Below are positions 1 through 64,000 of a stretch of DNA of 64,000 bases, one piece after another. The stretch's first letter is position 1. Each line of letters starts with the position of its first letter. Source of the stretch: Ruegeria halocynthiae (GTDB lineage Bacteria > Pseudomonadota > Alphaproteobacteria > Rhodobacterales > Rhodobacteraceae); NCBI RefSeq assembly GCF_000743705.1, contig NZ_JQEZ01000006.1:66547-130546 (forward strand), given 5' to 3'. The notes under the pieces were generated by a model, which was given only the letters and a program-made list of their open reading frames with translations, was not told the origin of the DNA and did no database searches. The position numbers were made by a program, and so were the translations under genes.

Positions 1-2787
1 TCCGAAATCGCATCAGCCGTCGCGGCCGAGGTCACGGCTAGCCCCGCAGGCGACGTGACCGGTGCCAACGCGCGCATTCGCACGGGTTCGGAAAAACGCA
101 CCCCGGAAGAAATCGAAGGCATCACCCTGCGCAATTTTGGCGACGGATCGAAACTGCTGGTTGGGGATGTGGCGCAAATCCAGGTCCAGGGGGTGGACCG
201 CATCCGCAGCTATTTTGTCGGCGACAATCCGGCGATGTCGATCCGGGTTGACCGCTCGAACCTTGGGGATGCCATAGAAATCCAGCACACGGTCGAAGAG
301 GTGGTGGCCGAAATGCAGGCCAGCCTGCCCGAAGGCGTCATGGTGGAATTGATCCGGACCCGCGCGCAGGCAATCACCGATCGTCTGGATATTCTGGTCG
401 ACAATGGCCTGGTGGGACTGGGCCTTGTGGTGTGCCTGCTGTTTCTGTTCCTGAATGCGCGCATTGCCTTTTGGGTCGCTGCGGGCATCCCGGTGGCCAT
501 GTCGGCGGCGATTGCATTCATGTATATCGGCGGGCTGTCGATCAATATGGTGTCGCTGTTCGGGCTGATCATCACCCTGGGCATCGTCGTGGATGATGCC
601 ATTGTTGTTGGCGAACACGCGGATTTCCGGGCGCGGCGTCTGGGGGAACCTCCGGTCGTTGCGGCGGAACGGGCGGCGCGGCGCATGGCGATGCCGGTCT
701 TTGCCGCCACGCTGACCACCGTGATCGCCTTTTTCGGCCTGACATTGGTGGGCGGGCGGTTCGGAGAGCTGATCCGTGACATCCCCTTTACCGTGATTGC
801 GGTTCTGATTGCCTCGCTGATCGAATGCTTTCTGATCCTGCCCAATCACATGGCGCACGCCATCAAACATTCGGCCAAGGAACATTGGTACGATCTGCCC
901 AACCGTGTGGTTAATCGCGGGTTCCGCTGGGTGCGGGATCATCTGTTCCGCCCTCTGATCGCCTGGGCGGTCTGGGCGCGTTATGTTGTGGTGGCGCTGA
1001 TGGTGGTGGTTTTGGCCAGCCAGATTGCCATGTTTATCCGCGGAGACGTGAACTGGCGCTTTTTCAATGCGCCCGAGCGCGGCTCGGTCACCGGCAATTT
1101 CATCATGGTCGAAGGTGCCACCCGCGCCGACACACTGGCCATGATGCGCGACTTGCAACGCGCGACCGAGGAGCTGGGCCAGATTTACGAAGACCGTCAT
1201 GGGCGCAATCCCATCGACTATGTCCTGGCCGAGGTTGGCGGCTCGGCCGGATTTGGGTTGTCGGCGGCCGACGGCAAGGACGAGGATCTGCTGGGTGGTA
1301 TCTCGATCGAATTGATCGACGCCGACCTGCGCCCTTATTCCAGCTTTGAATTTGTCGGTGAGCTTCAGGACTTCGTGCCACGCCATCCCAAGGTCGAAGT
1401 GATCAGTTTCCGGGGTTGGCGGTCGGGGCCGGGCGGTGACGCCATTGACGTTCAATTCTTTGGCGCTGACGTAAATACGCTCAAGGCCGCGTCCGAGGAT
1501 CTGCAGACCGAACTGTCAAAGCACCCCGAGGTTTCGGCGCTTGAGGATAATCTGGCCTATGACAAGGAAGAATACATTCTGGACCTGACCGCGCAGGGGC
1601 AGGCGCTGGGCTTTCGGATCGAAACATTGGGCCGCGTGCTGCGGGACCGGCTGAACGGGATCGAGGCCGCGACCTTCCCCGACGGGCCGCGCAGCACCGA
1701 GATTCGCGTGGAACTGCCCGAGGGCGAGCTGACCGCAGATTTTCTGGAACGCACGCTGATGCGCACGCCCGACGGGGTCTATGTGCCGCTGGCCGATATC
1801 GTCTCGGTGGATCGCAAATCGGGCTTTTCGACGGTTCGGCGTGAAAACGGTCTGCGGGTGATTTCCGTCAACGGCGATATCTCTGAGGATGATCCGACCC
1901 GCGCGGCGGAAATCGTACGCGCCCTGACCGAAGAGGTTCTGCCCAATATCGCGGCTGAACGTCAGGTCGAGTGGCGCATGGCGGGCCTGAGCGAGCAAGA
2001 GGATGAATTCCTGTCCGAGGCGCGCACCGGTCTGATCCTGTGCCTGACCGGCATCTATCTGGTTCTGGCCTGGGTCTTTGCCAGTTGGACGCGCCCCCTG
2101 GTAGTGATGGCGATCATCCCGTTTGGCTTGGTGGGTGCGATCTGGGGCCATTACATCTGGGGCGTCCCGCTGAGCATGTTTACCGTGGTCGGTCTGCTGG
2201 GCATGACAGGGATCATCATCAACGATTCAATCGTTCTGGTGACGACAATCGACAGCTATCAGCAAGAACGGGGGTTGCTGCCGTCGATTGTCGAAGGCAC
2301 CGCCGACCGATTGCGGCCGGTGATGCTGACGACGCTGACAACGGTGCTGGGGCTGACGCCGCTGCTTTACGAAGGATCGCAGCAGGCGCAATTCCTCAAA
2401 CCCACGGTGATTACGCTGGTCTATGGGCTTGGGTTCGGGATGTTGCTGGTTCTGATACTGGTGCCCGCGCTGCTGGCCATTCTGAACGATCTGTCCCGAC
2501 CGATGACCGCGATGCGCCGGGCGCTGCGGGCACCGGACCGGATGGTGCAGGCGGCCCTTGCGGGCACGGGGCTGGCGTTGGTCTTGTGGTTCAGCGTCAC
2601 GATGGTGTGGCCTGCGGTAACTGGCGCGCCGCTTGGGGTGCTGTCGGGTCTGTACCCCGGCGCGGGCGGATTGGCGGCCTTGCAAATGGGGCTTGGGGCA
2701 TTTGTTGCAGGCGCGGCGGTGATCCTGATGCTGAGCATCGCCCTTACGGGCCTGATTTACGCGCGGCTCAAGGAACGGTCGGTTTAA
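1..2787 (+). CDS. Efflux RND transporter permease subunit, 5'-truncated by the window edge
   Basis: The reading frame is open from base 1 and ends at the TAA at 2785, giving 928 residues; the N-terminus lies outside the window. RND permeases are inner-membrane proton antiporters that work with a periplasmic adaptor and an outer-membrane channel. Visible are the intramembrane proton-relay pair in GIVVDDAIVV (Asp 198-199 counted from base 1), the second membrane repeat with GMTGIIINDSIVL, and two large periplasmic domains. After the usual twelfth helix (VLILVPALLAIL) there are about 85 more residues with two further hydrophobic segments, longer than a typical RND tail. The substrate cannot be read from sequence. 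It ends tail to tail with the Nudix gene, overlapping by 4 bases. Confidence 0.93.
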   Translation, partial: SEIASAVAAEVTASPAGDVTGANARIRTGSEKRTPEEIEGITLRNFGDGSKLLVGDVAQIQVQGVDRIRSYFVGDNPAMSIRVDRSNLGDAIEIQHTVEEVVAEMQASLPEGVMVELIRTRAQAITDRLDILVDNGLVGLGLVVCLLFLFLNARIAFWVAAGIPVAMSAAIAFMYIGGLSINMVSLFGLIITLGIVVDDAIVVGEHADFRARRLGEPPVVAAERAARRMAMPVFAATLTTVIAFFGLTLVGGRFGELIRDIPFTVIAVLIASLIECFLILPNHMAHAIKHSAKEHWYDLPNRVVNRGFRWVRDHLFRPLIAWAVWARYVVVALMVVVLASQIAMFIRGDVNWRFFNAPERGSVTGNFIMVEGATRADTLAMMRDLQRATEELGQIYEDRHGRNPIDYVLAEVGGSAGFGLSAADGKDEDLLGGISIELIDADLRPYSSFEFVGELQDFVPRHPKVEVISFRGWRSGPGGDAIDVQFFGADVNTLKAASEDLQTELSKHPEVSALEDNLAYDKEEYILDLTAQGQALGFRIETLGRVLRDRLNGIEAATFPDGPRSTEIRVELPEGELTADFLERTLMRTPDGVYVPLADIVSVDRKSGFSTVRRENGLRVISVNGDISEDDPTRAAEIVRALTEEVLPNIAAERQVEWRMAGLSEQEDEFLSEARTGLILCLTGIYLVLAWVFASWTRPLVVMAIIPFGLVGAIWGHYIWGVPLSMFTVVGLLGMTGIIINDSIVLVTTIDSYQQERGLLPSIVEGTADRLRPVMLTTLTTVLGLTPLLYEGSQQAQFLKPTVITLVYGLGFGMLLVLILVPALLAILNDLSRPMTAMRRALRAPDRMVQAALAGTGLALVLWFSVTMVWPAVTGAPLGVLSGLYPGAGGLAALQMGLGAFVAGAAVILMLSIALTGLIYARLKERSV

Positions 2788-3203
2788 CCCGCACGCAGGG
2801 CGGTTTCCAGCAGATCGACGACACGGTCGCTCATCTGTAGATTGCCCTGACGTATCTGATCCAACGGAAACCAGCGGGCGTCCAGCGCATCATCGCCCGC
2901 CACCGGATCGCCCGACTGATAGCGGCAGGCCACGCCCACCAACAGGTAATGCGACAGGACTTTGCCGTGGGCGTCGCGGCGCAGCAGGTCCAGATTATCA
3001 AGATACCCCGTAGGTTCGGCCATGATCGAGGTTTCTTCGCGCAACTCTCTTTGGGCGGCGTGTAAAACGGTTTCGCCCCATTCCACGTGGCCGCCGGGAA
3101 ACCCCCAAAGCCCCATATCAGGCTGCTTGCTGCGTTGAACCAGCAGAACCTGCGCCTGATGCACAACAACTGCCAATGCGCCGATCCTGGGGGTCTGTGT
3201 CAT
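2784..3203 (-). CDS. Nudix hydrolase
   Basis: A 139-residue Nudix protein that probably cleaves a nucleoside diphosphate linked to another moiety; the substrate is unknown. The Nudix box spans about residues 38-60 (G38, E44, then RELREET). The usual Gly near its end is Ser, while the metal-binding Glu pair (E56-E57) is kept. I chose the ATG at 3203 (MTQTPRIGAL) because a longer in-frame extension would run into the upstream gene. It starts 4 bases after the stop of the DsbD-like gene on the same strand, so the two are probably co-transcribed. Confidence 0.88.
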   Translation of the reverse strand: MTQTPRIGALAVVVHQAQVLLVQRSKQPDMGLWGFPGGHVEWGETVLHAAQRELREETSIMAEPTGYLDNLDLLRRDAHGKVLSHYLLVGVACRYQSGDPVAGDDALDARWFPLDQIRQGNLQMSDRVVDLLETALRAG

Positions 3204-3207
3204 GGGA

Positions 3208-4020
3208 TCAGCCTGCGCTGCATCCCTGAATGTCGACGGCATGATTGGTGCCCAGAACCGTGATCCGAATTCCCGACCGGTCCAGCGCAAAAGGGCCGCC
3301 GGATGCGTTGATCACCTCGGATGTCGCGATCAGAGTGTCCCCGTGGCGCTCCGTGGTGGGTTGCGAGGCCCAGAGCGTTGGATTTCCCGGTTCGATCACC
3401 GCAATTTCGCGACCTCCGGCCGAGGGCATAGTGACGCGCGCCTCGATCTTCATACCGTCGGACGTGGGGGTCAGCTGGCATCTGGCCTGAGTGACGCGGG
3501 CCTCGGTCTCGGAATAAGGGCGTTGGGCCAAAGCTGCGGCGATGGCGGGGTTGCGTGCTGCATCCGCGTCCAGCGTGTGGTCGAATTCCAGACGCTCGGG
3601 GATGCAGACATCCTTGCAGACGCCCAGATCCATGTCACCGCGCAACCGCACGGGTTTGGCAGGGTTGCCCGGCGTGATTTCCACGGGCAGTACCAGTTGA
3701 TCGGCATAGCCAATGGATTGCAGGCCGTTCTGAACGAACACTTTGGGGGCAGGCCAGGTGATCGACACATTGCCGACATTTTGCGACCCGCTCCAATCGA
3801 ACTGCGGCGGGATACCGGCATCGCCGGGCGCGCGCCAATAGGTTTTCCACCCGTCTTGCAGTGTCAGCCGCAAAGCGCCCAGATAGGTACCATTCGCCGT
3901 GCGCCCGCCGTCGAGAACATCCAGTTGAACAACCTCGCGCGTGCTTTGGGCATGTGCGGGGACAGTCAGGGCGATACAGGCGGTCAGGGCCGCCGCAATG
4001 GGTTTGAAGCAGAATTTCAT
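3208..4020 (-). CDS. Periplasmic protein with DsbD N-terminal-like domain
   Basis: This is a 270-residue exported protein. Residues 1-24 form a signal peptide ending in AHA before Gln25. The mature part resembles the N-terminal sensor domain of DsbD thiol:disulfide interchange proteins (WKTYWRAPGDAGIPPQFDW, then a CKDVCIPE Cys pair), but it lacks the membrane and thioredoxin domains. A redox-relay or cytochrome/metallo-protein maturation role is inferred from the family only. It is the first gene of a likely two-gene operon with the Nudix hydrolase. Confidence 0.78.
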   Translation of the reverse strand: MKFCFKPIAAALTACIALTVPAHAQSTREVVQLDVLDGGRTANGTYLGALRLTLQDGWKTYWRAPGDAGIPPQFDWSGSQNVGNVSITWPAPKVFVQNGLQSIGYADQLVLPVEITPGNPAKPVRLRGDMDLGVCKDVCIPERLEFDHTLDADAARNPAIAAALAQRPYSETEARVTQARCQLTPTSDGMKIEARVTMPSAGGREIAVIEPGNPTLWASQPTTERHGDTLIATSEVINASGGPFALDRSGIRITVLGTNHAVDIQGCSAG

Positions 4021-4165
4021 ACCCCATAAATGCGCGGTCTGGGCCGCGAATCCAAGTCACGTTCCGGTCACCCGGATGAAATCTGGTGAAAAATGCGCTG
4101 ATCCCTTGCCAATCGCGGCGACCAAGGGTCATTGTTGAGGGGGACTCAGCAAGAGATGTCAGCTT

Positions 4166-4720
4166 ATGGACCTAACCGGAAAACTGTTGATTGCGATGCC
4201 TGGTATGGGCGATCCCCGCTTTGACCATTCGGTGGTGTATATGTGCAGCCATGGCGACGACGGTGCGATGGGTCTGATCATCAACAAACCTTCGGATTTG
4301 CGGCTTAAAACCCTGCTTGGGCAGCTTAACATCCCGTGCCGGGTGCCGGTTGTGGGCGAACGGCTGGTGCACTTTGGCGGTCCGGTCGAGATGTCGCGCG
4401 GCTTTGTCCTGCACAGCGCGGATTACGAGGCCAACCTGCATTCGATGCAGATAACGGATGATTTCAGCATGACCGCGACGCTGGACGTGCTTGAGGATAT
4501 GGCCTCGGGGCAGGGGCCTTTGAATTCGACACTGGCGCTGGGCTATTCCGGTTGGGGTCCGGATCAGCTTGAGGATGAGATTGTCATGAACGGTTGGCTG
4601 ACGACCGAGGCGACACCGAAGCTCGTCTTTGACGTGCCCGATGACGAGAAATGGGGGGCCGCGCTGGCGACGCTGGGTGTCGATCCGCTGAGCCTGTCGG
4701 CCAGCGCCGGACGGGCCTGA
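4166..4720 (+). CDS. YqgE/AlgH family protein
   Basis: A 184-residue member of the UPF0301 (YqgE/AlgH) family, recognisable from the start MDLTGKLLIAMPGM, the block DPRFDHSVVYMCSH and GAMGLIINKP near residues 31-42. Length is typical. The biochemical function of the family is not settled; AlgH was named from an alginate phenotype in Pseudomonas. It stands alone on the plus strand, preceded by 145 bp of non-coding sequence shared with the divergent DsbD-like gene. Its stop codon abuts the stop codon of the convergent Sua5 gene with no bases between. Confidence 0.92.
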   Translation: MDLTGKLLIAMPGMGDPRFDHSVVYMCSHGDDGAMGLIINKPSDLRLKTLLGQLNIPCRVPVVGERLVHFGGPVEMSRGFVLHSADYEANLHSMQITDDFSMTATLDVLEDMASGQGPLNSTLALGYSGWGPDQLEDEIVMNGWLTTEATPKLVFDVPDDEKWGAALATLGVDPLSLSASAGRA

Positions 4721-5671
4721 TCAGGTATCGCGCGGCGCAGCGGCACGGCGCAGGCGGTCATTGATCGCAACCCCCAACCCATGATCCGGGATCGGCGACA
4801 CGGCCATCGGGCGGCCGGTTTCGTTCAGCTTGTGCAGCGCGGAAAACAGGTTTGCCGCAGCCTGCGTCAGATCGCCATCTGCCGACAGATTCAGATCGCA
4901 ATCGACCGAACCAAACCCCAGCAATACCTCGTCACCCTGCCGGGATCGGGCGTTCAGCCGAACCGGCGCGTCAGGGGCATAATGCGATTGTAGCTGCCCC
5001 GGCGCCGTCAACAGGTCACCGGGTTGATGATGATGCAGGCGCGCGTTCAGAACGGTCTCGATCTGTTCCAACGCCACCCCGCCCGGGCGCAGCAGGGCCG
5101 GTTCTCCGGCCAGTCCGACGATGGTGGATTCCACCCCGACGCCGCAGGGGCCGTCATCCAGAATGGCCGCAATCCGCCCATCGAGGCCCGCGCGCACGTG
5201 ATCGGCGGTGGTTGGGCTGATCTGCCCCGACGGGTTGGCCGAGGGCGCGGCCACCGGCCCGTCAAATTCTGCCAGCAGCTTTCGGGCCGTGCCATGGGCG
5301 GGCACCCGAACGGCCAGTGTTTCTAATCCTGCGGTGACCAGTGGCGATATGCCGTGCCCCGCGCGCAGTGGCAAAACCAGCGTCAGCGGGCCGGGCCAGA
5401 AGGCCGCGGACAAGGCTTCGGCCCGGTCGGACCATTCAACGAACCTTTGGGCGGCATCGGCAGAAGCAACATGGGCAATCAGCGGGTTGAAGCTGGGCCG
5501 GCCTTTGGCCTCGTAAATCCCGGCCACGGCCTGACTGTTGCGCGCGTCACCGCCCAGCCCATAGACGGTCTCGGTGGCGAAAGCGACCAACAGACCCTGC
5601 CGCAGCAGGTCCGCCGCCTGAGTTATCCCGCCGGGGTCAGCGGTCAATTCCAATGTGCCGTTGGGGATCAT
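4721..5671 (-). CDS. L-threonylcarbamoyladenylate synthase (Sua5 type)
   Basis: Makes threonylcarbamoyl-AMP from threonine, bicarbonate and ATP, the first step of t6A37 formation in tRNAs decoding ANN codons. The YrdC domain shows TETVYGLG (33-40), KGRPSFNPL (56-64) and PSANPSG. At 316 residues it is the long Sua5 form, with a C-terminal Sua5 domain after an SPGQL-like linker (here LTAPGQLQSHYAP). The frame is open for 185 further codons upstream, but these lie opposite the acyl-CoA dehydrogenase. The ATG at 5671 (MIPNGTLEL) gives the family start. Confidence 0.93.
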   Translation of the reverse strand: MIPNGTLELTADPGGITQAADLLRQGLLVAFATETVYGLGGDARNSQAVAGIYEAKGRPSFNPLIAHVASADAAQRFVEWSDRAEALSAAFWPGPLTLVLPLRAGHGISPLVTAGLETLAVRVPAHGTARKLLAEFDGPVAAPSANPSGQISPTTADHVRAGLDGRIAAILDDGPCGVGVESTIVGLAGEPALLRPGGVALEQIETVLNARLHHHQPGDLLTAPGQLQSHYAPDAPVRLNARSRQGDEVLLGFGSVDCDLNLSADGDLTQAAANLFSALHKLNETGRPMAVSPIPDHGLGVAINDRLRRAAAPRDT

Positions 5672-5809
5672 AAAGGGTGACGCCGCGTTTTGATTGCTTG
5701 TAACATGGGGCTGGCTACGTAATCGGTTAAACGCAGAATGCATAAAGGCGCGCGGTAAAAATTCCAACCCCGCCAATGCAACACGAATTAGACAACCCCG
5801 AGGAAATAC

Positions 5810-7513
5810 ATGCCATATCGCGCGCCAATCTCTGACTATGAATTTCTGTTCCGTCACGCGATCGGATTTGACCAAGTCACTGCCACCGAAAAATTCTCGG
5901 AAACCAGCGAAGACGTTGTCAGTGCGATCCTGACAGAAGCTGGCAAGATGTGCGAAGAGGTAATGGCCCCGTTGCAGCGCCCCGGCGATCTGGAACCCGC
6001 GCGTCTGGAAAACGGGGTACTGCGCACCTCGCCCGGATATGGCGACGCCTGGAACGCGATTGCCCAGGGCGGCTGGATCGGGATGAGCGGCAACCCCGAA
6101 CATGGCGGCATGGGGCTGCCAATGGCGGTAACCACCGCCGTGAATGAGATGATGTCCGCAGCCTGCATGTCGTTGCAACTGGCACCGCTGATGACGCAGG
6201 GCCAGATTGAGGCGCTGGAACATCACGCCAGTGATGAGCTGAAGGCGCTGTACCTGCCCAAGATGATGGCCGGTGAATGGTCGGGCACCATGAACCTGAC
6301 CGAGGCGCAGGCCGGATCGGATGTGGGGGCGCTGACCTCAAAGGCGGAACCCAATGGCGACGGCACCTATGCGGTGTCGGGGCAAAAGATCTTTATTTCG
6401 TGGGGCGACAACGATTTCGCGGAAAACGTCTGTCATCTGGTGCTGGCACGTCTGCCCGATGGGGTGCCGGGGACCAAGGGGATTTCGCTGTTTCTGGTGC
6501 CCAAGTACCTGCCCGACGAAAACGGCAACCCCGGCGTTGCCAACGATCTGAAAGTTGTATCGCTGGAACACAAGATGGGCCTGCATGGCTCGCCGACCTG
6601 CGTGATGCAGTATGACGGTGCCAAGGGCTGGCTAGTGGGCAAGGAACATGGCGGTATGGCTGCAATGTTCACCATGATGAACAACGCGCGTCTGGGTGTG
6701 GGTGGTCAGGGCGTTGGTGCGGCCGAGGGGGCCTATCAACATGCGCTGGCCTATGCGCTGGAACGCAAGCAGGGCAAGACGCCTTCGGGCACCATTATCG
6801 ACCACGCGGATGTGCGCCGGATGCTGATGGGTATGCGCGCCGATACCTTTGCCGCGCGGGCGATCATGCTGGCAAATGCCGCCGCCATCGACATGGCAAA
6901 TGCGACCGACGATGCCGAGTGGCGCGCGCGCGCCGCGCTGCTGACCCCGATCTGCAAGGCATTCGGAACCGAAACCGGAATGCGCGTGTCCGAAACCGGC
7001 GTACAGGTCCACGGCGGCATGGGTTTCATCGAAGAAACCGGCGCGGCCCAGTATTACCGGGATGTTCGCGTAACCGCGATTTACGAGGGCACCAACGGTA
7101 TTCAGGCCATGGACCTTGTGGCGCGCAAGATGATGGATGGGGGCGAGGCGGCCTCGCGCCTGCTGGACGAGATCGAGGATCACGCGGAACAGGCCCGCGC
7201 CACCATGCCCGAATTGGCCGGTCCGGTCTGGGAAGCGACCGAGACCCTGCGTGAAGCCACGGAATGGATCGTGGCCAAAAGCGATATGAACGATCGTTTC
7301 GCCGGTGCCGTACCCTATCTGCACGCCTTTGCCCGCGTTCTGGGCGCGCATTATCACCTTAAGGCGGCGCAGGCTGATCCCGACGGCGCGCGCTTTAAAC
7401 TGGCGCGCTATTACATCAACGCATTGCTGCCGGAGTTTGCCGGTCTGCTGGCGCAGGCCCAAAACGGGGCCGATGACATCTATGCGCTCAGCGCGGACGA
7501 GATGGTGGCCTGA
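5810..7513 (+). CDS. Acyl-CoA dehydrogenase with C-terminal extension (DmdC-like)
   Basis: A 567-residue FAD-dependent acyl-CoA dehydrogenase. The FAD/substrate region reads TEAQAGSDVGAL, and the likely catalytic base is Glu426 in IYEGTNGIQ. The N-terminal YEFLFRH segment and a C-terminal extension beyond the usual ~400-residue core match the subfamily that contains 3-methylmercaptopropionyl-CoA dehydrogenase (DmdC) of marine roseobacters, which acts in DMSP demethylation. The subfamily also contains other enzymes and no dmdD is adjacent, so DMSP use is only a possibility. Its stop overlaps the next start by one base, so the metallo-hydrolase downstream is translationally coupled. Confidence 0.85.
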   Translation: MPYRAPISDYEFLFRHAIGFDQVTATEKFSETSEDVVSAILTEAGKMCEEVMAPLQRPGDLEPARLENGVLRTSPGYGDAWNAIAQGGWIGMSGNPEHGGMGLPMAVTTAVNEMMSAACMSLQLAPLMTQGQIEALEHHASDELKALYLPKMMAGEWSGTMNLTEAQAGSDVGALTSKAEPNGDGTYAVSGQKIFISWGDNDFAENVCHLVLARLPDGVPGTKGISLFLVPKYLPDENGNPGVANDLKVVSLEHKMGLHGSPTCVMQYDGAKGWLVGKEHGGMAAMFTMMNNARLGVGGQGVGAAEGAYQHALAYALERKQGKTPSGTIIDHADVRRMLMGMRADTFAARAIMLANAAAIDMANATDDAEWRARAALLTPICKAFGTETGMRVSETGVQVHGGMGFIEETGAAQYYRDVRVTAIYEGTNGIQAMDLVARKMMDGGEAASRLLDEIEDHAEQARATMPELAGPVWEATETLREATEWIVAKSDMNDRFAGAVPYLHAFARVLGAHYHLKAAQADPDGARFKLARYYINALLPEFAGLLAQAQNGADDIYALSADEMVA

Positions 7514-8559
7514 TGGACGGCGATACCCCCTTGGCGATCCGATACCCCTGGCCTGAACCTCCGGCACCGGGCGAGGCGATTGAGATCGCCCACGGTGTGC
7601 TGTGGATGCGGCTGCCGCTGCCTATGGCGCTGGACCACGTCAATATCTATGCGCTGGATGACGGTGACGGCTGGACGGTGATCGACACCGGCCTGTCGTC
7701 GAAGAAAACCCGCCGTATCTGGGAAACACTGATGGCGGGTCCCTTGGGTGGCAAGCCTGTGAACCGGGTCGTGGTGACCCATCATCACCCGGACCACGTC
7801 GGCAATGCGGGCTGGTTTCAATCGGAACACGGCGCGGAACTGGTGACCACGCGCACCGCCTGGCTGTTTTCACGCATGTTGACGCTGGATGTGCAGGAAA
7901 CCTGGCCGCAGGAAACGCTGGATTATTACCGCAGCGCGGGGATGGACGCTGATGAGCTGGCCAGACGGATGGCCGAGCGTCCGTTCAATTTCAGCGATAC
8001 GGTCTATCCGATGCCGTTGGGCTTTACCCGGATCAAACAGGGCAGCGTGATCCGCATGGGCGGGCGCGACTGGGACGTGCATATGGGCAACGGCCACGCC
8101 CCCGAACACGCCACATTCTGGAGCCGCGACGACAATCTGGTGATCACCGGTGACCAGATTCTCAGTTCCATCAGCCCCAATCTGGGCGTTTACGTCACCG
8201 AACCGCTGGCCGACCCGGTGGCGGAATGGCTGGAAGCCTGCGAGCGCCTGCAAGGGTTGGCACGGCCCGATCATCTGGCACTGGGCGGGCATAAGTTGCC
8301 GTTCACCGGCCTGCCGGTGCGCATGAGGCAGCTGATTTCCAATCACCACAGCGCGCTGAACCGTTTGCAGGATTTTCTGGATCAGCCCAAAACCGCCGCC
8401 GAATGCTTTGTCCCGCTGTTCAAACGCCAGATCACCGGTGGCGAATACGGGCTTGCTCTGGTCGAGGCGGTTGCACATCTGAATCATCTTTACCACATTG
8501 GTTCTGTGACCCGGACGCGCCGCGCGGACGGGGCGTGGGAGTTTCAGCGCAAAGGGTAA
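7513..8559 (+). CDS. MBL-fold metallo-hydrolase
   Basis: A 348-residue metallo-beta-lactamase-fold hydrolase. The zinc-binding motif is THHHPDHVG, with His90, His92, Asp94 and His95, followed by HAPEHATFW and a GDQIL aspartate. A C-terminal helical region (ALNRLQDFLD) resembles that of hydroxyacylglutathione-hydrolase/LACTB2-like members. Substrate unknown. It is coupled to the preceding acyl-CoA dehydrogenase, which suggests a thioester or related acyl intermediate, but that is inference from context only. Confidence 0.88.
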   Translation: MDGDTPLAIRYPWPEPPAPGEAIEIAHGVLWMRLPLPMALDHVNIYALDDGDGWTVIDTGLSSKKTRRIWETLMAGPLGGKPVNRVVVTHHHPDHVGNAGWFQSEHGAELVTTRTAWLFSRMLTLDVQETWPQETLDYYRSAGMDADELARRMAERPFNFSDTVYPMPLGFTRIKQGSVIRMGGRDWDVHMGNGHAPEHATFWSRDDNLVITGDQILSSISPNLGVYVTEPLADPVAEWLEACERLQGLARPDHLALGGHKLPFTGLPVRMRQLISNHHSALNRLQDFLDQPKTAAECFVPLFKRQITGGEYGLALVEAVAHLNHLYHIGSVTRTRRADGAWEFQRKG

Positions 8560-8563
8560 AGCC

Positions 8564-9016
8564 ATGCAGGACCAGATCGAAACATCGGCCGAGGCGGCAG
8601 AAGCCGCTGCGTTGCCCCGCTGTTACGAAGTACACGCCAACCCCGATGCCAAATCCGGCGCCAGGGACCTGCCCGGCGCGCTGCAAAAACCGGTTGAAAC
8701 CAAAAGCCCGGCGCAATGGGCTTATGAACGGCTGATCCTGTACATCCAGAATTTCGAACAGACGCTGGACGGTGATCACGAGGTCGCCATGGGGTTCACC
8801 GGCGGCGACGCGGGTGTGATGCGGATCGAGGGGATGGGCTATTTCGATCCCGATATCATCACTTTTTACGGTTCGGACGCCACCGGTGCGCGCACCCAAT
8901 TGGTTCAGCATGTCAGCCAGTTGAACGTGATGTTGCGGGCCTTGCCCAAGACGGTCGAGGATAAGCCCGCCAACCGCATCGGTTTCCGTCTGGCGGCGGA
9001 TCTGGAAGAAAGCTGA
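8564..9016 (+). CDS. DUF6173 family protein
   Basis: A 150-residue cytoplasmic protein without signal peptide or membrane segment. The block WAYERLILYIQNFEQTL followed by VAMGFTGGDAG and YFDPDIITFYG matches DUF6173, a family of unknown function. It follows the metallo-hydrolase by 4 bases and so belongs to the same transcription unit. Function not assigned. Confidence 0.8.
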   Translation: MQDQIETSAEAAEAAALPRCYEVHANPDAKSGARDLPGALQKPVETKSPAQWAYERLILYIQNFEQTLDGDHEVAMGFTGGDAGVMRIEGMGYFDPDIITFYGSDATGARTQLVQHVSQLNVMLRALPKTVEDKPANRIGFRLAADLEES

Positions 9017-9080
9017 CCGCCTGACTTGCAATTCACGTCTGCGCAGCCTTGAATAAGCGCATTATTCAGGGGGGCACCGC

Positions 9081-10919
9081 GTGACCACTTTTTCAGCCGT
9101 TTCAATTGCCTACAAGCGCGCGTGGGCGCGTCGCCGCGTCTTTGTGCCGATCTATATCGCGGTGCGTTTGATGCTGGTGGCGCTGATTGCCCCGGCTGTG
9201 GCGATCACCGTGAATCTGGCTGTATCGCTGTCGAATCAGACCGCCCTGACCGATCAGGCCATCGCCGCCTTTATCCTGTCGCCCGCCGGGTTCATTGCGG
9301 CCATTGTCGTGCTCAGCCTGTTTTTGCTGGCCGAGGTCTTTGTGTTCTCGGTCATGGCCGGATCGTTGCGGATGGGGGAATCCGATCCGTGGCGCGCGGG
9401 CAGTTCCGCCATCGGGCTGATCCTGTCCCGCCTGCCTGCGCTGTTTGGCTTTGCGGTGCGGTTTGTTGTGCGCGTTCTGCTGTTGGTTCTGCCCTTCGCG
9501 GTGATTGCCGCCTTGATTGCATGGTGGACGCTGACCGAGTTCGATATCAACTATTACCTGACCTTCCACCCGCCGTCGTTCTGGGTGGCGGTGGTTCTGA
9601 TCGGGGCTTTGGTTCTGGTCATGGCCTGGGTGTTGATCCGCCGCCTGTCTGCCTGGGCGCTGGGGCTACATCTGGTCTTGTTCGAAGGGGTTCATCCGGG
9701 GCACGCGTTCAACATCAGCGCCACCCGGATGGAAGGCAAACGCGGTCGTCTCAAGATCGAGCTGGCGATCTGGCTGATCTTGCGCCTGGTCATCGCCGCC
9801 GTGATCGCTTGGGTGGCTGGCCTGCTATTTGCGCTGGTGCCCCTGCAAGGCACGGCAAACCTGAAGCTGGCGCTGATCTACAGCCTGTTGGTTGCGGGGA
9901 TGTGGTCGCTGGCCGGGCTGGTGCTGGCAGCCACTGCACTTGGTGCCTTGGCGGTTGTGCTGGATGGGTTTTTCGAAATCAGAACCACAGAGCCGCCCCA
10001 TCCCGAACCCGGCAGCCTGCGTGTGCCTTTGATTGCGGCGGTTGGTGCCGCAGCCGTTGCCGTGCTGATCGGGTTGTGGTTTGGGCAACACCTGCTGGAG
10101 CGCGTTCAGGCACCGGACCGGGCCGAGGTCATCGGCCATCGTGGCGCGGCGGCATTGCGGCCGGAAAACACCATGGCCGCGGTTCTCAAGGCGATCGAAG
10201 ACGGCGCGGATTGGGTTGAGATCGACGTGCAGGAAACGGCGGATGATGTGATCGTCGTTGCCCATGACAGCGACTTCATGAAGCTGGCGGGCGTGAACCT
10301 CAAGGTCTGGGATGCGACGATGGAGGATATCGCCGGGATTGATATCGGCAGCTGGTTCGGCCCCGAATACGCGGATCAGCGCACGCCCACATTGCGCGAC
10401 GTGCTGGAGGCGGCGAAAGGCAAGGCCAAGGTCATCATCGAGCTGAAGTATTATGGTCATGACGTAGACCTGGAAAACCGTGTCGCGGCCATCGTCGAAG
10501 AGTTCGGGATGCAGGACGACATCGCCACCATGTCGCTGAAATACCCGGCGGTGCAAAAGATGAAAGCCCTGCGCCCGGATTGGCGCGCCGGGGTGCTGGC
10601 CGCCACCGCCATTGGCGATCTGTCGGGTCTGGAGGGCGATTTCGTGGCGGTGAACGCCGCGATGGTGACACCGGGGCTGGTGCGTTCGGTTCAGGCGGCG
10701 GGCAAGGATATCTATGTCTGGACGGTGAACGATCCGCTACAGATGTCGGCCATGGCCTCGATGGGGGTGGATGGGCTGATCACCGACCGCCCGGCGATGG
10801 CCAATGAGGTGCTGCGGGTGCGCGCCGAGATGGGCCCGGCGGAACGGCTGTTGCTGTGGCTGGCCACGACTTTTGGCATGTCGGTCGATACACAGGCAAT
10901 GCGCGATGAAAACCCGTGA
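9081..10919 (+). CDS. Membrane-anchored glycerophosphodiester phosphodiesterase
   Basis: A 612-residue two-part protein. Roughly residues 1-345 form a multi-helix membrane domain. From His353 a GDPD domain begins (GHRGA, then PENTMAA, EIDVQET and AHDSDF), supplying the catalytic His and metal ligands used to split glycerophosphodiesters into glycerol-3-phosphate and an alcohol. The start is GTG at 9081, supported by the purine-rich AGGGGGGCA just upstream. The last 14 bases overlap the start of the next gene, a secreted phospholipase-A2-like protein, so the two are probably made together and may act on the same lipids. Confidence 0.9.
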   Translation: MTTFSAVSIAYKRAWARRRVFVPIYIAVRLMLVALIAPAVAITVNLAVSLSNQTALTDQAIAAFILSPAGFIAAIVVLSLFLLAEVFVFSVMAGSLRMGESDPWRAGSSAIGLILSRLPALFGFAVRFVVRVLLLVLPFAVIAALIAWWTLTEFDINYYLTFHPPSFWVAVVLIGALVLVMAWVLIRRLSAWALGLHLVLFEGVHPGHAFNISATRMEGKRGRLKIELAIWLILRLVIAAVIAWVAGLLFALVPLQGTANLKLALIYSLLVAGMWSLAGLVLAATALGALAVVLDGFFEIRTTEPPHPEPGSLRVPLIAAVGAAAVAVLIGLWFGQHLLERVQAPDRAEVIGHRGAAALRPENTMAAVLKAIEDGADWVEIDVQETADDVIVVAHDSDFMKLAGVNLKVWDATMEDIAGIDIGSWFGPEYADQRTPTLRDVLEAAKGKAKVIIELKYYGHDVDLENRVAAIVEEFGMQDDIATMSLKYPAVQKMKALRPDWRAGVLAATAIGDLSGLEGDFVAVNAAMVTPGLVRSVQAAGKDIYVWTVNDPLQMSAMASMGVDGLITDRPAMANEVLRVRAEMGPAERLLLWLATTFGMSVDTQAMRDENP

Positions 10920-11466
10920 CCTGACCCTGCTGCTTGCGCTGTTGGCCGCCCCGGCCGTGGCGCAGGATTTCATGCGCAGCATTGAGATACCCGCCCACCG
11001 CGCCCTGATCGCGCAGCGGGGGGATGTTGAACTGACCCCGTTTGAAACAGACGGATGTTCCGGCGGCCTGTCGTCCAGCTGGCGCTTCGTGGCCAGGACC
11101 TTTCCCAGTTTCCGCGCCCTTTATGAGGCGCATCCCCCGTGGGAATACTGCTGCGTGACACATGACCGTGCCTATCACAACGCTGGCGAGACGACGCAGG
11201 CCAGCGACAGTTTCGATGCGCGCCTGTCTGCGGATGACACGCTGCGCGCCTGTGTCAAACAGCACGGTCAGGACCACGCCGAAGATTATGCCGACCGCTA
11301 TGACATGACGCCGGATCAGATTCGCGCGGCCCATTCCCTCACCGCCCAGGCGATGTATACGGCGGTGCGATTGGGGGGCGGGCCGTGTTCCGGGTTGCCC
11401 TGGCGCTGGGGCTTCGGATATCCGGGGTGTTCGGTGTTTCAACCTGTGACACCTGCGCGCGAATGA
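10906..11466 (+). CDS. Secreted phospholipase-A2-like protein
   Basis: 186 residues from the ATG at 10906, with a signal peptide (1-19, ending AVA before Gln20). The mature part carries DGCSGG (49-54) and CCVTHDRAYHNAG (82-94). The latter resembles the PLA2 active site, a His-Asp pair (H86-D87) next to adjacent cysteines, with the Tyr (Y90) spacing seen in bacterial and fungal PLA2-like proteins. The eukaryotic PROSITE pattern would have Cys where this has Ala. Further cysteines fit a disulfide-bonded exported protein. It overlaps the glycerophosphodiesterase gene. Hydrolase activity is inferred, not shown. Confidence 0.62.
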   Translation: MKTRDLTLLLALLAAPAVAQDFMRSIEIPAHRALIAQRGDVELTPFETDGCSGGLSSSWRFVARTFPSFRALYEAHPPWEYCCVTHDRAYHNAGETTQASDSFDARLSADDTLRACVKQHGQDHAEDYADRYDMTPDQIRAAHSLTAQAMYTAVRLGGGPCSGLPWRWGFGYPGCSVFQPVTPARE

Positions 11467-11534
11467 CGTGGTGACAGCCCTCGGTTTTTCGATTATCCAA
11501 CATGTTGAACACGCGAATTAGGAATCTCTGAGTC

Positions 11535-11669
11535 ATGGCTGAATACAAGCACGGCGAAATGGACATCAACGTTCAAACCAAAACCTTCAATGGTTTCGTA
11601 AAGGCCACCACCTGGTGTGTGGTCGCCATCGCCATCCTGTGCCTTTTCCTGGCGGTCTTTGCCTCTTAA
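11535..11669 (+). CDS. aa3-type cytochrome c oxidase subunit IV
   Basis: A 44-residue protein beginning MAEYKHGEMDI. A short polar N-terminus with the conserved tail ...TKTFNGFVK is followed by one membrane helix (about residues 24-43). This matches the small alphaproteobacterial subunit IV of aa3-type cytochrome c oxidase (COX4_pro_2). It lies far from other oxidase subunits in this window. The next gene starts 18 bases downstream. Confidence 0.85.
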   Translation: MAEYKHGEMDINVQTKTFNGFVKATTWCVVAIAILCLFLAVFAS

Positions 11670-11687
11670 TCCAAGTCGGGGTCAGCT

Positions 11688-12320
11688 GTGATCAGGATTT
11701 TGCTCGCCTGCCTGCTGGCAGTGACCGTGGCAGGCTGCACCGGATCGCAGCGACCACAGGCGGATCAGTCGGACATCGTGGCCCGGTCCTATCAGGACCC
11801 GGGGCCATCGACGCTGACGCTTTACACCATGATCAACACCCGGAACGGTTCGGGCGCGCATACGTCGTTGATGATCAGCGGCAGTGAGCGGGTGATCTTT
11901 GATCCGGCGGGATCGTTCCGCGCGGATGTGGTGCCGATCAAGGATGATGTGCTGTACGGGATCACCCCGAATGCGGAACGTGCCTATCGCAGCTCGCACG
12001 CCCGCGAAACGCATTATGCGCGCATCCAGACCATTCAGGTTTCCCCGCAGCAGGCCGAAATCGCCTTGCAGCTGGCCAAGCAGATGGGGCCGGTAGCGGG
12101 GGCGTTCTGCGCGAACTCGACCGCCCAGCTATTGCAGCAGGTGCCGGGGTTCGAGCAGATAAACACCACCTTCTACCCGGTCAAATTGTCCGATCAGTTC
12201 GGGCAGATACCCGGAGTTTCCACTACCGAGTACCGCGAAAGTGACAATGCCGATCTGCAGGCTGGGCTGGCGGCGAACAATGCCCTGTTGAACCAGCAGG
12301 ATGCGGGATTAACCCAATAA
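11688..12320 (+). CDS. Lipoprotein of unknown function, possibly a permuted papain-like fold
   Basis: 210 residues with a lipobox ending at Cys17 (VTVAGC), so probably a lipoprotein. The start is GTG at 11688. I do not recognise a named family. The arrangement GAHTSLMIS (His58), then FDPAGSF, then a helix beginning FCANSTAQLL (Cys141) recalls the His-first, Cys-later order of circularly permuted NlpC/P60 or LRAT-like amidases. This is a guess from pattern only. The 3' end overlaps the convergent azlD-like gene by 12 bases. Confidence 0.7.
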   Translation: MIRILLACLLAVTVAGCTGSQRPQADQSDIVARSYQDPGPSTLTLYTMINTRNGSGAHTSLMISGSERVIFDPAGSFRADVVPIKDDVLYGITPNAERAYRSSHARETHYARIQTIQVSPQQAEIALQLAKQMGPVAGAFCANSTAQLLQQVPGFEQINTTFYPVKLSDQFGQIPGVSTTEYRESDNADLQAGLAANNALLNQQDAGLTQ

Positions 12321-12641
12321 GTACAGCAACCCGTACAGGGTTGCGGCCCCTGAGAATATGGCCGCAATCACATTTCTGGTAATCACTCCGACCGACAAGG
12401 CAACCGCTGCTGCTGCCATACGCGGCACATCCGGCTGCCCCCCGGTTGCGGTGGGCCAGACCACCAGCGGCGCAATCAGCGCCGGTATGATGGCCACCGC
12501 TGTATAACGCAGATGGCGCAGCAGCCATGGCGGCATTGGGCGGTCTCCGACCAGACCGATGAAGGTAAAGCGCAGGGCAAAGCTGCCAACGGCCAGACCG
12601 ATGATGACGATCCACAGGGTTGTTGCGTCGATCTGGGTCAT
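12309..12641 (-). CDS. AzlD family branched-chain amino acid exporter subunit
   Basis: A 110-residue membrane protein with about three helices, of the AzlD family. AzlD is the small partner of AzlC in branched-chain amino acid export. The neighbour immediately upstream is AzlC, and the two overlap by 4 bases (ATGA), as expected for a two-subunit exporter. Recognisable segments are IIGLAVGSFALRFTFI and GDRPMPPWLLRHLRY. It is the last gene of this minus-strand pair. Confidence 0.88.
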   Translation of the reverse strand: MTQIDATTLWIVIIGLAVGSFALRFTFIGLVGDRPMPPWLLRHLRYTAVAIIPALIAPLVVWPTATGGQPDVPRMAAAAVALSVGVITRNVIAAIFSGAATLYGLLYLLG

Positions 12642-13360
12642 GATCTTCTCTGCTCCAGCCTGCGCTCGAACATCAGTTCAGCCTGCGCCCCGGCGATCAT
12701 CCCGGCTGCTCCGGCGATCAGCAGGCCCAGGTTGAACGGCACCGCAACCACCAGAAGGGCAACGATGATGGCGACCAAAGCCGCCACCACATGCGCCAGC
12801 GTGCGCATCATCGGCCCGATCATGGCCAGAAAGGTGATCGGCAACGCGAAATCCAGCGCCCAGCTGTCGGGGATCTGCGTTCCCAGCACGGCCCCTAAAT
12901 AAGTCGCCAATATCCACAGCGGCGTGATCGGCGTGACCGAGCCAAAGAAATAGGCCATGCGTTGCGGCACGGTCATCTTTGGGTCCTTTTCGAATTGCAC
13001 GATGGAACAGGCATAGGATTGATCCACCGTCACATAGGCGGCGCAGGCCCTTTGCCACAGCGGTGCGGACCCCAGAAAAGGCGTCAATGAGGCCGAATAC
13101 ATCGCCACCCGCAGGTTCACCGCCAAAGCCGAGGCCAGCACAATCGCCGTAGGTGTGTTGTCCTGCAACAGTTGCAGCGCAGTGAACTGCGCGGCCCCGG
13201 CAAAAACGGTCGCCGAAAAGGCGATGGTCTGGATGATGTTCAGCCCGGCCTCGGTCGCGAACACGCCGAACAGGGTGCCAAAGGGGATCGCCACAAAGAT
13301 GAACGGGGTCCCGTCGCGAAGACCCTTCCAGAAGTATGACTTGGGTGTGGTGTCTGCCAT
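12638..13360 (-). CDS. AzlC family permease (branched-chain amino acid export)
   Basis: A 240-residue membrane protein of the AzlC/YgaZ family, large subunit of a branched-chain amino acid exporter. The family is recognised from PFIFVAIPFGTLFGV, AGAAQFTALQLL and AYVTVDQSYACS. It is followed by azlD with ATGA overlap. It is divergent from fdhD across only 67 bp, so both promoters must lie in that gap or partly within the genes. Confidence 0.9.
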   Translation of the reverse strand: MADTTPKSYFWKGLRDGTPFIFVAIPFGTLFGVFATEAGLNIIQTIAFSATVFAGAAQFTALQLLQDNTPTAIVLASALAVNLRVAMYSASLTPFLGSAPLWQRACAAYVTVDQSYACSIVQFEKDPKMTVPQRMAYFFGSVTPITPLWILATYLGAVLGTQIPDSWALDFALPITFLAMIGPMMRTLAHVVAALVAIIVALLVVAVPFNLGLLIAGAAGMIAGAQAELMFERRLEQRRS

Positions 13361-13427
13361 GGCTAAATCCTATGGTGTTGCATGCAGCAGTAGCGGTCTT
13401 GGGAAAGGGTTGCAATTGGCCACGGAA

Positions 13428-14297
13428 ATGGACCTGTCGGACTATATCATCGCCCCCGATCCCGGCGCGGCACGCCTGACTCGCGCGGTTGAGGGCGTGG
13501 ATCAGAATGGTGAAGTCAGCCGAATTTCGGTGGTCGAGGAACGGCCGCTGACGATTTTCCTCAATTCTCAAGAAATCGTGACCGCGATGACCATTGGCGA
13601 TTATCCCCAATATCTGGCGCTGGGTTTCCTGCGCAATCAGGGGATGCTGCTGGATGATGACCAGATCACACGGGTCGATTACGACGACGATCTGGAAACC
13701 GTCGTGGTCCGCACCGCGCGCGAAACCTCATATGAGGATAAGCTGAAGAAAAAGACCCGCACCAGCGGTTGCGCGGTGGGCACCGTGTTCGGCGACATGA
13801 TGGAGGGGCTGGAGGATGTGCGCCTGCCACAGGTCTCGGTCCGTACCTCATGGCTCTATGATCTGGCGGGCAAGATCAACCGCACCCCATCGCTGTATCT
13901 TGAGGCGGGCGCGATCCACGGAACGGTCCTGTGCCGCGAAAACCGCCCGCTGGTCTATATGGAGGACGTAGGCCGCCATAACGCGGTCGATAAGATTGCG
14001 GGCTGGATGCTGTCCGAACGCGAGGCGGCGGATGACAAGATCCTGTACACCACGGGTCGCCTGACATCCGAGATGGTGATCAAAACGGCGATGATGGGCA
14101 TCCCTGTGTTGGCGTCGCGGTCGGGGTTCACCGCCTGGGGTGTCGAGATCGCCCGCGAGGTCGGCCTGACCCTGATTGGCCGGATGCGTGGGCAGCGTTT
14201 TGTGTGTTTGGCGGGCGAGGATCGCCTGCTGCGCGACGTGGACCCGGCGACCGTAGCAGTCGAGGACAAGAAGCATCGCAGGAAGAGTGCGGGATGA
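13428..14297 (+). CDS. fdhD: Formate dehydrogenase accessory sulfurtransferase FdhD
   Basis: FdhD passes sulfur to the molybdenum bis-MGD cofactor before its insertion in formate dehydrogenase. From the ATG at 13428 the protein has 289 residues, a typical length. A TTG at 13410 with GGGAAAG before it is an alternative start; the far longer open frame runs antisense to azlC. Family blocks are VEERPLTIFLN, DYPQYLALGFL, VYMEDVGRHNAVDK and TGRLTSEMV. The sulfur-loop reads TSGCAVGT, keeping Cys115 but with Gly118 where E. coli has the second Cys of its C-x-x-C. It is first in a five-gene run linked by ATGA overlaps. Confidence 0.93.
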   Translation: MDLSDYIIAPDPGAARLTRAVEGVDQNGEVSRISVVEERPLTIFLNSQEIVTAMTIGDYPQYLALGFLRNQGMLLDDDQITRVDYDDDLETVVVRTARETSYEDKLKKKTRTSGCAVGTVFGDMMEGLEDVRLPQVSVRTSWLYDLAGKINRTPSLYLEAGAIHGTVLCRENRPLVYMEDVGRHNAVDKIAGWMLSEREAADDKILYTTGRLTSEMVIKTAMMGIPVLASRSGFTAWGVEIAREVGLTLIGRMRGQRFVCLAGEDRLLRDVDPATVAVEDKKHRRKSAG

Positions 14298-14830
14298 TTT
14301 TGGTAACCTTCAAGATCTTCGCACTCTTTGTTCTCTCTGTCAGTATTATTCCGCTCTATTTTCTCGCGCTTCGAAACTACGCGCGCAGCAAACGGGCCGT
14401 CATTGAAGGGATGGCGCAATTGGATGTCGACACGCGTCATCAGCTAGGCTGGGTGCCGAAGGGCTACATTGGTTTGTTTGATTTGCTTGCCTCCCTTCGG
14501 CTGGGTTGGCAATCTTGGGGCTTAATGTCACAACAGCAAAACTTAGCTCTTCAACGGGTCTTATTACATGGCCTGCCCAAAAACGCCGAGCTATCTGGAG
14601 AAACCAAAAAATCAGCCCGCAGGTTTCGGAGATATTTTTGCTTTTTCATTGCTCCATTGGCTGTACTGATCTTATTGTCGGCCTACATCCGCTTAAGTCA
14701 TGATCTGGCCGACTTTTCGGGAATGTCTCTGAGCATTTGCTATCTCCTATTGGGTTTTGGCCTCGCGGTATGGGTGTTCATACCGCAAGAAAAATTCAAA
14801 AAATGGCCAGAAATCGAGGATCGCACATGA
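14294..14830 (+). CDS. Membrane protein of unknown function within the molybdenum-cofactor operon
   Basis: 178 residues with three predicted helices (about 3-25, 115-132 and 145-164) and a basic, polar middle section. I do not recognise a family. It overlaps fdhD by ATGA at its start and mobA by ATGA at its end, so it is translated as part of the operon. Its DNA is clearly richer in A+T than the flanking genes, with codons such as TTA, TCT and CTT rare nearby. This suggests a later arrival that has been fitted exactly between two coupled genes. A role in molybdenum metabolism is not supported by any motif. Confidence 0.72.
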   Translation: MILVTFKIFALFVLSVSIIPLYFLALRNYARSKRAVIEGMAQLDVDTRHQLGWVPKGYIGLFDLLASLRLGWQSWGLMSQQQNLALQRVLLHGLPKNAELSGETKKSARRFRRYFCFFIAPLAVLILLSAYIRLSHDLADFSGMSLSICYLLLGFGLAVWVFIPQEKFKKWPEIEDRT

Positions 14831-15471
14831 CCCGCCCGCTCGGCATCATCCTCGCCGGTGGGCTTGCCACCCGAATGGGCGGCGGCGACAAGGGGCTGTT
14901 ACAGATCGGCGATCAAAGCCTGTTGTCTCATGTAATCAACCGACTTGGCCCTCAGGTGGACGGCTTGGCGCTGAACGCCAATGGTGATCCTGAACGATTT
15001 GCCGATCTGAACCTGCCCATCCTGCCTGATACGATCGAAGGGTTTGCCGGACCTCTGGCGGGCGTTCTGGCCGGGCTCGATTGGGCCGCCGCGCAGGGCG
15101 CGGACAGCATCGTCACCGCCGCAGCCGACACGCCATTTTTTCCACGCGATCTGGTGGCGCGTCTGACGCAGGCTGCCGACGGGCAGGCGCATCCGCTGGT
15201 GTTGGCCACCACGCCGCGCACCGGGGACGAGGCGTTGAAGTCCGGGGGCGGCAAGAGGGTCAACCGGCACCCGACTTTTGGATTGTGGCCCGTGGCGTTG
15301 CGCGATGACCTGCGTGCGGCGCTGAATGACGGGCTGCGCAAGGTGGTGCTGTGGACCGACAAGCATGACGGGCGTGAGGCGCTGTTTCCGGCTGATCTCT
15401 TCGACCCATTTTTTAACGTCAATACTCCTGACGATCTGGCGCGGGCGCAAAAGCTGTTGGAGCAGGCATGA
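14827..15471 (+). CDS. mobA: Molybdenum cofactor guanylyltransferase MobA
   Basis: Attaches GMP from GTP to molybdopterin to form the MGD cofactor of the DMSO-reductase family, including formate dehydrogenases. The 214-residue protein starts MTRPLGIILAGG with the nucleotide-binding signature GGLATRMGGGDKG (residues 11-23), and later LPDTIEGFAGPLAGVLAGL and AADTPFFP. The ATG at 14827 overlaps the preceding stop, and its own stop overlaps mobB, both as ATGA. Context with fdhD fits a formate dehydrogenase maturation operon. Confidence 0.95.
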   Translation: MTRPLGIILAGGLATRMGGGDKGLLQIGDQSLLSHVINRLGPQVDGLALNANGDPERFADLNLPILPDTIEGFAGPLAGVLAGLDWAAAQGADSIVTAAADTPFFPRDLVARLTQAADGQAHPLVLATTPRTGDEALKSGGGKRVNRHPTFGLWPVALRDDLRAALNDGLRKVVLWTDKHDGREALFPADLFDPFFNVNTPDDLARAQKLLEQA

Positions 15472-15959
15472 AGGTCTACGGCGTCACCGGTTGGAAGAAC
15501 GCGGGCAAAACCGGGTTGATGGAGCGGCTGGTGACCGAGATCACCGGGCGCGGGTTGACCGTGTCGACCCTGAAACACGCCCACCACAGCGTCGATGTGG
15601 ACCAACCGGGCACGGACAGTCACCGCCACCGCGTGGCCGGTGCCTCTGAGGTGTTGCTTGCCTCGGGTCAGCGTGTTGCGATCATGCAGGAACTGCGCGG
15701 CGCGCCCGAGCCGTCGCTGGATTCGCTGCTGGCACGCCTGTCTCCGGTCGATCTGGTGTTGATCGAGGGGTTCAAGCGCGAGGCACACTCCAAGATCGAG
15801 GCGTTTCGGATCGAGGCCGGCAACCCTCTGATCGCGCCGGAGAACGATACGGTCCGCGCCGTGGCCAGTGACACGCCTTTGGACCTGAGCATCCCGGTTT
15901 TTGATCTGGACGATACCAGCGGAATTGCGGATTTCATCCTGCAAGAGGTCGGATTATGA
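15468..15959 (+). CDS. mobB: Molybdopterin-guanine dinucleotide biosynthesis protein MobB
   Basis: A 163-residue P-loop GTP-binding adaptor that helps MobA. The Walker A motif is GWKNAGKTGL near residues 6-15, and the conserved stretches HAHHSVDVDQPGTDS and LVLIEGFKREAHSKIE are present. Length is normal. ATGA overlaps join it to mobA and moeA. Confidence 0.95.
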   Translation: MKVYGVTGWKNAGKTGLMERLVTEITGRGLTVSTLKHAHHSVDVDQPGTDSHRHRVAGASEVLLASGQRVAIMQELRGAPEPSLDSLLARLSPVDLVLIEGFKREAHSKIEAFRIEAGNPLIAPENDTVRAVASDTPLDLSIPVFDLDDTSGIADFILQEVGL

Positions 15960-17221
15960 GCAAACCGGACATCACACCGCCGCCCCTGCGCAACGACTGT
16001 TTCGCCTTGCCCGCCGGGGTGAGTTGGACACCGGTGGATGAGGCGCTGGCCCTGCTGCGCGATAGATTGACGGTGGTCACAGCGACCGAGACAGTGCCCT
16101 TGGATCAGGCGGCGGGGCGCATTCTGGCCAGGGATATCGTCGCACAGCGGTCAAATCCGCCACAACCGAATACCGCGGTGGACGGGTACGGGTTTGCCGG
16201 TGCCGCCCCTGAGGGCGCGCAGGTGATGCCGCTGCATCCCGGGCGCGCGGCGGCGGGCTTCCCGTTTGATGGGGTTGTGCCGGATGGCCATGCGCTGCGG
16301 GTACTGACAGGGGCCGCGTTGCCCGCAGGGGTGGATACGGTCATTCTGGAAGAGGACGTGACCGTGCAGGCTGACCACATCGCCTTTCACGGTCCTCTGA
16401 AGCAGGGCGCAAACACCCGCCGCGCTGGCGAGGACGTGGTCGAAGGCGACCCGGTTCTGCCCGCCGGGCGCAGGCTGACGCCAGCCGATCTGGCCCTGCT
16501 GTCGGCGACGGGTATCGCCAAAGTGCAGGTACGCAAGGTGTTGCGCGTGGCCGTTTTGTCGACCGGGGATGAGCTGGTCGAACCCGGGGACAGTGCAGGC
16601 CCGGGTCAGATTTTTGATGCCAACCGCCCGATGTTGTTATCGCTGATGGATCGGATGGGGTATCAGCCGGTGGATATGGGGCGTGTGGCGGATGACCGTG
16701 ATGCCCTGCGCGACCGCCTGAATTCGGCCGCAGCGCAGGCGGATGTGATCCTGACCAGCGGTGGCGCGTCAGCGGGGGATGAGGATCACGTCTCGGCCCT
16801 GTTGCGGCAGGCGGGCGCGATGCAGGAATGGCGGATTGCGCTGAAACCCGGACGTCCCTTGGCGCTGGGCCTGTGGAACGACACACCGGTCTTCGGCTTG
16901 CCCGGAAATCCGGTGGCGGCCTTGGTCTGTACACTGATCTTTGCCCGCCCGGCGCTGGGCCTGATGGCGGGTGAGGGCTGGCAGGAACCCCAGGGGTTCG
17001 ACCTGCCCGCCGCCTTTGAGAAACGCAAGAAACCGGGCCGCCGCGAATACCTGCGCGCCCGCGTGCGCGATGGCCGGGCCGAGGTGTTTTCCTCGGAAGG
17101 GTCGGGCCGGATCAGTGGCCTCAGTTGGGCCGAAGGTCTGGTCGAGATCGAAGACGGCGCGCGCCACATCAAACCGGGCGACAGCGTCCGGTTCATCCCC
17201 TATGGCAGCTTTGGGCTTTAG
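15956..17221 (+). CDS. moeA: Molybdopterin molybdotransferase MoeA
   Basis: MoeA inserts molybdate into adenylylated molybdopterin. This 421-residue protein has the full family layout: PQPNTAVDGYGF near residue 70, VLSTGDELVEPGD and IFDANRPMLLSLM in the middle, the catalytic-domain signature TSGGASAGDEDHV, and PGNPVAALVC. It is the last gene of the fdhD-mobA-mobB-moeA unit. Its stop is followed immediately by a long nested inverted repeat that may end transcription. Confidence 0.95.
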   Translation: MSKPDITPPPLRNDCFALPAGVSWTPVDEALALLRDRLTVVTATETVPLDQAAGRILARDIVAQRSNPPQPNTAVDGYGFAGAAPEGAQVMPLHPGRAAAGFPFDGVVPDGHALRVLTGAALPAGVDTVILEEDVTVQADHIAFHGPLKQGANTRRAGEDVVEGDPVLPAGRRLTPADLALLSATGIAKVQVRKVLRVAVLSTGDELVEPGDSAGPGQIFDANRPMLLSLMDRMGYQPVDMGRVADDRDALRDRLNSAAAQADVILTSGGASAGDEDHVSALLRQAGAMQEWRIALKPGRPLALGLWNDTPVFGLPGNPVAALVCTLIFARPALGLMAGEGWQEPQGFDLPAAFEKRKKPGRREYLRARVRDGRAEVFSSEGSGRISGLSWAEGLVEIEDGARHIKPGDSVRFIPYGSFGL

Positions 17222-17223
17222 AT

Positions 17224-17317
17224 CGCTTTGCATTTGATTTGGATCGAAATACGCTGCCTCAACCCGGCGGGTTGAACGCGCATTTCGACTGGTTTGCCTT
17301 GGACAAAACGCAAAGCG
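17224..17317. repeat. Nested imperfect palindrome between moeA and a convergent gene
   Basis: Three arms are nested around one centre. The outer pair is CGCTTTGCATTT (17224-17235) with AAACGCAAAGCG (17306-17317), 11 of 12 paired. The middle pair is TCGAAAT (17244-17250) with ATTTCGA (17282-17288). The inner pair is TCAACCC with GGGTTGA around a GGC loop (17259-17275). There is no long T-run, so it is not a textbook terminator. It could end transcription from both sides, fold as an RNA, or be a copy of a dispersed intergenic palindrome. Confidence 0.6.
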
Positions 17318-17319
17318 CT

Positions 17320-18312
17320 TTAGTCGAAGGTTCCGGCCACGCGTCCCAGCAGCATGAAGGCCCGCGCCGTGCGGGTTTCACCCAATGCGGTCAGATCGGC
17401 ATCGCTGGCCTCGGGCTCAAACGCGACGATCATGTGATCGAAGCGGCGCAGGAAATGATGCGCGGCGTCGCGAAAGATCGGGTCTTGTTTCATCCGCGCC
17501 GCTGTCAACGCCAGCGAGGACCGGTCGCGAATGCCACCCAGCGCCGCCACCGAACGGCCACGGTCACCTTGCGCGAATTGCCGCCAGATTTCGGGTCGGG
17601 CCATATCGGGGCGCAGATCATCCATATAGATGCCCTCCTGGCTCAGCAGGGTCAATACGTCCTGCGAGGCCTGCACCAGCTGCGCGGTCTTGCGATCCTT
17701 CAGCGCCAGCCGCAGGGCGTTGAACCCTTCGGTATCTTCCTGCGTCTCGGGGAAGTTCAGGGCACGAATGAAAACATCCCTAGACATTGGCTGGGCAATG
17801 TCTTCTGCCGACGTGCCAAGTTCCAGCGTGGTCTGGTCACCTGCTACCGATGCAGATGCAACCTGCACGGGATCGTTGCGTTTTGACGAAAACGTCGCCA
17901 GCCGGTTTTCGGTTTTCTTCGCGGTTTCGGCAATTTCGTCCAGCTTCTTGTTGACTGCCGGCTCGTACGAGCTGGCGGCGCGCTGTTGCTGGGCGATAAG
18001 CGCCTGCCGGATCGCGTCGATCGAGGTTTGCAGCCGCGCGCTTTCCTCGCGCATGATCCGGCTGGCGCGCATCGCAGTGGCGGCAACCCAGATCATGGCA
18101 ACCGGCAGGAACACGGCCAGCAAGGTCACAACAAACCCACCGCCCTGCACCTTGTCGGGCAGAACCAGAAACACCACCGAAACCACCAGCCAGATCAGGC
18201 TGAGCACGATGGCTGCAATCTCGATCTCGGTCACCGAGGGTCGGGTCGGGCGATCAAAAATACCCAACGAGGTCGGGTTTTTGGCCTCTGGTTCAGGCGT
18301 GGGCTCGGACAT
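17320..18312 (-). CDS. Membrane protein of unknown function with coiled-coil region
   Basis: 330 residues. After a Pro/Glu-rich cytoplasmic start there are two membrane helices (about 32-52 and 60-80), then a long charged helical region (about 82-150) likely to form a coiled coil, and a C-terminal helical domain (about 180-330). I do not recognise the family. The gene starts 15 bases after greA ends, so it is probably co-transcribed with greA. Its 3' end borders the nested palindrome. Confidence 0.8.
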   Translation of the reverse strand: MSEPTPEPEAKNPTSLGIFDRPTRPSVTEIEIAAIVLSLIWLVVSVVFLVLPDKVQGGGFVVTLLAVFLPVAMIWVAATAMRASRIMREESARLQTSIDAIRQALIAQQQRAASSYEPAVNKKLDEIAETAKKTENRLATFSSKRNDPVQVASASVAGDQTTLELGTSAEDIAQPMSRDVFIRALNFPETQEDTEGFNALRLALKDRKTAQLVQASQDVLTLLSQEGIYMDDLRPDMARPEIWRQFAQGDRGRSVAALGGIRDRSSLALTAARMKQDPIFRDAAHHFLRRFDHMIVAFEPEASDADLTALGETRTARAFMLLGRVAGTFD

Positions 18313-18327
18313 GATAAAACGCTCCGG

Positions 18328-18798
18328 TCAGGCGTACTCGATACTCAGAACTTCATAAGACCGCACACCGCCGGGGGTGCGGACCTCGACGCTGTCGCCT
18401 TCGTCCTTGCCGATCAGGGCGCGGGCGATGGGCGATTTGATGTTGAGCAGGCCATTTTCGATATTGGCCTCATACTCACCCACGATCTGCCAGGTCTTTT
18501 CCTCATCGGTGTCTTCGTCCACCAAGGTGACCTTGGCGCCGAATTTGATGGCACCGGACAGCTTGGCAGGGTCGATCACGTCGGTCAGTGACAGGATGCC
18601 TTCCAGCTCTTTGATGCGGCCTTCGATAAAGCCCTGTTTTTCACGCGCCGAATGATATTCGGCGTTTTCCTTCAGGTCGCCCAGTTCCCGCGCCGAGGCG
18701 ATGGCCTCGATGATCGCAGGCCGCTCGACGGATTTGAGGTTCTTCAGCTCCGCCTCGAGCGCGGCATTGCCCGAAGGCGTCATTGGAATTTTTTCCAT
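18328..18798 (-). CDS. greA: Transcription elongation factor GreA
   Basis: GreA rescues backtracked RNA polymerase by stimulating transcript cleavage. The 156-residue protein starts [10 protein letters not shown] and keeps the coiled-coil tip motif [18 protein letters not shown], whose acidic residues enter the polymerase channel, plus the C-terminal [18 protein letters not shown]. The ATG at 18798 gives the family length; an upstream in-frame ATG (18846) would add an atypical 16 residues. Confidence 0.96.
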
Positions 18799-18938
18799 TT
18801 TCTTGTCGTCCACGCATAAATTGATGCGCCCCGCCGCATGGGACAAGCGTCGGGGCGATTTGATGGGTCGGTAAATACCTGACCCAAATGAGGCGTGAAT
18901 TGCAAGAGGGCTTGGCCGCGCAACGCGCGGATTACGGC

Positions 18939-19316
18939 CTAATCATAACTGATCACTTCGAATTCGATGCCATTGTCATCGTCGAAATAGAACCTTTTGC
19001 CCGGTTCATAATCGCCGTGGGATTTGGGCGTGAACCCGGCCTTGACCACTTTGGCCTCGGTGGCGTCCAGGTCTTCGACCAGAACGCCCACATGGTTCAG
19101 GCCGCCGACAACGTCATAGCTGCTTTCGCCGGATGGCTTCGGATCACTGGGGGCATACAGCGCCAGATAAGTGTGCGCACTGCCCACATGCACTGTGTAC
19201 CCGCCCGCGATGGCGGGGCCTTCCCAACGGGTCTTCCAGCCGAATACCTTGTGCATCCACGCCGCTGATGCCTGTGGGTCGCGAACGGTAAAGTTAGTAT
19301 GTTCAAGTGTCGCCAT
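18939..19316 (-). CDS. VOC (glyoxalase-like) family protein
   Basis: A 125-residue vicinal-oxygen-chelate protein with two beta-alpha-beta repeats: [22 protein letters not shown], then [22 protein letters not shown]. Possible metal ligands are the His near the start of each repeat and Glu in [15 protein letters not shown] lies 8 bases before the chosen ATG (19316); a second ATG is one codon upstream. It is divergent from a soxR-type gene 93 bp away, suggesting control by that redox sensor. Substrate unknown. Confidence 0.85.
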
Positions 19317-19370
19317 CATGGGATCTCCTTTTCGAACTTGAGGTTTGTCCCGACTCACTGTAATTTCTAA

Positions 19371-19390
19371 ACCTAACTTTAGATCAAGGT
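19371..19390. promoter_or_regulatory. Candidate SoxR-type operator
   Basis: A 20-bp imperfect dyad ACCT-N12-AGGT lies between the divergent VOC gene and soxR, 19 bases before the soxR start. MerR-family regulators bind dyads of this size between the -35 and -10 boxes. Only the outer four bases on each side and a few inner positions match, so support is weak. Confidence 0.35.
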
Positions 19391-19409
19391 AATTTTTTAC
19401 GAGGATGTG

Positions 19410-19865
19410 ATGGCAGTTTCCGAAGGTCTGGCAATTGGCGCATTGGCGCGGCGCACAGGGCTAGCCGTGTCCGCAATCCGGTATTACGAGGCGCAGGGGC
19501 TGATCACGCCCTGGCGCAATGCGGGCGGGCAACGGCGATATCAGCGCGCAGATATCCGGCGGCTGAGCTTTGTCATGATCGCGCAGCAATTCGGCCTGAC
19601 CCTGCCGGAAATACGCGAGGTCCTGTCCGACCTGCCGGGAAACCGCACGCCGACGCCGCAAGACTGGAAAGATATCAGCGTCAGCCTGCGCGCCCGTCTG
19701 GATCAACGAATCGATACCCTGACGCGATTGCGCGACAATCTGGACGGCTGCATCGGCTGTGGCTGTCTTAGCCTGCCGAAATGCGCGCTGTATAACCCGG
19801 ACGATCGGGCAAAATCCCATGGTAGCGGTCCCAGATACCTGATGGGTGACGCCCCAAAGACATGA
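19410..19865 (+). CDS. soxR: Redox-sensitive transcriptional activator SoxR
   Basis: A 151-residue MerR-family regulator. The N-terminal helix-turn-helix reads IGALARRTGLAVSAIRYYEAQG. The C-terminal cluster-binding motif CIGCGCLSLPKC supplies the four cysteines for a [2Fe-2S] centre, the mark of SoxR. ATG at 19410 is preferred to the GTG one codon before because GAGG sits 5 bases upstream. Non-enteric SoxR proteins usually respond to redox-active compounds and control nearby genes directly. The divergent VOC gene is the obvious candidate target. Confidence 0.93.
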   Translation: MAVSEGLAIGALARRTGLAVSAIRYYEAQGLITPWRNAGGQRRYQRADIRRLSFVMIAQQFGLTLPEIREVLSDLPGNRTPTPQDWKDISVSLRARLDQRIDTLTRLRDNLDGCIGCGCLSLPKCALYNPDDRAKSHGSGPRYLMGDAPKT

Positions 19866-20001
19866 ATCGCCGCATTGCAGCGTTGTTACGCCGTGTTTCG
19901 ATTGACCAATGTCTTTGCAACCATGTAATCAGCCGAGAAACAAAATTGCGCAGACCACGCCGTGAAAGCGCCAATTCGGAAAGTTAGCTAAGGAGCCCGC
20001 G

Positions 20002-21648
20002 ATGGCCGATATTGAACGCGAAGCAATGGAATACGATGTGGTGATCGTGGGTGCAGGTCCCGCGGGCCTGTCGGCGGCCATCCGTCTGAAACAACTGGAT
20101 GCCGACCTGAACGTCGTTGTTCTGGAAAAGGGTTCGGAAGTGGGCGCGCATATCCTGTCGGGCGCGGTGCTGGACCCCTGCGGTCTGGATGCGCTGATCC
20201 CCGACTGGAAAGAAAAAGGCGCACCGCTGAATACGCCGGTGACCGAAGACAACTTCTTTATGCTGGGCGAAGCGGGCCAGATCCGTATTCCTACCTTCCC
20301 GATGCCGCCACTGATGAACAACCACGGCAACTACATCGTCTCGATGGGTAACGTCTGCCGCTGGATGGCCGAGCAGGCCGAGGAAATGGGCGTCGAAATC
20401 TTCCCCGGCATGGCCTGTTCCGAGCTGGTGTATGGCGACAACGGCGAAGTCAAAGGCGTGGTCGCCGGTGTCTTTGGTCTGGAGCCCGATGGATCCTACG
20501 GTCCGCAGACTGAGCCGGGGATGGAGCTGCACGGCAAATATGTCTTCTTGTCGGAAGGTGTGCGCGGTTCGCTGTCCAAGGAAGTCATTGCCAAATACGA
20601 CCTGGCTGCCGGTAAAGAGGTGCAGAAATACGGCGTCGGCATGAAAGAGATCTGGGAGATCGACCCGGCCAAGCACAAGCAAGGCTCGGTCACGCACACG
20701 ATGGGCTGGCCGCTGGGCGGCAATGCCGGGGGCGGATCGTTCATCTATCACCTTGAAAACAATCAGGTCTATGTCGGTTTTGTGGTTCACCTGAACTACA
20801 AGAACCCGCACCTGTATCCATACATGGAATTCCAGCGCTTCAAACATCACCCGATGGTTGCCGACCTGCTGAAAGGCGGCAAGCGCGTGGCCTATGGCGC
20901 GCGGGCCATCACCGAAGGCGGGTATCAGTCGATGCCGAAACTGGTGGCACCCGGTGTGGCGCTGCTGGGCTGTTCGGCGGGCATGGTTAACGTCCCGCGC
21001 ATCAAGGGCAACCACAACGCGATGCTGTCCGGCAAAGCCGCGGCCGAAGCTGCCATTGACGCGATCAAGGCCGAGCGTTCGGGTGACGAGTTGACCGCTT
21101 ATGAGGTGGACGTGCGCGATGGCCCCATCGGCAGCGACCTGAAGAAGGTCCGCAACGTCAAGCCGATGTGGTCCAAGTGGGGCCTGACCGCCTCGTTGGT
21201 GTTCGGTGGCCTGGACATGTGGACGAACACGTTCGGTTTCTCGCTGTTTGGCACCATGGGGCATGGCAAAAACGACGCCGAAGTGACCGAAGAGGCCAGC
21301 AAGCACCAGCCCATCGACTATCCCAAACCCGATGGCACGCTGTCCTTTGACCGTTTGACCAACGTCTCGTTTGCGATGACGAACCACGAGGAAAACCAGC
21401 CCTGCCATCTGCATCTGGGCGACCCGGAAATCCCGGTCAAGGTCAACCTGCCCAAGTTCGACGAACCGGCGCAGCGCTATTGCCCGGCAGGTGTGTATGA
21501 GCTGATCGAGGATGAAGACGGCCCGCGATTCGTCATCAACTTTCAGAACTGCGTGCATTGCAAAACATGTGACATCAAGGATCCCAGCCAGAATATCACC
21601 TGGACCACCCCGCAAGGTGGTGACGGACCGAACTATCCCAACATGTAA
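20002..21648 (+). CDS. Electron transfer flavoprotein-ubiquinone oxidoreductase
   Basis: Passes electrons from reduced ETF, loaded by acyl-CoA and amine dehydrogenases, to ubiquinone. The 548-residue protein starts with a dinucleotide-binding motif (VVIVGAGPAGLSAAIRL). It has an internal GWPLGGNAGGGSF block and ends with the [4Fe-4S] ligands: Cys in YCPAGVYE and the group CVHCKTCDIKDP. Length agrees with the family. It functions with the acyl-CoA dehydrogenase at 5810-7513 in beta-oxidation. A strong hairpin follows the stop. Confidence 0.96.
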   Translation: MADIEREAMEYDVVIVGAGPAGLSAAIRLKQLDADLNVVVLEKGSEVGAHILSGAVLDPCGLDALIPDWKEKGAPLNTPVTEDNFFMLGEAGQIRIPTFPMPPLMNNHGNYIVSMGNVCRWMAEQAEEMGVEIFPGMACSELVYGDNGEVKGVVAGVFGLEPDGSYGPQTEPGMELHGKYVFLSEGVRGSLSKEVIAKYDLAAGKEVQKYGVGMKEIWEIDPAKHKQGSVTHTMGWPLGGNAGGGSFIYHLENNQVYVGFVVHLNYKNPHLYPYMEFQRFKHHPMVADLLKGGKRVAYGARAITEGGYQSMPKLVAPGVALLGCSAGMVNVPRIKGNHNAMLSGKAAAEAAIDAIKAERSGDELTAYEVDVRDGPIGSDLKKVRNVKPMWSKWGLTASLVFGGLDMWTNTFGFSLFGTMGHGKNDAEVTEEASKHQPIDYPKPDGTLSFDRLTNVSFAMTNHEENQPCHLHLGDPEIPVKVNLPKFDEPAQRYCPAGVYELIEDEDGPRFVINFQNCVHCKTCDIKDPSQNITWTTPQGGDGPNYPNM

Positions 21649-21659
21649 GCGAAAACACG

Positions 21660-21699
21660 GGCAATGGCAGGGTCGTGAAGGCTCTGCCATTGCCTCTTT
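21660..21699 (+). terminator. Rho-independent terminator after ETF-QO
   Basis: An 11-bp perfect stem, GGCAATGGCAG (21660-21670) with CTGCCATTGCC (21684-21694), has a 13-base loop and is followed by TCTTTC. It starts 12 bases after the ETF-QO stop codon. Confidence 0.8.
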
Positions 21700-21752
21700 C
21701 CAGCCAAAGCCCTAGCTTATTGTTCAGTCTACAATAGCAAGGCATAAATTTA

Positions 21753-23465
21753 GTGGTTTCCCTCGTTCGTCGCGCAGCGCTGGCCGCGCTTTTCACCTCG
21801 TCATTCGCGCTTCCGGTTTTGTCGGATTCCGGTTCCGGAGCTTATCTGGCCGGGCGCCAGGCGGTCTTCCAGAACGATTACACAGCTGCCGAAAGCTACT
21901 ATGCGCAGGCGCTGCGCGCTGATCCCGAAAATGCCAAGCTGCTGGAAAGCGTTGTCGTTGCCCGGCTGTCGCTGGGTGAAGTGCGGCGTGCGCTAACTGT
22001 TGCGCAGATGATCGAAGACCTCGAACTGCCAAGCCAGGCGTCCAAGATGGTTATCGCGGTCAATCTGGTTGCCGACGGAAAACTGGACGAATTGCTGGCC
22101 CGTGATCCCGAAACACAGGGCGTGGGGCCGCTGGTCGATGGGCTGATGCTGGGCTGGGCGCATATCGGGCAGGGTGAGATGACCCGCGCGATGGAGAAAT
22201 TCGACGACGTCGCAACGCAGGAAGGTTTGCGTGAATTTGCGCTGTATCACAAGGCGCTGGCTCTGGCGTCTGTGGGGGATTTCGAAGGCGCCGAGGAGAT
22301 TTTCTCGGCCAATGACAACCTTGTCGCCCGGTTCTCGCGCCGTGCGGCGCTGGCCAGGGCCGAAGTTCTGTCGCAACTGGATCGCAATCGGGATGCACTG
22401 CAGTTTCTGGACAAGGTCTTTGCCGTTGGCAGCGATCCCTCTATCGAAAACTATGTGACCCGCCTGAACGCAGGCGAAGTCCTGCCCTTTACCCATGTCC
22501 GCTCGGCGCAGGATGGGGTGGCCGAGGTGTTCTTTTCGGTTGGTGCGGCGCTCAGCGCTGAAGCCGCCCAGAACTATGTTCTGCTTTATACCCGGATTGC
22601 CGCCTTTCTACGCCCGGACCATGTCGATGCAATTCTGCTGAGCGCCGAGTTGCTGGACGCGATGGAGCAATATGATCTGGCCGTCGACGCTTACCGCATG
22701 GTTCCGGCTGACAGCATGGATTATCACGCGGCCGAACTGGGACGCGCCGAGGTTCTTGGCCGGTCGGGAAAAACCGAGGCCGCTGCCGAAGTGCTGCAAA
22801 ATCTGGCTGCGCAGCGCCCGAACCTGCCCAGTGTACACGTCGCTCTGGCCGATCTGCAAAGGCGGCAGGAAGACTATGTGGCGGCTGTGGCAACCTACGA
22901 CACCGCAATCAAGCTGACCGAGGACGGGGTGGGCGGGAATTGGTTCCTGCACTACGCGCGCGGCATCTCACACGAGCGCCTGAAGAACTGGGATCAAGCC
23001 GAGGTCGATTTTCGCCGCGCGCTGGAACTGAACCCGGACCAACCGCAGGTGTTGAACTATCTTGGCTATTCTCTGGTCGAACGGCAAGAAAAGCTGGATG
23101 AAGCGCTGAACATGATTGAACGCGCCGTCGCGGCGCGCCCGGACAGCGGCTTTATTGTCGACAGTCTGGGGTGGGTGCTCTTCCGTTTGGGCCGCTATGA
23201 TGAAGCGGTCGAACATATGGAGCGCGCGGTCGAACTGATGCCCGTCGATCCGGTGGTGAACGATCACCTTGGCGACGTTTACTGGGCCGTAGGTCGCGCG
23301 CGTGAGGCTGAATTCCAGTGGAAACGCGCCCTGTCGTTTATCGACCTTGAAGACACCGATGGAGAGGCCGACCCTGAACGCATCCGCCGCAAGATCGAAA
23401 TTGGTCTGGATGCGGTTCTGGCCGAAGAAGGCGCCGATCCCTTGAAGGTTGCCAATGAAGGTTGA
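21753..23465 (+). CDS. Exported tetratricopeptide-repeat protein
   Basis: 570 residues with a signal-peptide-like start and many TPR units, clearest in the C-terminal half, for example the run around LNPDQPQVLNYLGYSLVE and PDSGFIVDSLGWVLFRLG. TPR arrays bind peptides or partner proteins; a periplasmic scaffold role is likely but the partner is unknown. The start is GTG at 21753. The 3' end overlaps ispE by 11 bases, so the two genes form an operon. Confidence 0.87.
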   Translation: MVSLVRRAALAALFTSSFALPVLSDSGSGAYLAGRQAVFQNDYTAAESYYAQALRADPENAKLLESVVVARLSLGEVRRALTVAQMIEDLELPSQASKMVIAVNLVADGKLDELLARDPETQGVGPLVDGLMLGWAHIGQGEMTRAMEKFDDVATQEGLREFALYHKALALASVGDFEGAEEIFSANDNLVARFSRRAALARAEVLSQLDRNRDALQFLDKVFAVGSDPSIENYVTRLNAGEVLPFTHVRSAQDGVAEVFFSVGAALSAEAAQNYVLLYTRIAAFLRPDHVDAILLSAELLDAMEQYDLAVDAYRMVPADSMDYHAAELGRAEVLGRSGKTEAAAEVLQNLAAQRPNLPSVHVALADLQRRQEDYVAAVATYDTAIKLTEDGVGGNWFLHYARGISHERLKNWDQAEVDFRRALELNPDQPQVLNYLGYSLVERQEKLDEALNMIERAVAARPDSGFIVDSLGWVLFRLGRYDEAVEHMERAVELMPVDPVVNDHLGDVYWAVGRAREAEFQWKRALSFIDLEDTDGEADPERIRRKIEIGLDAVLAEEGADPLKVANEG

Positions 23466-24276
23466 GGCCTTCGCGCCCGCCAAAATCAATCTGACCCTGC
23501 ATGTGACCGGCCAACGGGCGGATGGTTACCATCTGCTGGATTCGCTGGTGGTATTTGCAGATGTCGGCGACGGTTTGCAGTTTATGCCGGGCCCCGAATT
23601 GTCGATCTCGGTCACCGGAGAGCACGCGGCAGGCGTGCCAACGGACAACCGCAATCTGGTCTGGAAAGCGGCCGAAGCCGCCGGATGGACCGGGCATATA
23701 GATCTGAACAAAGTGCTGCCGCATGGTGGCGGCATTGGTGGCGGCTCGTCGGATGCGGCTGCGACCTTGCGGATGAGCGCGAATCAGGGATCAGGCGTTT
23801 CGCAGGGCATGGCGTTGTCGCTGGGTGCGGATGTGCCGGTTTGCATGGCCGCCAGCGCCACCCGGATGCGTGGGATTGGTGAACGGCTGGACCCAACGCC
23901 CTTGCCACAGCTGCCCGCTTTGCTGGTCAATCCCGGTGTCGCGGTTCCCACAGGATCGGTGTTTTCGGCGCTGGAAAGCCGTGACAACCCGCCCATGCCA
24001 GACGACATCCCGGCCTTTGAGGCACCCGAAGCCTGTGCTGCATGGCTACAGGATCAACGCAATGACCTTGAACCGCCCACCACAAGTCTGGCGCCGGATG
24101 TGGCCCGTGTTCTAAGCAATCTGTTCAGCACAAAAGAGGTTCTGCTGGCCCGTATGTCCGGCTCAGGCTCAACCTGTTTTGCGCTTTATCCAACGATGAA
24201 GGCCGCGCATTTTGCGGCCTATGAGATCGGCGCGGCGCACCCCGAATGGTGGTGCTGCGCGACGCAGCTCAATTAA
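23455..24276 (+). CDS. ispE: 4-(cytidine 5'-diphospho)-2-C-methyl-D-erythritol kinase
   Basis: Phosphorylates CDP-methylerythritol in the MEP route to isopentenyl diphosphate. This 273-residue GHMP kinase starts MKVEAFAPAKINLTLHVTG and has the ATP-binding motif PHGGGIGGGSSDAAA and the C-terminal MSGSGSTCFALY. I chose the ATG at 23455 over a TTG two codons earlier. It converges on, and overlaps by 8 bases, a polyprenyl diphosphate synthase gene, which uses the product of the same pathway. Confidence 0.95.
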   Translation: MKVEAFAPAKINLTLHVTGQRADGYHLLDSLVVFADVGDGLQFMPGPELSISVTGEHAAGVPTDNRNLVWKAAEAAGWTGHIDLNKVLPHGGGIGGGSSDAAATLRMSANQGSGVSQGMALSLGADVPVCMAASATRMRGIGERLDPTPLPQLPALLVNPGVAVPTGSVFSALESRDNPPMPDDIPAFEAPEACAAWLQDQRNDLEPPTTSLAPDVARVLSNLFSTKEVLLARMSGSGSTCFALYPTMKAAHFAAYEIGAAHPEWWCCATQLN

Positions 24277-25267
24277 GGCGCGAGACCACGTAATCCGCCA
24301 GATCACGCAGCAAAGTGCGAATCTCGTGATCGGGCAGCACATCCAATGAAGACTTCGCCTTGGCGGCCCAGTCGAATGCGTCTGACCGTGTGGCGTCTAG
24401 CGTGCCGTATTTCGCCATCAGGCTCAGCGCGTGGTCCAGATCGCCGTCTTCCTGACGGCCTCGGCCAATTGTGCGCTCCCAGAATGCATGTTCTTCGGCG
24501 GTGGCCTGTGCGACCGCTTTGATCACCGGCAGGGTCAGCTTGCGTTCGCGGAAATCGTCCCCGACATTCTTGCCGGTCGCCTTGCTGTCACCCTGATAAT
24601 CCAGCAGATCATCGGCGATCTGGAACGCGATGCCCAGGGCGTCGCCATAATCAAACAGGGCTTTGACCTGATCCTCGGGCGCACCAGCGATCACGCCGCC
24701 GACCTCGGTCGCGGCGGAAAACAGCGCGGCAGTCTTGCCGCGCACGACCTGCAGATAAATCGACTCATCCGTGCCCAGATCGGTGGCGGCTGTCATTTGC
24801 AGCACCTCACCCTCGGCGATGGTGGCCGAGGCATTGGCCAGAATGTCCAGAACGCGCAGCGACCCGGTTTCAACCATCAGCTGGAAACTGCGGGAAAACA
24901 GGTAATCCCCCACCAGAACGCTGGATTTGTTGTCCCACAGCAAATTTGCCGTGGGCCGCCCGCGCCGTTGGGCGCTTTCATCCACGACATCGTCATGCAA
25001 CAGGGTCGCGGTATGGATGAACTCAACCGTTGCGGCCAGCCGCACATGGTGGTCACCCGCATAGCCAAACAGCCGCGCCGCCGCCAGCGTCAGCATCGGG
25101 CGCAGGCGCTTGCCGCCCGCCTCGACCAGATGCGCCGTGACCTCGGGGATACGCGGTGCGTGCTCGGACGCCATACGCGTGCGGATCAGCGTATTCACCG
25201 CGTCCATTTCACCGGTCAGAATTTCTGCCAGCCGTTCATGCGGTTTTGAGATCGTGCCGATATTCAT
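24269..25267 (-). CDS. Long-chain polyprenyl (probably decaprenyl) diphosphate synthase
   Basis: A 332-residue trans-prenyltransferase that builds the ubiquinone side chain from isopentenyl diphosphate. The two Asp-rich motifs are LLHDDVVDES and IADDLLDYQGD, with GGKRLRPML ahead of the first and GDYLFSRSF after it. Chain length cannot be set from sequence alone; C50 is expected because rhodobacters make ubiquinone-10. Start: ATG at 25267, with AGGAG 5 bases upstream; the GTG before it is less likely. Confidence 0.93.
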   Translation of the reverse strand: MNIGTISKPHERLAEILTGEMDAVNTLIRTRMASEHAPRIPEVTAHLVEAGGKRLRPMLTLAAARLFGYAGDHHVRLAATVEFIHTATLLHDDVVDESAQRRGRPTANLLWDNKSSVLVGDYLFSRSFQLMVETGSLRVLDILANASATIAEGEVLQMTAATDLGTDESIYLQVVRGKTAALFSAATEVGGVIAGAPEDQVKALFDYGDALGIAFQIADDLLDYQGDSKATGKNVGDDFRERKLTLPVIKAVAQATAEEHAFWERTIGRGRQEDGDLDHALSLMAKYGTLDATRSDAFDWAAKAKSSLDVLPDHEIRTLLRDLADYVVSRLN

Positions 25268-25323
25268 CACTCTCCTGATACAACGCTCGACTTCCGCCTC
25301 GCCTTGCCCTTACATCCATCCCC

Positions 25324-25539
25324 ATGAAAGAACTATTGCGCAGCACCGATCCGACAATCCTGGCCTTTGCATCCGCCCTTCTTGAAGGCGAGGATATAGA
25401 CTGCTTTCAGATGGACGTAAATATGAGCATCCTCGAAGGCGGCATCGGAATTTTCCCCCGCCGCCTGATGGTGCGCGCCGATGACCTGACCCGGGCGGAA
25501 CGGGTGATGCGCGATAATGAGATTCCGCTGGGTCGATGA
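25324..25539 (+). CDS. DUF2007 domain protein
   Basis: A 71-residue protein starting MKELLRSTDPTILAFASALL, with the compact ferredoxin-like pattern of DUF2007 (putative signal-transducing protein, function unknown). It overlaps the downstream methyltransferase by ATGA, so the two are translated together. It is divergent from the polyprenyl synthase across 56 bp. Confidence 0.85.
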   Translation: MKELLRSTDPTILAFASALLEGEDIDCFQMDVNMSILEGGIGIFPRRLMVRADDLTRAERVMRDNEIPLGR

Positions 25540-26309
25540 CTCAGTTTGGTGATAGCGATCTGACCCGCAACGATTTTCTGGGCGGGCGTGTACGCCTGTG
25601 GCAACCCCGCGCGGGGTATAGGGCAGGGGTCGATCCGGTGTTGTTGGCGGCTGCGGTCCCGGCGGCAACGGGTCATACCGTGCTGGAACTTGGGTGCGGT
25701 GCCGGGGCGGCAATCCTGTGTTTGCAGGCGCGCGTGCCCGGTACGCAGGCCGTCGGGGTCGAGGTGCAGGCCGCTTATGCCGATCTGGCGCGTCGAAACG
25801 CCGCTGAGAACGCCGCGCCGCTGGAGGTGGTCGAGGCCGACCTCAGCGCCCTGCCGGCCCAGCTGAAACAGCGTCAGTTCGACCACGTAATCGCCAATCC
25901 GCCCTATTATCGCGCAGGCGCCCACAGCCCCGCCACGGACCATGGGCGCCGCCTGGCCCAGGGCGAAGACACGCCCCTGGATCGCTGGTTCGATACTGCG
26001 GCGAAACGTCTCGCGCCGCGCGGATATCTGCATATGATCCAGAAAGCCGACCGTCTGCCTGACATGCTGTCAGCCTGCGCAGGGCGGGTGGGATCGGTCG
26101 AGGTTCTGCCCCTGTCCCCACGGGTTGGCCGCAAGGCCGAGCTGGTGATTCTGCGCGCCAGAAAGGACGGTCGCGCGGGGTTTCAGCTGCACGCGCCGCT
26201 GATTATGCATGCCGGGGACCGCCACGAAAAAGACGGCGACAGCTATACGACCCAACTGTCTGGGGTGCTGCGCGACGGGGCCGCGATTTGTGATGCATTC
26301 GACCAATAG
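25536..26309 (+). CDS. tRNA1(Val) adenine-N6-methyltransferase-like protein
   Basis: A 257-residue class I SAM methyltransferase. Motif I is LELGCGAGAAI, and the amino-group methylation motif is NPPYY (around residues 123-127), as in TrmN6/YfiC, which methylates A37 of tRNA1(Val). RAGVDPVLLAAAV near the N-terminus fits that family. The exact target is inferred. It is coupled to the DUF2007 gene upstream by ATGA overlap. Confidence 0.85.
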   Translation: MTQFGDSDLTRNDFLGGRVRLWQPRAGYRAGVDPVLLAAAVPAATGHTVLELGCGAGAAILCLQARVPGTQAVGVEVQAAYADLARRNAAENAAPLEVVEADLSALPAQLKQRQFDHVIANPPYYRAGAHSPATDHGRRLAQGEDTPLDRWFDTAAKRLAPRGYLHMIQKADRLPDMLSACAGRVGSVEVLPLSPRVGRKAELVILRARKDGRAGFQLHAPLIMHAGDRHEKDGDSYTTQLSGVLRDGAAICDAFDQ

Positions 26310-26430
26310 GCATTAACCAGCCGAATTTGTCGGATTTGTTACAGATTCTGTGCGTCTGCGGCGTGACAGGCTGGAAACGATGTGGTCAACTTCTTAGGTA
26401 AAACTCAGACACCAAAGAAGGAGTATCGCC

Positions 26431-26595
26431 ATGAGCGTGAGCGCACATCTGACGGAACTGAAGAAAAAGCATGAAAATCTCGGTCTCGAAGTAGAGCAAG
26501 CCCAACGCGCACCTGGCATAGACGATCTCCATATTGCTCAACTCAAAAAGCAGAAACTTAGGCTGAAGGAAGAGATCGAGCGCTTATCCAGTTAA
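26431..26595 (+). CDS. YdcH (DUF465) family small protein
   Basis: A 54-residue helical, charged protein, MSVSAHLTELKKKHENLG..., matching the short coiled-coil YdcH/DUF465 family (function unknown). A clear AAGGAG lies 8 bases before the ATG. The stop overlaps by 4 bases the stop of the convergent EamA transporter gene. Confidence 0.85.
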   Translation: MSVSAHLTELKKKHENLGLEVEQAQRAPGIDDLHIAQLKKQKLRLKEEIERLSS

Positions 26596-27458
26596 CGTTT
26601 CATGCTGGCTCGCGCGGCAATGACCGCGCCGCCGGTGACTAAAACGGCCGTGATCGCCAGACCCCAAGACGGGGCGGCGATCCCGGCCAACACCAAAACA
26701 AGCGTAGACAACAGAGGCGCCGCATAGGACGCCGTACCTAATATCTGAATGTCGCCCTGCTTGACCCCGATATCCCAGACATAAAACGCCAGTCCCACCG
26801 GCCCCAGCCCCAATGCGGCGACCGATGCCCAGCCAAAGGCGCTGTTGGGCCAGACGGTGTCTTCGATGGCCAGATGCAGGGCAACAGATGCGATGGCCGT
26901 GGCGATACAGAATACAGCGACCGAACTGGTTGGCGTATCCCCTAACCGGCGTGATAAAACCGAATAGCCCGACCATGTCAGCGCACACAGCAGCGCCAAA
27001 CCATAGCCCGGCAGGTGATTGGCCTGAAACCCGGCACTGCCACCCCCGGCGATGATCACGGCGGCCCCGGCAAAGCCAAGGCACGCGCCAATCAGATGCC
27101 CCGCGCGCAGGTGTTCACCCGGCAGCAGCCCGGAAAACAGCACGATCAGCAGCGGCCACAGATAGGCGATCAAACCGGCCTCGGCCGCCGGGGCCATGCG
27201 CAGGGCCGAGAAATACAGCGCGTGATAGCCAAACAGCCCAACGGTGCCGAACGCATAGGTGGTCCAGGGTACCGCGCGCAGGTGCCGCAGCCCGCCGCTG
27301 ACCCCTGTCCAGATCAGGCCCAGCACGCCCCCGATTGAAAAGCAGATGGCGTTCAGCAGCAGCGGGGGTGTTGGGGTCGACCCCACTGTGAACAGGGCCA
27401 GCAAGGACCACAGCAGGACGGCGATGAACCCGATGGCGGTTGCGCGGGCTTTGGTCAT
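26592..27458 (-). CDS. EamA/DMT-family transporter
   Basis: A 288-residue membrane protein with about ten hydrophobic segments in two EamA repeats (drug/metabolite transporter superfamily). Recognisable are PPLLLNAICFSIGG, AAEAGLIAYLWPLLIVLFSGLLPGE in pieces, and the second repeat beginning at LPGYGLALLCALTWSGYSV. Substrate unknown; amino acids or small metabolites are common. It starts directly after the stop of the LysR gene, with no spacer, so it is probably in one operon with it. Confidence 0.9.
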   Translation of the reverse strand: MTKARATAIGFIAVLLWSLLALFTVGSTPTPPLLLNAICFSIGGVLGLIWTGVSGGLRHLRAVPWTTYAFGTVGLFGYHALYFSALRMAPAAEAGLIAYLWPLLIVLFSGLLPGEHLRAGHLIGACLGFAGAAVIIAGGGSAGFQANHLPGYGLALLCALTWSGYSVLSRRLGDTPTSSVAVFCIATAIASVALHLAIEDTVWPNSAFGWASVAALGLGPVGLAFYVWDIGVKQGDIQILGTASYAAPLLSTLVLVLAGIAAPSWGLAITAVLVTGGAVIAARASMKR

Positions 27459-28403
27459 TCAGCGGGCGACCTTCTCGACGGGGATGATTTCCATCTCCCC
27501 CCAGATATTTGCGGTTTTTTCGATTTCTGCCAGATACCAATCCCGAAACGCTGCGACCTGTGGCCGCTTCTCTGCACCCGGAAGGCAAAGAAATGAAAAC
27601 CGGGCTTCAGTCTCAATCGCAATCTTGAAAGGCGTTACTAAGCGTCCTTCAAGAACATCTTTAATAAGTAACGGCCTGCGCCCCAGCAACACGCCTACAC
27701 CTGCACAGGCTGCGTCGATGGAGTGTTCAACGTTCGAAAACCGCATACCATGTGGCTCAAACGCGTTGATTCCAATTGCGCGAAACCACGCTGGCCAATC
27801 GCAGGGAGGCGTAAGAAAGCTGTCATAATCGTTGATAACAAGGGGGGCACCGACAAGGCTTTCAGGGGTTGGAAACCGTTCTGCAAGGGCGGGGGACATA
27901 GCAGGGGTCAACCACTCTTTGCGCGCATGTACGGCATAAAGATTGTCATAGTTCCCATAACCGAAACGGATGGCGACATCGATGTCATCGCGCTGCAAGT
28001 CCACCATTTGGAGCGAGGTCGATATGCGTAGATTGATCTCGGGGTGAGCTGTGGCGAAATTATAAAGTCTCGGGGCCAGCCATTTTGCAGTAAGTGCAGG
28101 GCCTGCCGTAACGGTCAGGCTGGTTTCGTCCTGCAAACGCCGGGTCGCTTGCCAGGCAGCTTGGAGAGCGGCAAAGCCATCTGCCGTGCTGGGGGCCAGC
28201 GTGCGCCCTGCTTCTGTCAATTCCACAGCGCGGTTTAGGCGTCGGAACAAGGGGAGGCCCAGATGCTTCTCCAGCGATTTGATCTGAAAGGACAGCGCTG
28301 CCGGGGTGACGTGAAGCTCGGCGGCTGCTTTGGCAAAGGACATATGGCGCGCGGCGGCGTCGAAAGCCCGTAGGGCGGTCAAAGGGGGAAGGTTGTCGCT
28401 CAT
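27459..28403 (-). CDS. LysR-family transcriptional regulator (GcvA-like)
   Basis: A 314-residue LysR regulator. The winged helix-turn-helix starts MSDNLPPLTALRAFDAAARH, with HVTPAALSFQIKSLEKHLG as recognition region, close to GcvA/AmpR-type members. The effector domain follows from about residue 95. It is directly followed by the EamA transporter, a likely co-transcribed partner. A 39-codon gene is divergent from it across 103 bp. Confidence 0.92.
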   Translation of the reverse strand: MSDNLPPLTALRAFDAAARHMSFAKAAAELHVTPAALSFQIKSLEKHLGLPLFRRLNRAVELTEAGRTLAPSTADGFAALQAAWQATRRLQDETSLTVTAGPALTAKWLAPRLYNFATAHPEINLRISTSLQMVDLQRDDIDVAIRFGYGNYDNLYAVHARKEWLTPAMSPALAERFPTPESLVGAPLVINDYDSFLTPPCDWPAWFRAIGINAFEPHGMRFSNVEHSIDAACAGVGVLLGRRPLLIKDVLEGRLVTPFKIAIETEARFSFLCLPGAEKRPQVAAFRDWYLAEIEKTANIWGEMEIIPVEKVAR

Positions 28404-28446
28404 CTATACTCAAGAAATTCTTAACTGACGTTCGTAGAAAGCTCGT

Positions 28447-28474
28447 TTGTTGATTTGAAATTAGGGCGTATATT
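28447..28474 (+). promoter_or_regulatory. Candidate sigma-70-type promoter
   Basis: TTGTTG (28447-28452) and TATATT (28469-28474) are separated by 16 bp, in the AT-rich gap between the LysR gene and a small plus-strand gene that starts 32 bases later. Confidence 0.45.
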
Positions 28475-28506
28475 CAGATCAAGTCAAACAAATTTGAACT
28501 GAAAGG

Positions 28507-28626
28507 ATGGCTGAAATGATCGAGATGACGACCAATCCCGCGACCGCTCGCGCCTTTCAGCGGGCCCATGCAGAGCGTGGCAAGCTAGTCAAACAGGCCC
28601 TGAACTGGTTATTCGGTTCCCGCTGA
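28507..28626 (+). CDS. Small protein of unknown function
   Basis: A 39-residue basic protein beginning MAEMIEMTTNPATARAF with an amphipathic helix ending NWLFGSR. AAAGG overlaps the first ATG, so the real start may be the ATG at 28516, giving 36 residues. Coding is supported by the promoter-like element upstream, the Shine-Dalgarno sequence and the strong terminator hairpin after the stop. Family not recognised. It is divergent from a LysR gene, so it may be a target of that regulator. Confidence 0.5.
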   Translation: MAEMIEMTTNPATARAFQRAHAERGKLVKQALNWLFGSR

Positions 28627-28659
28627 GCGCAGCGCGCGCGTTCTTACGGGATATAAGAA

Positions 28660-28683
28660 GGGCCGGTCCAAAAGGACCGGCCC
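28660..28683. terminator. Bidirectional terminator between the small gene and phaB
   Basis: A perfect 10-bp stem, GGGCCGGTCC with GGACCGGCCC, encloses an AAAA loop. It lies 22 bases after phaB ends on the minus strand and 33 bases after the small plus-strand gene ends, with T-rich sequence on both sides. Confidence 0.8.
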
Positions 28684-28705
28684 GTTGTTCTGTTCTGCAG
28701 TCGTA

Positions 28706-29428
28706 TCAGACGAAGAACTGCGCACCGTTGGCCGAAATTGTCGAACCATTGATGAATTGCGAATCGTCGGACGCCAGAAAGGCCACGCAGCGCGCGATTT
28801 CCTCGGGCTCACCCAAACGACCCGTCGGAATCTGGCTGATAATCGAATCGCGCACTTTTTCCGGAACCGCCATGACCATTTCGGTTGCGATATAGCCGGG
28901 ACAGATTGCATTGGCGGTGATGCCCGCCCGCGCGCCCTCTTGCGCCAGCGATTTGACGATGCCCAGATCGCCCGCTTTGGTCGCAGCATAGTTCACCTGC
29001 GCGAACTGACCCTTCTGACCATTGATCGAGCTGATGACGATCACGCGGCCAAACTTGCGTTCGCGCATACCCGACCAGACGGGGTGAACGGTGTTGAACA
29101 CTCCGGTCAGGTTGGTGTCGATCACCTGATGCCACTGTTCCGGGGTCATCTTGTGGAATGGTGCATCACGGGTAATGCCCGCATTGGCGACCACGATGTC
29201 TATGGCGCCGACCTCGGCCTCGACTTTTGCGATACCTGCTTTGGATTCCTCATAATCAGCGACGTTCCACTTGTACGTGGCGATGCCGGTTTCTTCGGTA
29301 AACTTTGCGGCGGCTTCATCATTGCCTGCGTAGGTGGCCGCAACATTGTAACCCTCGGCCTTTAGCGCCTTGGAAATTGCTGCGCCGATGCCGCGAGAGC
29401 CGCCGGTGACGAGTGCTGTACGTGCCAT
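28706..29428 (-). CDS. phaB: Acetoacetyl-CoA reductase
   Basis: An NADPH-dependent short-chain dehydrogenase that reduces acetoacetyl-CoA to (R)-3-hydroxybutyryl-CoA for polyhydroxybutyrate and for the ethylmalonyl-CoA pathway. The 240-residue protein has the cofactor motif TGGSRGIGAAISKAL, NAGITRDAPFHKM, and the catalytic Ser/Tyr/Lys in VISSINGQKGQFAQVNYAATKAG. It lies downstream of phaA, but a bidirectional terminator in the 186-bp gap suggests it also has its own promoter. Confidence 0.95.
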   Translation of the reverse strand: MARTALVTGGSRGIGAAISKALKAEGYNVAATYAGNDEAAAKFTEETGIATYKWNVADYEESKAGIAKVEAEVGAIDIVVANAGITRDAPFHKMTPEQWHQVIDTNLTGVFNTVHPVWSGMRERKFGRVIVISSINGQKGQFAQVNYAATKAGDLGIVKSLAQEGARAGITANAICPGYIATEMVMAVPEKVRDSIISQIPTGRLGEPEEIARCVAFLASDDSQFINGSTISANGAQFFV

Positions 29429-29565
29429 TTAAGAATCCTCCAAATTTAGTCGCCTTGGTAATTCTGTTACTCTGAGAGAGATTTGTGCGCAATATCGTTT
29501 CGTGTTCGTTTTGTCTTTCTGCTCGGCGATATTGTCGCAGCTATGGGATAAGACCCGATAGTAAC

Positions 29566-29595
29566 AAAAAAGGGCGCCTCGTGGGCGCCCTTTTT
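29566..29595. terminator. Bidirectional terminator between phaA and phaB
   Basis: GGGCGCC (29572-29578) pairs with GGCGCCC (29584-29590). The stem is extended by an A-run on the left and a T-run on the right, so it works as a rho-independent terminator on either strand. It stands 20 bases after the phaA stop. Confidence 0.85.
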
Positions 29596-29614
29596 CATTT
29601 AATTGTCAAAGCAC

Positions 29615-30790
29615 TTAGTCGCGCTCCACACACAGGGCGACGCCCATGCCGCCACCGATGCACAGGGTCGCCAGACCCTTTTTCGCATCGCGGCGTTTCA
29701 TTTCGAACAGCAGCGTGTTCAGAACGCGGCAACCGGATGCGCCGATCGGGTGGCCGATGGCAATTGCGCCGCCGTTGACGTTTACGATCGACGGATCCCA
29801 ACCCATGTCCTTGTTCACAGCGCAGGCTTGGGCGGCAAAGGCTTCGTTGGCCTCAATCAGATCCAGATCGTCAACCGACCAGCCCGCTTTTTCCAGCGCC
29901 TTGCGCGAGGCATAGATCGGGCCGACGCCCATGATCGACGGGTCCAGACCGGCTGTCGCATAAGATGCGATGCGGGCCAGCGGCTCGATGCCGCGTTTTT
30001 CAGCGTTTTCGGCCGACATCAACAGGGTGGCCGCGGCACCGTCATTCAGACCAGACGCATTGGCAGCCGTGACCGAGCCATCCTTGGCAAAGGCAGGGCG
30101 CAGCTTGGCCATGGCATCCATGGTCGCGCCATGGCGGATGTATTCGTCGGCGTCCATCACCGTCTCACCCTTGCGGGTCTTGATGATGAAGGGCGTGATC
30201 TCATCCGCGAATTTGCCGGCTTTTTGCGCGGCTTCGGCCTTGTTTTGGCTGGCGACGGCAAACTCGTCCTGCATGTCGCGGCTGATCTGCCATTTTTCGG
30301 CGACATTCTCGGCGGTCTGACCCATGTGATAGCCGTTGAAAGCATCCCACAGGCCGTCGCGGATCATGGTGTCGATATATTTCATGTCGCCCATTTTCTG
30401 ACCGGCGCGCAGCGCGGCGGCATGGGGCGAAAGGGTCATGTTTTCCTGGCCACCGGCGGCGACGATATCGGCGTCACCCAGTTGGATGTGTTGTGCACCC
30501 AACGCAACGGCGCGCAGGCCCGAGCCGCACACCTGGTTGATGCCCCAAGCCGCGCTTTCCTGCGGCAGACCGGCGTTGATATGCGCCTGACGGGCCGGGT
30601 TCTGGCCCTGAGCTGCGGTCAGAACCTGACCTAGGATGGTCTCGCTCACCTCGCCCTTTTCGATCCCGGCGCGTTCCACAACTGCTTCGAGCACAGCTGT
30701 GCCTAGATCATGCGCAGGGGTGTTTGCGAACGAGCCGCCAAAGCTGCCGACGCCTGTCCGTGCTGCGGATGCGATTACTACGTTGGTCAT
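29615..30790 (-). CDS. phaA: Acetyl-CoA C-acetyltransferase
   Basis: A biosynthetic thiolase that condenses two acetyl-CoA to acetoacetyl-CoA. The 391-residue protein has the nucleophilic Cys in [14 protein letters not shown], the later [12 protein letters not shown] motif with catalytic His, and the terminal [14 protein letters not shown] with the second catalytic Cys. It acts just before PhaB. The upstream region holds a likely PhaR-binding palindrome. Confidence 0.96.
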
Positions 30791-30913
30791 TTAGACAATC
30801 CTTTACCGTCAAGGTCCTGTGGGAACCGTGATGGCGCAGGCCGCAGAGGCATAGCCTCTGTGAACAAGAGCGCCTCATGATCCCCCGCTCCAACTGCTCA
30901 TGGAATAGCGCAA

Positions 30914-30929
30914 TGCTGCATTTGCAGCA
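30914..30929. promoter_or_regulatory. Candidate PhaR operator upstream of phaA
   Basis: The 16-bp perfect palindrome TGCTGCATTTGCAGCA contains CTGC-N4-GCAG, the TGC-rich pattern I recall for PhaR, the polyhydroxybutyrate-responsive repressor of Paracoccus and Rhodobacter. It lies 124 bp before the phaA start. A second hairpin, CAGAGGC-ATA-GCCTCTG, is at 30844-30860 in the leader. The PhaR gene itself is not in this window. Confidence 0.6.
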
Positions 30930-30974
30930 ACGGTCAGCTTGTCTCAGGCCGGATTCGGGGCAGCGTTTCGCGCC

Positions 30975-31808
30975 CTAGCTTCCTGTTTGTCGGGGTTTTT
31001 CGGCTTTCCACGGGGCCGAGACAGTTGGCGCGCCGAACAAATAACCCTGCAGACAGTCCACGCCGCTGGCCGCAAGGAATTCAGCGTCCTGCCGGGTTTC
31101 GACCGATTCGGCCGTCACCAGAATTTCGAATTCACGCGCAACTGCGATCAGCGCACGGACCAATGCCTGATTGTCGGGGTTTTCGCTGACGCCGCGAATG
31201 AACTGACCATCAATTTTGGCGGCGTCGAACAGAAACTCGCGAAAGTGGCGGAAACTGAAATTACTGGCACCGAAATCGTCCAGCGCAAAGGCTATGCCGC
31301 GTGGTTGCAGCCGATCCATGAAATCAATCACCAGATCGGGTAGGGTCATGGCCGAGCTTTCCGAGATTTCCAGAATCAACCGCTCGCCCAGATTGGTGTC
31401 TTTCTTCAAAAACCTCTCAAGCACACGGGTCCAGCGGGCGTATCCGATCGAGCGGGCGGACATGTTGATGGACAGGCGGATTTCGGGATTTCGGGCCAGC
31501 GTCCGCAGCCCCATTTCCAGGGCGACACAATCCAGTTCCCGGCCAATCGGCGTATTTTCCAACTGTGGCATGAATTCACGCGCGGGGATGACCCGCCCGG
31601 TTTCATCCAGCACCCGGATGAACCCTTCGTAAAAGGCCACGCCATGTGGTGCATGGGCCTGCATGACGGGTTGAAAGGCCAGCTTGCATTGTTTGTGTTT
31701 CACCGCCTCGGTCGCCATTTGAACCGTGGAGGTATCGCGGGATGCAACGGCCGCGTTCAACGGGTTTTCCGCATCCTTTGGCACATCTGCCAGTTTCCTG
31801 TCCCGCAT
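30975..31808 (-). CDS. EAL-domain protein (c-di-GMP phosphodiesterase-like)
   Basis: 277 residues, essentially one EAL domain after a ~40-residue lead. The signature motif reads EGF (61-63) instead of EAL, but the catalytic and metal ligands appear kept: Glu61, Asn115, Glu147, Asp177-Asp178 in LDDFG, Lys198, and Glu234 in AESVET. The last motif QGYLFG is present. It may therefore still degrade cyclic di-GMP, or only bind it. No sensor or membrane domain is attached. It stands alone. Confidence 0.88.
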   Translation of the reverse strand: MRDRKLADVPKDAENPLNAAVASRDTSTVQMATEAVKHKQCKLAFQPVMQAHAPHGVAFYEGFIRVLDETGRVIPAREFMPQLENTPIGRELDCVALEMGLRTLARNPEIRLSINMSARSIGYARWTRVLERFLKKDTNLGERLILEISESSAMTLPDLVIDFMDRLQPRGIAFALDDFGASNFSFRHFREFLFDAAKIDGQFIRGVSENPDNQALVRALIAVAREFEILVTAESVETRQDAEFLAASGVDCLQGYLFGAPTVSAPWKAEKPRQTGS

Positions 31809-31905
31809 GACTTTGCCATTTCCCTATACGTCGCCGGTCAGGGTCCGATTTCAGGGCAAACTTATGAATCTGCGGTTAAGGGGATCGAAAATCTTTGGCC
31901 GTGGC

Positions 31906-32094
31906 TTAGCGCGCGGTTTCCCACGCCCGACCCAAGGCTGCTGCTGCGCCGATCACGGCACCCATGAAACCCATGGCCATCATCGCGAACCCAAGCGCGA
32001 TAATTGCAGCGCCGCCGCCGCCCAATGCGGTCAGCATCGCCAAAACCAGACCCGCCAATCCAAGTGCGGTGGAATAGGATGTCAAACGGGTCAT
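31906..32094 (-). CDS. Small membrane protein of unknown function
   Basis: A 62-residue protein rich in Gly and Ala, with two hydrophobic segments (about 8-25 and 29-54). GGAG is placed 6 bases before the ATG, which supports translation. Family not recognised. Confidence 0.55.
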   Translation of the reverse strand: MTRLTSYSTALGLAGLVLAMLTALGGGGAAIIALGFAMMAMGFMGAVIGAAAALGRAWETAR

Positions 32095-32186
32095 GTCGGT
32101 CTCCGGCTACTCATTACATTTCACATCTGCTGAATATGGAATGCGAAAGCCGGTTTTCAAGGAAGGGGCCCGACGCGTCGGCGAAA

Positions 32187-33158
32187 TTAAGCCTGTTTTG
32201 CCTGTGAGTTAGGCGTTTCTGCCTCGAATTGTTCGAATCCGGGCGTTCCGCGATCTTCGGGGTGCCGCGCCAGATGCCGCGCCTTGATCTGTTCAGAGTT
32301 GTCCCGGCTGCCATCGTGGCTGTACCCTGGCGGGGCAAAGCAATAGGCCAGCCGCTGGCGCAGGGTCAGGCCGGGCTGGGTTGCGTCGCGCCAGATGCCG
32401 ACCCATTCGTGAAAGGCCACGCGCAGCGGGTTGAAGGTGCCGATGTTGTGCACCAGCCCGTAATCAACGCGGTCGTCCTCCTGTTCGGGCACAAAGGTTC
32501 CGAACAACTTGTCCCAGATGATGAAGACCCCGGCATAGTTGCAATCCAGATAACGCGCGTTGCGACCGTGATGGGCGCGGTGGTGGCTGGGCGTGTTCAT
32601 TACCGCCTCGAACCAGCGGGGCATTTTGCCGATCGCCTCGGTGTGAATCCAGAATTGGTAGATCAGGTTCAGACCACCCACAAACAGCACCATCGCCGGA
32701 TGGAACCCCAGCAGGATCAGCGGCGCGCGCACCACCATCATGAAAGTGAACGTATAGGTCCAGGTCTGCCGCAGCGCCGTGGTCAGGTTGTAATGTTGCG
32801 AGCTGTGGTGATTCACATGGCTGGCCCAGACCCAGCGAATGCGGTGCCCGAACCGATGCACCCAGTAATAGCGCAGGTCATCCACCACAAAACACAGGAT
32901 GATCACCGGGATCGAGGTGCCCAGATTCAACGGTGTGATCTGCCATAGCCACATGAAAAACGCGTAGGCAATAAACCCCAGCGCAAACCCCGAGGCGATG
33001 TTTCCCGCCCCCATAACCAACGAGGTCACGGCATCGCGCGTTTCATACCGCCCGCCGCGACCCCTGAGGGCGATCCACAGAAACTCGGCCAGAATGGCGG
33101 CGATGAAGAAGGGAACGGCCCATTGCACGGCGTCCGGAAATGTCACGTGATCGGTCAT
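32187..33158 (-). CDS. Sterol desaturase / fatty acid hydroxylase family protein
   Basis: A 323-residue membrane di-iron protein. The His boxes are HRFGHRIRWVWASHVNHHSSQHYN (listed here as HRFGH and HVNHHSSQH) and HHRAHHGRN, the pattern of the fatty-acid hydroxylase superfamily. Bacterial members modify lipids, hopanoids or carotenoids, and the substrate here is unknown. Its first 4 bases overlap the preceding gene (ATGA), indicating coupled translation. Confidence 0.92.
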   Translation of the reverse strand: MTDHVTFPDAVQWAVPFFIAAILAEFLWIALRGRGGRYETRDAVTSLVMGAGNIASGFALGFIAYAFFMWLWQITPLNLGTSIPVIILCFVVDDLRYYWVHRFGHRIRWVWASHVNHHSSQHYNLTTALRQTWTYTFTFMMVVRAPLILLGFHPAMVLFVGGLNLIYQFWIHTEAIGKMPRWFEAVMNTPSHHRAHHGRNARYLDCNYAGVFIIWDKLFGTFVPEQEDDRVDYGLVHNIGTFNPLRVAFHEWVGIWRDATQPGLTLRQRLAYCFAPPGYSHDGSRDNSEQIKARHLARHPEDRGTPGFEQFEAETPNSQAKQA

Positions 33159-33541
33159 GCGGGCTCCATCAGGTGTCGCCAGTGACGGCGCTCGAATTCA
33201 TCAAGGCGGATGATCACTTTGGGTGTGCCAAAGTCATGGAACTGCACCTCAAACCCCTGCGGATGTTCCATCCAATCGAAATCCAGCAGGTGCCGGGCCA
33301 CTGTATCGGCCCCAAAGGACCACAGCAGGCCATTGCCGGAATTGGTGCGGATCAGGGCCGAATGCCTGTCATGCGCAACGGTGATGTCGATGATCACATC
33401 GTCAGGTGCATGGCGCAGCCATTCCGACCGCGCGATATCGGGGGTCAGTTCGCGCACGCGCGACCGCCCCGTCAGGTGCAGCGTCACCGTTACCCCAACG
33501 ATGCCCCCGACCACCAGAACCAGCAGTATTTCAAGCGGCAT
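33155..33541 (-). CDS. Membrane-anchored protein of unknown function
   Basis: A 128-residue protein starting MPLEILLVLVVGGIVGVTV, an N-terminal membrane anchor, followed by a soluble domain with a well-conserved look (VIIDITVAHDRHSALIRT, LLWSFGADTVARHLLDFDW). Not recognised as a named family. It overlaps the sterol desaturase gene by ATGA and follows an unknown gene by 60 bp, so the three may form one unit. Confidence 0.72.
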   Translation of the reverse strand: MPLEILLVLVVGGIVGVTVTLHLTGRSRVRELTPDIARSEWLRHAPDDVIIDITVAHDRHSALIRTNSGNGLLWSFGADTVARHLLDFDWMEHPQGFEVQFHDFGTPKVIIRLDEFERRHWRHLMEPA

Positions 33542-33601
33542 TCCGTCCTCCCGCCTGACAGAGTGCAAAGCGGCAAGGATGCTGTCAAAGGTGGCGTGGC
33601 G

Positions 33602-33931
33602 TCAGCCTGTTTCCAGACTGTCCAGAACCTCGTGCTGGACGACCCGATTGACAAAGGGCACCAACCCGTCGGGGCCGGATGCCCGGTCCTTGAGGTGAAT
33701 GCAGATATCGGGCCTGCGGGCGGCTATGATGCCGACCATTTCGCCGCGTATCTTGTCGTCCAGACCTGCCCCCATGATGGCGCAGGTGATTTTGGGTTCA
33801 TCGTCCAGTTGCCGCCGCACCTCATCCGGGTCATGTGCGCCCAGCCACTGGATCGGCAGGTGATCCAACTGTCGTGCCACATCACCGATTACATTTGGCA
33901 GTCTCCCGATCAGCAAAACCACTGGTTTCAT
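33602..33931 (-). CDS. Protein of unknown function
   Basis: A 109-residue soluble protein starting MKPVVLLIGRLPNVIGDV. The alternating hydrophobic strands and helices suggest a small Rossmann- or receiver-like fold (…CAIMGAGLDDKIRGEMVGII…). AGGAGG lies 6 bases before the ATG, a strong ribosome site. No family recognised. It is the first gene of the minus-strand run ending with the sterol desaturase. Confidence 0.7.
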   Translation of the reverse strand: MKPVVLLIGRLPNVIGDVARQLDHLPIQWLGAHDPDEVRRQLDDEPKITCAIMGAGLDDKIRGEMVGIIAARRPDICIHLKDRASGPDGLVPFVNRVVQHEVLDSLETG

Positions 33932-34053
33932 TGTAGCCTCCTCTTAAGTTAACTCCGTTGAGGGCTATTTGCTAAGGATGAGGCGAGTATAGCACGAGAA
34001 GGCCGGTATTTGGATCGATTGAAATCACCGGCATTTGTACGAGGGGCTTATTC

Positions 34054-34386
34054 TTGAAAAATGTTCTTTTCGTCTGTGGAAAAGCCCGGATGCGCAGTCC
34101 AACTGCAGCCGACATAGTGGCCGAATGGCCCGGTTTCATTACGGACTTTGCCGGACTCAGCCGGGATGCTGATGAAATGCTCTCATCGGAACAGGTTGAA
34201 TGGGCAGATTTAATAGTCGTGATGGACCGGCGCCAAAAGAAGCGGTTGAATGATCAATTCGGCCATCTTGTGGGGAACACCAAGACCGTCGTTCTTGGAA
34301 TCCCTGATCGCTTTGAATACATGGCGCCCGCTTTGGTCGATCTCATGATGCCAAAGCTGCGCCAAGTATTGGGTGTTCCGGACTAG
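34054..34386 (+). CDS. Small protein-tyrosine-phosphatase-like protein
   Basis: A 110-residue protein with the low-molecular-weight phosphatase loop C-x5-R-S at its N-terminus (FVCGKARMRSPTA; Cys8, Arg14). It is shorter than classic LMW-PTPs (~150 residues) and resembles the group described as predicted protein tyrosine phosphatases (COG4551). The start is TTG at 34054; no ATG or GTG keeps the Cys loop. Its DNA is more AT-rich than its neighbours. The stop overlaps the convergent tlpA-like gene by 4 bases. Confidence 0.75.
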   Translation: MKNVLFVCGKARMRSPTAADIVAEWPGFITDFAGLSRDADEMLSSEQVEWADLIVVMDRRQKKRLNDQFGHLVGNTKTVVLGIPDRFEYMAPALVDLMMPKLRQVLGVPD

Positions 34387-34949
34387 CTCTCAGCACCCAC
34401 CAGCGTTGAGATGATCGCCTTGGCGCTGTCCGAATTCCATTCGGCGTCGCCAATCAGACGGGCAATTTCCTGACCTTCAGGGTCCAGGATAACCGTGATC
34501 GGCAGGGCGATCACACCGAATTCCCGTGCCGCTGCCGAGCTGGGGTCCTGATGGCGGGGCAGGTTGTCGATGCCGTTTTCTTCGAAAAACTTCTTGATCC
34601 CAGCGGGGGTGTTGCGCCCGGTGGCCAGGGTCAGGACCTGAAACTTGTCGCCGCCAAATTCTTGCTGCAACTCGGCGATCTGGGGCATTTCCTTGCGGCA
34701 GGGCGCACACCAGGTGGCCCAGAAGTTCACCAGAACGTATTTGCCGCGATAATCTTCCAGCGTGCCAACGCCGCTGTCATCTTCCAACTGGAATTCGATT
34801 GTTTTGGCGGCTTTCGGCTCTTTGTGCAGGATCAGCCGTTTCAGTGTGCCATCGCGCAGCGGTGCCAAAGTATCGGCATCTGCGGCCAACGCCGCATTTG
34901 CACCCAGCGCAAGGGCCATATAAAGGGGGATCAGACGAAATAGGCGCAT
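34383..34949 (-). CDS. TlpA-family thioredoxin-like protein
   Basis: A 188-residue exported thioredoxin-fold protein. The signal peptide covers about residues 1-22 ([22 protein letters not shown]). The active site is WCAPC (Cys81, Cys84) in a TlpA/ResA-type domain, with cis-Pro in IALPIT. Such proteins reduce disulfides in cytochrome c or oxidase assembly. The ATG at 34949 was chosen because it begins the signal peptide. It is divergent from argH with only 21 bp between starts. Confidence 0.9.
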
Positions 34950-34970
34950 ATCAACTCCGGGTTTTCTTAC

Positions 34971-36359
34971 ATGACCGATCAATCTTCGAACCAGATGTGG
35001 GGCGGCCGCTTTGCCGCCGGTCCAGACGCGATCATGGAGGCAATCAATGCCTCGATCGGGTTCGATCAGCGGATGGCAGCCCAGGACATCGCAGGCTCGC
35101 GCGCCCATGCCGCCATGTTGGCTGCCACAGGCGTTATAACTGATAATGATGCGCAGGCCATTCGGGAAGGGCTGCTCACAGTCTTGTCAGAAATTGAGCG
35201 GGGTGAATTCCAGTTTTCCACCGCGCTGGAAGACATCCACATGAATGTCGAAGCCCGGTTGAAAGAAATCATCGGCGAACCTGCGGGCCGTTTGCACACA
35301 GGTCGTTCGCGCAATGATCAGGTCGCCACCGATTTCAGATTGTGGGTCCGTGATCAGCTGGACGCGGCTGAGACTGGCCTGCTGGCCCTGATCCGCGCGC
35401 TTTTGGCGCAGGCCGAGGCCGGGGCAGATTGGGTCATGCCCGGTTTCACTCATATGCAAACAGCGCAGCCGGTCACCTGGGGCCATCACATGCTGGCCTA
35501 TGTCGAGATGTTCGGCCGCGATCTGTCCCGCGTCCGCGATGCCCGTGCCCGGATGAACGAATCCCCGCTGGGTGCCGCGGCATTGGCCGGGACGTCCTTT
35601 CCCATCGACCGCCACATGACAGCCGAAGCCCTGGGTTTTGACCGCCCCGCCGCAAATTCGCTGGATGCAGTCAGCGACCGGGATTTTGCGCTCGAGTTTC
35701 TGTCCACCGCCTCGATCAGTGCCATGCACCTGTCGCGTTTTGCCGAAGAACTGGTGATCTGGTCGTCGGCCCAGTTTCGTTTTGTGGCGCTGTCGGACCG
35801 GTTCTCGACCGGCTCGTCGATCATGCCGCAAAAGAAAAACCCCGATGCGGCGGAACTGATCCGTGCCAAGGTGGGCCGGATTTACGGCGCGAATACGGGT
35901 CTGATGATGGTGATGAAGGGCCTGCCGCTGACCTATTCCAAGGACATGCAGGAAGACAAGGAACAGGTCTTTGACGCCGCAGACAGCTGGATGCTGGCGC
36001 TGGCAGCGATGGAAGGCATGGTCGGGGACATGACCGCCAATCGTGAAAGTCTGGCGGCGGCTGCGGGATCGGGGTTCTCGACCGCGACCGATCTGGCCGA
36101 CTGGCTGGTGCGGGTGCTGGGCCTGCCGTTCCGCGACGCGCACCACATCACCGGATCGCTGGTGGCCATGGCCGAGGGCAAGGGCTGCGACCTGCCGGAC
36201 CTGAGCCTGGATGAAATGCAATCGGTCCACGCCGATATCGCAAATGACGTCTATTCTGTTCTTGGCGTCGATAATTCAGTACACTCTCGCCAGTCTTATG
36301 GTGGCACAGCCCCCGATCAGGTCCGTGCCCAGGTCAAGCGATGGAAGGCGCTGGTGTGA
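34971..36359 (+). CDS. argH: Argininosuccinate lyase
   Basis: The last step of arginine synthesis, splitting argininosuccinate to arginine and fumarate. The 462-residue protein starts [14 protein letters not shown] and has [14 protein letters not shown] and the superfamily signature [12 protein letters not shown], which carries the catalytic serine loop. Length is normal. A small lipoprotein gene begins inside its stop codon (one-base overlap). Confidence 0.97.
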
Positions 36360-36541
36360 TGCGAATACTACGTGTGATCCTTTTGGTCTCGGCCGGGGCG
36401 GCCCTGGCCGGGTGTGGCGCGGACGGTGAACCCATTCACCCCACCATGAGCGCAAATGTCGGCGTTGGCAGCGGTGGCACCTACGTCGGCGGCGGCGTAG
36501 GGCTGCAGCGTGGCGGGCTGGGCGTTTATCTGGGGCTTTGA
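36359..36541 (+). CDS. Small Gly-rich lipoprotein
   Basis: 60 residues from the ATG overlapping the argH stop. The lipobox ALAGC is followed by a Gly/Val-rich tail (VGVGSGGTYVGGGVG). Function unknown. It lies between argH and lysA and is probably translated by coupling to argH. Confidence 0.75.
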   Translation: MRILRVILLVSAGAALAGCGADGEPIHPTMSANVGVGSGGTYVGGGVGLQRGGLGVYLGL

Positions 36542-36631
36542 ACCCGGCAGAGATTGCGTTGTCGCGGCAGCGCACCTATGTGAACGGCATGATCGGCCCA
36601 GTGCCGAAGCCTTTGGTAAAAGACCGCGAAT

Positions 36632-36781
36632 ATGAAAATCATTGGCCTGATCCTGTCTCTCGCTGTTCTTGCGGCCTGCGATCCGTCTTACAAACCGCGC
36701 CCTGAACCGGCCGCCGCTTCGGGCGGTTCCGGGATTTCGATCTCGGGCTATGGCAGGGTTGGCGTTTCGACCAAAAGGTGA
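36632..36781 (+). CDS. Small lipoprotein
   Basis: 49 residues starting MKIIGLILSLAVLAACDP, a short signal sequence with lipobox LAAC (Cys16), then a Pro-rich and Gly/Ser-rich tail ending SGYGRVGVSTKR. It resembles in size and composition the lipoprotein just upstream, with a similar ending pattern of small residues and aromatic positions. In lysA operons a tiny lipoprotein (LptM-like) is often found before lysA; this may be an equivalent. lysA starts 66 bases later. Confidence 0.7.
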   Translation: MKIIGLILSLAVLAACDPSYKPRPEPAAASGGSGISISGYGRVGVSTKR

Positions 36782-36847
36782 GGGGGCCCCGTGGTTCCGT
36801 GCGGAATCCATTGATCCGCCCTGCGGTTTTGGTCTAAGCGCGCAGTC

Positions 36848-38113
36848 ATGGATCACTTTCTGTACCGCGACGGCGCGCTTTACGCCGAGGATGTCCCGAT
36901 TTCCGAAATCGCAGCTGCGGTCGGAACCCCGTTTTATGTCTATTCCACAGCCACGCTGCTGCGGCATTTCAAGCTGTTTGACGACGCGTTGGAAGGCACC
37001 GATCACCTTGTCTGCTATGCGATGAAGGCTGCCAGCAATCAGGCGATCCTGAAAACGCTGGCGCAGGCGGGTGCGGGGATGGATGTGGTCTCGGGCGGTG
37101 AATACCTGCGCGCCAAGGCGGCAGGCGTGCCCGGCGACCGGATCGTGTTTTCAGGCGTTGGCAAAACGGCGGATGAGATTCGCACCGCGCTGAGCGGCGG
37201 CATCCGCCAGTTCAACGTGGAATCCGAGCCTGAGATGGAAGTGATCAACGCTGTTGCGCTGGAACTGGGCGTGATTGCGCCGATCACCGTGCGGGTGAAC
37301 CCGGACGTGGACGCCAAGACCCATGCCAAGATCGCCACCGGCAAGTCCGAGAACAAATTTGGCATCCCGATTGCCCGCGTGTCCGAGGTTTACGCCCACG
37401 CCGCCAGCCTGCCGGGGCTGAAGGTGATCGGCATCGACGTCCACATCGGCTCACAACTGACCGAGTTGGAGCCGTTCGAGCTGGCCTATACCAAAGTGGC
37501 CGAGCTGACCGAGCAGCTGCGCGCCGAAGGGCACGATATTCGCCGTCTGGATCTGGGCGGGGGCTTGGGCATCCCATATACGCGGGCCAATGATGCGCCG
37601 CCGCTGCCGGTGGAATACGGCGCGTTGATCAAGAAAACATTGGGACATCTGGGCTGCGAGATCGAAATTGAGCCGGGCCGCCTGATCGCGGGAAACGCGG
37701 GGCTGATGGTCAGCAAGGTGATCTATGTGAAATCCGGCGAAGGCCGCGATTTCCTGATCCTGGACGGGGCGATGAACGATCTGATCCGCCCTGCCATGTA
37801 CGAGGCGCACCATGATATCGTTGCGGTGAAAGAAGCCGCGCCGGGGGTCGAGCAGCAGCCCTATGACATCGTTGGTCCGGTGTGTGAATCCGGCGATACC
37901 TTTGCCAAACAGCGTAACATGCCACCGCTTGCGCCGGGTGATCTGGTCGCTTTCCGCAGCGCAGGTGCTTATGGCGCGGTGATGGCCAGCGAATACAATA
38001 CCCGCCCCCTGATCCCCGAGGTGTTGGTGCATGGGGATCAATTTGCAGTTATTCGTGAACGGCCAAGCTTTGACGAAATCATAAACCGCGATACCATACC
38101 CGGGTGGCTGTGA
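36848..38113 (+). CDS. lysA: Diaminopimelate decarboxylase
   Basis: Converts meso-diaminopimelate to lysine. The 421-residue protein is a fold III PLP enzyme: the PLP lysine is Lys60 in CYAMKAASNQ, with the phosphate-binding LDLGGGLGIPY and EIEPGRLIAGNAG, and the catalytic Cys in GPVCESGDTF. It is in the same direction as argH and the two mini-lipoproteins. Confidence 0.97.
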   Translation: MDHFLYRDGALYAEDVPISEIAAAVGTPFYVYSTATLLRHFKLFDDALEGTDHLVCYAMKAASNQAILKTLAQAGAGMDVVSGGEYLRAKAAGVPGDRIVFSGVGKTADEIRTALSGGIRQFNVESEPEMEVINAVALELGVIAPITVRVNPDVDAKTHAKIATGKSENKFGIPIARVSEVYAHAASLPGLKVIGIDVHIGSQLTELEPFELAYTKVAELTEQLRAEGHDIRRLDLGGGLGIPYTRANDAPPLPVEYGALIKKTLGHLGCEIEIEPGRLIAGNAGLMVSKVIYVKSGEGRDFLILDGAMNDLIRPAMYEAHHDIVAVKEAAPGVEQQPYDIVGPVCESGDTFAKQRNMPPLAPGDLVAFRSAGAYGAVMASEYNTRPLIPEVLVHGDQFAVIRERPSFDEIINRDTIPGWL

Positions 38114-38149
38114 CGCGATAACCGCGCGGGCCCGATCAGGAGGCCCGCC

Positions 38150-40690
38150 TTGAGCGTAAGACAAACCCTGCCGATCCCAAAACTGTCCCTGTGGCTGACG
38201 CACGCAGGGATGCTGGCCGAGCAGGTTTTGCGCGCATTCTGGCCCTTTTTGTCGGTTTTCATGGCGATTCTGGCCGCATTGATGCTGGGCTTGCAGGATT
38301 ACGTCAGGATCGAAATCGTCTGGATCGTTGGTGCGGTCGCATTGATCGGCTTGCTGGTCACGCTGATCATGGGTGCGCGGCGATTCCATTTCCCTTCACG
38401 AACCCAGGCGCTGATGCGTTTGGATGAGACCCTGCCGGGGCGCCCGATTCAGGCCCTGATGGATGATCAGGCCATTGGCGCGCTGGACGCGGATTCGGTG
38501 GCGCTGTGGCGTGCACATCAGGACCGGATGACGCAAAACGTTGCACGGGCGGAGCCGGTCAAACCGGACCTGCGGCTGGCGGATCGCGATCCCTATGCCC
38601 TGCGGTATTCGGCGTTGCTGGCGTTGGTAATAGCCGCTTTGTTCGGATCGTTCTGGCGCATCGGATCTGTGGCCGAGATGGCACCCGGCGCGGCTGTGGC
38701 CGGGCAGGGGCCCAGTTGGGAAGGCTGGGTGGAACCGCCCCGCTATACTGGCCTGCCGACACTGTATCTGGCGGATCAGTCCGATCCGACTCTGTCGATC
38801 CCGCAAGGCAGCCGTATCACCCTGCGGTTTTACGGTGAGGTTGGCGCGCATAGCTTGACGGAAAATGCCTCGCCTCTGGGCGCTGAAAATGCGACCGATC
38901 CGGAACAGGAATTTGTCGCGGAGCGTTCAGGGCAGCTGTCGATTCAAGGCCCATTGGGGCGTGACTGGGCGCTGGATGTAACGGCCGACACCGCCCCCGA
39001 AATCAGCGCGGTAGGCGTGGCCGAGGCCGAAGCGGGCGGGCAGATGAAGCTGCCCTTTGCAGCCCGCGACGATTATGGCGTTGTCTCTGGCTCGGCAATC
39101 ATCGAACTGGATCTGGCGTCGGTTGATCGCGTCTATGGCTTGGTACCCTCGCCCGAACCACGCGACGTGATCGAGGTTGAGCTGCCGATGCCCATCGCCG
39201 GCGACCGCGCAGATTTCACCGAAGACCTGATTGAGGATTTTTCACAGCACCCCTGGGCGCATCTGCCGGTCCGGATCACTCTGATGGCCCGCGATGCGGC
39301 GGATCAGGAAACCCAATCGGAACCCTATCAAACCGCACTGCCCGCGCGGCGGTTCTTTGATCCGCTGGCGGCGGCGGTCATCGAACAGCGCCGCGACCTT
39401 CTGTGGACGCGGGAAAACGCGCCGCGTGTGGCTCAGCTGTTGCGGGCGGTGTCTCATTTGCCAGAGGGGTTTTTCCGGTCGGACACAGCCTATCTGCGCC
39501 TGCGCGTCACCCTGCGGCGGCTTGAGACGTTCAATGAATACGGCCTGAAACCGGAGCAACAGGCAGAAATTGCCCAGGCGCTTTGGGATTTGGCTGTGCT
39601 GATTGAGGACGGCACTCTGGCCGATGCGCTGGAACGTATGCGCCGCGCGCAGGAGCGTTTGACCGAAGCCATGCAGAACGGCGCATCCGACGAAGAGATC
39701 GCCGAGTTGATGCAGGAGCTGCGCGATGCAACGCAAGATTATATGCGCCAACTTCAGCGGCTGGCGCAGGAAAACAACGATGGTGAACCTCAGCAAGGTC
39801 AGAATGGCGAAACCCTGCAGATGACGCAGGACGATCTGCAACGGATGATGGACCGCATTCAGGAGCTGATGGAACAGGGCCGCATGGCCGAGGCGCAGCA
39901 GGCGCTGGAAGAGTTCCAGCAGATGATGGAAAACATGCGCGTCACCCAGGGCCAGGGTCAGGGCCAGCAATCCGAGGGTCAGCAGGCCATGGAAGGTCTG
40001 GCAGAAACCCTGCGCGAACAACAAGGGCTAAGCGATCAGGCGTTCCGCGACCTTCAGGAACAATTCAACCCCGGCGCGCAGGCTGGCGAAAGTCAGGGCA
40101 ACGAAGGCCGCTCGGGCGGTCAAGGCCGTGGCCAAAGCCATGAAGGGCAAGGCGGTCAGGGTCAGGGCTCGGACCAGGCGGGCGAAGGTCAGCAAGGTCA
40201 GGGATCACTGGCAGATCGTCAGCAGGCCCTGCGGGATGAGCTGAATCGCCAGCAGCAGAACTTGCCCGGTTCCGGAACGCCTGGCGGCGAAGATGCGCGC
40301 GATGCGCTGGGCCGTGCGGGCCAGGCGATGGACGACGCCGAAGAGGCGCTGCGCGGCGACGATCTGGCCGAAGCCATCGACCGTCAGTCCGAGGCGATGG
40401 AAGCCCTGCGCGAAGGGATGCGGTCATTGGGCGAGGCATTGGCCGAGAACCAGCAAAACCAGCCGGGTCAGGGCGCGCAGGACGGCGATATGCAGGCCAA
40501 CAACCGCGATCCGCTGGGCCGCAGCCCGGGCGCGAATGGGTCAATCTCGACCGACGAAGGTTTGTTGCAAGGCGAAGACGTCTATCGCCGCGCCCGCGAA
40601 CTGCTGGACGAAATCCGCCGCCGCACCGGCGAGACGGACCGGCCCCAAATCGAACTGGAATACCTCAAACGTCTGCTTGAAAGGTTCTAG
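38150..40690 (+). CDS. TIGR02302 (DUF4175) family membrane protein
   Basis: 846 residues. Two or three membrane helices lie in the first ~180 residues (FLSVFMAILAALMLGL, IVWIVGAVALIGLLVTLI, and a third near YSALLALVIAALFG). A periplasmic-like domain follows to about residue 400, then a helical region and a Gln/Gly/Glu-rich low-complexity stretch (about 540-700) made of QGQGQ-type runs. The C-terminus is again ordered (YRRARELLDEIRRRTGE). This matches the alphaproteobacterial TIGR02302 family, of unknown function. TTG is the start: AGGAGG stands 6 bases before it. Confidence 0.85.
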   Translation: MSVRQTLPIPKLSLWLTHAGMLAEQVLRAFWPFLSVFMAILAALMLGLQDYVRIEIVWIVGAVALIGLLVTLIMGARRFHFPSRTQALMRLDETLPGRPIQALMDDQAIGALDADSVALWRAHQDRMTQNVARAEPVKPDLRLADRDPYALRYSALLALVIAALFGSFWRIGSVAEMAPGAAVAGQGPSWEGWVEPPRYTGLPTLYLADQSDPTLSIPQGSRITLRFYGEVGAHSLTENASPLGAENATDPEQEFVAERSGQLSIQGPLGRDWALDVTADTAPEISAVGVAEAEAGGQMKLPFAARDDYGVVSGSAIIELDLASVDRVYGLVPSPEPRDVIEVELPMPIAGDRADFTEDLIEDFSQHPWAHLPVRITLMARDAADQETQSEPYQTALPARRFFDPLAAAVIEQRRDLLWTRENAPRVAQLLRAVSHLPEGFFRSDTAYLRLRVTLRRLETFNEYGLKPEQQAEIAQALWDLAVLIEDGTLADALERMRRAQERLTEAMQNGASDEEIAELMQELRDATQDYMRQLQRLAQENNDGEPQQGQNGETLQMTQDDLQRMMDRIQELMEQGRMAEAQQALEEFQQMMENMRVTQGQGQGQQSEGQQAMEGLAETLREQQGLSDQAFRDLQEQFNPGAQAGESQGNEGRSGGQGRGQSHEGQGGQGQGSDQAGEGQQGQGSLADRQQALRDELNRQQQNLPGSGTPGGEDARDALGRAGQAMDDAEEALRGDDLAEAIDRQSEAMEALREGMRSLGEALAENQQNQPGQGAQDGDMQANNRDPLGRSPGANGSISTDEGLLQGEDVYRRARELLDEIRRRTGETDRPQIELEYLKRLLERF

Positions 40691-40707
40691 GCGTCAGAAT
40701 CAGCGGC

Positions 40708-41475
40708 TCAGTTCTGCGCTGCTGATCCAGTCTGTGTCTCAAGCCAGACACGCGCCTGATCCACAAGCGATACATATGAGTTAAGCATCGGGTCTGCCTG
40801 TGGCACGGCATCGCTAATCTGCTGGGCGTTGCTATAGACCAGCAGCAGGATGATACCGATGATGACGATCAGGGCGAAGCCACGCAGAAACCCGCTGCGC
40901 GGCTTGACAGCAGCCGGTTCCGCCGCCTCAGCCTGATCGGATGCGCTGTCGCTCAGCAGGCTGGAATTGATCGCCTCGACATCGGGCAGCACATCCTTTT
41001 GACCTGCGTCAGATGACGTCTCGCTGGCCACCAGCTCTTTGGCGGCCTGTTCTTCCGGGTCAGGTTCGGGTGGGGCATCCAGTGCCAGATCGGGCTGGCT
41101 TTCCAGGCTCTCGCCTTCCTGCGCCCGCAGATCGGCCTCTCTTGCGGCTTCTTCTTTCAGGATGCTGGCAACGGCCGGATCGACATTTTTTGCCGTCGCC
41201 GGTTTTTCGGCTGGGGCCTCGGGTTCGGGATCAACCTCTGGTTCGGGTGTGGGTTCAGGGTCAGCCTGCGCCTCAGGTTCCGCCGCATTGGGCTCAGGCT
41301 CTGCCATTTCGGGTTCAGGCTCTGCCTTTTGGGGTTCGGGCTCAGCCGTTGCCGGATGTTTGGCCTGAAACCAGGTTTTTTCACAATTCGAGCATTGAAC
41401 ATCGCGGCCATCCTCGGGGATGACCTCGTCGGGAACCTCGTATTGGGCACTGCAATTCGGACAAGTAAGACGCAT
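40708..41475 (-). CDS. Zinc-ribbon membrane protein (MJ0042-type)
   Basis: 255 residues. The N-terminal zinc ribbon has two C-x-x-C pairs, CPNC (5-8) and CSNC (28-31). A long Pro/Glu/Ala-rich acidic linker of PEPE-like repeats follows (about 40-130), then one membrane helix (about 199-216, GFALIVIIGIILLLV) and a short tail. This is the layout of MJ0042/zinc_ribbon_5 proteins common in alphaproteobacteria, of unknown role. It converges with the TIGR02302 gene and is divergent from ftsE. Confidence 0.82.
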   Translation of the reverse strand: MRLTCPNCSAQYEVPDEVIPEDGRDVQCSNCEKTWFQAKHPATAEPEPQKAEPEPEMAEPEPNAAEPEAQADPEPTPEPEVDPEPEAPAEKPATAKNVDPAVASILKEEAAREADLRAQEGESLESQPDLALDAPPEPDPEEQAAKELVASETSSDAGQKDVLPDVEAINSSLLSDSASDQAEAAEPAAVKPRSGFLRGFALIVIIGIILLLVYSNAQQISDAVPQADPMLNSYVSLVDQARVWLETQTGSAAQN

Positions 41476-41658
41476 GCTGCCTCCCGGTCGGGGTGCCGAC
41501 CTGATAATAGTTTTTTCAGGGATGATATTCCGTTAAGACCTGACAGCAAAGGGTGTTTTCGGTATCACGGTTCAAGTGTCACCAATTCGACCCGGTGCAG
41601 GCATTGAAACCGCAACCGCGCTCGGGCATGAAGAGCGGCGAAAAAATTGGGGGCCCTT

Positions 41659-42336
41659 GTGATCGAGCTGGAAAATGTCAGCTACACCTATGGCGGTGGT
41701 GAGTTGCTGAGCAATGTATCACTTCAGCTGCAACCGGGGTCATTTCACTTTTTGACCGGCCCGTCAGGCGCAGGAAAAACAACGCTGTTGAAACTGTGTT
41801 ACGGCGCGCTTTTGCCCACATCGGGGCGGCTTAGCGCGTTTGAACAGGATATCGCCGGTCTGGATCGGGATCAGATGGCCCTGTTGCGCCGCCGGATCGG
41901 CGTGGTCCATCAGGATTGCCAGTTTCTGGACCATATGACTTTGGCGGAAAACGTCGCACTTCCCTTGATGGTGTCGGGCCGCGCCGAACCTGCCCAGCGT
42001 GAAGACCTGAGTGAATTGTTGAACTGGGTCGGGCTGGGCGCACGTCTGGATTCGCACCCGCCCGAATTGTCCGGCGGCGAACGTCAGCGCGCGGCGCTGG
42101 CGCGGGCGGTGATCCTGTCACCTGACGTGGTTTTAGCTGACGAACCGACGGGAAACGTGGATTGGGACATGTCACAACGCTTGTTGCGCCTGCTGGTCGA
42201 ACTGAACCGGATGGGCAAGACCGTTCTGATTGCCACCCATGATCTGAGCCTGATCCGCGCTGCCAAAAGTCAGGTCCAAGCCCGCGTCCTGCGTATTTCA
42301 CAGCGCCAGATTCAACTGGCGGGGGCGGATCTATGA
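41659..42336 (+). CDS. ftsE: Cell division ATP-binding protein FtsE
   Basis: The ATPase of the FtsEX complex, which activates peptidoglycan hydrolases at the division site. From GTG at 41659 the 225-residue protein starts MIELENVSYTYGGG, as the family does; a TTG four codons upstream is possible. Walker A is GPSGAGKTT (Lys40), the signature is LSGGERQRAALARA, and Walker B is VVLADEPTGNVD. It overlaps ftsX by ATGA. Confidence 0.94.
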   Translation: MIELENVSYTYGGGELLSNVSLQLQPGSFHFLTGPSGAGKTTLLKLCYGALLPTSGRLSAFEQDIAGLDRDQMALLRRRIGVVHQDCQFLDHMTLAENVALPLMVSGRAEPAQREDLSELLNWVGLGARLDSHPPELSGGERQRAALARAVILSPDVVLADEPTGNVDWDMSQRLLRLLVELNRMGKTVLIATHDLSLIRAAKSQVQARVLRISQRQIQLAGADL

Positions 42337-43232
42337 GCAACGGAAACATCCGAAGCCTGCTGCGGCAGGACAAGCGCGCCGACCGGGTTGTGCCGCCCAC
42401 AGGTTATACCGCGCATCTGACCCTGTTCGTGTCGGGCGCGATGGCATTTCTGGCCGTGTTTGCGATGGCTCTGTCGTTGGCCTCGGGCCGTTTGGCCGAC
42501 CGCTGGGCGACTGAGCTGGCCGGGGCCGCAACCCTGCGCATCAACGCCCCGGCAGAACAGCTTGCTGCGCAAACTCAGGCCGCGCTTGAAGTTCTTGGGC
42601 AGACCCCGGGCGTTGCCTCGGCCCGGGCGTTGACGGCTGAGGAACAAGCTGCGCTGCTGTCCCCGTGGTTCGGGCCGGATGTGCCGCTGGACACGCTGCC
42701 GGTGCCGCAGTTGATCGAAATCATCGAAGGCGAACCGGGGTTGGATGCGGTTGGTCTGCGCCTGCGATTGGGGGCCGAGGTTCCGGGCGCGGTGCTGGAC
42801 GACCACACACGCTGGCGCGAACCGTTGGTGGATGCGGCGATGTCCCTGCGACGGCTGGGCTGGGTGTCGATCCTGCTGATCGGAGGTGCGACGGCGGCGA
42901 TGATCACGCTGGCGGCGAATGCCTCATTGGCGGCGAATGCCCAGATCATCGAGGTTCTGCGACTGGTTGGCGCGCGCGACAGCTTCATCGCCCGCGCCTT
43001 TGTGCGCCGCTTTACCTACCGCGCATTCTTTGGCGCAATGGTCGGGATGCTGCTTGGCATGTTCGGTGTGCTGCTGCTGCCCGAAGCCACAGATGAGGGC
43101 GGGTTTCTGACCGGTCTTGGATTTCAGGGGGCGGGCTGGCTTTGGCCGGTGCTGATCCCAGTGTTGGGCGCGGCGGTGGCCTTTTTTGCCACCTGGACCG
43201 CCGCCAGCCGTAAACTGAAGGAGCTTTCGTGA
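42333..43232 (+). CDS. ftsX: Cell division protein FtsX
   Basis: The membrane partner of FtsE. 299 residues with one N-terminal helix (about 28-50), a periplasmic domain (about 55-165), and three C-terminal helices, the last ending in WTAASRKLKELS. Sequence features match the alphaproteobacterial FtsX (ASARALTAEEQAALLSPWFG). ATGA overlap with ftsE and near overlap with the acyltransferase downstream indicate one operon. Confidence 0.92.
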   Translation: MSNGNIRSLLRQDKRADRVVPPTGYTAHLTLFVSGAMAFLAVFAMALSLASGRLADRWATELAGAATLRINAPAEQLAAQTQAALEVLGQTPGVASARALTAEEQAALLSPWFGPDVPLDTLPVPQLIEIIEGEPGLDAVGLRLRLGAEVPGAVLDDHTRWREPLVDAAMSLRRLGWVSILLIGGATAAMITLAANASLAANAQIIEVLRLVGARDSFIARAFVRRFTYRAFFGAMVGMLLGMFGVLLLPEATDEGGFLTGLGFQGAGWLWPVLIPVLGAAVAFFATWTAASRKLKELS

Positions 43233-43972
43233 TGGCAACAGCCTTTCAATGGGTTCGTTCGCTGATCTTCATGATCACGATTTATGTGTGGATGCTGATC
43301 CTGGGGATTGTGTTCGCCCCATACGCTCTGTTTACCAAACGCGGTGCATTGCAGGCCTGCAAGACCTATGCGCGTACGACGATGTGGCTGGCCCGCTGGA
43401 TGGTTGGCATCCGCTGCGAAGTGCGCGGAAACGTCCCGGTCGAAGAAGTCGTGATCGGCGCTAAACATCAGTCCTTTCTGGACATCATCATCATTTTCAA
43501 CGCCATACCGCACGGCAAATTCATCATGAAGCGGGAACTGCTGTGGACGCCGATCATCGGTCTTTATGCCCGCAGGCTTGGGTGTATTCCGGTGGATCGC
43601 GGCAAAAAGGGCGCAGCTGTTGCCAAAATGGTCAAGGATGTCGCCAAGGAATTCACGGAACCCGGCCAGCTTGTGATCTACCCACAGGGCACGCGGGTCG
43701 CGCCGGGGGTGCAGAAGCCCTATAAGGTCGGCACCGCCGTCTTGTATGAGGGGCTTGGCTTTCCCTGTGTCCCGGTGGCCACCAATGCGGGCGTCTTTTG
43801 GCCACGCACCGGTGTCCTGCGCAAACCCGGCCTGGCGATTGTTGATTTTCTTGACCCGATCGAGCCGGGCGTCGCACGGGCGGCGTTTCTTGGACAGCTG
43901 GAAGACGTGATTGAAACACGGTCCAACGCCTTGATGAAAGAAGTGGGGTTTGATCCGCATGGAGTACATTGA
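43232..43972 (+). CDS. plsC: 1-acyl-sn-glycerol-3-phosphate acyltransferase
   Basis: Makes phosphatidic acid from lysophosphatidic acid. The 246-residue protein has an N-terminal membrane helix, the catalytic H-x4-D motif HQSFLD (His79, Asp84), and YPQGTR, a variant of the acyltransferase EGTR block. ATG at 43232 is preferred over the GTG one codon before because AGGAG lies 8 bases upstream. It is joined to ftsEX, linking lipid synthesis and division genes. Confidence 0.9.
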   Translation: MATAFQWVRSLIFMITIYVWMLILGIVFAPYALFTKRGALQACKTYARTTMWLARWMVGIRCEVRGNVPVEEVVIGAKHQSFLDIIIIFNAIPHGKFIMKRELLWTPIIGLYARRLGCIPVDRGKKGAAVAKMVKDVAKEFTEPGQLVIYPQGTRVAPGVQKPYKVGTAVLYEGLGFPCVPVATNAGVFWPRTGVLRKPGLAIVDFLDPIEPGVARAAFLGQLEDVIETRSNALMKEVGFDPHGVH

Positions 43973-44564
43973 CGACATCGCCACGCTTGAGGGGCTTTAC
44001 GGCACCCCCGGCGCACCCGCGCTGTGCAAGGTGGCACATCGACTAACCCCGCTTTATCGCAAATGGATCATGACATCGCGGCTGTGCATTATTGGCACTG
44101 TCGGCCCCGAAGGTGTCGACAGCAGTCCGCGCGGCGACGACGGCCCTGTTGTGCTTGAGCTTGATCCCAATACGCTGGCCCTGCCGGATTGGCGCGGTAA
44201 CAACCGTCTGGACAGCCTGCGCAACATCGTGCGCGATCCGCGTGTATCCTTGTTATTTCTGGTGCCTGGATCGAACTCTGTAGTGCGTCTGAACGGATCC
44301 GCCCGGTTGACCGCGGATGAGGGGCTGCGCGCGCGGTTCGAAAAGCAAGGGAAACGCCCGGCCACCGTCATCGTCATCGAGATCGCAGAAATATACACCC
44401 AATGCGCCCGCGCCCTGATGCGCGCCCGGACTTGGACCAGTGGCGATGAAACCAAAGACTTGCCTTCTGTCGGTGAAATCCTGTCCGAGATGACCAAAGG
44501 CGAAGAAGGCGGCACACGCTATGACAATGAATGGGGGGCACGCGCCGCCAAAACGATGTGGTAG
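43959..44564 (+). CDS. Pyridoxamine 5'-phosphate oxidase family (FMN-binding) protein
   Basis: A 201-residue protein with a split-barrel FMN-binding fold of the PNPOx-like superfamily (SRLCIIGTVGPEGVDSSPRGD, LPDWRGNNRLDSLRNI, VSLLFLVPGSNSVVRLNG). It is of the MSMEG_1061/Rv2607-like general type; the substrate is unknown. The gene overlaps plsC by 14 bases. The ATG at 43959 was chosen over a TTG three codons earlier. Confidence 0.85.
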   Translation: MEYIDDIATLEGLYGTPGAPALCKVAHRLTPLYRKWIMTSRLCIIGTVGPEGVDSSPRGDDGPVVLELDPNTLALPDWRGNNRLDSLRNIVRDPRVSLLFLVPGSNSVVRLNGSARLTADEGLRARFEKQGKRPATVIVIEIAEIYTQCARALMRARTWTSGDETKDLPSVGEILSEMTKGEEGGTRYDNEWGARAAKTMW

Positions 44565-44565
44565 G

Positions 44566-45414
44566 TTAGGCCGGGCTTGCGGTCATGGATTGGAACATTG
44601 CCTTTACTTCGTCCACGCTGATGTTCAGCCCCTTTGCCAGCTTTTGCACGAACACCGACTCGCTTTGGGCCAGATTGCCGTCCGCGCCGACGATCATCAG
44701 CGTGGCCTGCATGACCAGACGTTTCTGTTCATTGCTCAACCCCCGGCCGAAGGCTGCGAATTGGGCATCGGTCGGTTTGACCTCGGCCATGTCGTACATG
44801 CGGCGTATGCGGGCATCGTCAAAGTTCTCGCCAGTCATTTGCTTGGCGATGTCGGCCATCATGGCGATCTCGGATGTATCCAGCTGACCATCTGCCTTGG
44901 CGGCATGGCACATAGCGTCCATCGCCTGAATCGCGGCCGGAGCTGCAGCCCCCATTTCCGATTGGCGCTGTCTTTTTCGTGCAGATCGACCAGCCGTCTT
45001 TACACCTGCGATGGCCAGCAGGATCGCAATTGCCCCCAGCCCCCAAAAGCCCGAGATCATATCGTTGAGCGACATCACCGGCTGGTCCGGCAGATCACTG
45101 GGGAAATCGCCCAAAGCTTTGCCCAATTCCAGCTTGTCTGCGGACAATCTGTAAAAGCTGTCGCTGTCGCACCCATTCGGGGCCAGAACATAACCCTTTG
45201 AGCTGCGCCAGACTCCTGCGAACAGGATATGCGTCTTTTCAGTCAGGTGGCACAATGCAAGCGTTTGCCCGGTATCGTCTTGAATTTCGGTCTCGGCGAT
45301 CAGACTCATCTGCTCCGAAGTGCCCGAAACACCGCCGCCACGTTTGGCGTGGGCCTCGTGGCCGAAGAACATGGTCATGAACAGCGCTGCCGCGCAATAT
45401 GTGAGAAATCGCAT
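44566..45414 (-). CDS. TerB-like protein with signal peptide and membrane helix
   Basis: 282 residues. Signal peptide (1-23, ending AHA), an extracytoplasmic part with Cys pair, one membrane helix (about 119-137), then a C-terminal TerB-like acidic helical domain: MDAMCHAAKADGQLDTSEIA and LMIVGADGNLAQSESVFVQ, the two Asp-bearing repeats of that family. TerB proteins bind metals and are linked to tellurite resistance or stress, but no tellurite operon is here. GAGG precedes the ATG at 45414 by 6 bases. Confidence 0.78.
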   Translation of the reverse strand: MRFLTYCAAALFMTMFFGHEAHAKRGGGVSGTSEQMSLIAETEIQDDTGQTLALCHLTEKTHILFAGVWRSSKGYVLAPNGCDSDSFYRLSADKLELGKALGDFPSDLPDQPVMSLNDMISGFWGLGAIAILLAIAGVKTAGRSARKRQRQSEMGAAAPAAIQAMDAMCHAAKADGQLDTSEIAMMADIAKQMTGENFDDARIRRMYDMAEVKPTDAQFAAFGRGLSNEQKRLVMQATLMIVGADGNLAQSESVFVQKLAKGLNISVDEVKAMFQSMTASPA

Positions 45415-45506
45415 AGTTAGCCTCAATAATAAGAACCGCATAAAGTACGTCTATCACTTTGAAATCAACTCAAAGCAGATCAATTTTGAGGCGAGATGAC
45501 GTCAGC

Positions 45507-45536
45507 AAAAAGGCGGGCGCAATGGCCCGCCTTTCA
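45507..45536 (-). terminator. Rho-independent terminator of the sucC-lpd operon
   Basis: AAAGGCGGGC (45509-45518) pairs with GCCCGCCTTT (45525-45534) around a 6-base loop. Reading the minus strand, the stem is followed by TTTTTGC, 20 bases after the lpd stop. Confidence 0.88.
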
Positions 45537-45556
45537 CTTGATACCTGTTGTTGCCG

Positions 45557-46945
45557 TCAACTGTGGATCGGCCCGTCCCCGCAGGCCAGCGCGGCTTCGC
45601 GCACGGCCTCGGAATAGGTCGGGTGGGCGTGGCAGGTCAGTGCGAGGTCTTCGGCGGACGCGCCGAATTCCATTGCCACGCAGACCTCATGGATCAGATC
45701 ACCTGCTGACGGGCCAATGATATGCGCGCCCAGAATGCGGTCTGTTTCGGTGTCAGCCAAAATCTTGACGAACCCATCGGCGGCAAAATTGGCCTTGGCA
45801 CGGCCATTGCCCATGAACATGAACTTACCGACCTTATAGGCGCGGCCCTGTTCCTTGAGCGTCGCTTCGGTCTCGCCCACATTGGCGACCTCGGGCCAGG
45901 TGTAGATCACGCCCGGAATGACGCCATAGTTCACATGACCATGCTTGCCTGCGACCTGCTCGGCGGCAGCCATGCCTTCATCCTCGGCCTTGTGGGCCAG
46001 CATCGGTCCTTCGGTTACATCGCCGATGGCGTAGATGCCCGGCACGTTGGTCTGCCAGTCTGCGCCCACCTTGATCTGGCCGCGCGGTGTCATCTCGACC
46101 CCCAGCGCCTCCAGCCCCAATCCGTCCGAGAACGGCTTGCGCCCGGTGGCGACCAGCACGGTATCGGCGTCGATCACATGCTCGCTGTCGTCCTTGAGCA
46201 GCTTATACGTCACCTTTGCCTTGGTCTTGGTCGCTTCGGTCTTTTGCACCGCCGCACCCATGACAAATTTCAGACCCTGTTTCTTGAGGATGCGCTGGAA
46301 GGTCTTCTGCACCTCGGGGTCCATGCCCGGCGTGATTTCCTTGAGGAATTCGATCACCGTCACCTCAGCCCCCAACCGGCTGTAGACCGAGCCCAGCTCA
46401 AGCCCGATGACGCCCGCGCCAATCACCACCATCTTTTTCGGAATCTTGCCCAGCGACAGCGCCCCGGTCGAGGTCACGACAACCTTTTCATCCACCTCAA
46501 CCCCCGGCAGCGCCGATGGCTCGGACCCGGATGCGATGATGATGTTCTTGGCCTCGTGCACCTCATCCCCGACCTTGACCTGACCGGCGGCGGGGATCGA
46601 ACCCCAGCCTTTCAGCCAGTCGATCTTGTTCTTCTTGAACAGGAACTCGATGCCCTTGGTGTTGCCGTCGATGGTTTCTTCCTTGTAGGCCTGCATCTGC
46701 TTCCAGTCGACCGAGGGGCTTTTGCCCTTCAGGCCCATCTTTACAAAGTTATGCTCGGCCTCATGCAGTTGGTGGCTGGCGTGCAGCAGTGCCTTGGATG
46801 GAATGCAGCCCACGTTCAGGCAGGTGCCACCCAACGTCTCGCGCCCTTCGACCACAGCGGTTTTCAATCCCAGCTGAGCGCAGCGGATGGCGCAGACATA
46901 GCCGCCGGGGCCGGCACCGATTACGATAACGTCATAGTTTGCCAT
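45557..46945 (-). CDS. lpd: Dihydrolipoyl dehydrogenase (E3)
   Basis: Reoxidises dihydrolipoamide of the 2-oxoglutarate dehydrogenase complex, passing electrons to NAD. The 462-residue flavoprotein has the FAD motif [17 protein letters not shown], the redox disulfide [13 protein letters not shown] (Cys42, Cys47), a central NAD motif [19 protein letters not shown], and the C-terminal catalytic His in [14 protein letters not shown]. It is the last gene of the operon, with a terminator after it. Confidence 0.97.
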
Positions 46946-47014
46946 GAAGAATCTCCTTGAGAGTTCGGGCTGTCGCAGGGCGTAAACCGCTGAACAGAGT
47001 GTACACAGGCGCTG

Positions 47015-47425
47015 TCACAGTAACACCGCCAAAAGCATTAAGGTTGTGGCCGCAAACCCGGCGAACCAGATCAGGCTGCGCCCGGGCCGAAGGCCGAAAT
47101 AGTAAGCCGGGACATAAAGGATGCGGGCCACCAGATAAATCCACGCACATGCGGCGGTGAAGCCGCTGCCTTGGCCCGAGAGCGTCACCACGAGGCAGGC
47201 AATCGCAAACAGGATCAGCCCCTCGAAGTGATTGTTCATCGCCCGGTAAAGGCGCGCGGTTCCTTCCGAAAGCTGATCCTCCAGCGAACCACCCAGACGC
47301 GTCCGGTCGCGTGCTGACATGGTCTTGCCCGGCCCTAGTTCCAGATTGGCGGGGACCGCCATCAGCACGAACTGGATGACTTGCAGCAACGCTGCCAGAG
47401 TTAACGCTGTAAGCTCCGGGGTCAT
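47015..47425 (-). CDS. MAPEG-family membrane protein
   Basis: 136 residues with four hydrophobic segments and the MAPEG pattern (RLYRAMNNHFEGLILFAIACL, then ARILYVPAYYFGLRPGRSLIWFAGF). MAPEG proteins are membrane enzymes related to eicosanoid/glutathione metabolism; bacterial roles are mostly unknown. It sits between a small gene and lpd inside the operon, one of the accessory genes there. Confidence 0.87.
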   Translation of the reverse strand: MTPELTALTLAALLQVIQFVLMAVPANLELGPGKTMSARDRTRLGGSLEDQLSEGTARLYRAMNNHFEGLILFAIACLVVTLSGQGSGFTAACAWIYLVARILYVPAYYFGLRPGRSLIWFAGFAATTLMLLAVLL

Positions 47426-47567
47426 GGGACTTGGCCTTCGGTGCGGCGGGCAGTAAGTATATGCACTTCAACGGTCAATTGGCGCACGGGTGTTGCGGCC
47501 AGCATATGTGGGGCGGCAGGGATGCCGCCATGAAACAGATGTCCATGCCCCCCGACGATCATTGCGT

Positions 47568-47837
47568 TTAAACCGGCTCCAGCACTTTGACCTGAATATG
47601 CGCCACGCCACCACGTTCGTGATGCATGGCCAGTTCTTCCGAGCCGAAGAAATCCTGCGCCTTGTCCACATCCATGATCGCAAACAGCGCAACCGCATGG
47701 TCGTGCTGATCCGGGTCGCGCCAGATGTGGAGGTCGCGGATACCCGCGGCCTCTCGCATCGGTTGGTCCTCGCGGAATACCTTCAGCCAGGCATCAAAAT
47801 CCGCAACGTCGGCTTGCCATAATACATGAGTCGCCAT
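47568..47837 (-). CDS. Small protein of unknown function (possible dimeric alpha-beta barrel)
   Basis: An 89-residue protein starting MATHVLWQADVADFDAWLKVF. The pattern of two beta-alpha-beta halves with aromatic residues (HDHAVALFAIMDVDKAQDFF) resembles antibiotic-monooxygenase-like or EthD-like dimeric barrels; this is a fold guess. It begins 2 bases after the sucB stop and is probably co-transcribed with it. The 142 bp to the MAPEG gene hold nothing I can identify. Confidence 0.72.
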   Translation of the reverse strand: MATHVLWQADVADFDAWLKVFREDQPMREAAGIRDLHIWRDPDQHDHAVALFAIMDVDKAQDFFGSEELAMHHERGGVAHIQVKVLEPV

Positions 47838-47839
47838 GA

Positions 47840-49357
47840 TCAAAGATCCATCAACAGGCGGCGCGGGTCTTCCAGCGCCTCTTTCACACGCACAAGGAAC
47901 GTTACCGCGCCTTTGCCGTCAACGATCCGGTGGTCATAGGACAGCGCCAGATACATCATCGGGCGAATCTTGACCTCACCCTTGATGGCCATCGGACGGT
48001 CCTGAATCTTGTGCATCCCCAGAATACCCGATTGCGGCGGGTTCAGAATAGGCGAGGACATCAGCGAGCCATAGACACCACCGTTCGAGATGGTGAAAGT
48101 GCCGCCCTGCATTTCGGCCATGGACAGCTTGCCGTCACGGGCGCGCTGACCCTTTTCGGCGATGGCTTTTTCAATTTCGGCAAAAGACATGCTGTCGGCG
48201 TCGCGGATTACCGGAACCACCAGACCCTGCGGCGTACCGGCGGCAACGCCCATATGCACGAAGTTCTTATAGACGATGTCGGTGCCATCAATCTCGGCAT
48301 TGACCTCGGGCACTTCCTTCAGCGCATGACAGCAGGCCTTGGTGAAGAAGGACATGAAGCCCAGTTTGACGCCGTGCTTCTTCAGGAACAAGTCCTTGTA
48401 CTCGTTGCGCAGGGCCATCACCTCGGTCATGTCCACCTCGTTAAAGGTGGTCAGGATTGCGGCGGTGTCCTGGGCATCCTTCAGGCGTCTGGCGATGGTC
48501 TGGCGCAGACGGGTCATGCGCACGCGTTCCTCGCGCCCGGCATCTGCGGCGGCAACTGGTGCGCGCGGGGCCTGGGCAGCGGGGGCGGGCACAGCCGCCG
48601 CAGGCGCTGGGGCCGAAGCCGTTGCAACAGCACGGGCCACGTCTTCTTTCATGATCCGACCATCGCGACCTGTGCCGCTGACCTGATCGGCGGACAAGCC
48701 CGCCTCGGCCATCGCTTTTTCGGCCGACGGTGCGTTTGCAACATCCTTGCCAGCACTTGCCGCCGCAGTGGCAGCTGCCGGTGCCGCCGGTGCTGCCGCA
48801 GCACCTGCTGCCGCGCCCGAGATCACCGCCAGTTTGGCCGTTGCATCCACGGTCGCGCCCTCAGGGGCCACGATTTCCGCCAGAACGCCCGCCGACGGGG
48901 CCGGAACCTCGACCGAGACCTTGTCGGTCTCCAACTCGCACAGCATCTCATCCTGTGCGACGGCGTCACCTACCTGTTTGAACCAGGTGGAAACGGTGGC
49001 CTCGGTCACCGACTCGCCCAACGTAGGCACCATCACATCGACGCTGCCGCCGGCCGCCGCCGGGGCAGCAGCAACAGGGGCCGGAGCCGCCGCCGCTGCC
49101 GGAGCAGAGGCCGCACCTTCGCCCGCTGCGATGGTGGCCAGCAGGGCGTCAACACCAACGGTTTCGCCTTCGGCGGTGACGATCTCGCCCATCACACCCG
49201 CTGCGGGTGAGGGGACTTCGACCGTGACTTTGTCGGTTTCAAGTTCACACAGCATCTCATCCACGGCGACGGCGTCACCGGGTTTTTTGAACCACGTCGC
49301 AACCGTGGCTTCGGTTACCGATTCGCCAAGCGTGGGAACACGAACTTCAATGGACAT
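47840..49357 (-). CDS. sucB: 2-oxoglutarate dehydrogenase E2 (dihydrolipoyl succinyltransferase)
   Basis: Transfers the succinyl group from E1 to CoA. The 505-residue protein has two lipoyl domains (about 1-77 and 108-183), each with a modified Lys in ETDKV, Ala/Pro-rich linkers, a peripheral subunit-binding domain (about 205-245, [12 protein letters not shown]...DGRIMKEDV), and the catalytic core (about 275-505) ending with [13 protein letters not shown]. coli E2o has only one lipoyl domain, so this is the two-lipoyl form. It follows sucA by 3 bases. Confidence 0.97.
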
Positions 49358-49360
49358 CGC

Positions 49361-52318
49361 TTACTTTCCTTCAATGCTCAGCGCTTCGTTCACCAGCGCT
49401 TCTTGTTGGGCTTTGTGTTGGCTGGCCAGACCCGTCGCGGGCGAGGCCGAAGTGGCGCGACCGACATAGCGTGGCCGTTTGTTGTCGGCCCCGATGCGGG
49501 TCAGCACCCATTCGATATTGGGTTCGATGAAGGACCAGGCGCCCTGGTTCTTGGGTTCTTCCTGACACCAGACCATCTCGGCGCCTTTGAACCTTTCAAG
49601 CTCATTGATCAGCGAATGGGCCGGGAACGGATAAAACTGTTCGATCCGCAGCAGGTAGACGTCGTCGATCCCGCGCGCATCGCGCTCTTCCAACAGATCG
49701 AAATAGACCTTGCCCGAACACATCACCACGCGCTTGATCTTGTCGTCACCCACCAGTTTAGTATCCGAGTTACCCTTTTGCGCGTCATCCCACAGCACCC
49801 GGTGAAAGCTGGAGCCGGTGGTGAAATCTTCGGCCTCACTGACCGCCAGCTTGTGCCGCAGCAGCGATTTGGGCGTCACCAGAATCAGTGGTTTGCGGAA
49901 GGTCCGGTGCAGCTGACGGCGCAGGATGTGGAAATAGTTCGCAGGCGTCGTGCAATTGGCCACGATCCAGTTGTCCTGACCACACATCTGCAAGAACCGT
50001 TCAAGTCGCGCGGATGAATGTTCGGGGCCTTGCCCTTCGAACCCATGTGGCAACAGGCAGACCAGACCGGACATGCGCAGCCATTTGCTTTCGCCCGAAC
50101 TGATGAACTGATCGAACATGATCTGTGCCCCGTTGGCAAAGTCGCCAAACTGCGCCTCCCACAGGGTCAGGGCGTTGGGTTCGGCCAGTGAAAACCCGTA
50201 TTCAAAGCCCAGAACCGCATATTCGGAAAGCATCGAGTCGATTACTTCGTACTTCGACTGCCCTTCACGGATGTTGTTCAGCGGATAGTACCGTTCTTCG
50301 GTTTCCTGATGAATGAACCCGGAATGGCGTTGGCTGAACGTTCCGCGTGTTGCGTCCTGCCCGGACAGGCGCACTGGATACCCTTCGGTCAGCAATGAGC
50401 CAAAGGCCAGCGCCTCGCCGGTGGCCCAGTCAAAGCCCTGGCCGCTGTCGAACATCTTTTTCTTGTGGTCCAGCAGACGGGTCACGGTCTTGTGCACCGC
50501 GATATCCGTAGGCGCGTGGGTCAGCGCGTTGCCGATTGCGGTCAGCGTTGCAGGCGCGATCGCAGTGTCGCCGCGCACGTATTCTTCTTTGTTCTTGTCG
50601 AGATGCGACCAACGCCCATCCAGCCAGTCGGCCTTGTTGGGCTTATAGTCCTTACCGGCCTCGAACTCATCGTTCAGATGGGCCTGGAAGGCGGCTTTCA
50701 TATCCTCAATCTCACCCTCGGGGATCAGCCCGTCCTTGACCAGCCGTTCGGTGTAAAGGCTTAGCGTGGTTTTATGGGTTTTGATCTTCTTGTACATGAT
50801 CGGGTTGGTGAACATGGGCTCATCACCCTCGTTATGCCCGAACCGGCGATAGCAGAAGATGTCGATGACCACGTCCTTGTGGAACTTCTGCCGGAACTCT
50901 GTCGCGACCTTGGCGGCATGAACAACCGCTTCGGGGTCGTCGCCGTTGACGTGAAAGATCGGGGCTTCGACCATCAGCGCGATATCGGTGGGATACGGGC
51001 TGGAGCGCGAGAAGTGCGGCGCTGTGGTGAACCCGATCTGGTTGTTCACAACGATATGCATCGTGCCGCCGGTCTTGTGCCCACGCAGACCCGACAGACC
51101 GAACCCTTCGGCCACGACACCCTGACCGGCAAAGGCTGCATCGCCGTGCAGCAGGATGCCCATCACGGTCGTGCGGTCACTGTCGTTCATCTGATCCTGC
51201 TTGGCGCGGACCTTGCCCAGAACCACCGGATTCACCGCCTCAAGGTGGCTGGGGTTCGCAGTCAGCGACAGGTGAACGCTGTTGTCATCAAAGACGCGAT
51301 CAGATGACGCGCCAAGGTGGTATTTCACATCGCCCGAACCATCCACATCCTCGGGCTTGTAGCTGCCGCCCTGAAATTCGTTGAAAATGGCGCGATAAGG
51401 TTTGCCCATCACATTGGCCAGAATGTTCAGACGACCCCGGTGCGGCATCCCGATCACGATGTCACGCAGCCCCAGCGCACCGCCACGCTTGATGATCTGT
51501 TCCATCGCCGGGATCAGCGCCTCGCCACCGTCCAGACCGAACCGCTTGGTGCCCATGTATTTTACGTGCAGGAATTTCTCAAAGCCTTCGGCCTCGACCA
51601 TCTTGTTCAGGATCGCCTTGCGGCCTTCCTTGGTGAATGCGATTTCCTTACCATATCCCTCGATCCGTTCCTTCAGCCACGCGGCCTGTTCAGGATCGGA
51701 AATATGCATGTATTGCAGCGCAAAGGTGCCGCAATACGTCCGGCGCACAATCTCGACGATCTGGCGCATGCTGGCCATCTGCAGCCCCAGAACGTTGTCG
51801 ATGAAAATCGGCCGGTCCATGTCGGCATCGGTAAAGCCATAGGTCTTTGGGTCCAACTCAGGGTGGGTGCTGGCGGCGCGCATACCCAGCGGGTCGAGAT
51901 TGGCCGCCAGATGACCCCGGATACGATAGGCCCGGATCAGCATCAGCGCCCGCAGGCTGTCCAGCACGGCGCGCTTGATCTGATCTTCGCTGACCGCGAC
52001 ACCTTTGTCCGCCGCCTTGTCCTTGATCTTTTTGCCCGCAGCCTTGGCGTCGATCTCGGCCCATTCACCGGTCAGCGCGCCGGTCAGGTCATCGGACGGC
52101 ATCGGAGGCCAGTCGGACCGCGCCCAGGATGGCCCCTCGGCCTCGCGCTGGACGTCCGGCGTGGCATCCCCCATTGCCTTGAAGAACTCGGCCCATGCGG
52201 CATCCACCGCCCCGGGGTTCTTGGTGTACTGGGCATAAAGCTGCTCCAGATATTCAGCATTGTGCCCCTGCATAAAGCTTGAGGCATGAAAGGCAGAGTT
52301 GGGCGTATGTTCGGTCAT
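49361..52318 (-). CDS. sucA: 2-oxoglutarate dehydrogenase E1
   Basis: The thiamine-diphosphate decarboxylase of the complex, producing the succinyl group for SucB. The 985-residue protein starts MTEHTPNSAFHASSFMQG. Visible are the E1o N-terminal peptide, GMPHRGRLNILANVMGKP, the cofactor motif GDDPEAVVHAAKVATEFR with DIFCYRRFGHNEGDEP, and HGFEGQGPEHSSARLERFLQ. Its start overlaps the DUF805 gene by ATGA. Confidence 0.97.
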   Translation of the reverse strand: MTEHTPNSAFHASSFMQGHNAEYLEQLYAQYTKNPGAVDAAWAEFFKAMGDATPDVQREAEGPSWARSDWPPMPSDDLTGALTGEWAEIDAKAAGKKIKDKAADKGVAVSEDQIKRAVLDSLRALMLIRAYRIRGHLAANLDPLGMRAASTHPELDPKTYGFTDADMDRPIFIDNVLGLQMASMRQIVEIVRRTYCGTFALQYMHISDPEQAAWLKERIEGYGKEIAFTKEGRKAILNKMVEAEGFEKFLHVKYMGTKRFGLDGGEALIPAMEQIIKRGGALGLRDIVIGMPHRGRLNILANVMGKPYRAIFNEFQGGSYKPEDVDGSGDVKYHLGASSDRVFDDNSVHLSLTANPSHLEAVNPVVLGKVRAKQDQMNDSDRTTVMGILLHGDAAFAGQGVVAEGFGLSGLRGHKTGGTMHIVVNNQIGFTTAPHFSRSSPYPTDIALMVEAPIFHVNGDDPEAVVHAAKVATEFRQKFHKDVVIDIFCYRRFGHNEGDEPMFTNPIMYKKIKTHKTTLSLYTERLVKDGLIPEGEIEDMKAAFQAHLNDEFEAGKDYKPNKADWLDGRWSHLDKNKEEYVRGDTAIAPATLTAIGNALTHAPTDIAVHKTVTRLLDHKKKMFDSGQGFDWATGEALAFGSLLTEGYPVRLSGQDATRGTFSQRHSGFIHQETEERYYPLNNIREGQSKYEVIDSMLSEYAVLGFEYGFSLAEPNALTLWEAQFGDFANGAQIMFDQFISSGESKWLRMSGLVCLLPHGFEGQGPEHSSARLERFLQMCGQDNWIVANCTTPANYFHILRRQLHRTFRKPLILVTPKSLLRHKLAVSEAEDFTTGSSFHRVLWDDAQKGNSDTKLVGDDKIKRVVMCSGKVYFDLLEERDARGIDDVYLLRIEQFYPFPAHSLINELERFKGAEMVWCQEEPKNQGAWSFIEPNIEWVLTRIGADNKRPRYVGRATSASPATGLASQHKAQQEALVNEALSIEGK

Positions 52319-52857
52319 TGGGCTACCTCATATGGGTTGGGACCGTATTGATTGGTGCCTGGCTGGCTGGGGCGGGTTAGCCACCACAGCACCAGAAGGG
52401 GTGACACAAACAAAACAAGCAGTGTCGGAAGAACAATCAGCAACGTGGCGCGGGTGAACAGAATGTCCATGCTACCACCATGCTGGAAATGAGAGGCAAG
52501 GCCGATACCAAAGATCAGCACTGCGAATGCACCGAGGATCAACAGGATCGGCAACAAAGCATAAAGTCCGCTGCGCCCGGTATCATGCATCCGCCGCCAA
52601 GCAACAGCCAGATGCGGGAGGAATACGATCAGGCCAACGATGGACTGGACCGGTTGCCGGGATGTAGCGGTGATGGCTTTGACCTCATCACTTTCGCTGA
52701 CCGCGACCTGAGTGAAGAACTGCCAGTCGATGATCCCGGCGATAAAGCTCCAGATCACGATGAACAGGAAAAAGAACCAGTATTCGGGCCGCGAGGCACG
52801 GCCCGAGAAGGTGAAGAACTTGGAGAAACAGGTGCGGATGGCGTCAGTGAAGGTCAT
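52315..52857 (-). CDS. DUF805 membrane protein
   Basis: A 180-residue membrane protein of the DUF805 family: FFTFSGRASRPEYWFFFLF at the start, then LAVAWRRMHDTGRSGLYALL, and about four helices. Function unknown. It is locked into the TCA operon by ATGA overlaps at both ends, with the exported-protein gene upstream and sucA downstream. Confidence 0.9.
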   Translation of the reverse strand: MTFTDAIRTCFSKFFTFSGRASRPEYWFFFLFIVIWSFIAGIIDWQFFTQVAVSESDEVKAITATSRQPVQSIVGLIVFLPHLAVAWRRMHDTGRSGLYALLPILLILGAFAVLIFGIGLASHFQHGGSMDILFTRATLLIVLPTLLVLFVSPLLVLWWLTRPSQPGTNQYGPNPYEVAQ

Positions 52858-53465
52858 CGCTGCGCGTTTCCAGAATTGGACACAGAAGCCACAAACACGT
52901 ACCGGAGATCGACATTTTCATTTTCAAACCGTTCGTACGCCATTCTCGCTATTGCTCGGGCATTATATAGAGTTATCTGCGTGTTATCTTTTTCAAATTT
53001 GCCGAACTGGAAATCCCGTACCTTTTCAGCTTGAGGTACTTCTACGACTTTGAAGGGAGGTCGGCTTGACGTCAAAAAGCACGACTGCTCCGCACCGAGT
53101 AGCCGGATAGTCAGTAGCGCATCGCTTTTTGGATCACTAAAGTAAAAGTCCCAATCATAGGGGTTGGCTGGCTTGTCAAGAAATCTACGGGAGGATAAAT
53201 CTCGGACAATATCATAGTCACCATTTTTCCCCCAAGCCAAACCATAGTGCAGATTGAACATTGCGGAGTGGTCGAGCGCGCGCTGCTCTTCTGGTTTTTG
53301 TGCCTGCCAGCCAAACTCTCGAAAGTTAGCCTCTAAGGACTCCGCTTGAAGCCCATTGGAACACAAGCCGATTGTCTTCCAAAATTCGATTGCAATCGCG
53401 GTGGACGGCGCAACGAGCGCCATCGGCATTGCAAACAGAATAGCTGACAACCGTTTCAAGTTCAT
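52854..53465 (-). CDS. Exported protein of unknown function
   Basis: 203 residues from the ATG at 53465 with a signal peptide (about 1-26). The mature protein has few recognisable features; Cys residues at the start and middle might form a disulfide. Its DNA is more AT-rich than sucD and sucA. It ends with an ATGA overlap into the DUF805 gene. Family not recognised. Confidence 0.72.
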   Translation of the reverse strand: MNLKRLSAILFAMPMALVAPSTAIAIEFWKTIGLCSNGLQAESLEANFREFGWQAQKPEEQRALDHSAMFNLHYGLAWGKNGDYDIVRDLSSRRFLDKPANPYDWDFYFSDPKSDALLTIRLLGAEQSCFLTSSRPPFKVVEVPQAEKVRDFQFGKFEKDNTQITLYNARAIARMAYERFENENVDLRYVFVASVSNSGNAQR

Positions 53466-53510
53466 GCCGATGCAAAGTCCTCTGACTGTCTTAACTGCCG
53501 GTACATGCAA

Positions 53511-53528
53511 GCCGGGCGGAAGCCCGGC
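53511..53528. other. Hairpin between sucD and the next gene
   Basis: GCCGGGC-GGAA-GCCCGGC, a perfect 7-bp stem with GNRA-type loop, lies 21 bases after the sucD stop. It has no T-run and may be an RNA-stability or processing element separating sucCD from sucAB expression. Confidence 0.5.
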
Positions 53529-53549
53529 CTACCCACGGTTTGTGCGGGC

Positions 53550-54431
53550 TTACCCAATCGCTTCCAGCACCGCCTCACCCAGCTGCGCCGGGCTTTCGGC
53601 CACGACGATACCGGCCGAGCGCATGGCTTCGATCTTGTCTTCGGCACCACCTTTGCCGCCGGCAACAATCGCGCCCGCGTGGCCCATGCGGCGGCCCGGA
53701 GGGGCCGTGCGGCCTGCGATGAAACCGGCGGTTGGCTTCTTGCGGCCTTTCTTGGCCTCATCCGCCAGAAACTGCGCGGCTTCTTCCTCGGCCGAGCCGC
53801 CGATCTCACCGATCATGATGATCGAGTGGGTCTCGTCATCGGCCAGGAACCACTCCAGCACGTCGATATGCTCGGTGCCCTTGATCGGGTCGCCGCCGAT
53901 GCCGACGCAGGTGGACTGGCCCAGACCCACATCGGTGGTCTGCTTGACGGCCTCATAGGTCAGCGTACCCGAGCGCGACACAACGCCGACCGAGCCGCGC
54001 TTGTGGATGTGGCCGGGCATGATGCCGATCTTGCAGGCGTCCGGCGTGATGACACCGGGGCAGTTCGGGCCGATCAGGCGCGAGCTTGAGCCTTCCAGCG
54101 CGCGTTTCACCTTCATCATGTCCAGAACCGGGATGCCTTCGGTGATGCAGACGATCACCTCCATCTCGGCATCAATCGCTTCGAGGATCGAGTCAGCTGC
54201 AAACGGCGGCGGCACATAGATCACGGACGCATTGGCTTCGGTCACGGCCTTGGCCTCATGGACCGAGTTGAACACCGGCAGGTCAAGATGGGTCATCCCG
54301 CCTTTGCCGGGTGTCACGCCGCCGACCATCTTGGTGCCATAGGCGATGGCCTGTTCGCTGTGGAATGTACCCTGCGAGCCGGTAAAGCCCTGACAGATCA
54401 CTTTGGTATTTTCGTCGATGAGGACTGCCAT
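53550..54431 (-). CDS. sucD: Succinyl-CoA synthetase alpha subunit
   Basis: Makes succinate and ATP/GTP from succinyl-CoA with SucC. The 293-residue protein has the CoA-binding start [29 protein letters not shown], and the active-site His region [15 protein letters not shown]. Length is typical. The first 133 bases (54299-54431) recur at 55250-55382 as part of a gene relic. The ribosome site GGAGG before this ATG differs from the one before the relic, so this copy has a new leader. Confidence 0.97.
54299..54431 (-). repeat. 133-bp direct repeat, copy inside intact sucD
   Basis: This copy matches 55250-55382 at 126 of 133 positions, with no gaps. All 7 differences are silent, including a Ser codon changed at all three positions (AGC versus TCT). 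Homology stops at the ATG on one side and after codon 45 on the other. Confidence 0.95.
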
Positions 54432-54496
54432 TTTAGGCCTCCATTTTGATTTGTGTAAGCGCGCTGGCTGTTATCTCTGTCAGCGCCGCGAGTTTC

Positions 54497-55171
54497 TTAG
54501 TTTTCTGAACCTTCTTTGCGCTGTTTCAGCACGTCAATGATCTGACCTTTGGACCAAATCCCCAATGAACGCTGGCTTCGCCCGACGGATGTCTCAAGAA
54601 ACTCAGGGTCCTGATTGATCTCACCTGTCTCACTTATTGTCTCCAACGGGTCAGGGAAGTTGAACGGCGCAGCGCAAGGGTTGAACCGTTTGAAATTCGC
54701 GTTGTTCTGAAGGCGGGGATTACGGAGAATGTAATGCCGCGTCATAAGCAAATAAGGTATGTCGCTTGCAACGAAGTTCTCAAAGAAAGCCCACCGTAGC
54801 CACCATTTTAAGTGGAACAGACAATCCCGGCACATCATGAGGTCAGCCTTGGGCAATGGATCAGAAGTTATGTCCAAATGAACAAACTCCCGACCTGGGA
54901 CGCCATGTTGTGCCTTCACCTCTTCCAATACCTGAAGCGAGATGTCCCCGCCAATATAGCGAATGCCGTTCAGGTCCACTTCTCGCATCCACGTCCAATC
55001 GCCACAGGGCGCGTCCAGGAATGTCTCGACTTTGAATTGGTTGAAGATGCGAGGTAATGCCTCACGCAATGGCTCGGTCGCCGCAAGCGTAGAGCCAGGT
55101 CCGGAGCGCGGGCCATTTGCCCGTCCAGACCAGCTTTTACTTTCAAATGCGACTCTTAAACTATCACGCAT
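54497..55171 (-). CDS. Class I SAM-dependent methyltransferase, inserted between sucC and sucD
   Basis: A 224-residue protein with the SAM-binding motif FLDAPCGDWTWM (about residues 51-62), IGGDIS as motif II, and an acidic-hydrophobic segment PLPKADLMMCRDCLFHL. Target unknown. AGGGG lies 6 bases before the ATG. The DNA is AT-richer than sucC and sucD. It is flanked by a sucC 3'-end copy upstream and by intact sucD downstream, which suggests that it arrived together with these flanks. Confidence 0.82.
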   Translation of the reverse strand: MRDSLRVAFESKSWSGRANGPRSGPGSTLAATEPLREALPRIFNQFKVETFLDAPCGDWTWMREVDLNGIRYIGGDISLQVLEEVKAQHGVPGREFVHLDITSDPLPKADLMMCRDCLFHLKWWLRWAFFENFVASDIPYLLMTRHYILRNPRLQNNANFKRFNPCAAPFNFPDPLETISETGEINQDPEFLETSVGRSQRSLGIWSKGQIIDVLKQRKEGSEN

Positions 55172-55214
55172 TGCAAGCCCCTGTTCAGAGTTGAGAATGA
55201 AAAGATCCGGGTAA

Positions 55215-55382
55215 TCAGCCCTTAACCGCCTTCACGATTTCCTAGGCGCCGCCTTTGCCGGGGGTTACGCCGCCGACCATCTTGGTGCCATAGGCGATGG
55301 CCTGTTCAGAGTGGAATGTGCCCTGTGAGCCGGTAAAGCCCTGACAGATCACTTTGGTATTTTCGTCGATGAGGACTGCCAT
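55215..55382 (-). pseudogene. Relic: sucD 5' end fused in frame to sucC 3' end
   Basis: Reading from 55382 the frame gives the first 45 residues of SucD unchanged, then Ala, a TAG stop, then EIVKAVKG and TGA, which is the C-terminus of SucC (EKIVKAVKG in the intact gene). The phase is kept across the join at GGCGGCGCC. A strong ribosome site (AAAGGAGAACGCC) precedes the ATG, so a 46-residue peptide may still be translated. It is not a functional synthetase subunit. Confidence 0.92.
55219..55238 (-). repeat. 20-bp exact copy of the sucC 3' end
   Basis: Identical to 56021-56040 within intact sucC, covering codons IVKAVKG. Beyond it the relic differs in the stop codon (TGA versus TAA) and the last Gly codon, so this end also comes from a diverged allele. 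Confidence 0.9.
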
Positions 55383-55432
55383 CTGGCGTTCTCCTTTGAA
55401 TTGGCGGGTATTCCCCGCAGACATTCGTTCAT

Positions 55433-55456
55433 GAAGGCGAAAGGGCTTTCGCCTTC
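55433..55456. other. Hairpin before the sucD relic
   Basis: GAAGGCGAAA pairs perfectly with TTTCGCCTTC around GGGC. It stands between the lipoprotein gene and the relic's ribosome site and has no T-run. It may be the ancestral sucC-sucD intercistronic hairpin that sets the SucC:SucD ratio or mRNA stability. Confidence 0.5.
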
Positions 55457-55466
55457 CATTTGAGCG

Positions 55467-56012
55467 TCAATTGTAAATGTACTCAGCAACCTCTTCCCGC
55501 GTTGCTGGTTTTGAGATCAAAACGATGTGCCGAATTTGGCTGCCTTTTCGTTTGACTTCGTACGTCATGACGCTGCCGTTTCTGAGTTGATATGCATAGG
55601 CGAATCTGGAGCTCGGAAACTTTTCACGGGGTTTGCCACCCGTGCGTTTGGTAGCTTCCTGCAAGAACAGCGAGCCGATTTCTGCGCTATTCTCTGATCC
55701 GAGAAATCCAACGCCGCACGCTGATTTGTCGCCAATTTCTGCCGACGTGACGGTCAACAACTTTTCACCGGGTGCTTTGTAGGCTGTCAGGCCTCCTTTT
55801 CGTCCGGCGGGAGTCAAACCACGTCTTTCTACAACACTCGGGAAACCATCAAAGTTCGGCAGTGTTTTCAGACATGCATCTGAAAACATCTGAACAGGTT
55901 GATTGGTTTCAGAGAAAGAAAATGACGCGGCTGCGATCCTTTCTGGCGAGGGCGCGCAGCCAGCCAAGGCAATTGCACATGCCAGAATTGTAGTTTTGAT
56001 ACCAACTTTCAC
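55467..56012 (-). CDS. Lipoprotein of unknown function, inserted after sucC
   Basis: 181 residues with a lipobox ALAGC (Cys19). The GTG start is 4 bases after the sucC stop, and AAGGGGT overlapping that stop can serve as ribosome site, so translation is coupled to sucC. The mature part contains Cys residues (DACLKTL, SACGVGF) and ends AEYIYN. No family recognised. The DNA is AT-richer than sucC. It is one of two cargo genes between sucC and sucD. Confidence 0.78.
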
Positions 56013-56016
56013 AAAC

Positions 56017-57210
56017 TTACCCCTTAACCGCCTTCACGATCTTTTCGGCGCCGTCTTTCAAGTTGTCCGCCGCGATCACGTCCAGGCCAGAGGTGTTGAT
56101 GATCTCTTTGCCTTTCTCGACATTCGTGCCTTCCAGACGCACGACCAACGGCACTTTCAGACCAACCTCTTTCACCGCAGCGACAACGCCCTCGGCGATG
56201 ACGTCACAGCGCATGATGCCGCCGAAGATGTTGACCAGAATGCCTTTGACCTGCGGATCCGAGGTGATGATCTTGAACGCCTCGGTCACTTTCTCTTTGG
56301 TGGCACCGCCGCCCACGTCGAGGAAGTTGGCAGGCTCGGCCCCGTACAGCTTGATGATGTCCATCGTCGCCATCGCCAGACCAGCACCGTTGACCATGCA
56401 CCCGATCTCACCATCTAGCGCGATGTAGTTCAGGTCGTATTTGCTGGCTTCCAACTCCTTGGGGTCTTCCTCGGTCGTGTCGCGCAGTTCGGCGATGTCG
56501 GGGTGACGGTAGACCGCGTTGCCGTCAAAGCCGACCTTGGCGTCCAGCACCTTGAGGTCACCACTGTCGGAGACGATCAGCGGGTTGATCTCCAGCATCT
56601 CCATGTCCTTCTCGACGAAGGCGGCGTAAAGCTGGCTCATCAGTTTGACGCATTGTTTGACCTGCGCGCCCTGTAGGCCCAGCGAGAACGCGATGCGGCG
56701 GCCATGATAGGGCTGATAGCCGGTCGCGGGATCAACAGAAAAGGACAGGATTTTCTCGGGCGTGGCTGCGGCCACCTCTTCGATGTCCATGCCGCCTTCG
56801 GTCGAGCAGACAAATGAGATGCGGCTGGTCTGGCGATCCACCAGCAGGGCCAGGTACATCTCGGTCTCGATGCCGGACCCGGCTTCGATATAGATGCGGT
56901 TGACCTGTTTGCCCGCCGGGCCGGTCTGATGAGTGACCAGCGTGCGACCCAGCATCTTCTTGGCTTCCTCGGATGCTTCTTCCACCGATTTGGTCAGACG
57001 GACACCGCCTTTTTCACCGGCGTCGGCCTCTTTGAAAGACCCCTTGCCGCGACCGCCCGCGTGGATTTGTGCCTTGACGACCCAAAGCGGCCCATCCAGT
57101 TCTCCGGCTGCGGTTTTGGCTTCCTCGGCGCGCAGAACCGCGCGACCTTCGGAGACCGGAGCGCCATAGCTGCGCAAAAGAGCTTTGGCCTGATATTCGT
57201 GAATGTTCAT
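56017..57210 (-). CDS. sucC: Succinyl-CoA synthetase beta subunit
   Basis: The nucleotide-binding partner of SucD. The 397-residue protein starts [16 protein letters not shown] with an ATP-grasp domain ([28 protein letters not shown]), and the C-terminal domain carries [17 protein letters not shown] and [15 protein letters not shown]. It is the first gene of the operon that runs to lpd. Its leader carries a paired-palindrome operator. Confidence 0.97.
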
Positions 57211-57315
57211 CGAAACTGTCCCGTCTGACTACGATTAAACCGTTATAGGGGTGTCTAGGGGGCAAGTTTAAAGGGTTTTTTAACGGGAAAGAGGATTTTC
57301 ACGAAGATTTTCCCT

Positions 57316-57352
57316 ATTTGTGATCACGGATTTTTTTGGTGTGATCACAAAT
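57316..57352. promoter_or_regulatory. Paired GTGATCAC operator upstream of sucC
   Basis: ATTTGTGATCAC (57316-57327) and its exact reverse complement (57341-57352) are separated by 13 bp; each half contains the palindrome GTGATCAC. It is 105 bp before the sucC start. The same element, with the same spacer length, stands before sdhC at 63304-63339. The centres of the two palindromes are 21 bp apart, two helical turns, which fits two dimers bound on one face. The cognate protein is unknown to me. The rest of the 321-bp gap between sucC and mdh holds only the mdh terminator. Confidence 0.75.
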
Positions 57353-57483
57353 TTACAGTCAGCTTTTGTTGATTCGAACTGTTGAGCGAAGTTGGGTGAA
57401 AACACATTCAAACAAAGGCGCTTGCGACGTTTGCGCCAACAATCCCAACAGGGATCAGCCCCAGCACGGGAAACAAGCAAAAG

Positions 57484-57512
57484 AAAAACCGGCCCAGGCG
57501 GGGCCGGTTTTA
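57484..57512 (-). terminator. Rho-independent terminator after mdh
   Basis: AAACCGGCCC pairs with GGGCCGGTTT around a short loop. On the minus strand the stem is followed by a T-rich run (TTCTTTT), about 20 bases after the mdh stop. It separates mdh from the sucC operon. Confidence 0.88.
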
Positions 57513-57531
57513 GGTGTCAGATCTGATGGGC

Positions 57532-58539
<1,008 letters not shown>

Positions 58540-58655
58540 CTAAATGGGTTTCGTGCAAGGGTCATGCGGCGCGGCATGCAAGCGCATACTGATTGCGCGG
58601 GTCTTGGTGATTGCGCTAAACGACCAATGACACAAGCCTATTTACGGGGCGCCGC

Positions 58656-59411
58656 ATGTTCGAACTGAACCTGATGTTTTTTGCTGTGGCGATCCCTGCG
58701 GTGATCTTTGCCGGTATCTCGAAGGGTGGGTTCGGTTCAGGCGTGGCCTTTGCCTCGTCTTCGATTCTGGCTTTGATCCTGGAACCGGGGCAGGCGCTTG
58801 CGCTGATGTTGCCGATCCTGATGGTGATCGATGTGTCCACCCTGGGCCCGTATTGGAAGCGTTGGAGCTGGCCGGATTCGCGGCTTTTGATCCTGGGGGC
58901 CGTGCCGGGCGTGGCATTGGGGGCGTTGCTGTATCGCGCCACCGATGACGATCTGCTGCGCCTGTTGATTGGCGGGATATCGGTTGGGTTTGTGCTCTGG
59001 CATGTCTCGCAGGCCAAAGGCTGGGTGCGGGGATTTGCCAACCGTCTGCCAGCCCGGGTCGGGCTGTTCGCGGGTCTGGTGGCCGGGTTTACCAGCTTTG
59101 TCAGCCATGCGGGTGGCCCGCCCGCAGCGGTCTATCTGCTATCGCAGCGGCTGACGAAGACCGAGTTTCAGGCCAGCACCGTGCTGGTGTTCTGGGTCAT
59201 CAATATCTCGAAATTCGTACCATACGCCTATCTGGGCTTGTTCACCTGGCACACGGCTTGGGCCGATCTGCTGCTGGCCCCCTTTGCGATACTGGGCGCG
59301 TGGCTGGGCGTCCGGGCGCATTTCCTGCTGTCCGAGCGCCTGTTCTTTGGCATCGCCTATGTGCTGCTGACGATCACCGGCAGCAAGCTGATTTGGGATG
59401 CGCTGACCTAG
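58656..59411 (+). CDS. TauE/SafE-family sulfite/anion exporter
   Basis: 251 residues with about eight hydrophobic segments. The start MFELNLMFFAVAIPAVIFAG followed by GISKGGFGSG is typical of TauE/SafE permeases, and the second repeat has SFVSHAGGPPAAVYLL. Substrates in the family include sulfite, sulfoacetate and other organosulfur anions; which applies here is unknown. The 161 bp upstream, shared with mdh, show no clear feature. It overlaps the next convergent gene by 4 bases. Confidence 0.9.
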   Translation: MFELNLMFFAVAIPAVIFAGISKGGFGSGVAFASSSILALILEPGQALALMLPILMVIDVSTLGPYWKRWSWPDSRLLILGAVPGVALGALLYRATDDDLLRLLIGGISVGFVLWHVSQAKGWVRGFANRLPARVGLFAGLVAGFTSFVSHAGGPPAAVYLLSQRLTKTEFQASTVLVFWVINISKFVPYAYLGLFTWHTAWADLLLAPFAILGAWLGVRAHFLLSERLFFGIAYVLLTITGSKLIWDALT

Positions 59412-59707
59412 GCGTTCGGCGGCAGAGCTTCGGCCATCGCCTCATAGGCCTGACCCGAGGCGACCAGGCAGGTCGTTCCGTCCGGCAATGTCACCGTGAT
59501 GGTCCAACTGCCGCTTTGGTCGGAGGCATAGACCTCGACCATTGCGCCTTGCTGCGCGATTCCGATGCTTTGGCGTGTTTCGCCATAGGTTTCGGTCAGC
59601 CGCTTCACCATATCCGCACGTGGGGCACAGGTTCGGGCGTGCGCCTGCTGTGCGGCCAGAACCATGATTCCAAGGCCCATCGTCATCTTGAAAAGCGTCT
59701 TTTTCAT
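59408..59707 (-). CDS. Small exported protein of unknown function
   Basis: 99 residues with a signal peptide (MKKTLFKMTMGLGIMVLAAQ..., cleaved after AHA near residue 24). The mature part has two cysteines (RTCAPRADMVKRL and TTCLVASG) and Gln/Ser-rich beta-like segments. I recognise it only as a type of small periplasmic protein common in rhodobacters. Confidence 0.72.
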   Translation of the reverse strand: MKKTLFKMTMGLGIMVLAAQQAHARTCAPRADMVKRLTETYGETRQSIGIAQQGAMVEVYASDQSGSWTITVTLPDGTTCLVASGQAYEAMAEALPPNA

Positions 59708-59877
59708 CGCGCATCCCTTTCGATTTCATCCGACCATCAGGGTGGGGCGCACTGACCGATATCCGGTTAAGGCAACGCACGTTGCGTCGCATATGCTGCA
59801 ACGCGGCGATTTTGCGCTTGAACTTTCCGGTAAAAAATGCCCCTTTCCGCGCAACAATATTTCAAAGGGAAAGATCA

Positions 59878-60735
59878 ATGGACCCTCGTCAGCGCCCCTA
59901 TCGTTCCGTTCTTTATATCCCCGGCTCCAAGGGCCGGGCGCTGGACAAGGCCCGCACCTTGCCGGTGGATGCGATCATCTTTGATCTGGAAGATGCGGTT
60001 GCGGCCGATGAAAAAGACAACGCGCGCGAAACGCTCAAGGCGGCCTTGGCGACCGGTGGGTACGGTTCGCGGGTCAAGATTGTCCGGATCAACGGGCTGG
60101 ATACCGCGTGGGGCCGCGCCGACGCCGAGGCCGTGCGCGACATGGATGCGGATGTCGTCCTGCTGCCCAAGGTAAATTCCGCCGCCGACGTTGATGCGCT
60201 GGCCGCGATCACCGGCGATCTGCCAATCTGGGCGATGATGGAAACCCCGCGCGGGATGCTGAACGTCGCCGAGATTGCGGCGCATCCGCTGATGGCGGGG
60301 TTTGTCATGGGCACCAATGATCTGGCCAAGGAACTGCAAACCCGTTTCCGCGCCGACCGCCTGCCGCTGATGACGTCGCTGGGTCTGTGCGTTCTGGCCG
60401 CCAAAGCCGAAGGGTTGATCATCGTCGATGGTGTTTACAACGCATTCAAGGATGATGAAGGTCTGGCCGCTGAATGCGCGCAGGGCCGTGACATGGGCTT
60501 TGACGGCAAGACTTTGATCCACCCGGCGCAGGTCGATGTCACCAATTCCGCCTATGCACCTTCGGAGGCCGAGATCGACGTGGCCCGTCGCCAGATCGCG
60601 GCTTTTGAAGAGGTCGAGGCGCAAGGGCAGGGCGTTGCTGTGGTCGATGGGAAGATCGTGGAAAATCTGCACGTTGTAACTGCCCGTGAAATTCTGGCAA
60701 AAGCGGAGGCAATTACAGCTTTGCAAGCGGGGTAA
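59878..60735 (+). CDS. HpcH/HpaI-family CoA lyase (malyl-CoA lyase / thioesterase type)
   Basis: A 285-residue citrate-lyase-beta-like protein. Typical blocks are RSVLYIPGSKGRALDKA, IFDLEDAVAADEKDNAR with metal-binding acids, and GKTLIHPAQVDVTNSAY. Its size matches (3S)-malyl-CoA thioesterase (Mcl2) of Rhodobacter, of the ethylmalonyl-CoA pathway; other CoA-ester lyases cannot be excluded. The frame is open upstream, but AAAGGGAAAG before the ATG at 59878 marks the start. The 170-bp upstream gap includes a perfect GCAACG-CA-CGTTGC palindrome. Confidence 0.85.
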   Translation: MDPRQRPYRSVLYIPGSKGRALDKARTLPVDAIIFDLEDAVAADEKDNARETLKAALATGGYGSRVKIVRINGLDTAWGRADAEAVRDMDADVVLLPKVNSAADVDALAAITGDLPIWAMMETPRGMLNVAEIAAHPLMAGFVMGTNDLAKELQTRFRADRLPLMTSLGLCVLAAKAEGLIIVDGVYNAFKDDEGLAAECAQGRDMGFDGKTLIHPAQVDVTNSAYAPSEAEIDVARRQIAAFEEVEAQGQGVAVVDGKIVENLHVVTAREILAKAEAITALQAG

Positions 60736-60741
60736 GCCAGC

Positions 60742-61287
60742 ATGGGCTTTGTTCTACTGATTCTTGGTGTGGCACTATGGTGGGCCGCACATCTGTTCAA
60801 ACGTGTGATGCCGGCGCAGCGCGCCGCGATGGGCAAGGGCGCGGTGGCGCTGGCGTTGGTCGCGGCAGTAATGCTGATGATCTTCGGTTATCGCATGACC
60901 GACACGGTCTTTGTCTGGTCGCCGCCAACCTTCATGGTCCACATCAACAACCTGCTGGTGCTGATCGCAATCTTCATGATGAGCCCGGCCGGGAAAAAAG
61001 GGCGGCTGCTGAACAAGGTCCGCCACCCAATGCTGGGCGGGTTCAAACTGTGGGCGTTTGCGCATTTGCTGGTGAATGGGGATCTGGCGTCGATCGTCCT
61101 GTTCGGTGGCTTGCTGGCCTGGGCAGTGGTCGAAGTGATCGTGATCAATAAGGCCGAGCCCGAATGGACCCCCGGCGAACCCGGCACCTATGGCAAGGAT
61201 GCGATGTTCTTTGTGGCTTCAATCGTGCTGCTTGGGGTTATCGGATACATCCACGGGCTGGTCGGCCCATCCCCGTTCCCTTCTTGA
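60742..61287 (+). CDS. NnrU family membrane protein
   Basis: 181 residues with about five helices. The sequence MGFVLLILGVALWWAAHLFKR and the central MVHINNLLVLIAIFMMSP, RHPMLGGFKLWAFAHLLVNGD match NnrU-family proteins, named from a nitric-oxide reductase regulon and related to isoprenoid-like methyl/isomerase membrane enzymes. No denitrification genes are near. It lies 6 bases after the malyl-CoA-lyase-type gene, hence in the same operon. Confidence 0.87.
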   Translation: MGFVLLILGVALWWAAHLFKRVMPAQRAAMGKGAVALALVAAVMLMIFGYRMTDTVFVWSPPTFMVHINNLLVLIAIFMMSPAGKKGRLLNKVRHPMLGGFKLWAFAHLLVNGDLASIVLFGGLLAWAVVEVIVINKAEPEWTPGEPGTYGKDAMFFVASIVLLGVIGYIHGLVGPSPFPS

Positions 61288-61298
61288 GGATTTGAAAG

Positions 61299-61505
61299 AT
61301 GGCAAAACTGTACCGTCTGCTGACCGAAGAAGACACGTCAGCCTTCTGTCACAAGGTGTCGGACGCGCTGGCAAAAGGGTGGGAGCTGTATGGCGACCCC
61401 TCTTACGCATATGACGAAAACAGCCGCATGATGCGCTGTGCGCAGGCCGTGACCAAAGAAGTTCCGGCCGACTATTCCCCCGACATGAAACTGGGACAGC
61501 AATAA
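61299..61505 (+). CDS. DUF1737 protein
   Basis: A 68-residue protein, MAKLYRLLTEEDTSAFCHKV, with the WELYGDPSY core of the DUF1737 family (function unknown). It is 11 bases after the NnrU gene, and its stop overlaps the next start by one base. Confidence 0.87.
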   Translation: MAKLYRLLTEEDTSAFCHKVSDALAKGWELYGDPSYAYDENSRMMRCAQAVTKEVPADYSPDMKLGQQ

Positions 61506-62533
61506 TGGCAAAAACCAATCCGGGCCGCTTTTTCGAGGATTACGCTGTAGGTCAGGTCCTGCACCATGCGGTGCCCCGCACCGTGACTGATGGCGAACGC
61601 GCGTTGTATCATGCGCTCTATCCGGCGCGACATGCGCTATATTCCTCGGACGAGTTCGCCCGCAACTGCGGCCTGCCGCAAAGCCCGATTGATGATCTGG
61701 CGGCGTTCCACGTGGTGTTCGGCAAGACCGTGCCCGATGTCTCGCTGAATGCAGTGGCCAATCTGGGGTATGCCGAGGGACGCTGGCTGAAACCGGTCTA
61801 TTCCGGGGACACCTTGCGGTCGGAATCCGAGGTGATCGGGGTCAAACAGAACTCGAACGGCAAGACCGGCGTTGTCTGGGTTCGCACGCGGGGCTTGAAC
61901 CAGCGTGACGAGGTGGTGATCGAATATGTGCGCTGGGTGATGGTGCGCAAATCGAACCTTGATGCGCCCGCACCCGAAACGGTTGTGCCCGAACTGAAAA
62001 AGGTGCTGGACCCGCAGGATCTGGTGGTGCCCACAGGGCTTGATTTCACGGGCTACGATTTTGCCCAATCCGGCGACGCGCACCGCTGGGGCGATTATGA
62101 GATCGGGGAAACCATTGATCACGTCGATGGCGTCACCGTGGAAGAGGCCGAGCATATGCTGGCCACCCGCCTGTGGCAGAACACCGCCAAGGTGCATTTC
62201 GATCTGACCTTCCGCCCCGATGGTCGGTTGATCTATGGCGGGCACGTCATCTCGATGGCGCGCGCCTTGTCGTTCAACGGTCTGGCAAATGCGCAGATGA
62301 TCGTTGGTCTGAATGGTGGCGCACATGCCAACCCCTGTTTCTCGGGCAACACGATCAAGGCCTGGTCCGAGGTTCTGGATAAGGCCGAAACCGGCGTGCC
62401 GGGTGTGGGTGCGATCCGTCTGCGGCTGGTCGCGACCAAGGGCGGCGTGCCTTTCGATCTGAAAAACGAAGACGGGCGGTACCAGCCGGATGTTCTGCTG
62501 GATCTGGATTATTGGGCGCTGATGCCAGTCTGA
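61505..62533 (+). CDS. Mesaconyl-CoA hydratase (MaoC-like)
   Basis: Hydrates mesaconyl-CoA to beta-methylmalyl-CoA in the ethylmalonyl-CoA pathway. The 342-residue protein has two hot-dog domains, with GRFFEDYAVGQVLHHAVPRT at the start and the central AVPRTVTDGERALYHALY-type region; HANPCFSGNTIKAWSEV lies in the C-terminal half. It shares an operon with the malyl-CoA-lyase-type gene, which would act near it in the pathway. Assignment is by family resemblance. Confidence 0.88.
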   Translation: MAKTNPGRFFEDYAVGQVLHHAVPRTVTDGERALYHALYPARHALYSSDEFARNCGLPQSPIDDLAAFHVVFGKTVPDVSLNAVANLGYAEGRWLKPVYSGDTLRSESEVIGVKQNSNGKTGVVWVRTRGLNQRDEVVIEYVRWVMVRKSNLDAPAPETVVPELKKVLDPQDLVVPTGLDFTGYDFAQSGDAHRWGDYEIGETIDHVDGVTVEEAEHMLATRLWQNTAKVHFDLTFRPDGRLIYGGHVISMARALSFNGLANAQMIVGLNGGAHANPCFSGNTIKAWSEVLDKAETGVPGVGAIRLRLVATKGGVPFDLKNEDGRYQPDVLLDLDYWALMPV

Positions 62534-62588
62534 CACGGCCCCACATTCATTTGATCGCAGCCCGCACCATTCATGCTAGGCTGCGATC

Positions 62589-63251
62589 ATGGTCCTGCTT
62601 CGCTCAATCGCTGTCTGTCTTTGTCTGGCCCCGCCTGCCACAGCGTGCGATCTTGCGCTGGCTTTGGCGGTTGATGTGTCCGGGTCGGTGGATTCCGCCG
62701 AATACCGGATTCAGATGGATGGTCTGGCCGCAGGCCTGCGCGACCCCATCGTGTCAGAGGCGCTGGTGCGCGGTCAGGCGCGGTTGATGCTGGTGCAATG
62801 GACCGGGTCTTCGCGCCAGAAAATCACCGTGCCCTGGACCCATATCGACAGCTTTGAAACGCTTGATCGGTTCGCCGATCAGGTGGCCGGGGACCCAAGG
62901 GTCTGGCGCAATTTCTCCACGGCAATTGGTGAGGCCCTGGAAATGACCATGTCCAGCTTTGGCGCGGTCTCGGATTGTAAGCGGCACCTGATCGACATCT
63001 CGGGCGACGGGGTGTCGAACGAAGGCGTCGAGCCGTCTGAATTGCACGCCGTGTTGCGGACGCGCGGCGTCACGGTCAATGCCATTGCTATTGAGGAAAG
63101 CGAACCCGAGCTAACTGCATATTTCTTTGAAAACGTCATCGTGGGCGAGGGCGCATTTGTTGTTTCAGCCGCGGGTTTTGCCGACTATCCCGATAGAATC
63201 CGCAAAAAACTGCTGCGTGAAGTCACCCAGCAAACCGCAGGTTTACAATGA
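62589..63251 (+). CDS. DUF1194 protein (von Willebrand A-like, exported)
   Basis: 220 residues with a signal peptide (about 1-19, ending ATA). The mature part begins CDLALALAVDVSGSVDSAEY, with the metal-site motif DVSGSVDS of VWA domains, then DISGDGVSNEG. This is the DUF1194 family; function unknown, probably a periplasmic ligand-binding protein. It lies 55 bp after the hydratase gene and is followed by 198 bp holding the sdh operator. Confidence 0.87.
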   Translation: MVLLRSIAVCLCLAPPATACDLALALAVDVSGSVDSAEYRIQMDGLAAGLRDPIVSEALVRGQARLMLVQWTGSSRQKITVPWTHIDSFETLDRFADQVAGDPRVWRNFSTAIGEALEMTMSSFGAVSDCKRHLIDISGDGVSNEGVEPSELHAVLRTRGVTVNAIAIEESEPELTAYFFENVIVGEGAFVVSAAGFADYPDRIRKKLLREVTQQTAGLQ

Positions 63252-63303
63252 GTTTGCCACAGATTCGCCACTGCGGACGCTAACATCGGAATTGGATTAA
63301 AAA

Positions 63304-63339
63304 ATTTGTGATCACGACATTATTTTGCGTGATCACAAT
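63304..63339. promoter_or_regulatory. Paired GTGATCAC operator upstream of sdhC
   Basis: ATTTGTGATCAC (63304-63315), a 13-bp spacer, then GTGATCACAAT (63329-63339). Layout and spacer length equal those before sucC. It lies 110 bp before the sdhC start. Confidence 0.75.
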
Positions 63340-63449
63340 CGTGCAATATCCGGTATTTTGCGCCAATTATAGGTTTTTTGCACCCGCAGCACGTGACAGA
63401 GTCGCAAAAAACAGTAAAACCTTCGGAAGCCAACCGAAAAGGAGCCAAC

Positions 63450-63833
63450 ATGGCCGATGTAAATCGGGGCAACCGCCCTCTTTCACCACATCTATCGATC
63501 TACCGTCCACAGTTGACCTCGACGACATCCATTCTGGTGCGCATTACCGGGATAGCGGCGCTTGCGATGTCTTTTTTCGTTGTGTGGTGGCTGTTGGCAG
63601 CTTCGACATCGGAAACGGCCTTTACCTTCATCGACAGCCTGATGCGAAGCTGGCTGGGTGATCTGGTGATGTTCGCCGCGACCTGGGCAATCTTTTACCA
63701 CATGCTTGGACGTCTGCGTCATTTGATCTGGGATCTGGGCTATCTGGTGGACGTCAAGATCTCCGAGAAGCTGGGGATCTGCATGCTCGTGCTGGCCACC
63801 ATCCTCACATTCATTACAGCGGTTGCGGTATAA
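63450..63833 (+). CDS. sdhC: Succinate dehydrogenase cytochrome b556 subunit
   Basis: One of two membrane anchors of complex II, carrying haem b and part of the quinone site. The 127-residue protein starts MADVNRGNRPLSPHLSIYRP, with the conserved SPHLSIYR and the haem-ligand His in IFYHMLGRLRHLIWDLG, and has three helices. AAAAGGAG precedes the ATG at 63450, which rules out the upstream in-frame start at 63378. sdhD follows by 11 bases. Confidence 0.96.
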   Translation: MADVNRGNRPLSPHLSIYRPQLTSTTSILVRITGIAALAMSFFVVWWLLAASTSETAFTFIDSLMRSWLGDLVMFAATWAIFYHMLGRLRHLIWDLGYLVDVKISEKLGICMLVLATILTFITAVAV

Positions 63834-63844
63834 GGAAACAGACC

Positions 63845-64000
63845 ATGAGTTATCTGACAGACCGCAAACGCGCGCAGGGCGCAGGTGCCGGACGGCAGGG
63901 TACGCATCATCACTGGCAGATGATGGTCAGCTCGACCGCGCTTGTGTTTCTTGTGCCTTTGTTCGTTTTCACCTTCGCGCACGGGCTGGGTGGAACCTAT
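63845..64000 (+). CDS. sdhD: Succinate dehydrogenase membrane anchor subunit, cut by the window end
   Basis: The first 52 residues are present: MSYLTDRKRAQGAGAGRQGT, then HHHWQMMVSSTALVFLVPLF and the start of the first helix. This matches alphaproteobacterial SdhD, as expected after sdhC. sdhA and sdhB presumably follow outside the window. Confidence 0.92.
   Translation, partial: MSYLTDRKRAQGAGAGRQGTHHHWQMMVSSTALVFLVPLFVFTFAHGLGGTY

Follow-up and report, generated by a model that had tools for sequence, protein, structure and literature searches.

Gene-end relics between sucC and sucD in Ruegeria and related genera, a probable small site of gene exchange

Two cargo genes and a relic inside the operon

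The window analysed here is a stretch of 64,000 nucleotides from Ruegeria halocynthiae, in which the two subunit genes of succinyl-CoA synthetase are separated by two accessory (cargo) genes and by pieces of the flanking genes themselves, all on the minus strand. The left flank, sucC (beta subunit, 56017..57210), is an open reading frame with Pfam ATP-grasp_2 and Ligase_CoA matches, and the right flank, intact sucD (alpha subunit, 53550..54431), is one with CoA_binding and Ligase_CoA matches. Cargo 1 (55467..56012) encodes a 181-aa lipoprotein-like protein, which has no Pfam match and is named after a lipobox judged by eye; related genes occupy the same site in other Ruegeria (a BLAST cluster of 11). 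Cargo 2 (54497..55171) encodes a 224-aa methyltransferase-like protein with relatives at the same site, whose matches to Pfam methyltransferases (E of about 0.002-0.003) lie below the curated cut-offs. Between the two cargo genes lie a ribosome-binding region of the type preceding sucD in cargo-free loci (AAAGGAGAACGCCAG, 55383..55404), followed by a sucD' relic (55249..55382), which covers bases 1-134 of a foreign allele of sucD and is recognised as a direct repeat, by a profile match, and by its alleles. A sucC' relic (about 55215..55256) then provides the last sucC codons with their own TGA, supported by a direct repeat and by a sucC 3' profile (E 6.7e-5). Intact sucD is preceded by a ribosome-binding region of another type (GGAGG), linked to the methyltransferase (54432..54451). 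The order sucC, lipoprotein gene, sucD', sucC', methyltransferase gene, sucD, given by an earlier sequence-only reading of the window, is borne out.

The relic and the start of intact sucD agree at 127 of 134 bases (95%), which confirms the near-identity reported in that reading and slightly adjusts its count of 126 of 133. All seven differences are silent, as had been claimed, including that at Ser25 (TCT in the relic, AGC in the intact gene), and sucC' is likewise allele-like, ending in GGC TGA versus GGG TAA in intact sucC. The fusion of sucD' to sucC' is in register, as described earlier, but a TAG at 55244-55242 stops the frame after 46 codons, before the fusion ends. The join, GGCGGCGCC, sits in imperfect microhomology between AAAGGCGG of sucD and AAAGACGG of sucC. 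In a self-comparison of the window, the sucD repeat stands above chance (E = 1.2e-53). When this comparison was extended to 381 kb of the 4.3-Mb genome, 20 matches were obtained there, many of them in repeat clusters; the two of these 20 that were inspected outside the window correspond to the 3' end of a recombinase gene and to a repeat within one long frame, and neither is a copied gene start.

The relic lies two changes away from the sucD of four other loci (L051, L026, L014, and L009), and seven from the sucD of its own genome. Among the other Ruegeria, the Ser25 codon is TCT in 31/53 and AGC in 19/53; the relic has one and the start of intact sucD the other of these two alleles, both of them common and standing in the genus. 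The ribosome-binding region before sucD in the window is of the GGAGG type that precedes sucD in all six methyltransferase loci, as is expected if sucD arrived with the methyltransferase cargo. Junctions with a single cargo, predicted from the window, exist both with the lipoprotein family only (L009, L013, L032) and with the methyltransferase only (L008, L017, L019, L023), while a donor with the exact allele was not found among the loci compared. The proposed origin of the two copies in two lineages draws support from the foreign alleles and the single-cargo species, but the tree of the 134 bases leaves a sister relationship between the relic and its own sucD formally unrejected (AU p = 0.25).

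Cargo turnover and recurrence of the scars

The junction was compared across all 54 Ruegeria genomes, of which 18 have a spacer shorter than 200 bp and 36 a spacer of at least 200 bp. Cargo lies between sucC and sucD in 36/54, and falls into 16 BLAST clusters. On a tree of mdh and sucA, six changes were counted for the methyltransferase, six for GT25, 12 between empty and cargo-bearing states, and eight for the relic. Within these genomes, the methyltransferase relatives (at least 70%) are confined to the sucC-sucD site (6/6), as are the GT25 relatives (at least 44%; 12/12). A Pfam scan of 22 cargo proteins yielded neither integrase nor transposase. An anti-phage role of the cargo was considered and rejected, as PADLOC, run on 30 cargo proteins, returned only mad2, in two of them, with the window methyltransferase giving the best E value (4e-6).

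Two cargo genes are present in nine of the 54 Ruegeria, and a sucD' relic lies between them in every one of the nine (eight found by profile, and L034 by eye). A profile search was carried out on 143 spacers of at least 40 bp from 166 loci, each required to hold one sucC and one sucD. The sucD 5' end profile gave 12 matches, all on the operon strand and all starting at base 1-2, and the sucC 3' end profile gave three, all at the stop end. Profiles of the sucD 3' end, the sucC 5' end, and the middle of sucD had no match in the 143 spacers, nor did any profile in the reversed spacers. Nine distinct joins were obtained (the window, L029, L040, the GT25 group, L084, L099, L130, L131, and L134), including a scar made of sucC' only in L099 and a second in-register sucD'-sucC' fusion in L131. 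The relics end anywhere from about 47 to 211 bases, several of those in Ruegeria stopping near base 60. For two of the nine joins the partner sequence allowed microhomology to be assessed, and both are few-base joins (the AAAGGCGG/AAAGACGG join of the window, and that of L131 around GGC), which fall at the same sucC glycine codon. As relics of the same kind occur in assemblies of many species, an assembly artefact is unlikely. This recurrence in other species and genera had gone unnoticed in the sequence-only reading.

Outside Ruegeria, sucD' or sucC' scars occur at five loci, one of them a mirror-image sucC' scar and another the second in-register sucD'-sucC' fusion. The 107 loci of other genera are a non-random sample, made of the best SucD-similarity matches (291 of 296 genomes matched, including one own genome and one of the same genus), with some on short contigs omitted; 64 of the 107 have a spacer of at least 200 bp. 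Five further loci, picked by their methyltransferase, inflate the relic share and were tallied separately. Among the 12 non-Ruegeria loci that have two genes and were not picked in this way, some of which may hold spurious frames due to GC-rich DNA, a relic is found in two, so the scar-leaving route is not the sole one. No sucD-start piece was found in 114 sucD-sucA or 110 mdh-sucC spacers. Ends of other genes gave ten weak matches in these spacers, each from a single query, and five weak matches in the sucC-sucD spacers of other genera, for example, an opposite-strand sucA piece in L079 (E 5e-9).

Recombination at the flanks and competing routes

Locus-level comparisons indicate recombination at the flanks. 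Between L018 and L044, the cargo is 96% identical and mdh 84%, and the high identity reaches into sucC for about 100 bases and into sucD for about 50; L007 and L017 reveal an import of sucD; and the last sucC codons track cargo status (31/36 versus 0/18; Fisher 3.5e-10). Over a distance of about 60 bases, the association between sucC allele and cargo drops from 0.164 to 0.021, and farther upstream the differences are small. This drop is sharper than an exchange of long tracts would give, and counts against an exchange model, as do the relic ends near base 60, which are unexpected under random joining. Nevertheless, the sucC-sucD junction is probably a small gene-exchange site of Ruegeria and related genera, operating without a recognised recombinase, at which one-sided joins add a second cargo. 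In the usual event, a whole allele (sucC end, one cargo, its own sucD ribosome-binding region, and sucD start) would be swapped by homologous recombination in the flanks. Occasionally, the incoming DNA would be homologous on one side and joined through microhomology on the other, in which case the old cargo would be kept and a second one gained, with a sucD stub (or, in the mirrored event, a sucC stub) between them. In the window, donor DNA carrying a sucC end, the methyltransferase gene, and sucD may thus have entered a resident sucC-lipoprotein-sucD locus, by recombination within sucD at the right end and, at the left end, by a join at AAAGrCGG that links the resident sucD near codon 45 to a point some 12 codons from the end of the donor sucC. 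The combination of homology and microhomology suggested earlier for this locus is supported, with one-sided homology as the presumed route and the lipoprotein gene as the presumed resident.

The same end product would result from a single-crossover tandem capture, placing sucC-cargo1-sucD beside sucC-cargo2-sucD, then a microhomology deletion running from the first sucD into the second sucC. The window and L131, where both sucD' and sucC' are retained with in-register joins, suit this route, but the sucC' part is missing from most stubs (three sucC' versus 12 sucD' matches), and no intermediate with two full copies appears in the 166 loci, a weak argument given that the search required one sucC and one sucD; tandem capture is, on the whole, unlikely. 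A local tandem duplication of sucC-cargo-sucD DNA in a single lineage, with later deletion and drift, is a common process, and the tree, which leaves the relic and its own sucD possible sisters, is compatible with it as sole cause. The population alleles disfavour it: the seven differences are silent, both Ser25 codons are standing in the genus, and four other species have a sucD nearer to the relic; moreover, cargo 1 and cargo 2 are unrelated, and each of them is found elsewhere without the other. Such a duplication is highly improbable.

Variable relic ends (about 47 to 211 bases) and the lack of integrase and transposase in the 22 scanned cargo proteins speak against a site-specific recombinase that moves cassettes with defined ends by acting on the end of sucC and the start of sucD. 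Cargo-free loci also hold a different non-coding spacer, which indicates that cargo replaces the spacer instead of being inserted into it. A recombinase would agree with the constant junction, the linkage of the final sucC codons to cargo, the scarcity of silent variation in sucD codons 1-20, the several Ruegeria relics ending near base 60, and the glycine codon shared by the joins of the window and L131, yet it is given very little credence.

A further possibility, compatible with an origin by one-sided homology, is that the stub was kept for function, its sucD ribosome-binding site and short leader frame feeding ribosomes to cargo 2; this reading is doubtful. All 13 sucD' relics keep the start codon and a frame that closes no later than the start of cargo 2, versus 17/26 other frames closing likewise (Fisher p 0.018, six of the 13 relics being related), and AGGAG, judged by eye, lies ahead of 12 of the 13. 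However, the chance of staying open is 0.20-0.93 per relic in substitution-only simulations of 11 relics, and the stop of the relic frame is no more than 6 nt from cargo 2 in 6/13, versus 8/26 for the other frames. Strong translational coupling by the relic was rejected, as close stop-start distances are not in excess. By retaining the sucD ribosome-binding site and start, the stub may bring ribosomes to the second cargo, a leader role that is weakly supported.

Relation to known exchange systems

Homology-facilitated illegitimate recombination combines one homologous anchor with one microhomology join, a scheme that would yield the structure of the window; unlike it, the sucC-sucD case comes from natural genomes of several genera and not from a laboratory cross. 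Integron gene cassettes are single genes of varied cargo, held in one orientation at a fixed site. The sucC-sucD site resembles them in all these features, but has no integrase among the 22 cargo proteins, and housekeeping genes as flanks. A 2017 report (PMC5635113) describes hotspots between conserved genes that combine high turnover of accessory genes with flank recombination signs and no recognised mobile element. As in those hotspots, variable accessory genes lie between two conserved genes (36/54 Ruegeria, 16 clusters) without a mobile-element gene in the 22 cargo proteins scanned; in contrast to them, the site lies between two subunit genes of one enzyme, its cargo is one or two genes in the direction of the operon, and it leaves stubs of the flanking genes that record single events. 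A literature search, with most subscription papers outside its coverage, found no title or abstract on a sucC-sucD exchange site.

The process is of a known kind; its setting and footprint are new. The entry of accessory genes into intact core operons is usually inferred from before-and-after comparison, while these scars preserve, in several genera, the record of single events, down to the join points and the foreign alleles. One-sided homologous gene gain thereby becomes measurable in nature, and a very small exchange site would exist between the subunit genes of one TCA-cycle enzyme. It is conceivable, if speculative, that the junction is an integrase-free cassette platform within a central-metabolism operon, with short ends as handles and stubs as new handles and translation starts. 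The handles would then be the last sucC codons and the first 20 or so sucD codons, the stubs would offer both new handles at which the first cargo is exchanged and ready translation starts for the second, and accessory genes would stack with the operon unharmed.

The DNA may have been delivered by gene transfer agents or by transformation. RcGTA-type agents carry fragments of about 4.5 kb and support allelic replacement, according to PMC9690577, and this fragment size would suit sucC-cargo-sucD; the events are tied to none of RcGTA, transformation, and conjugation in particular. The gene transfer agent marker PF13547 is present in 48 of the 54 Ruegeria genomes, including this one.

The relic at the window junction

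On the minus strand, the window junction reads sucC, a lipoprotein-like gene, sucD' (the first 134 bases), sucC' (the last codons), a methyltransferase-like gene and intact sucD, an order claimed by the sequence-only reading and recovered when the strand was read again. The sucD'-sucC' join is located in AAAGGCGG (sucD) versus AAAGACGG (sucC). The relic had also been described as in-frame; the fusion is indeed in register, but the frame stops at a TAG after 46 codons.

The relic differs from the start of the intact sucD at 7 of 134 bases, every difference being silent. At Ser25, TCT stands in the relic and in 31 of the 53 other Ruegeria, AGC in the intact gene and in 19 of the 53. Among sucC-sucD loci of other genomes (L-numbers), L051, L026, L014 and L009 are two changes away from the relic, versus seven for the window's own sucD, the start of which lies two changes from L024 and L016. 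In a tree of the 134 bases, the own sucD start is placed within a supported set of 21 rows, none is reported for the relic among sets of up to half of the rows, and a sister relationship between relic and own start is not rejected (AU test, p = 0.25). It is the population alleles, not the tree, that argue for the two-lineage origin proposed earlier for the relic and the intact sucD start.

Recurrent scars between cargo genes

Two cargo genes (accessory genes between sucC and sucD) occur at nine Ruegeria loci (L010, L029, L034, L036, L039, L040, L045, L047 and the window), and a sucD' piece separates them in all nine, that of L034 being strongly decayed and spotted by eye. In 143 spacers (of 166 loci), a sucD 5'-end profile gave 12 matches, all on the operon strand and beginning at base 1 or 2, and a sucC 3'-end profile gave three; three control profiles gave none in these spacers, and reversed spacers likewise gave none. 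L099 is a mirror image: about 90 bases of sucC', stop included, lie between two cargos. In L131 (a Roseovarius MAG), a sucD' of about 99 bases is fused in register to the last sucC codons, which resembles the window's fusion but has its break elsewhere in sucD. L130 (Halocynthiibacter) and L134 (Roseobacter) carry sucD' upstream of the same methyltransferase as the window. Counting the glycosyltransferase (GT25) group (L010, L034, L036, L039, L045, L047) as one join, nine distinct joins are obtained. A two-gene rule lists 22 loci, 12 of them with a relic, and misses two loci that have a relic, L034 and L131; the relic is present in 8/8 listed Ruegeria loci, and in only 2/12 two-gene loci outside Ruegeria not chosen by methyltransferase (L084, L099). 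L040 (4410-5985) combines a first cargo of the window's lipoprotein family, about 59 bases of sucD' and a GT25 second cargo; it represents a further join, made on a first cargo related to the window's.

In all 13 sucD' relics, a start codon is retained and the frame closes before or at the second cargo, versus timely closure in 17/26 other frames (Fisher p 0.018, with relics that are not independent). The relic stop overlaps the start of the next gene in L029 and L084, and lies 1-4 nt ahead of it in L034, L039, L130 and L134; stop-to-start closeness shows no excess (6/13 relic frames versus 8/26 other frames). The neutral chance of a frame remaining open is 0.20-0.93 per relic. The scar could possibly be useful to the second cargo.

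Cargo repertoire and probable exchange together with the flanks

The sucC-sucD spacer is under 200 bp in 18 of 54 Ruegeria genomes, and 200 bp or more in the other 36. When the cargo frames of 81 loci were clustered, 16 BLAST clusters had Ruegeria members, excluding two frames belonging to relics, a count in which remote kinship of small lipoproteins may merge some clusters. Among 22 scanned cargo proteins, Pfam names two GT25 glycosyltransferases, one sulfotransferase, one RDD protein and two methyltransferases; two have a weak or short match only (DUF4808; lipoprotein attachment site), and 14 are without any Pfam match. The match of the window's methyltransferase is below cut-off. Both predicted single-cargo junctions exist, with methyltransferase only (L008, L017, L019, L023) or with the lipoprotein family only (L009, L013, L032, and L062 of another genus).

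Methyltransferase relatives of at least 70% identity occur in 6/54 Ruegeria, all at the sucC-sucD site and nowhere else, and three further relatives at about 52% sit elsewhere; across the GTDB species set, 10 of 18 methyltransferase loci lie between sucC and sucD, and eight elsewhere. GT25 relatives (at least 44%) occur in 12/54 Ruegeria, at this site only. On the mdh + sucA tree (other genes of the operon), the label changes required are six for methyltransferase, six for GT25, 12 for empty/cargo and eight for relic. L018 and L044 share 96% cargo identity versus 84% in mdh, and identity of 95-98% extends about 100 bases into sucC and 50 into sucD. L007 (empty) and L017 (methyltransferase) are close in mdh (90-98% identity), sucC (91-99%) and sucA (91-100%), but share only 82-91% in sucD beyond its first 300 bases.

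The last sucC codons (window 56017-56031) carry a silent GTT AAG haplotype marking cargo-bearing loci (31/36 cargo versus 0/18 empty loci in Ruegeria). The sucC allele difference between cargo and empty loci fades within about 60 bases, leaving small remainders (at most 0.02) in some stretches farther upstream. AAGGGG in these codons may be a candidate ribosome-binding site for the cargo. The sucD ribosome-binding region tracks the cargo, being GGAGG in 6/6 methyltransferase loci, and GGAGA in 18/18 empty loci and 16/18 loci with other cargo.

Mechanism, relic ends and other junctions

The simplest account is that cargo is swapped through recombination in the flanking sucC and sucD, with occasional one-sided events joining at microhomology and leaving a stub behind. 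Recombination in the flanks has likewise been proposed for hotspots bounded by core genes (PMC5635113). DNA could be delivered by gene transfer agent or by transformation: the marker PF13547 of the former is over cut-off in 48/54 Ruegeria, the window's genome included (some matches being partial), and the ComEC family of the latter is present, yet also in 10/14 control genomes.

A number of the Ruegeria relics stop close to base 60. In the sucD of Ruegeria, codons 1-20 show a silent diversity of 0.06-0.07, and the bins after them 0.13-0.42 each; outside Ruegeria, the opening bins (0.34-0.35) fall inside the range of the others (0.28-0.52). This step after the first 20 codons (window 54298-54431 and homologues, 54 Ruegeria) is near several relic ends, and other genera show none. 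Both sucD'-sucC' joins (window, L131) use the same sucC glycine codon. The relic ends, the low early diversity and the shared codon fit a defined-end system, or else chance plus shared microhomology.

Accessory genes also occur at the sucD-sucA junction (window 52315-53471), namely one DUF805 gene and one 205-aa gene lacking a Pfam match. The accessory content of this junction varies among Ruegeria, and no sucD-start relic was found in it. A 182-bp direct repeat (74%; window 48849-49030 and 49158-49339) presumably represents two lipoyl domains of sucB. On contig C1 of the same genome, an 80-bp repeat (90%, 2 kb apart; about 216241-216320 and 218325-218404) duplicates the 3' terminus of a recombinase-like gene, and looks like a mobile-element footprint. 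The sucC-sucD spacer of L079, from a GC-rich genome, contains a 52-bp piece like the sucA start on the opposite strand (E 5e-9, two queries).
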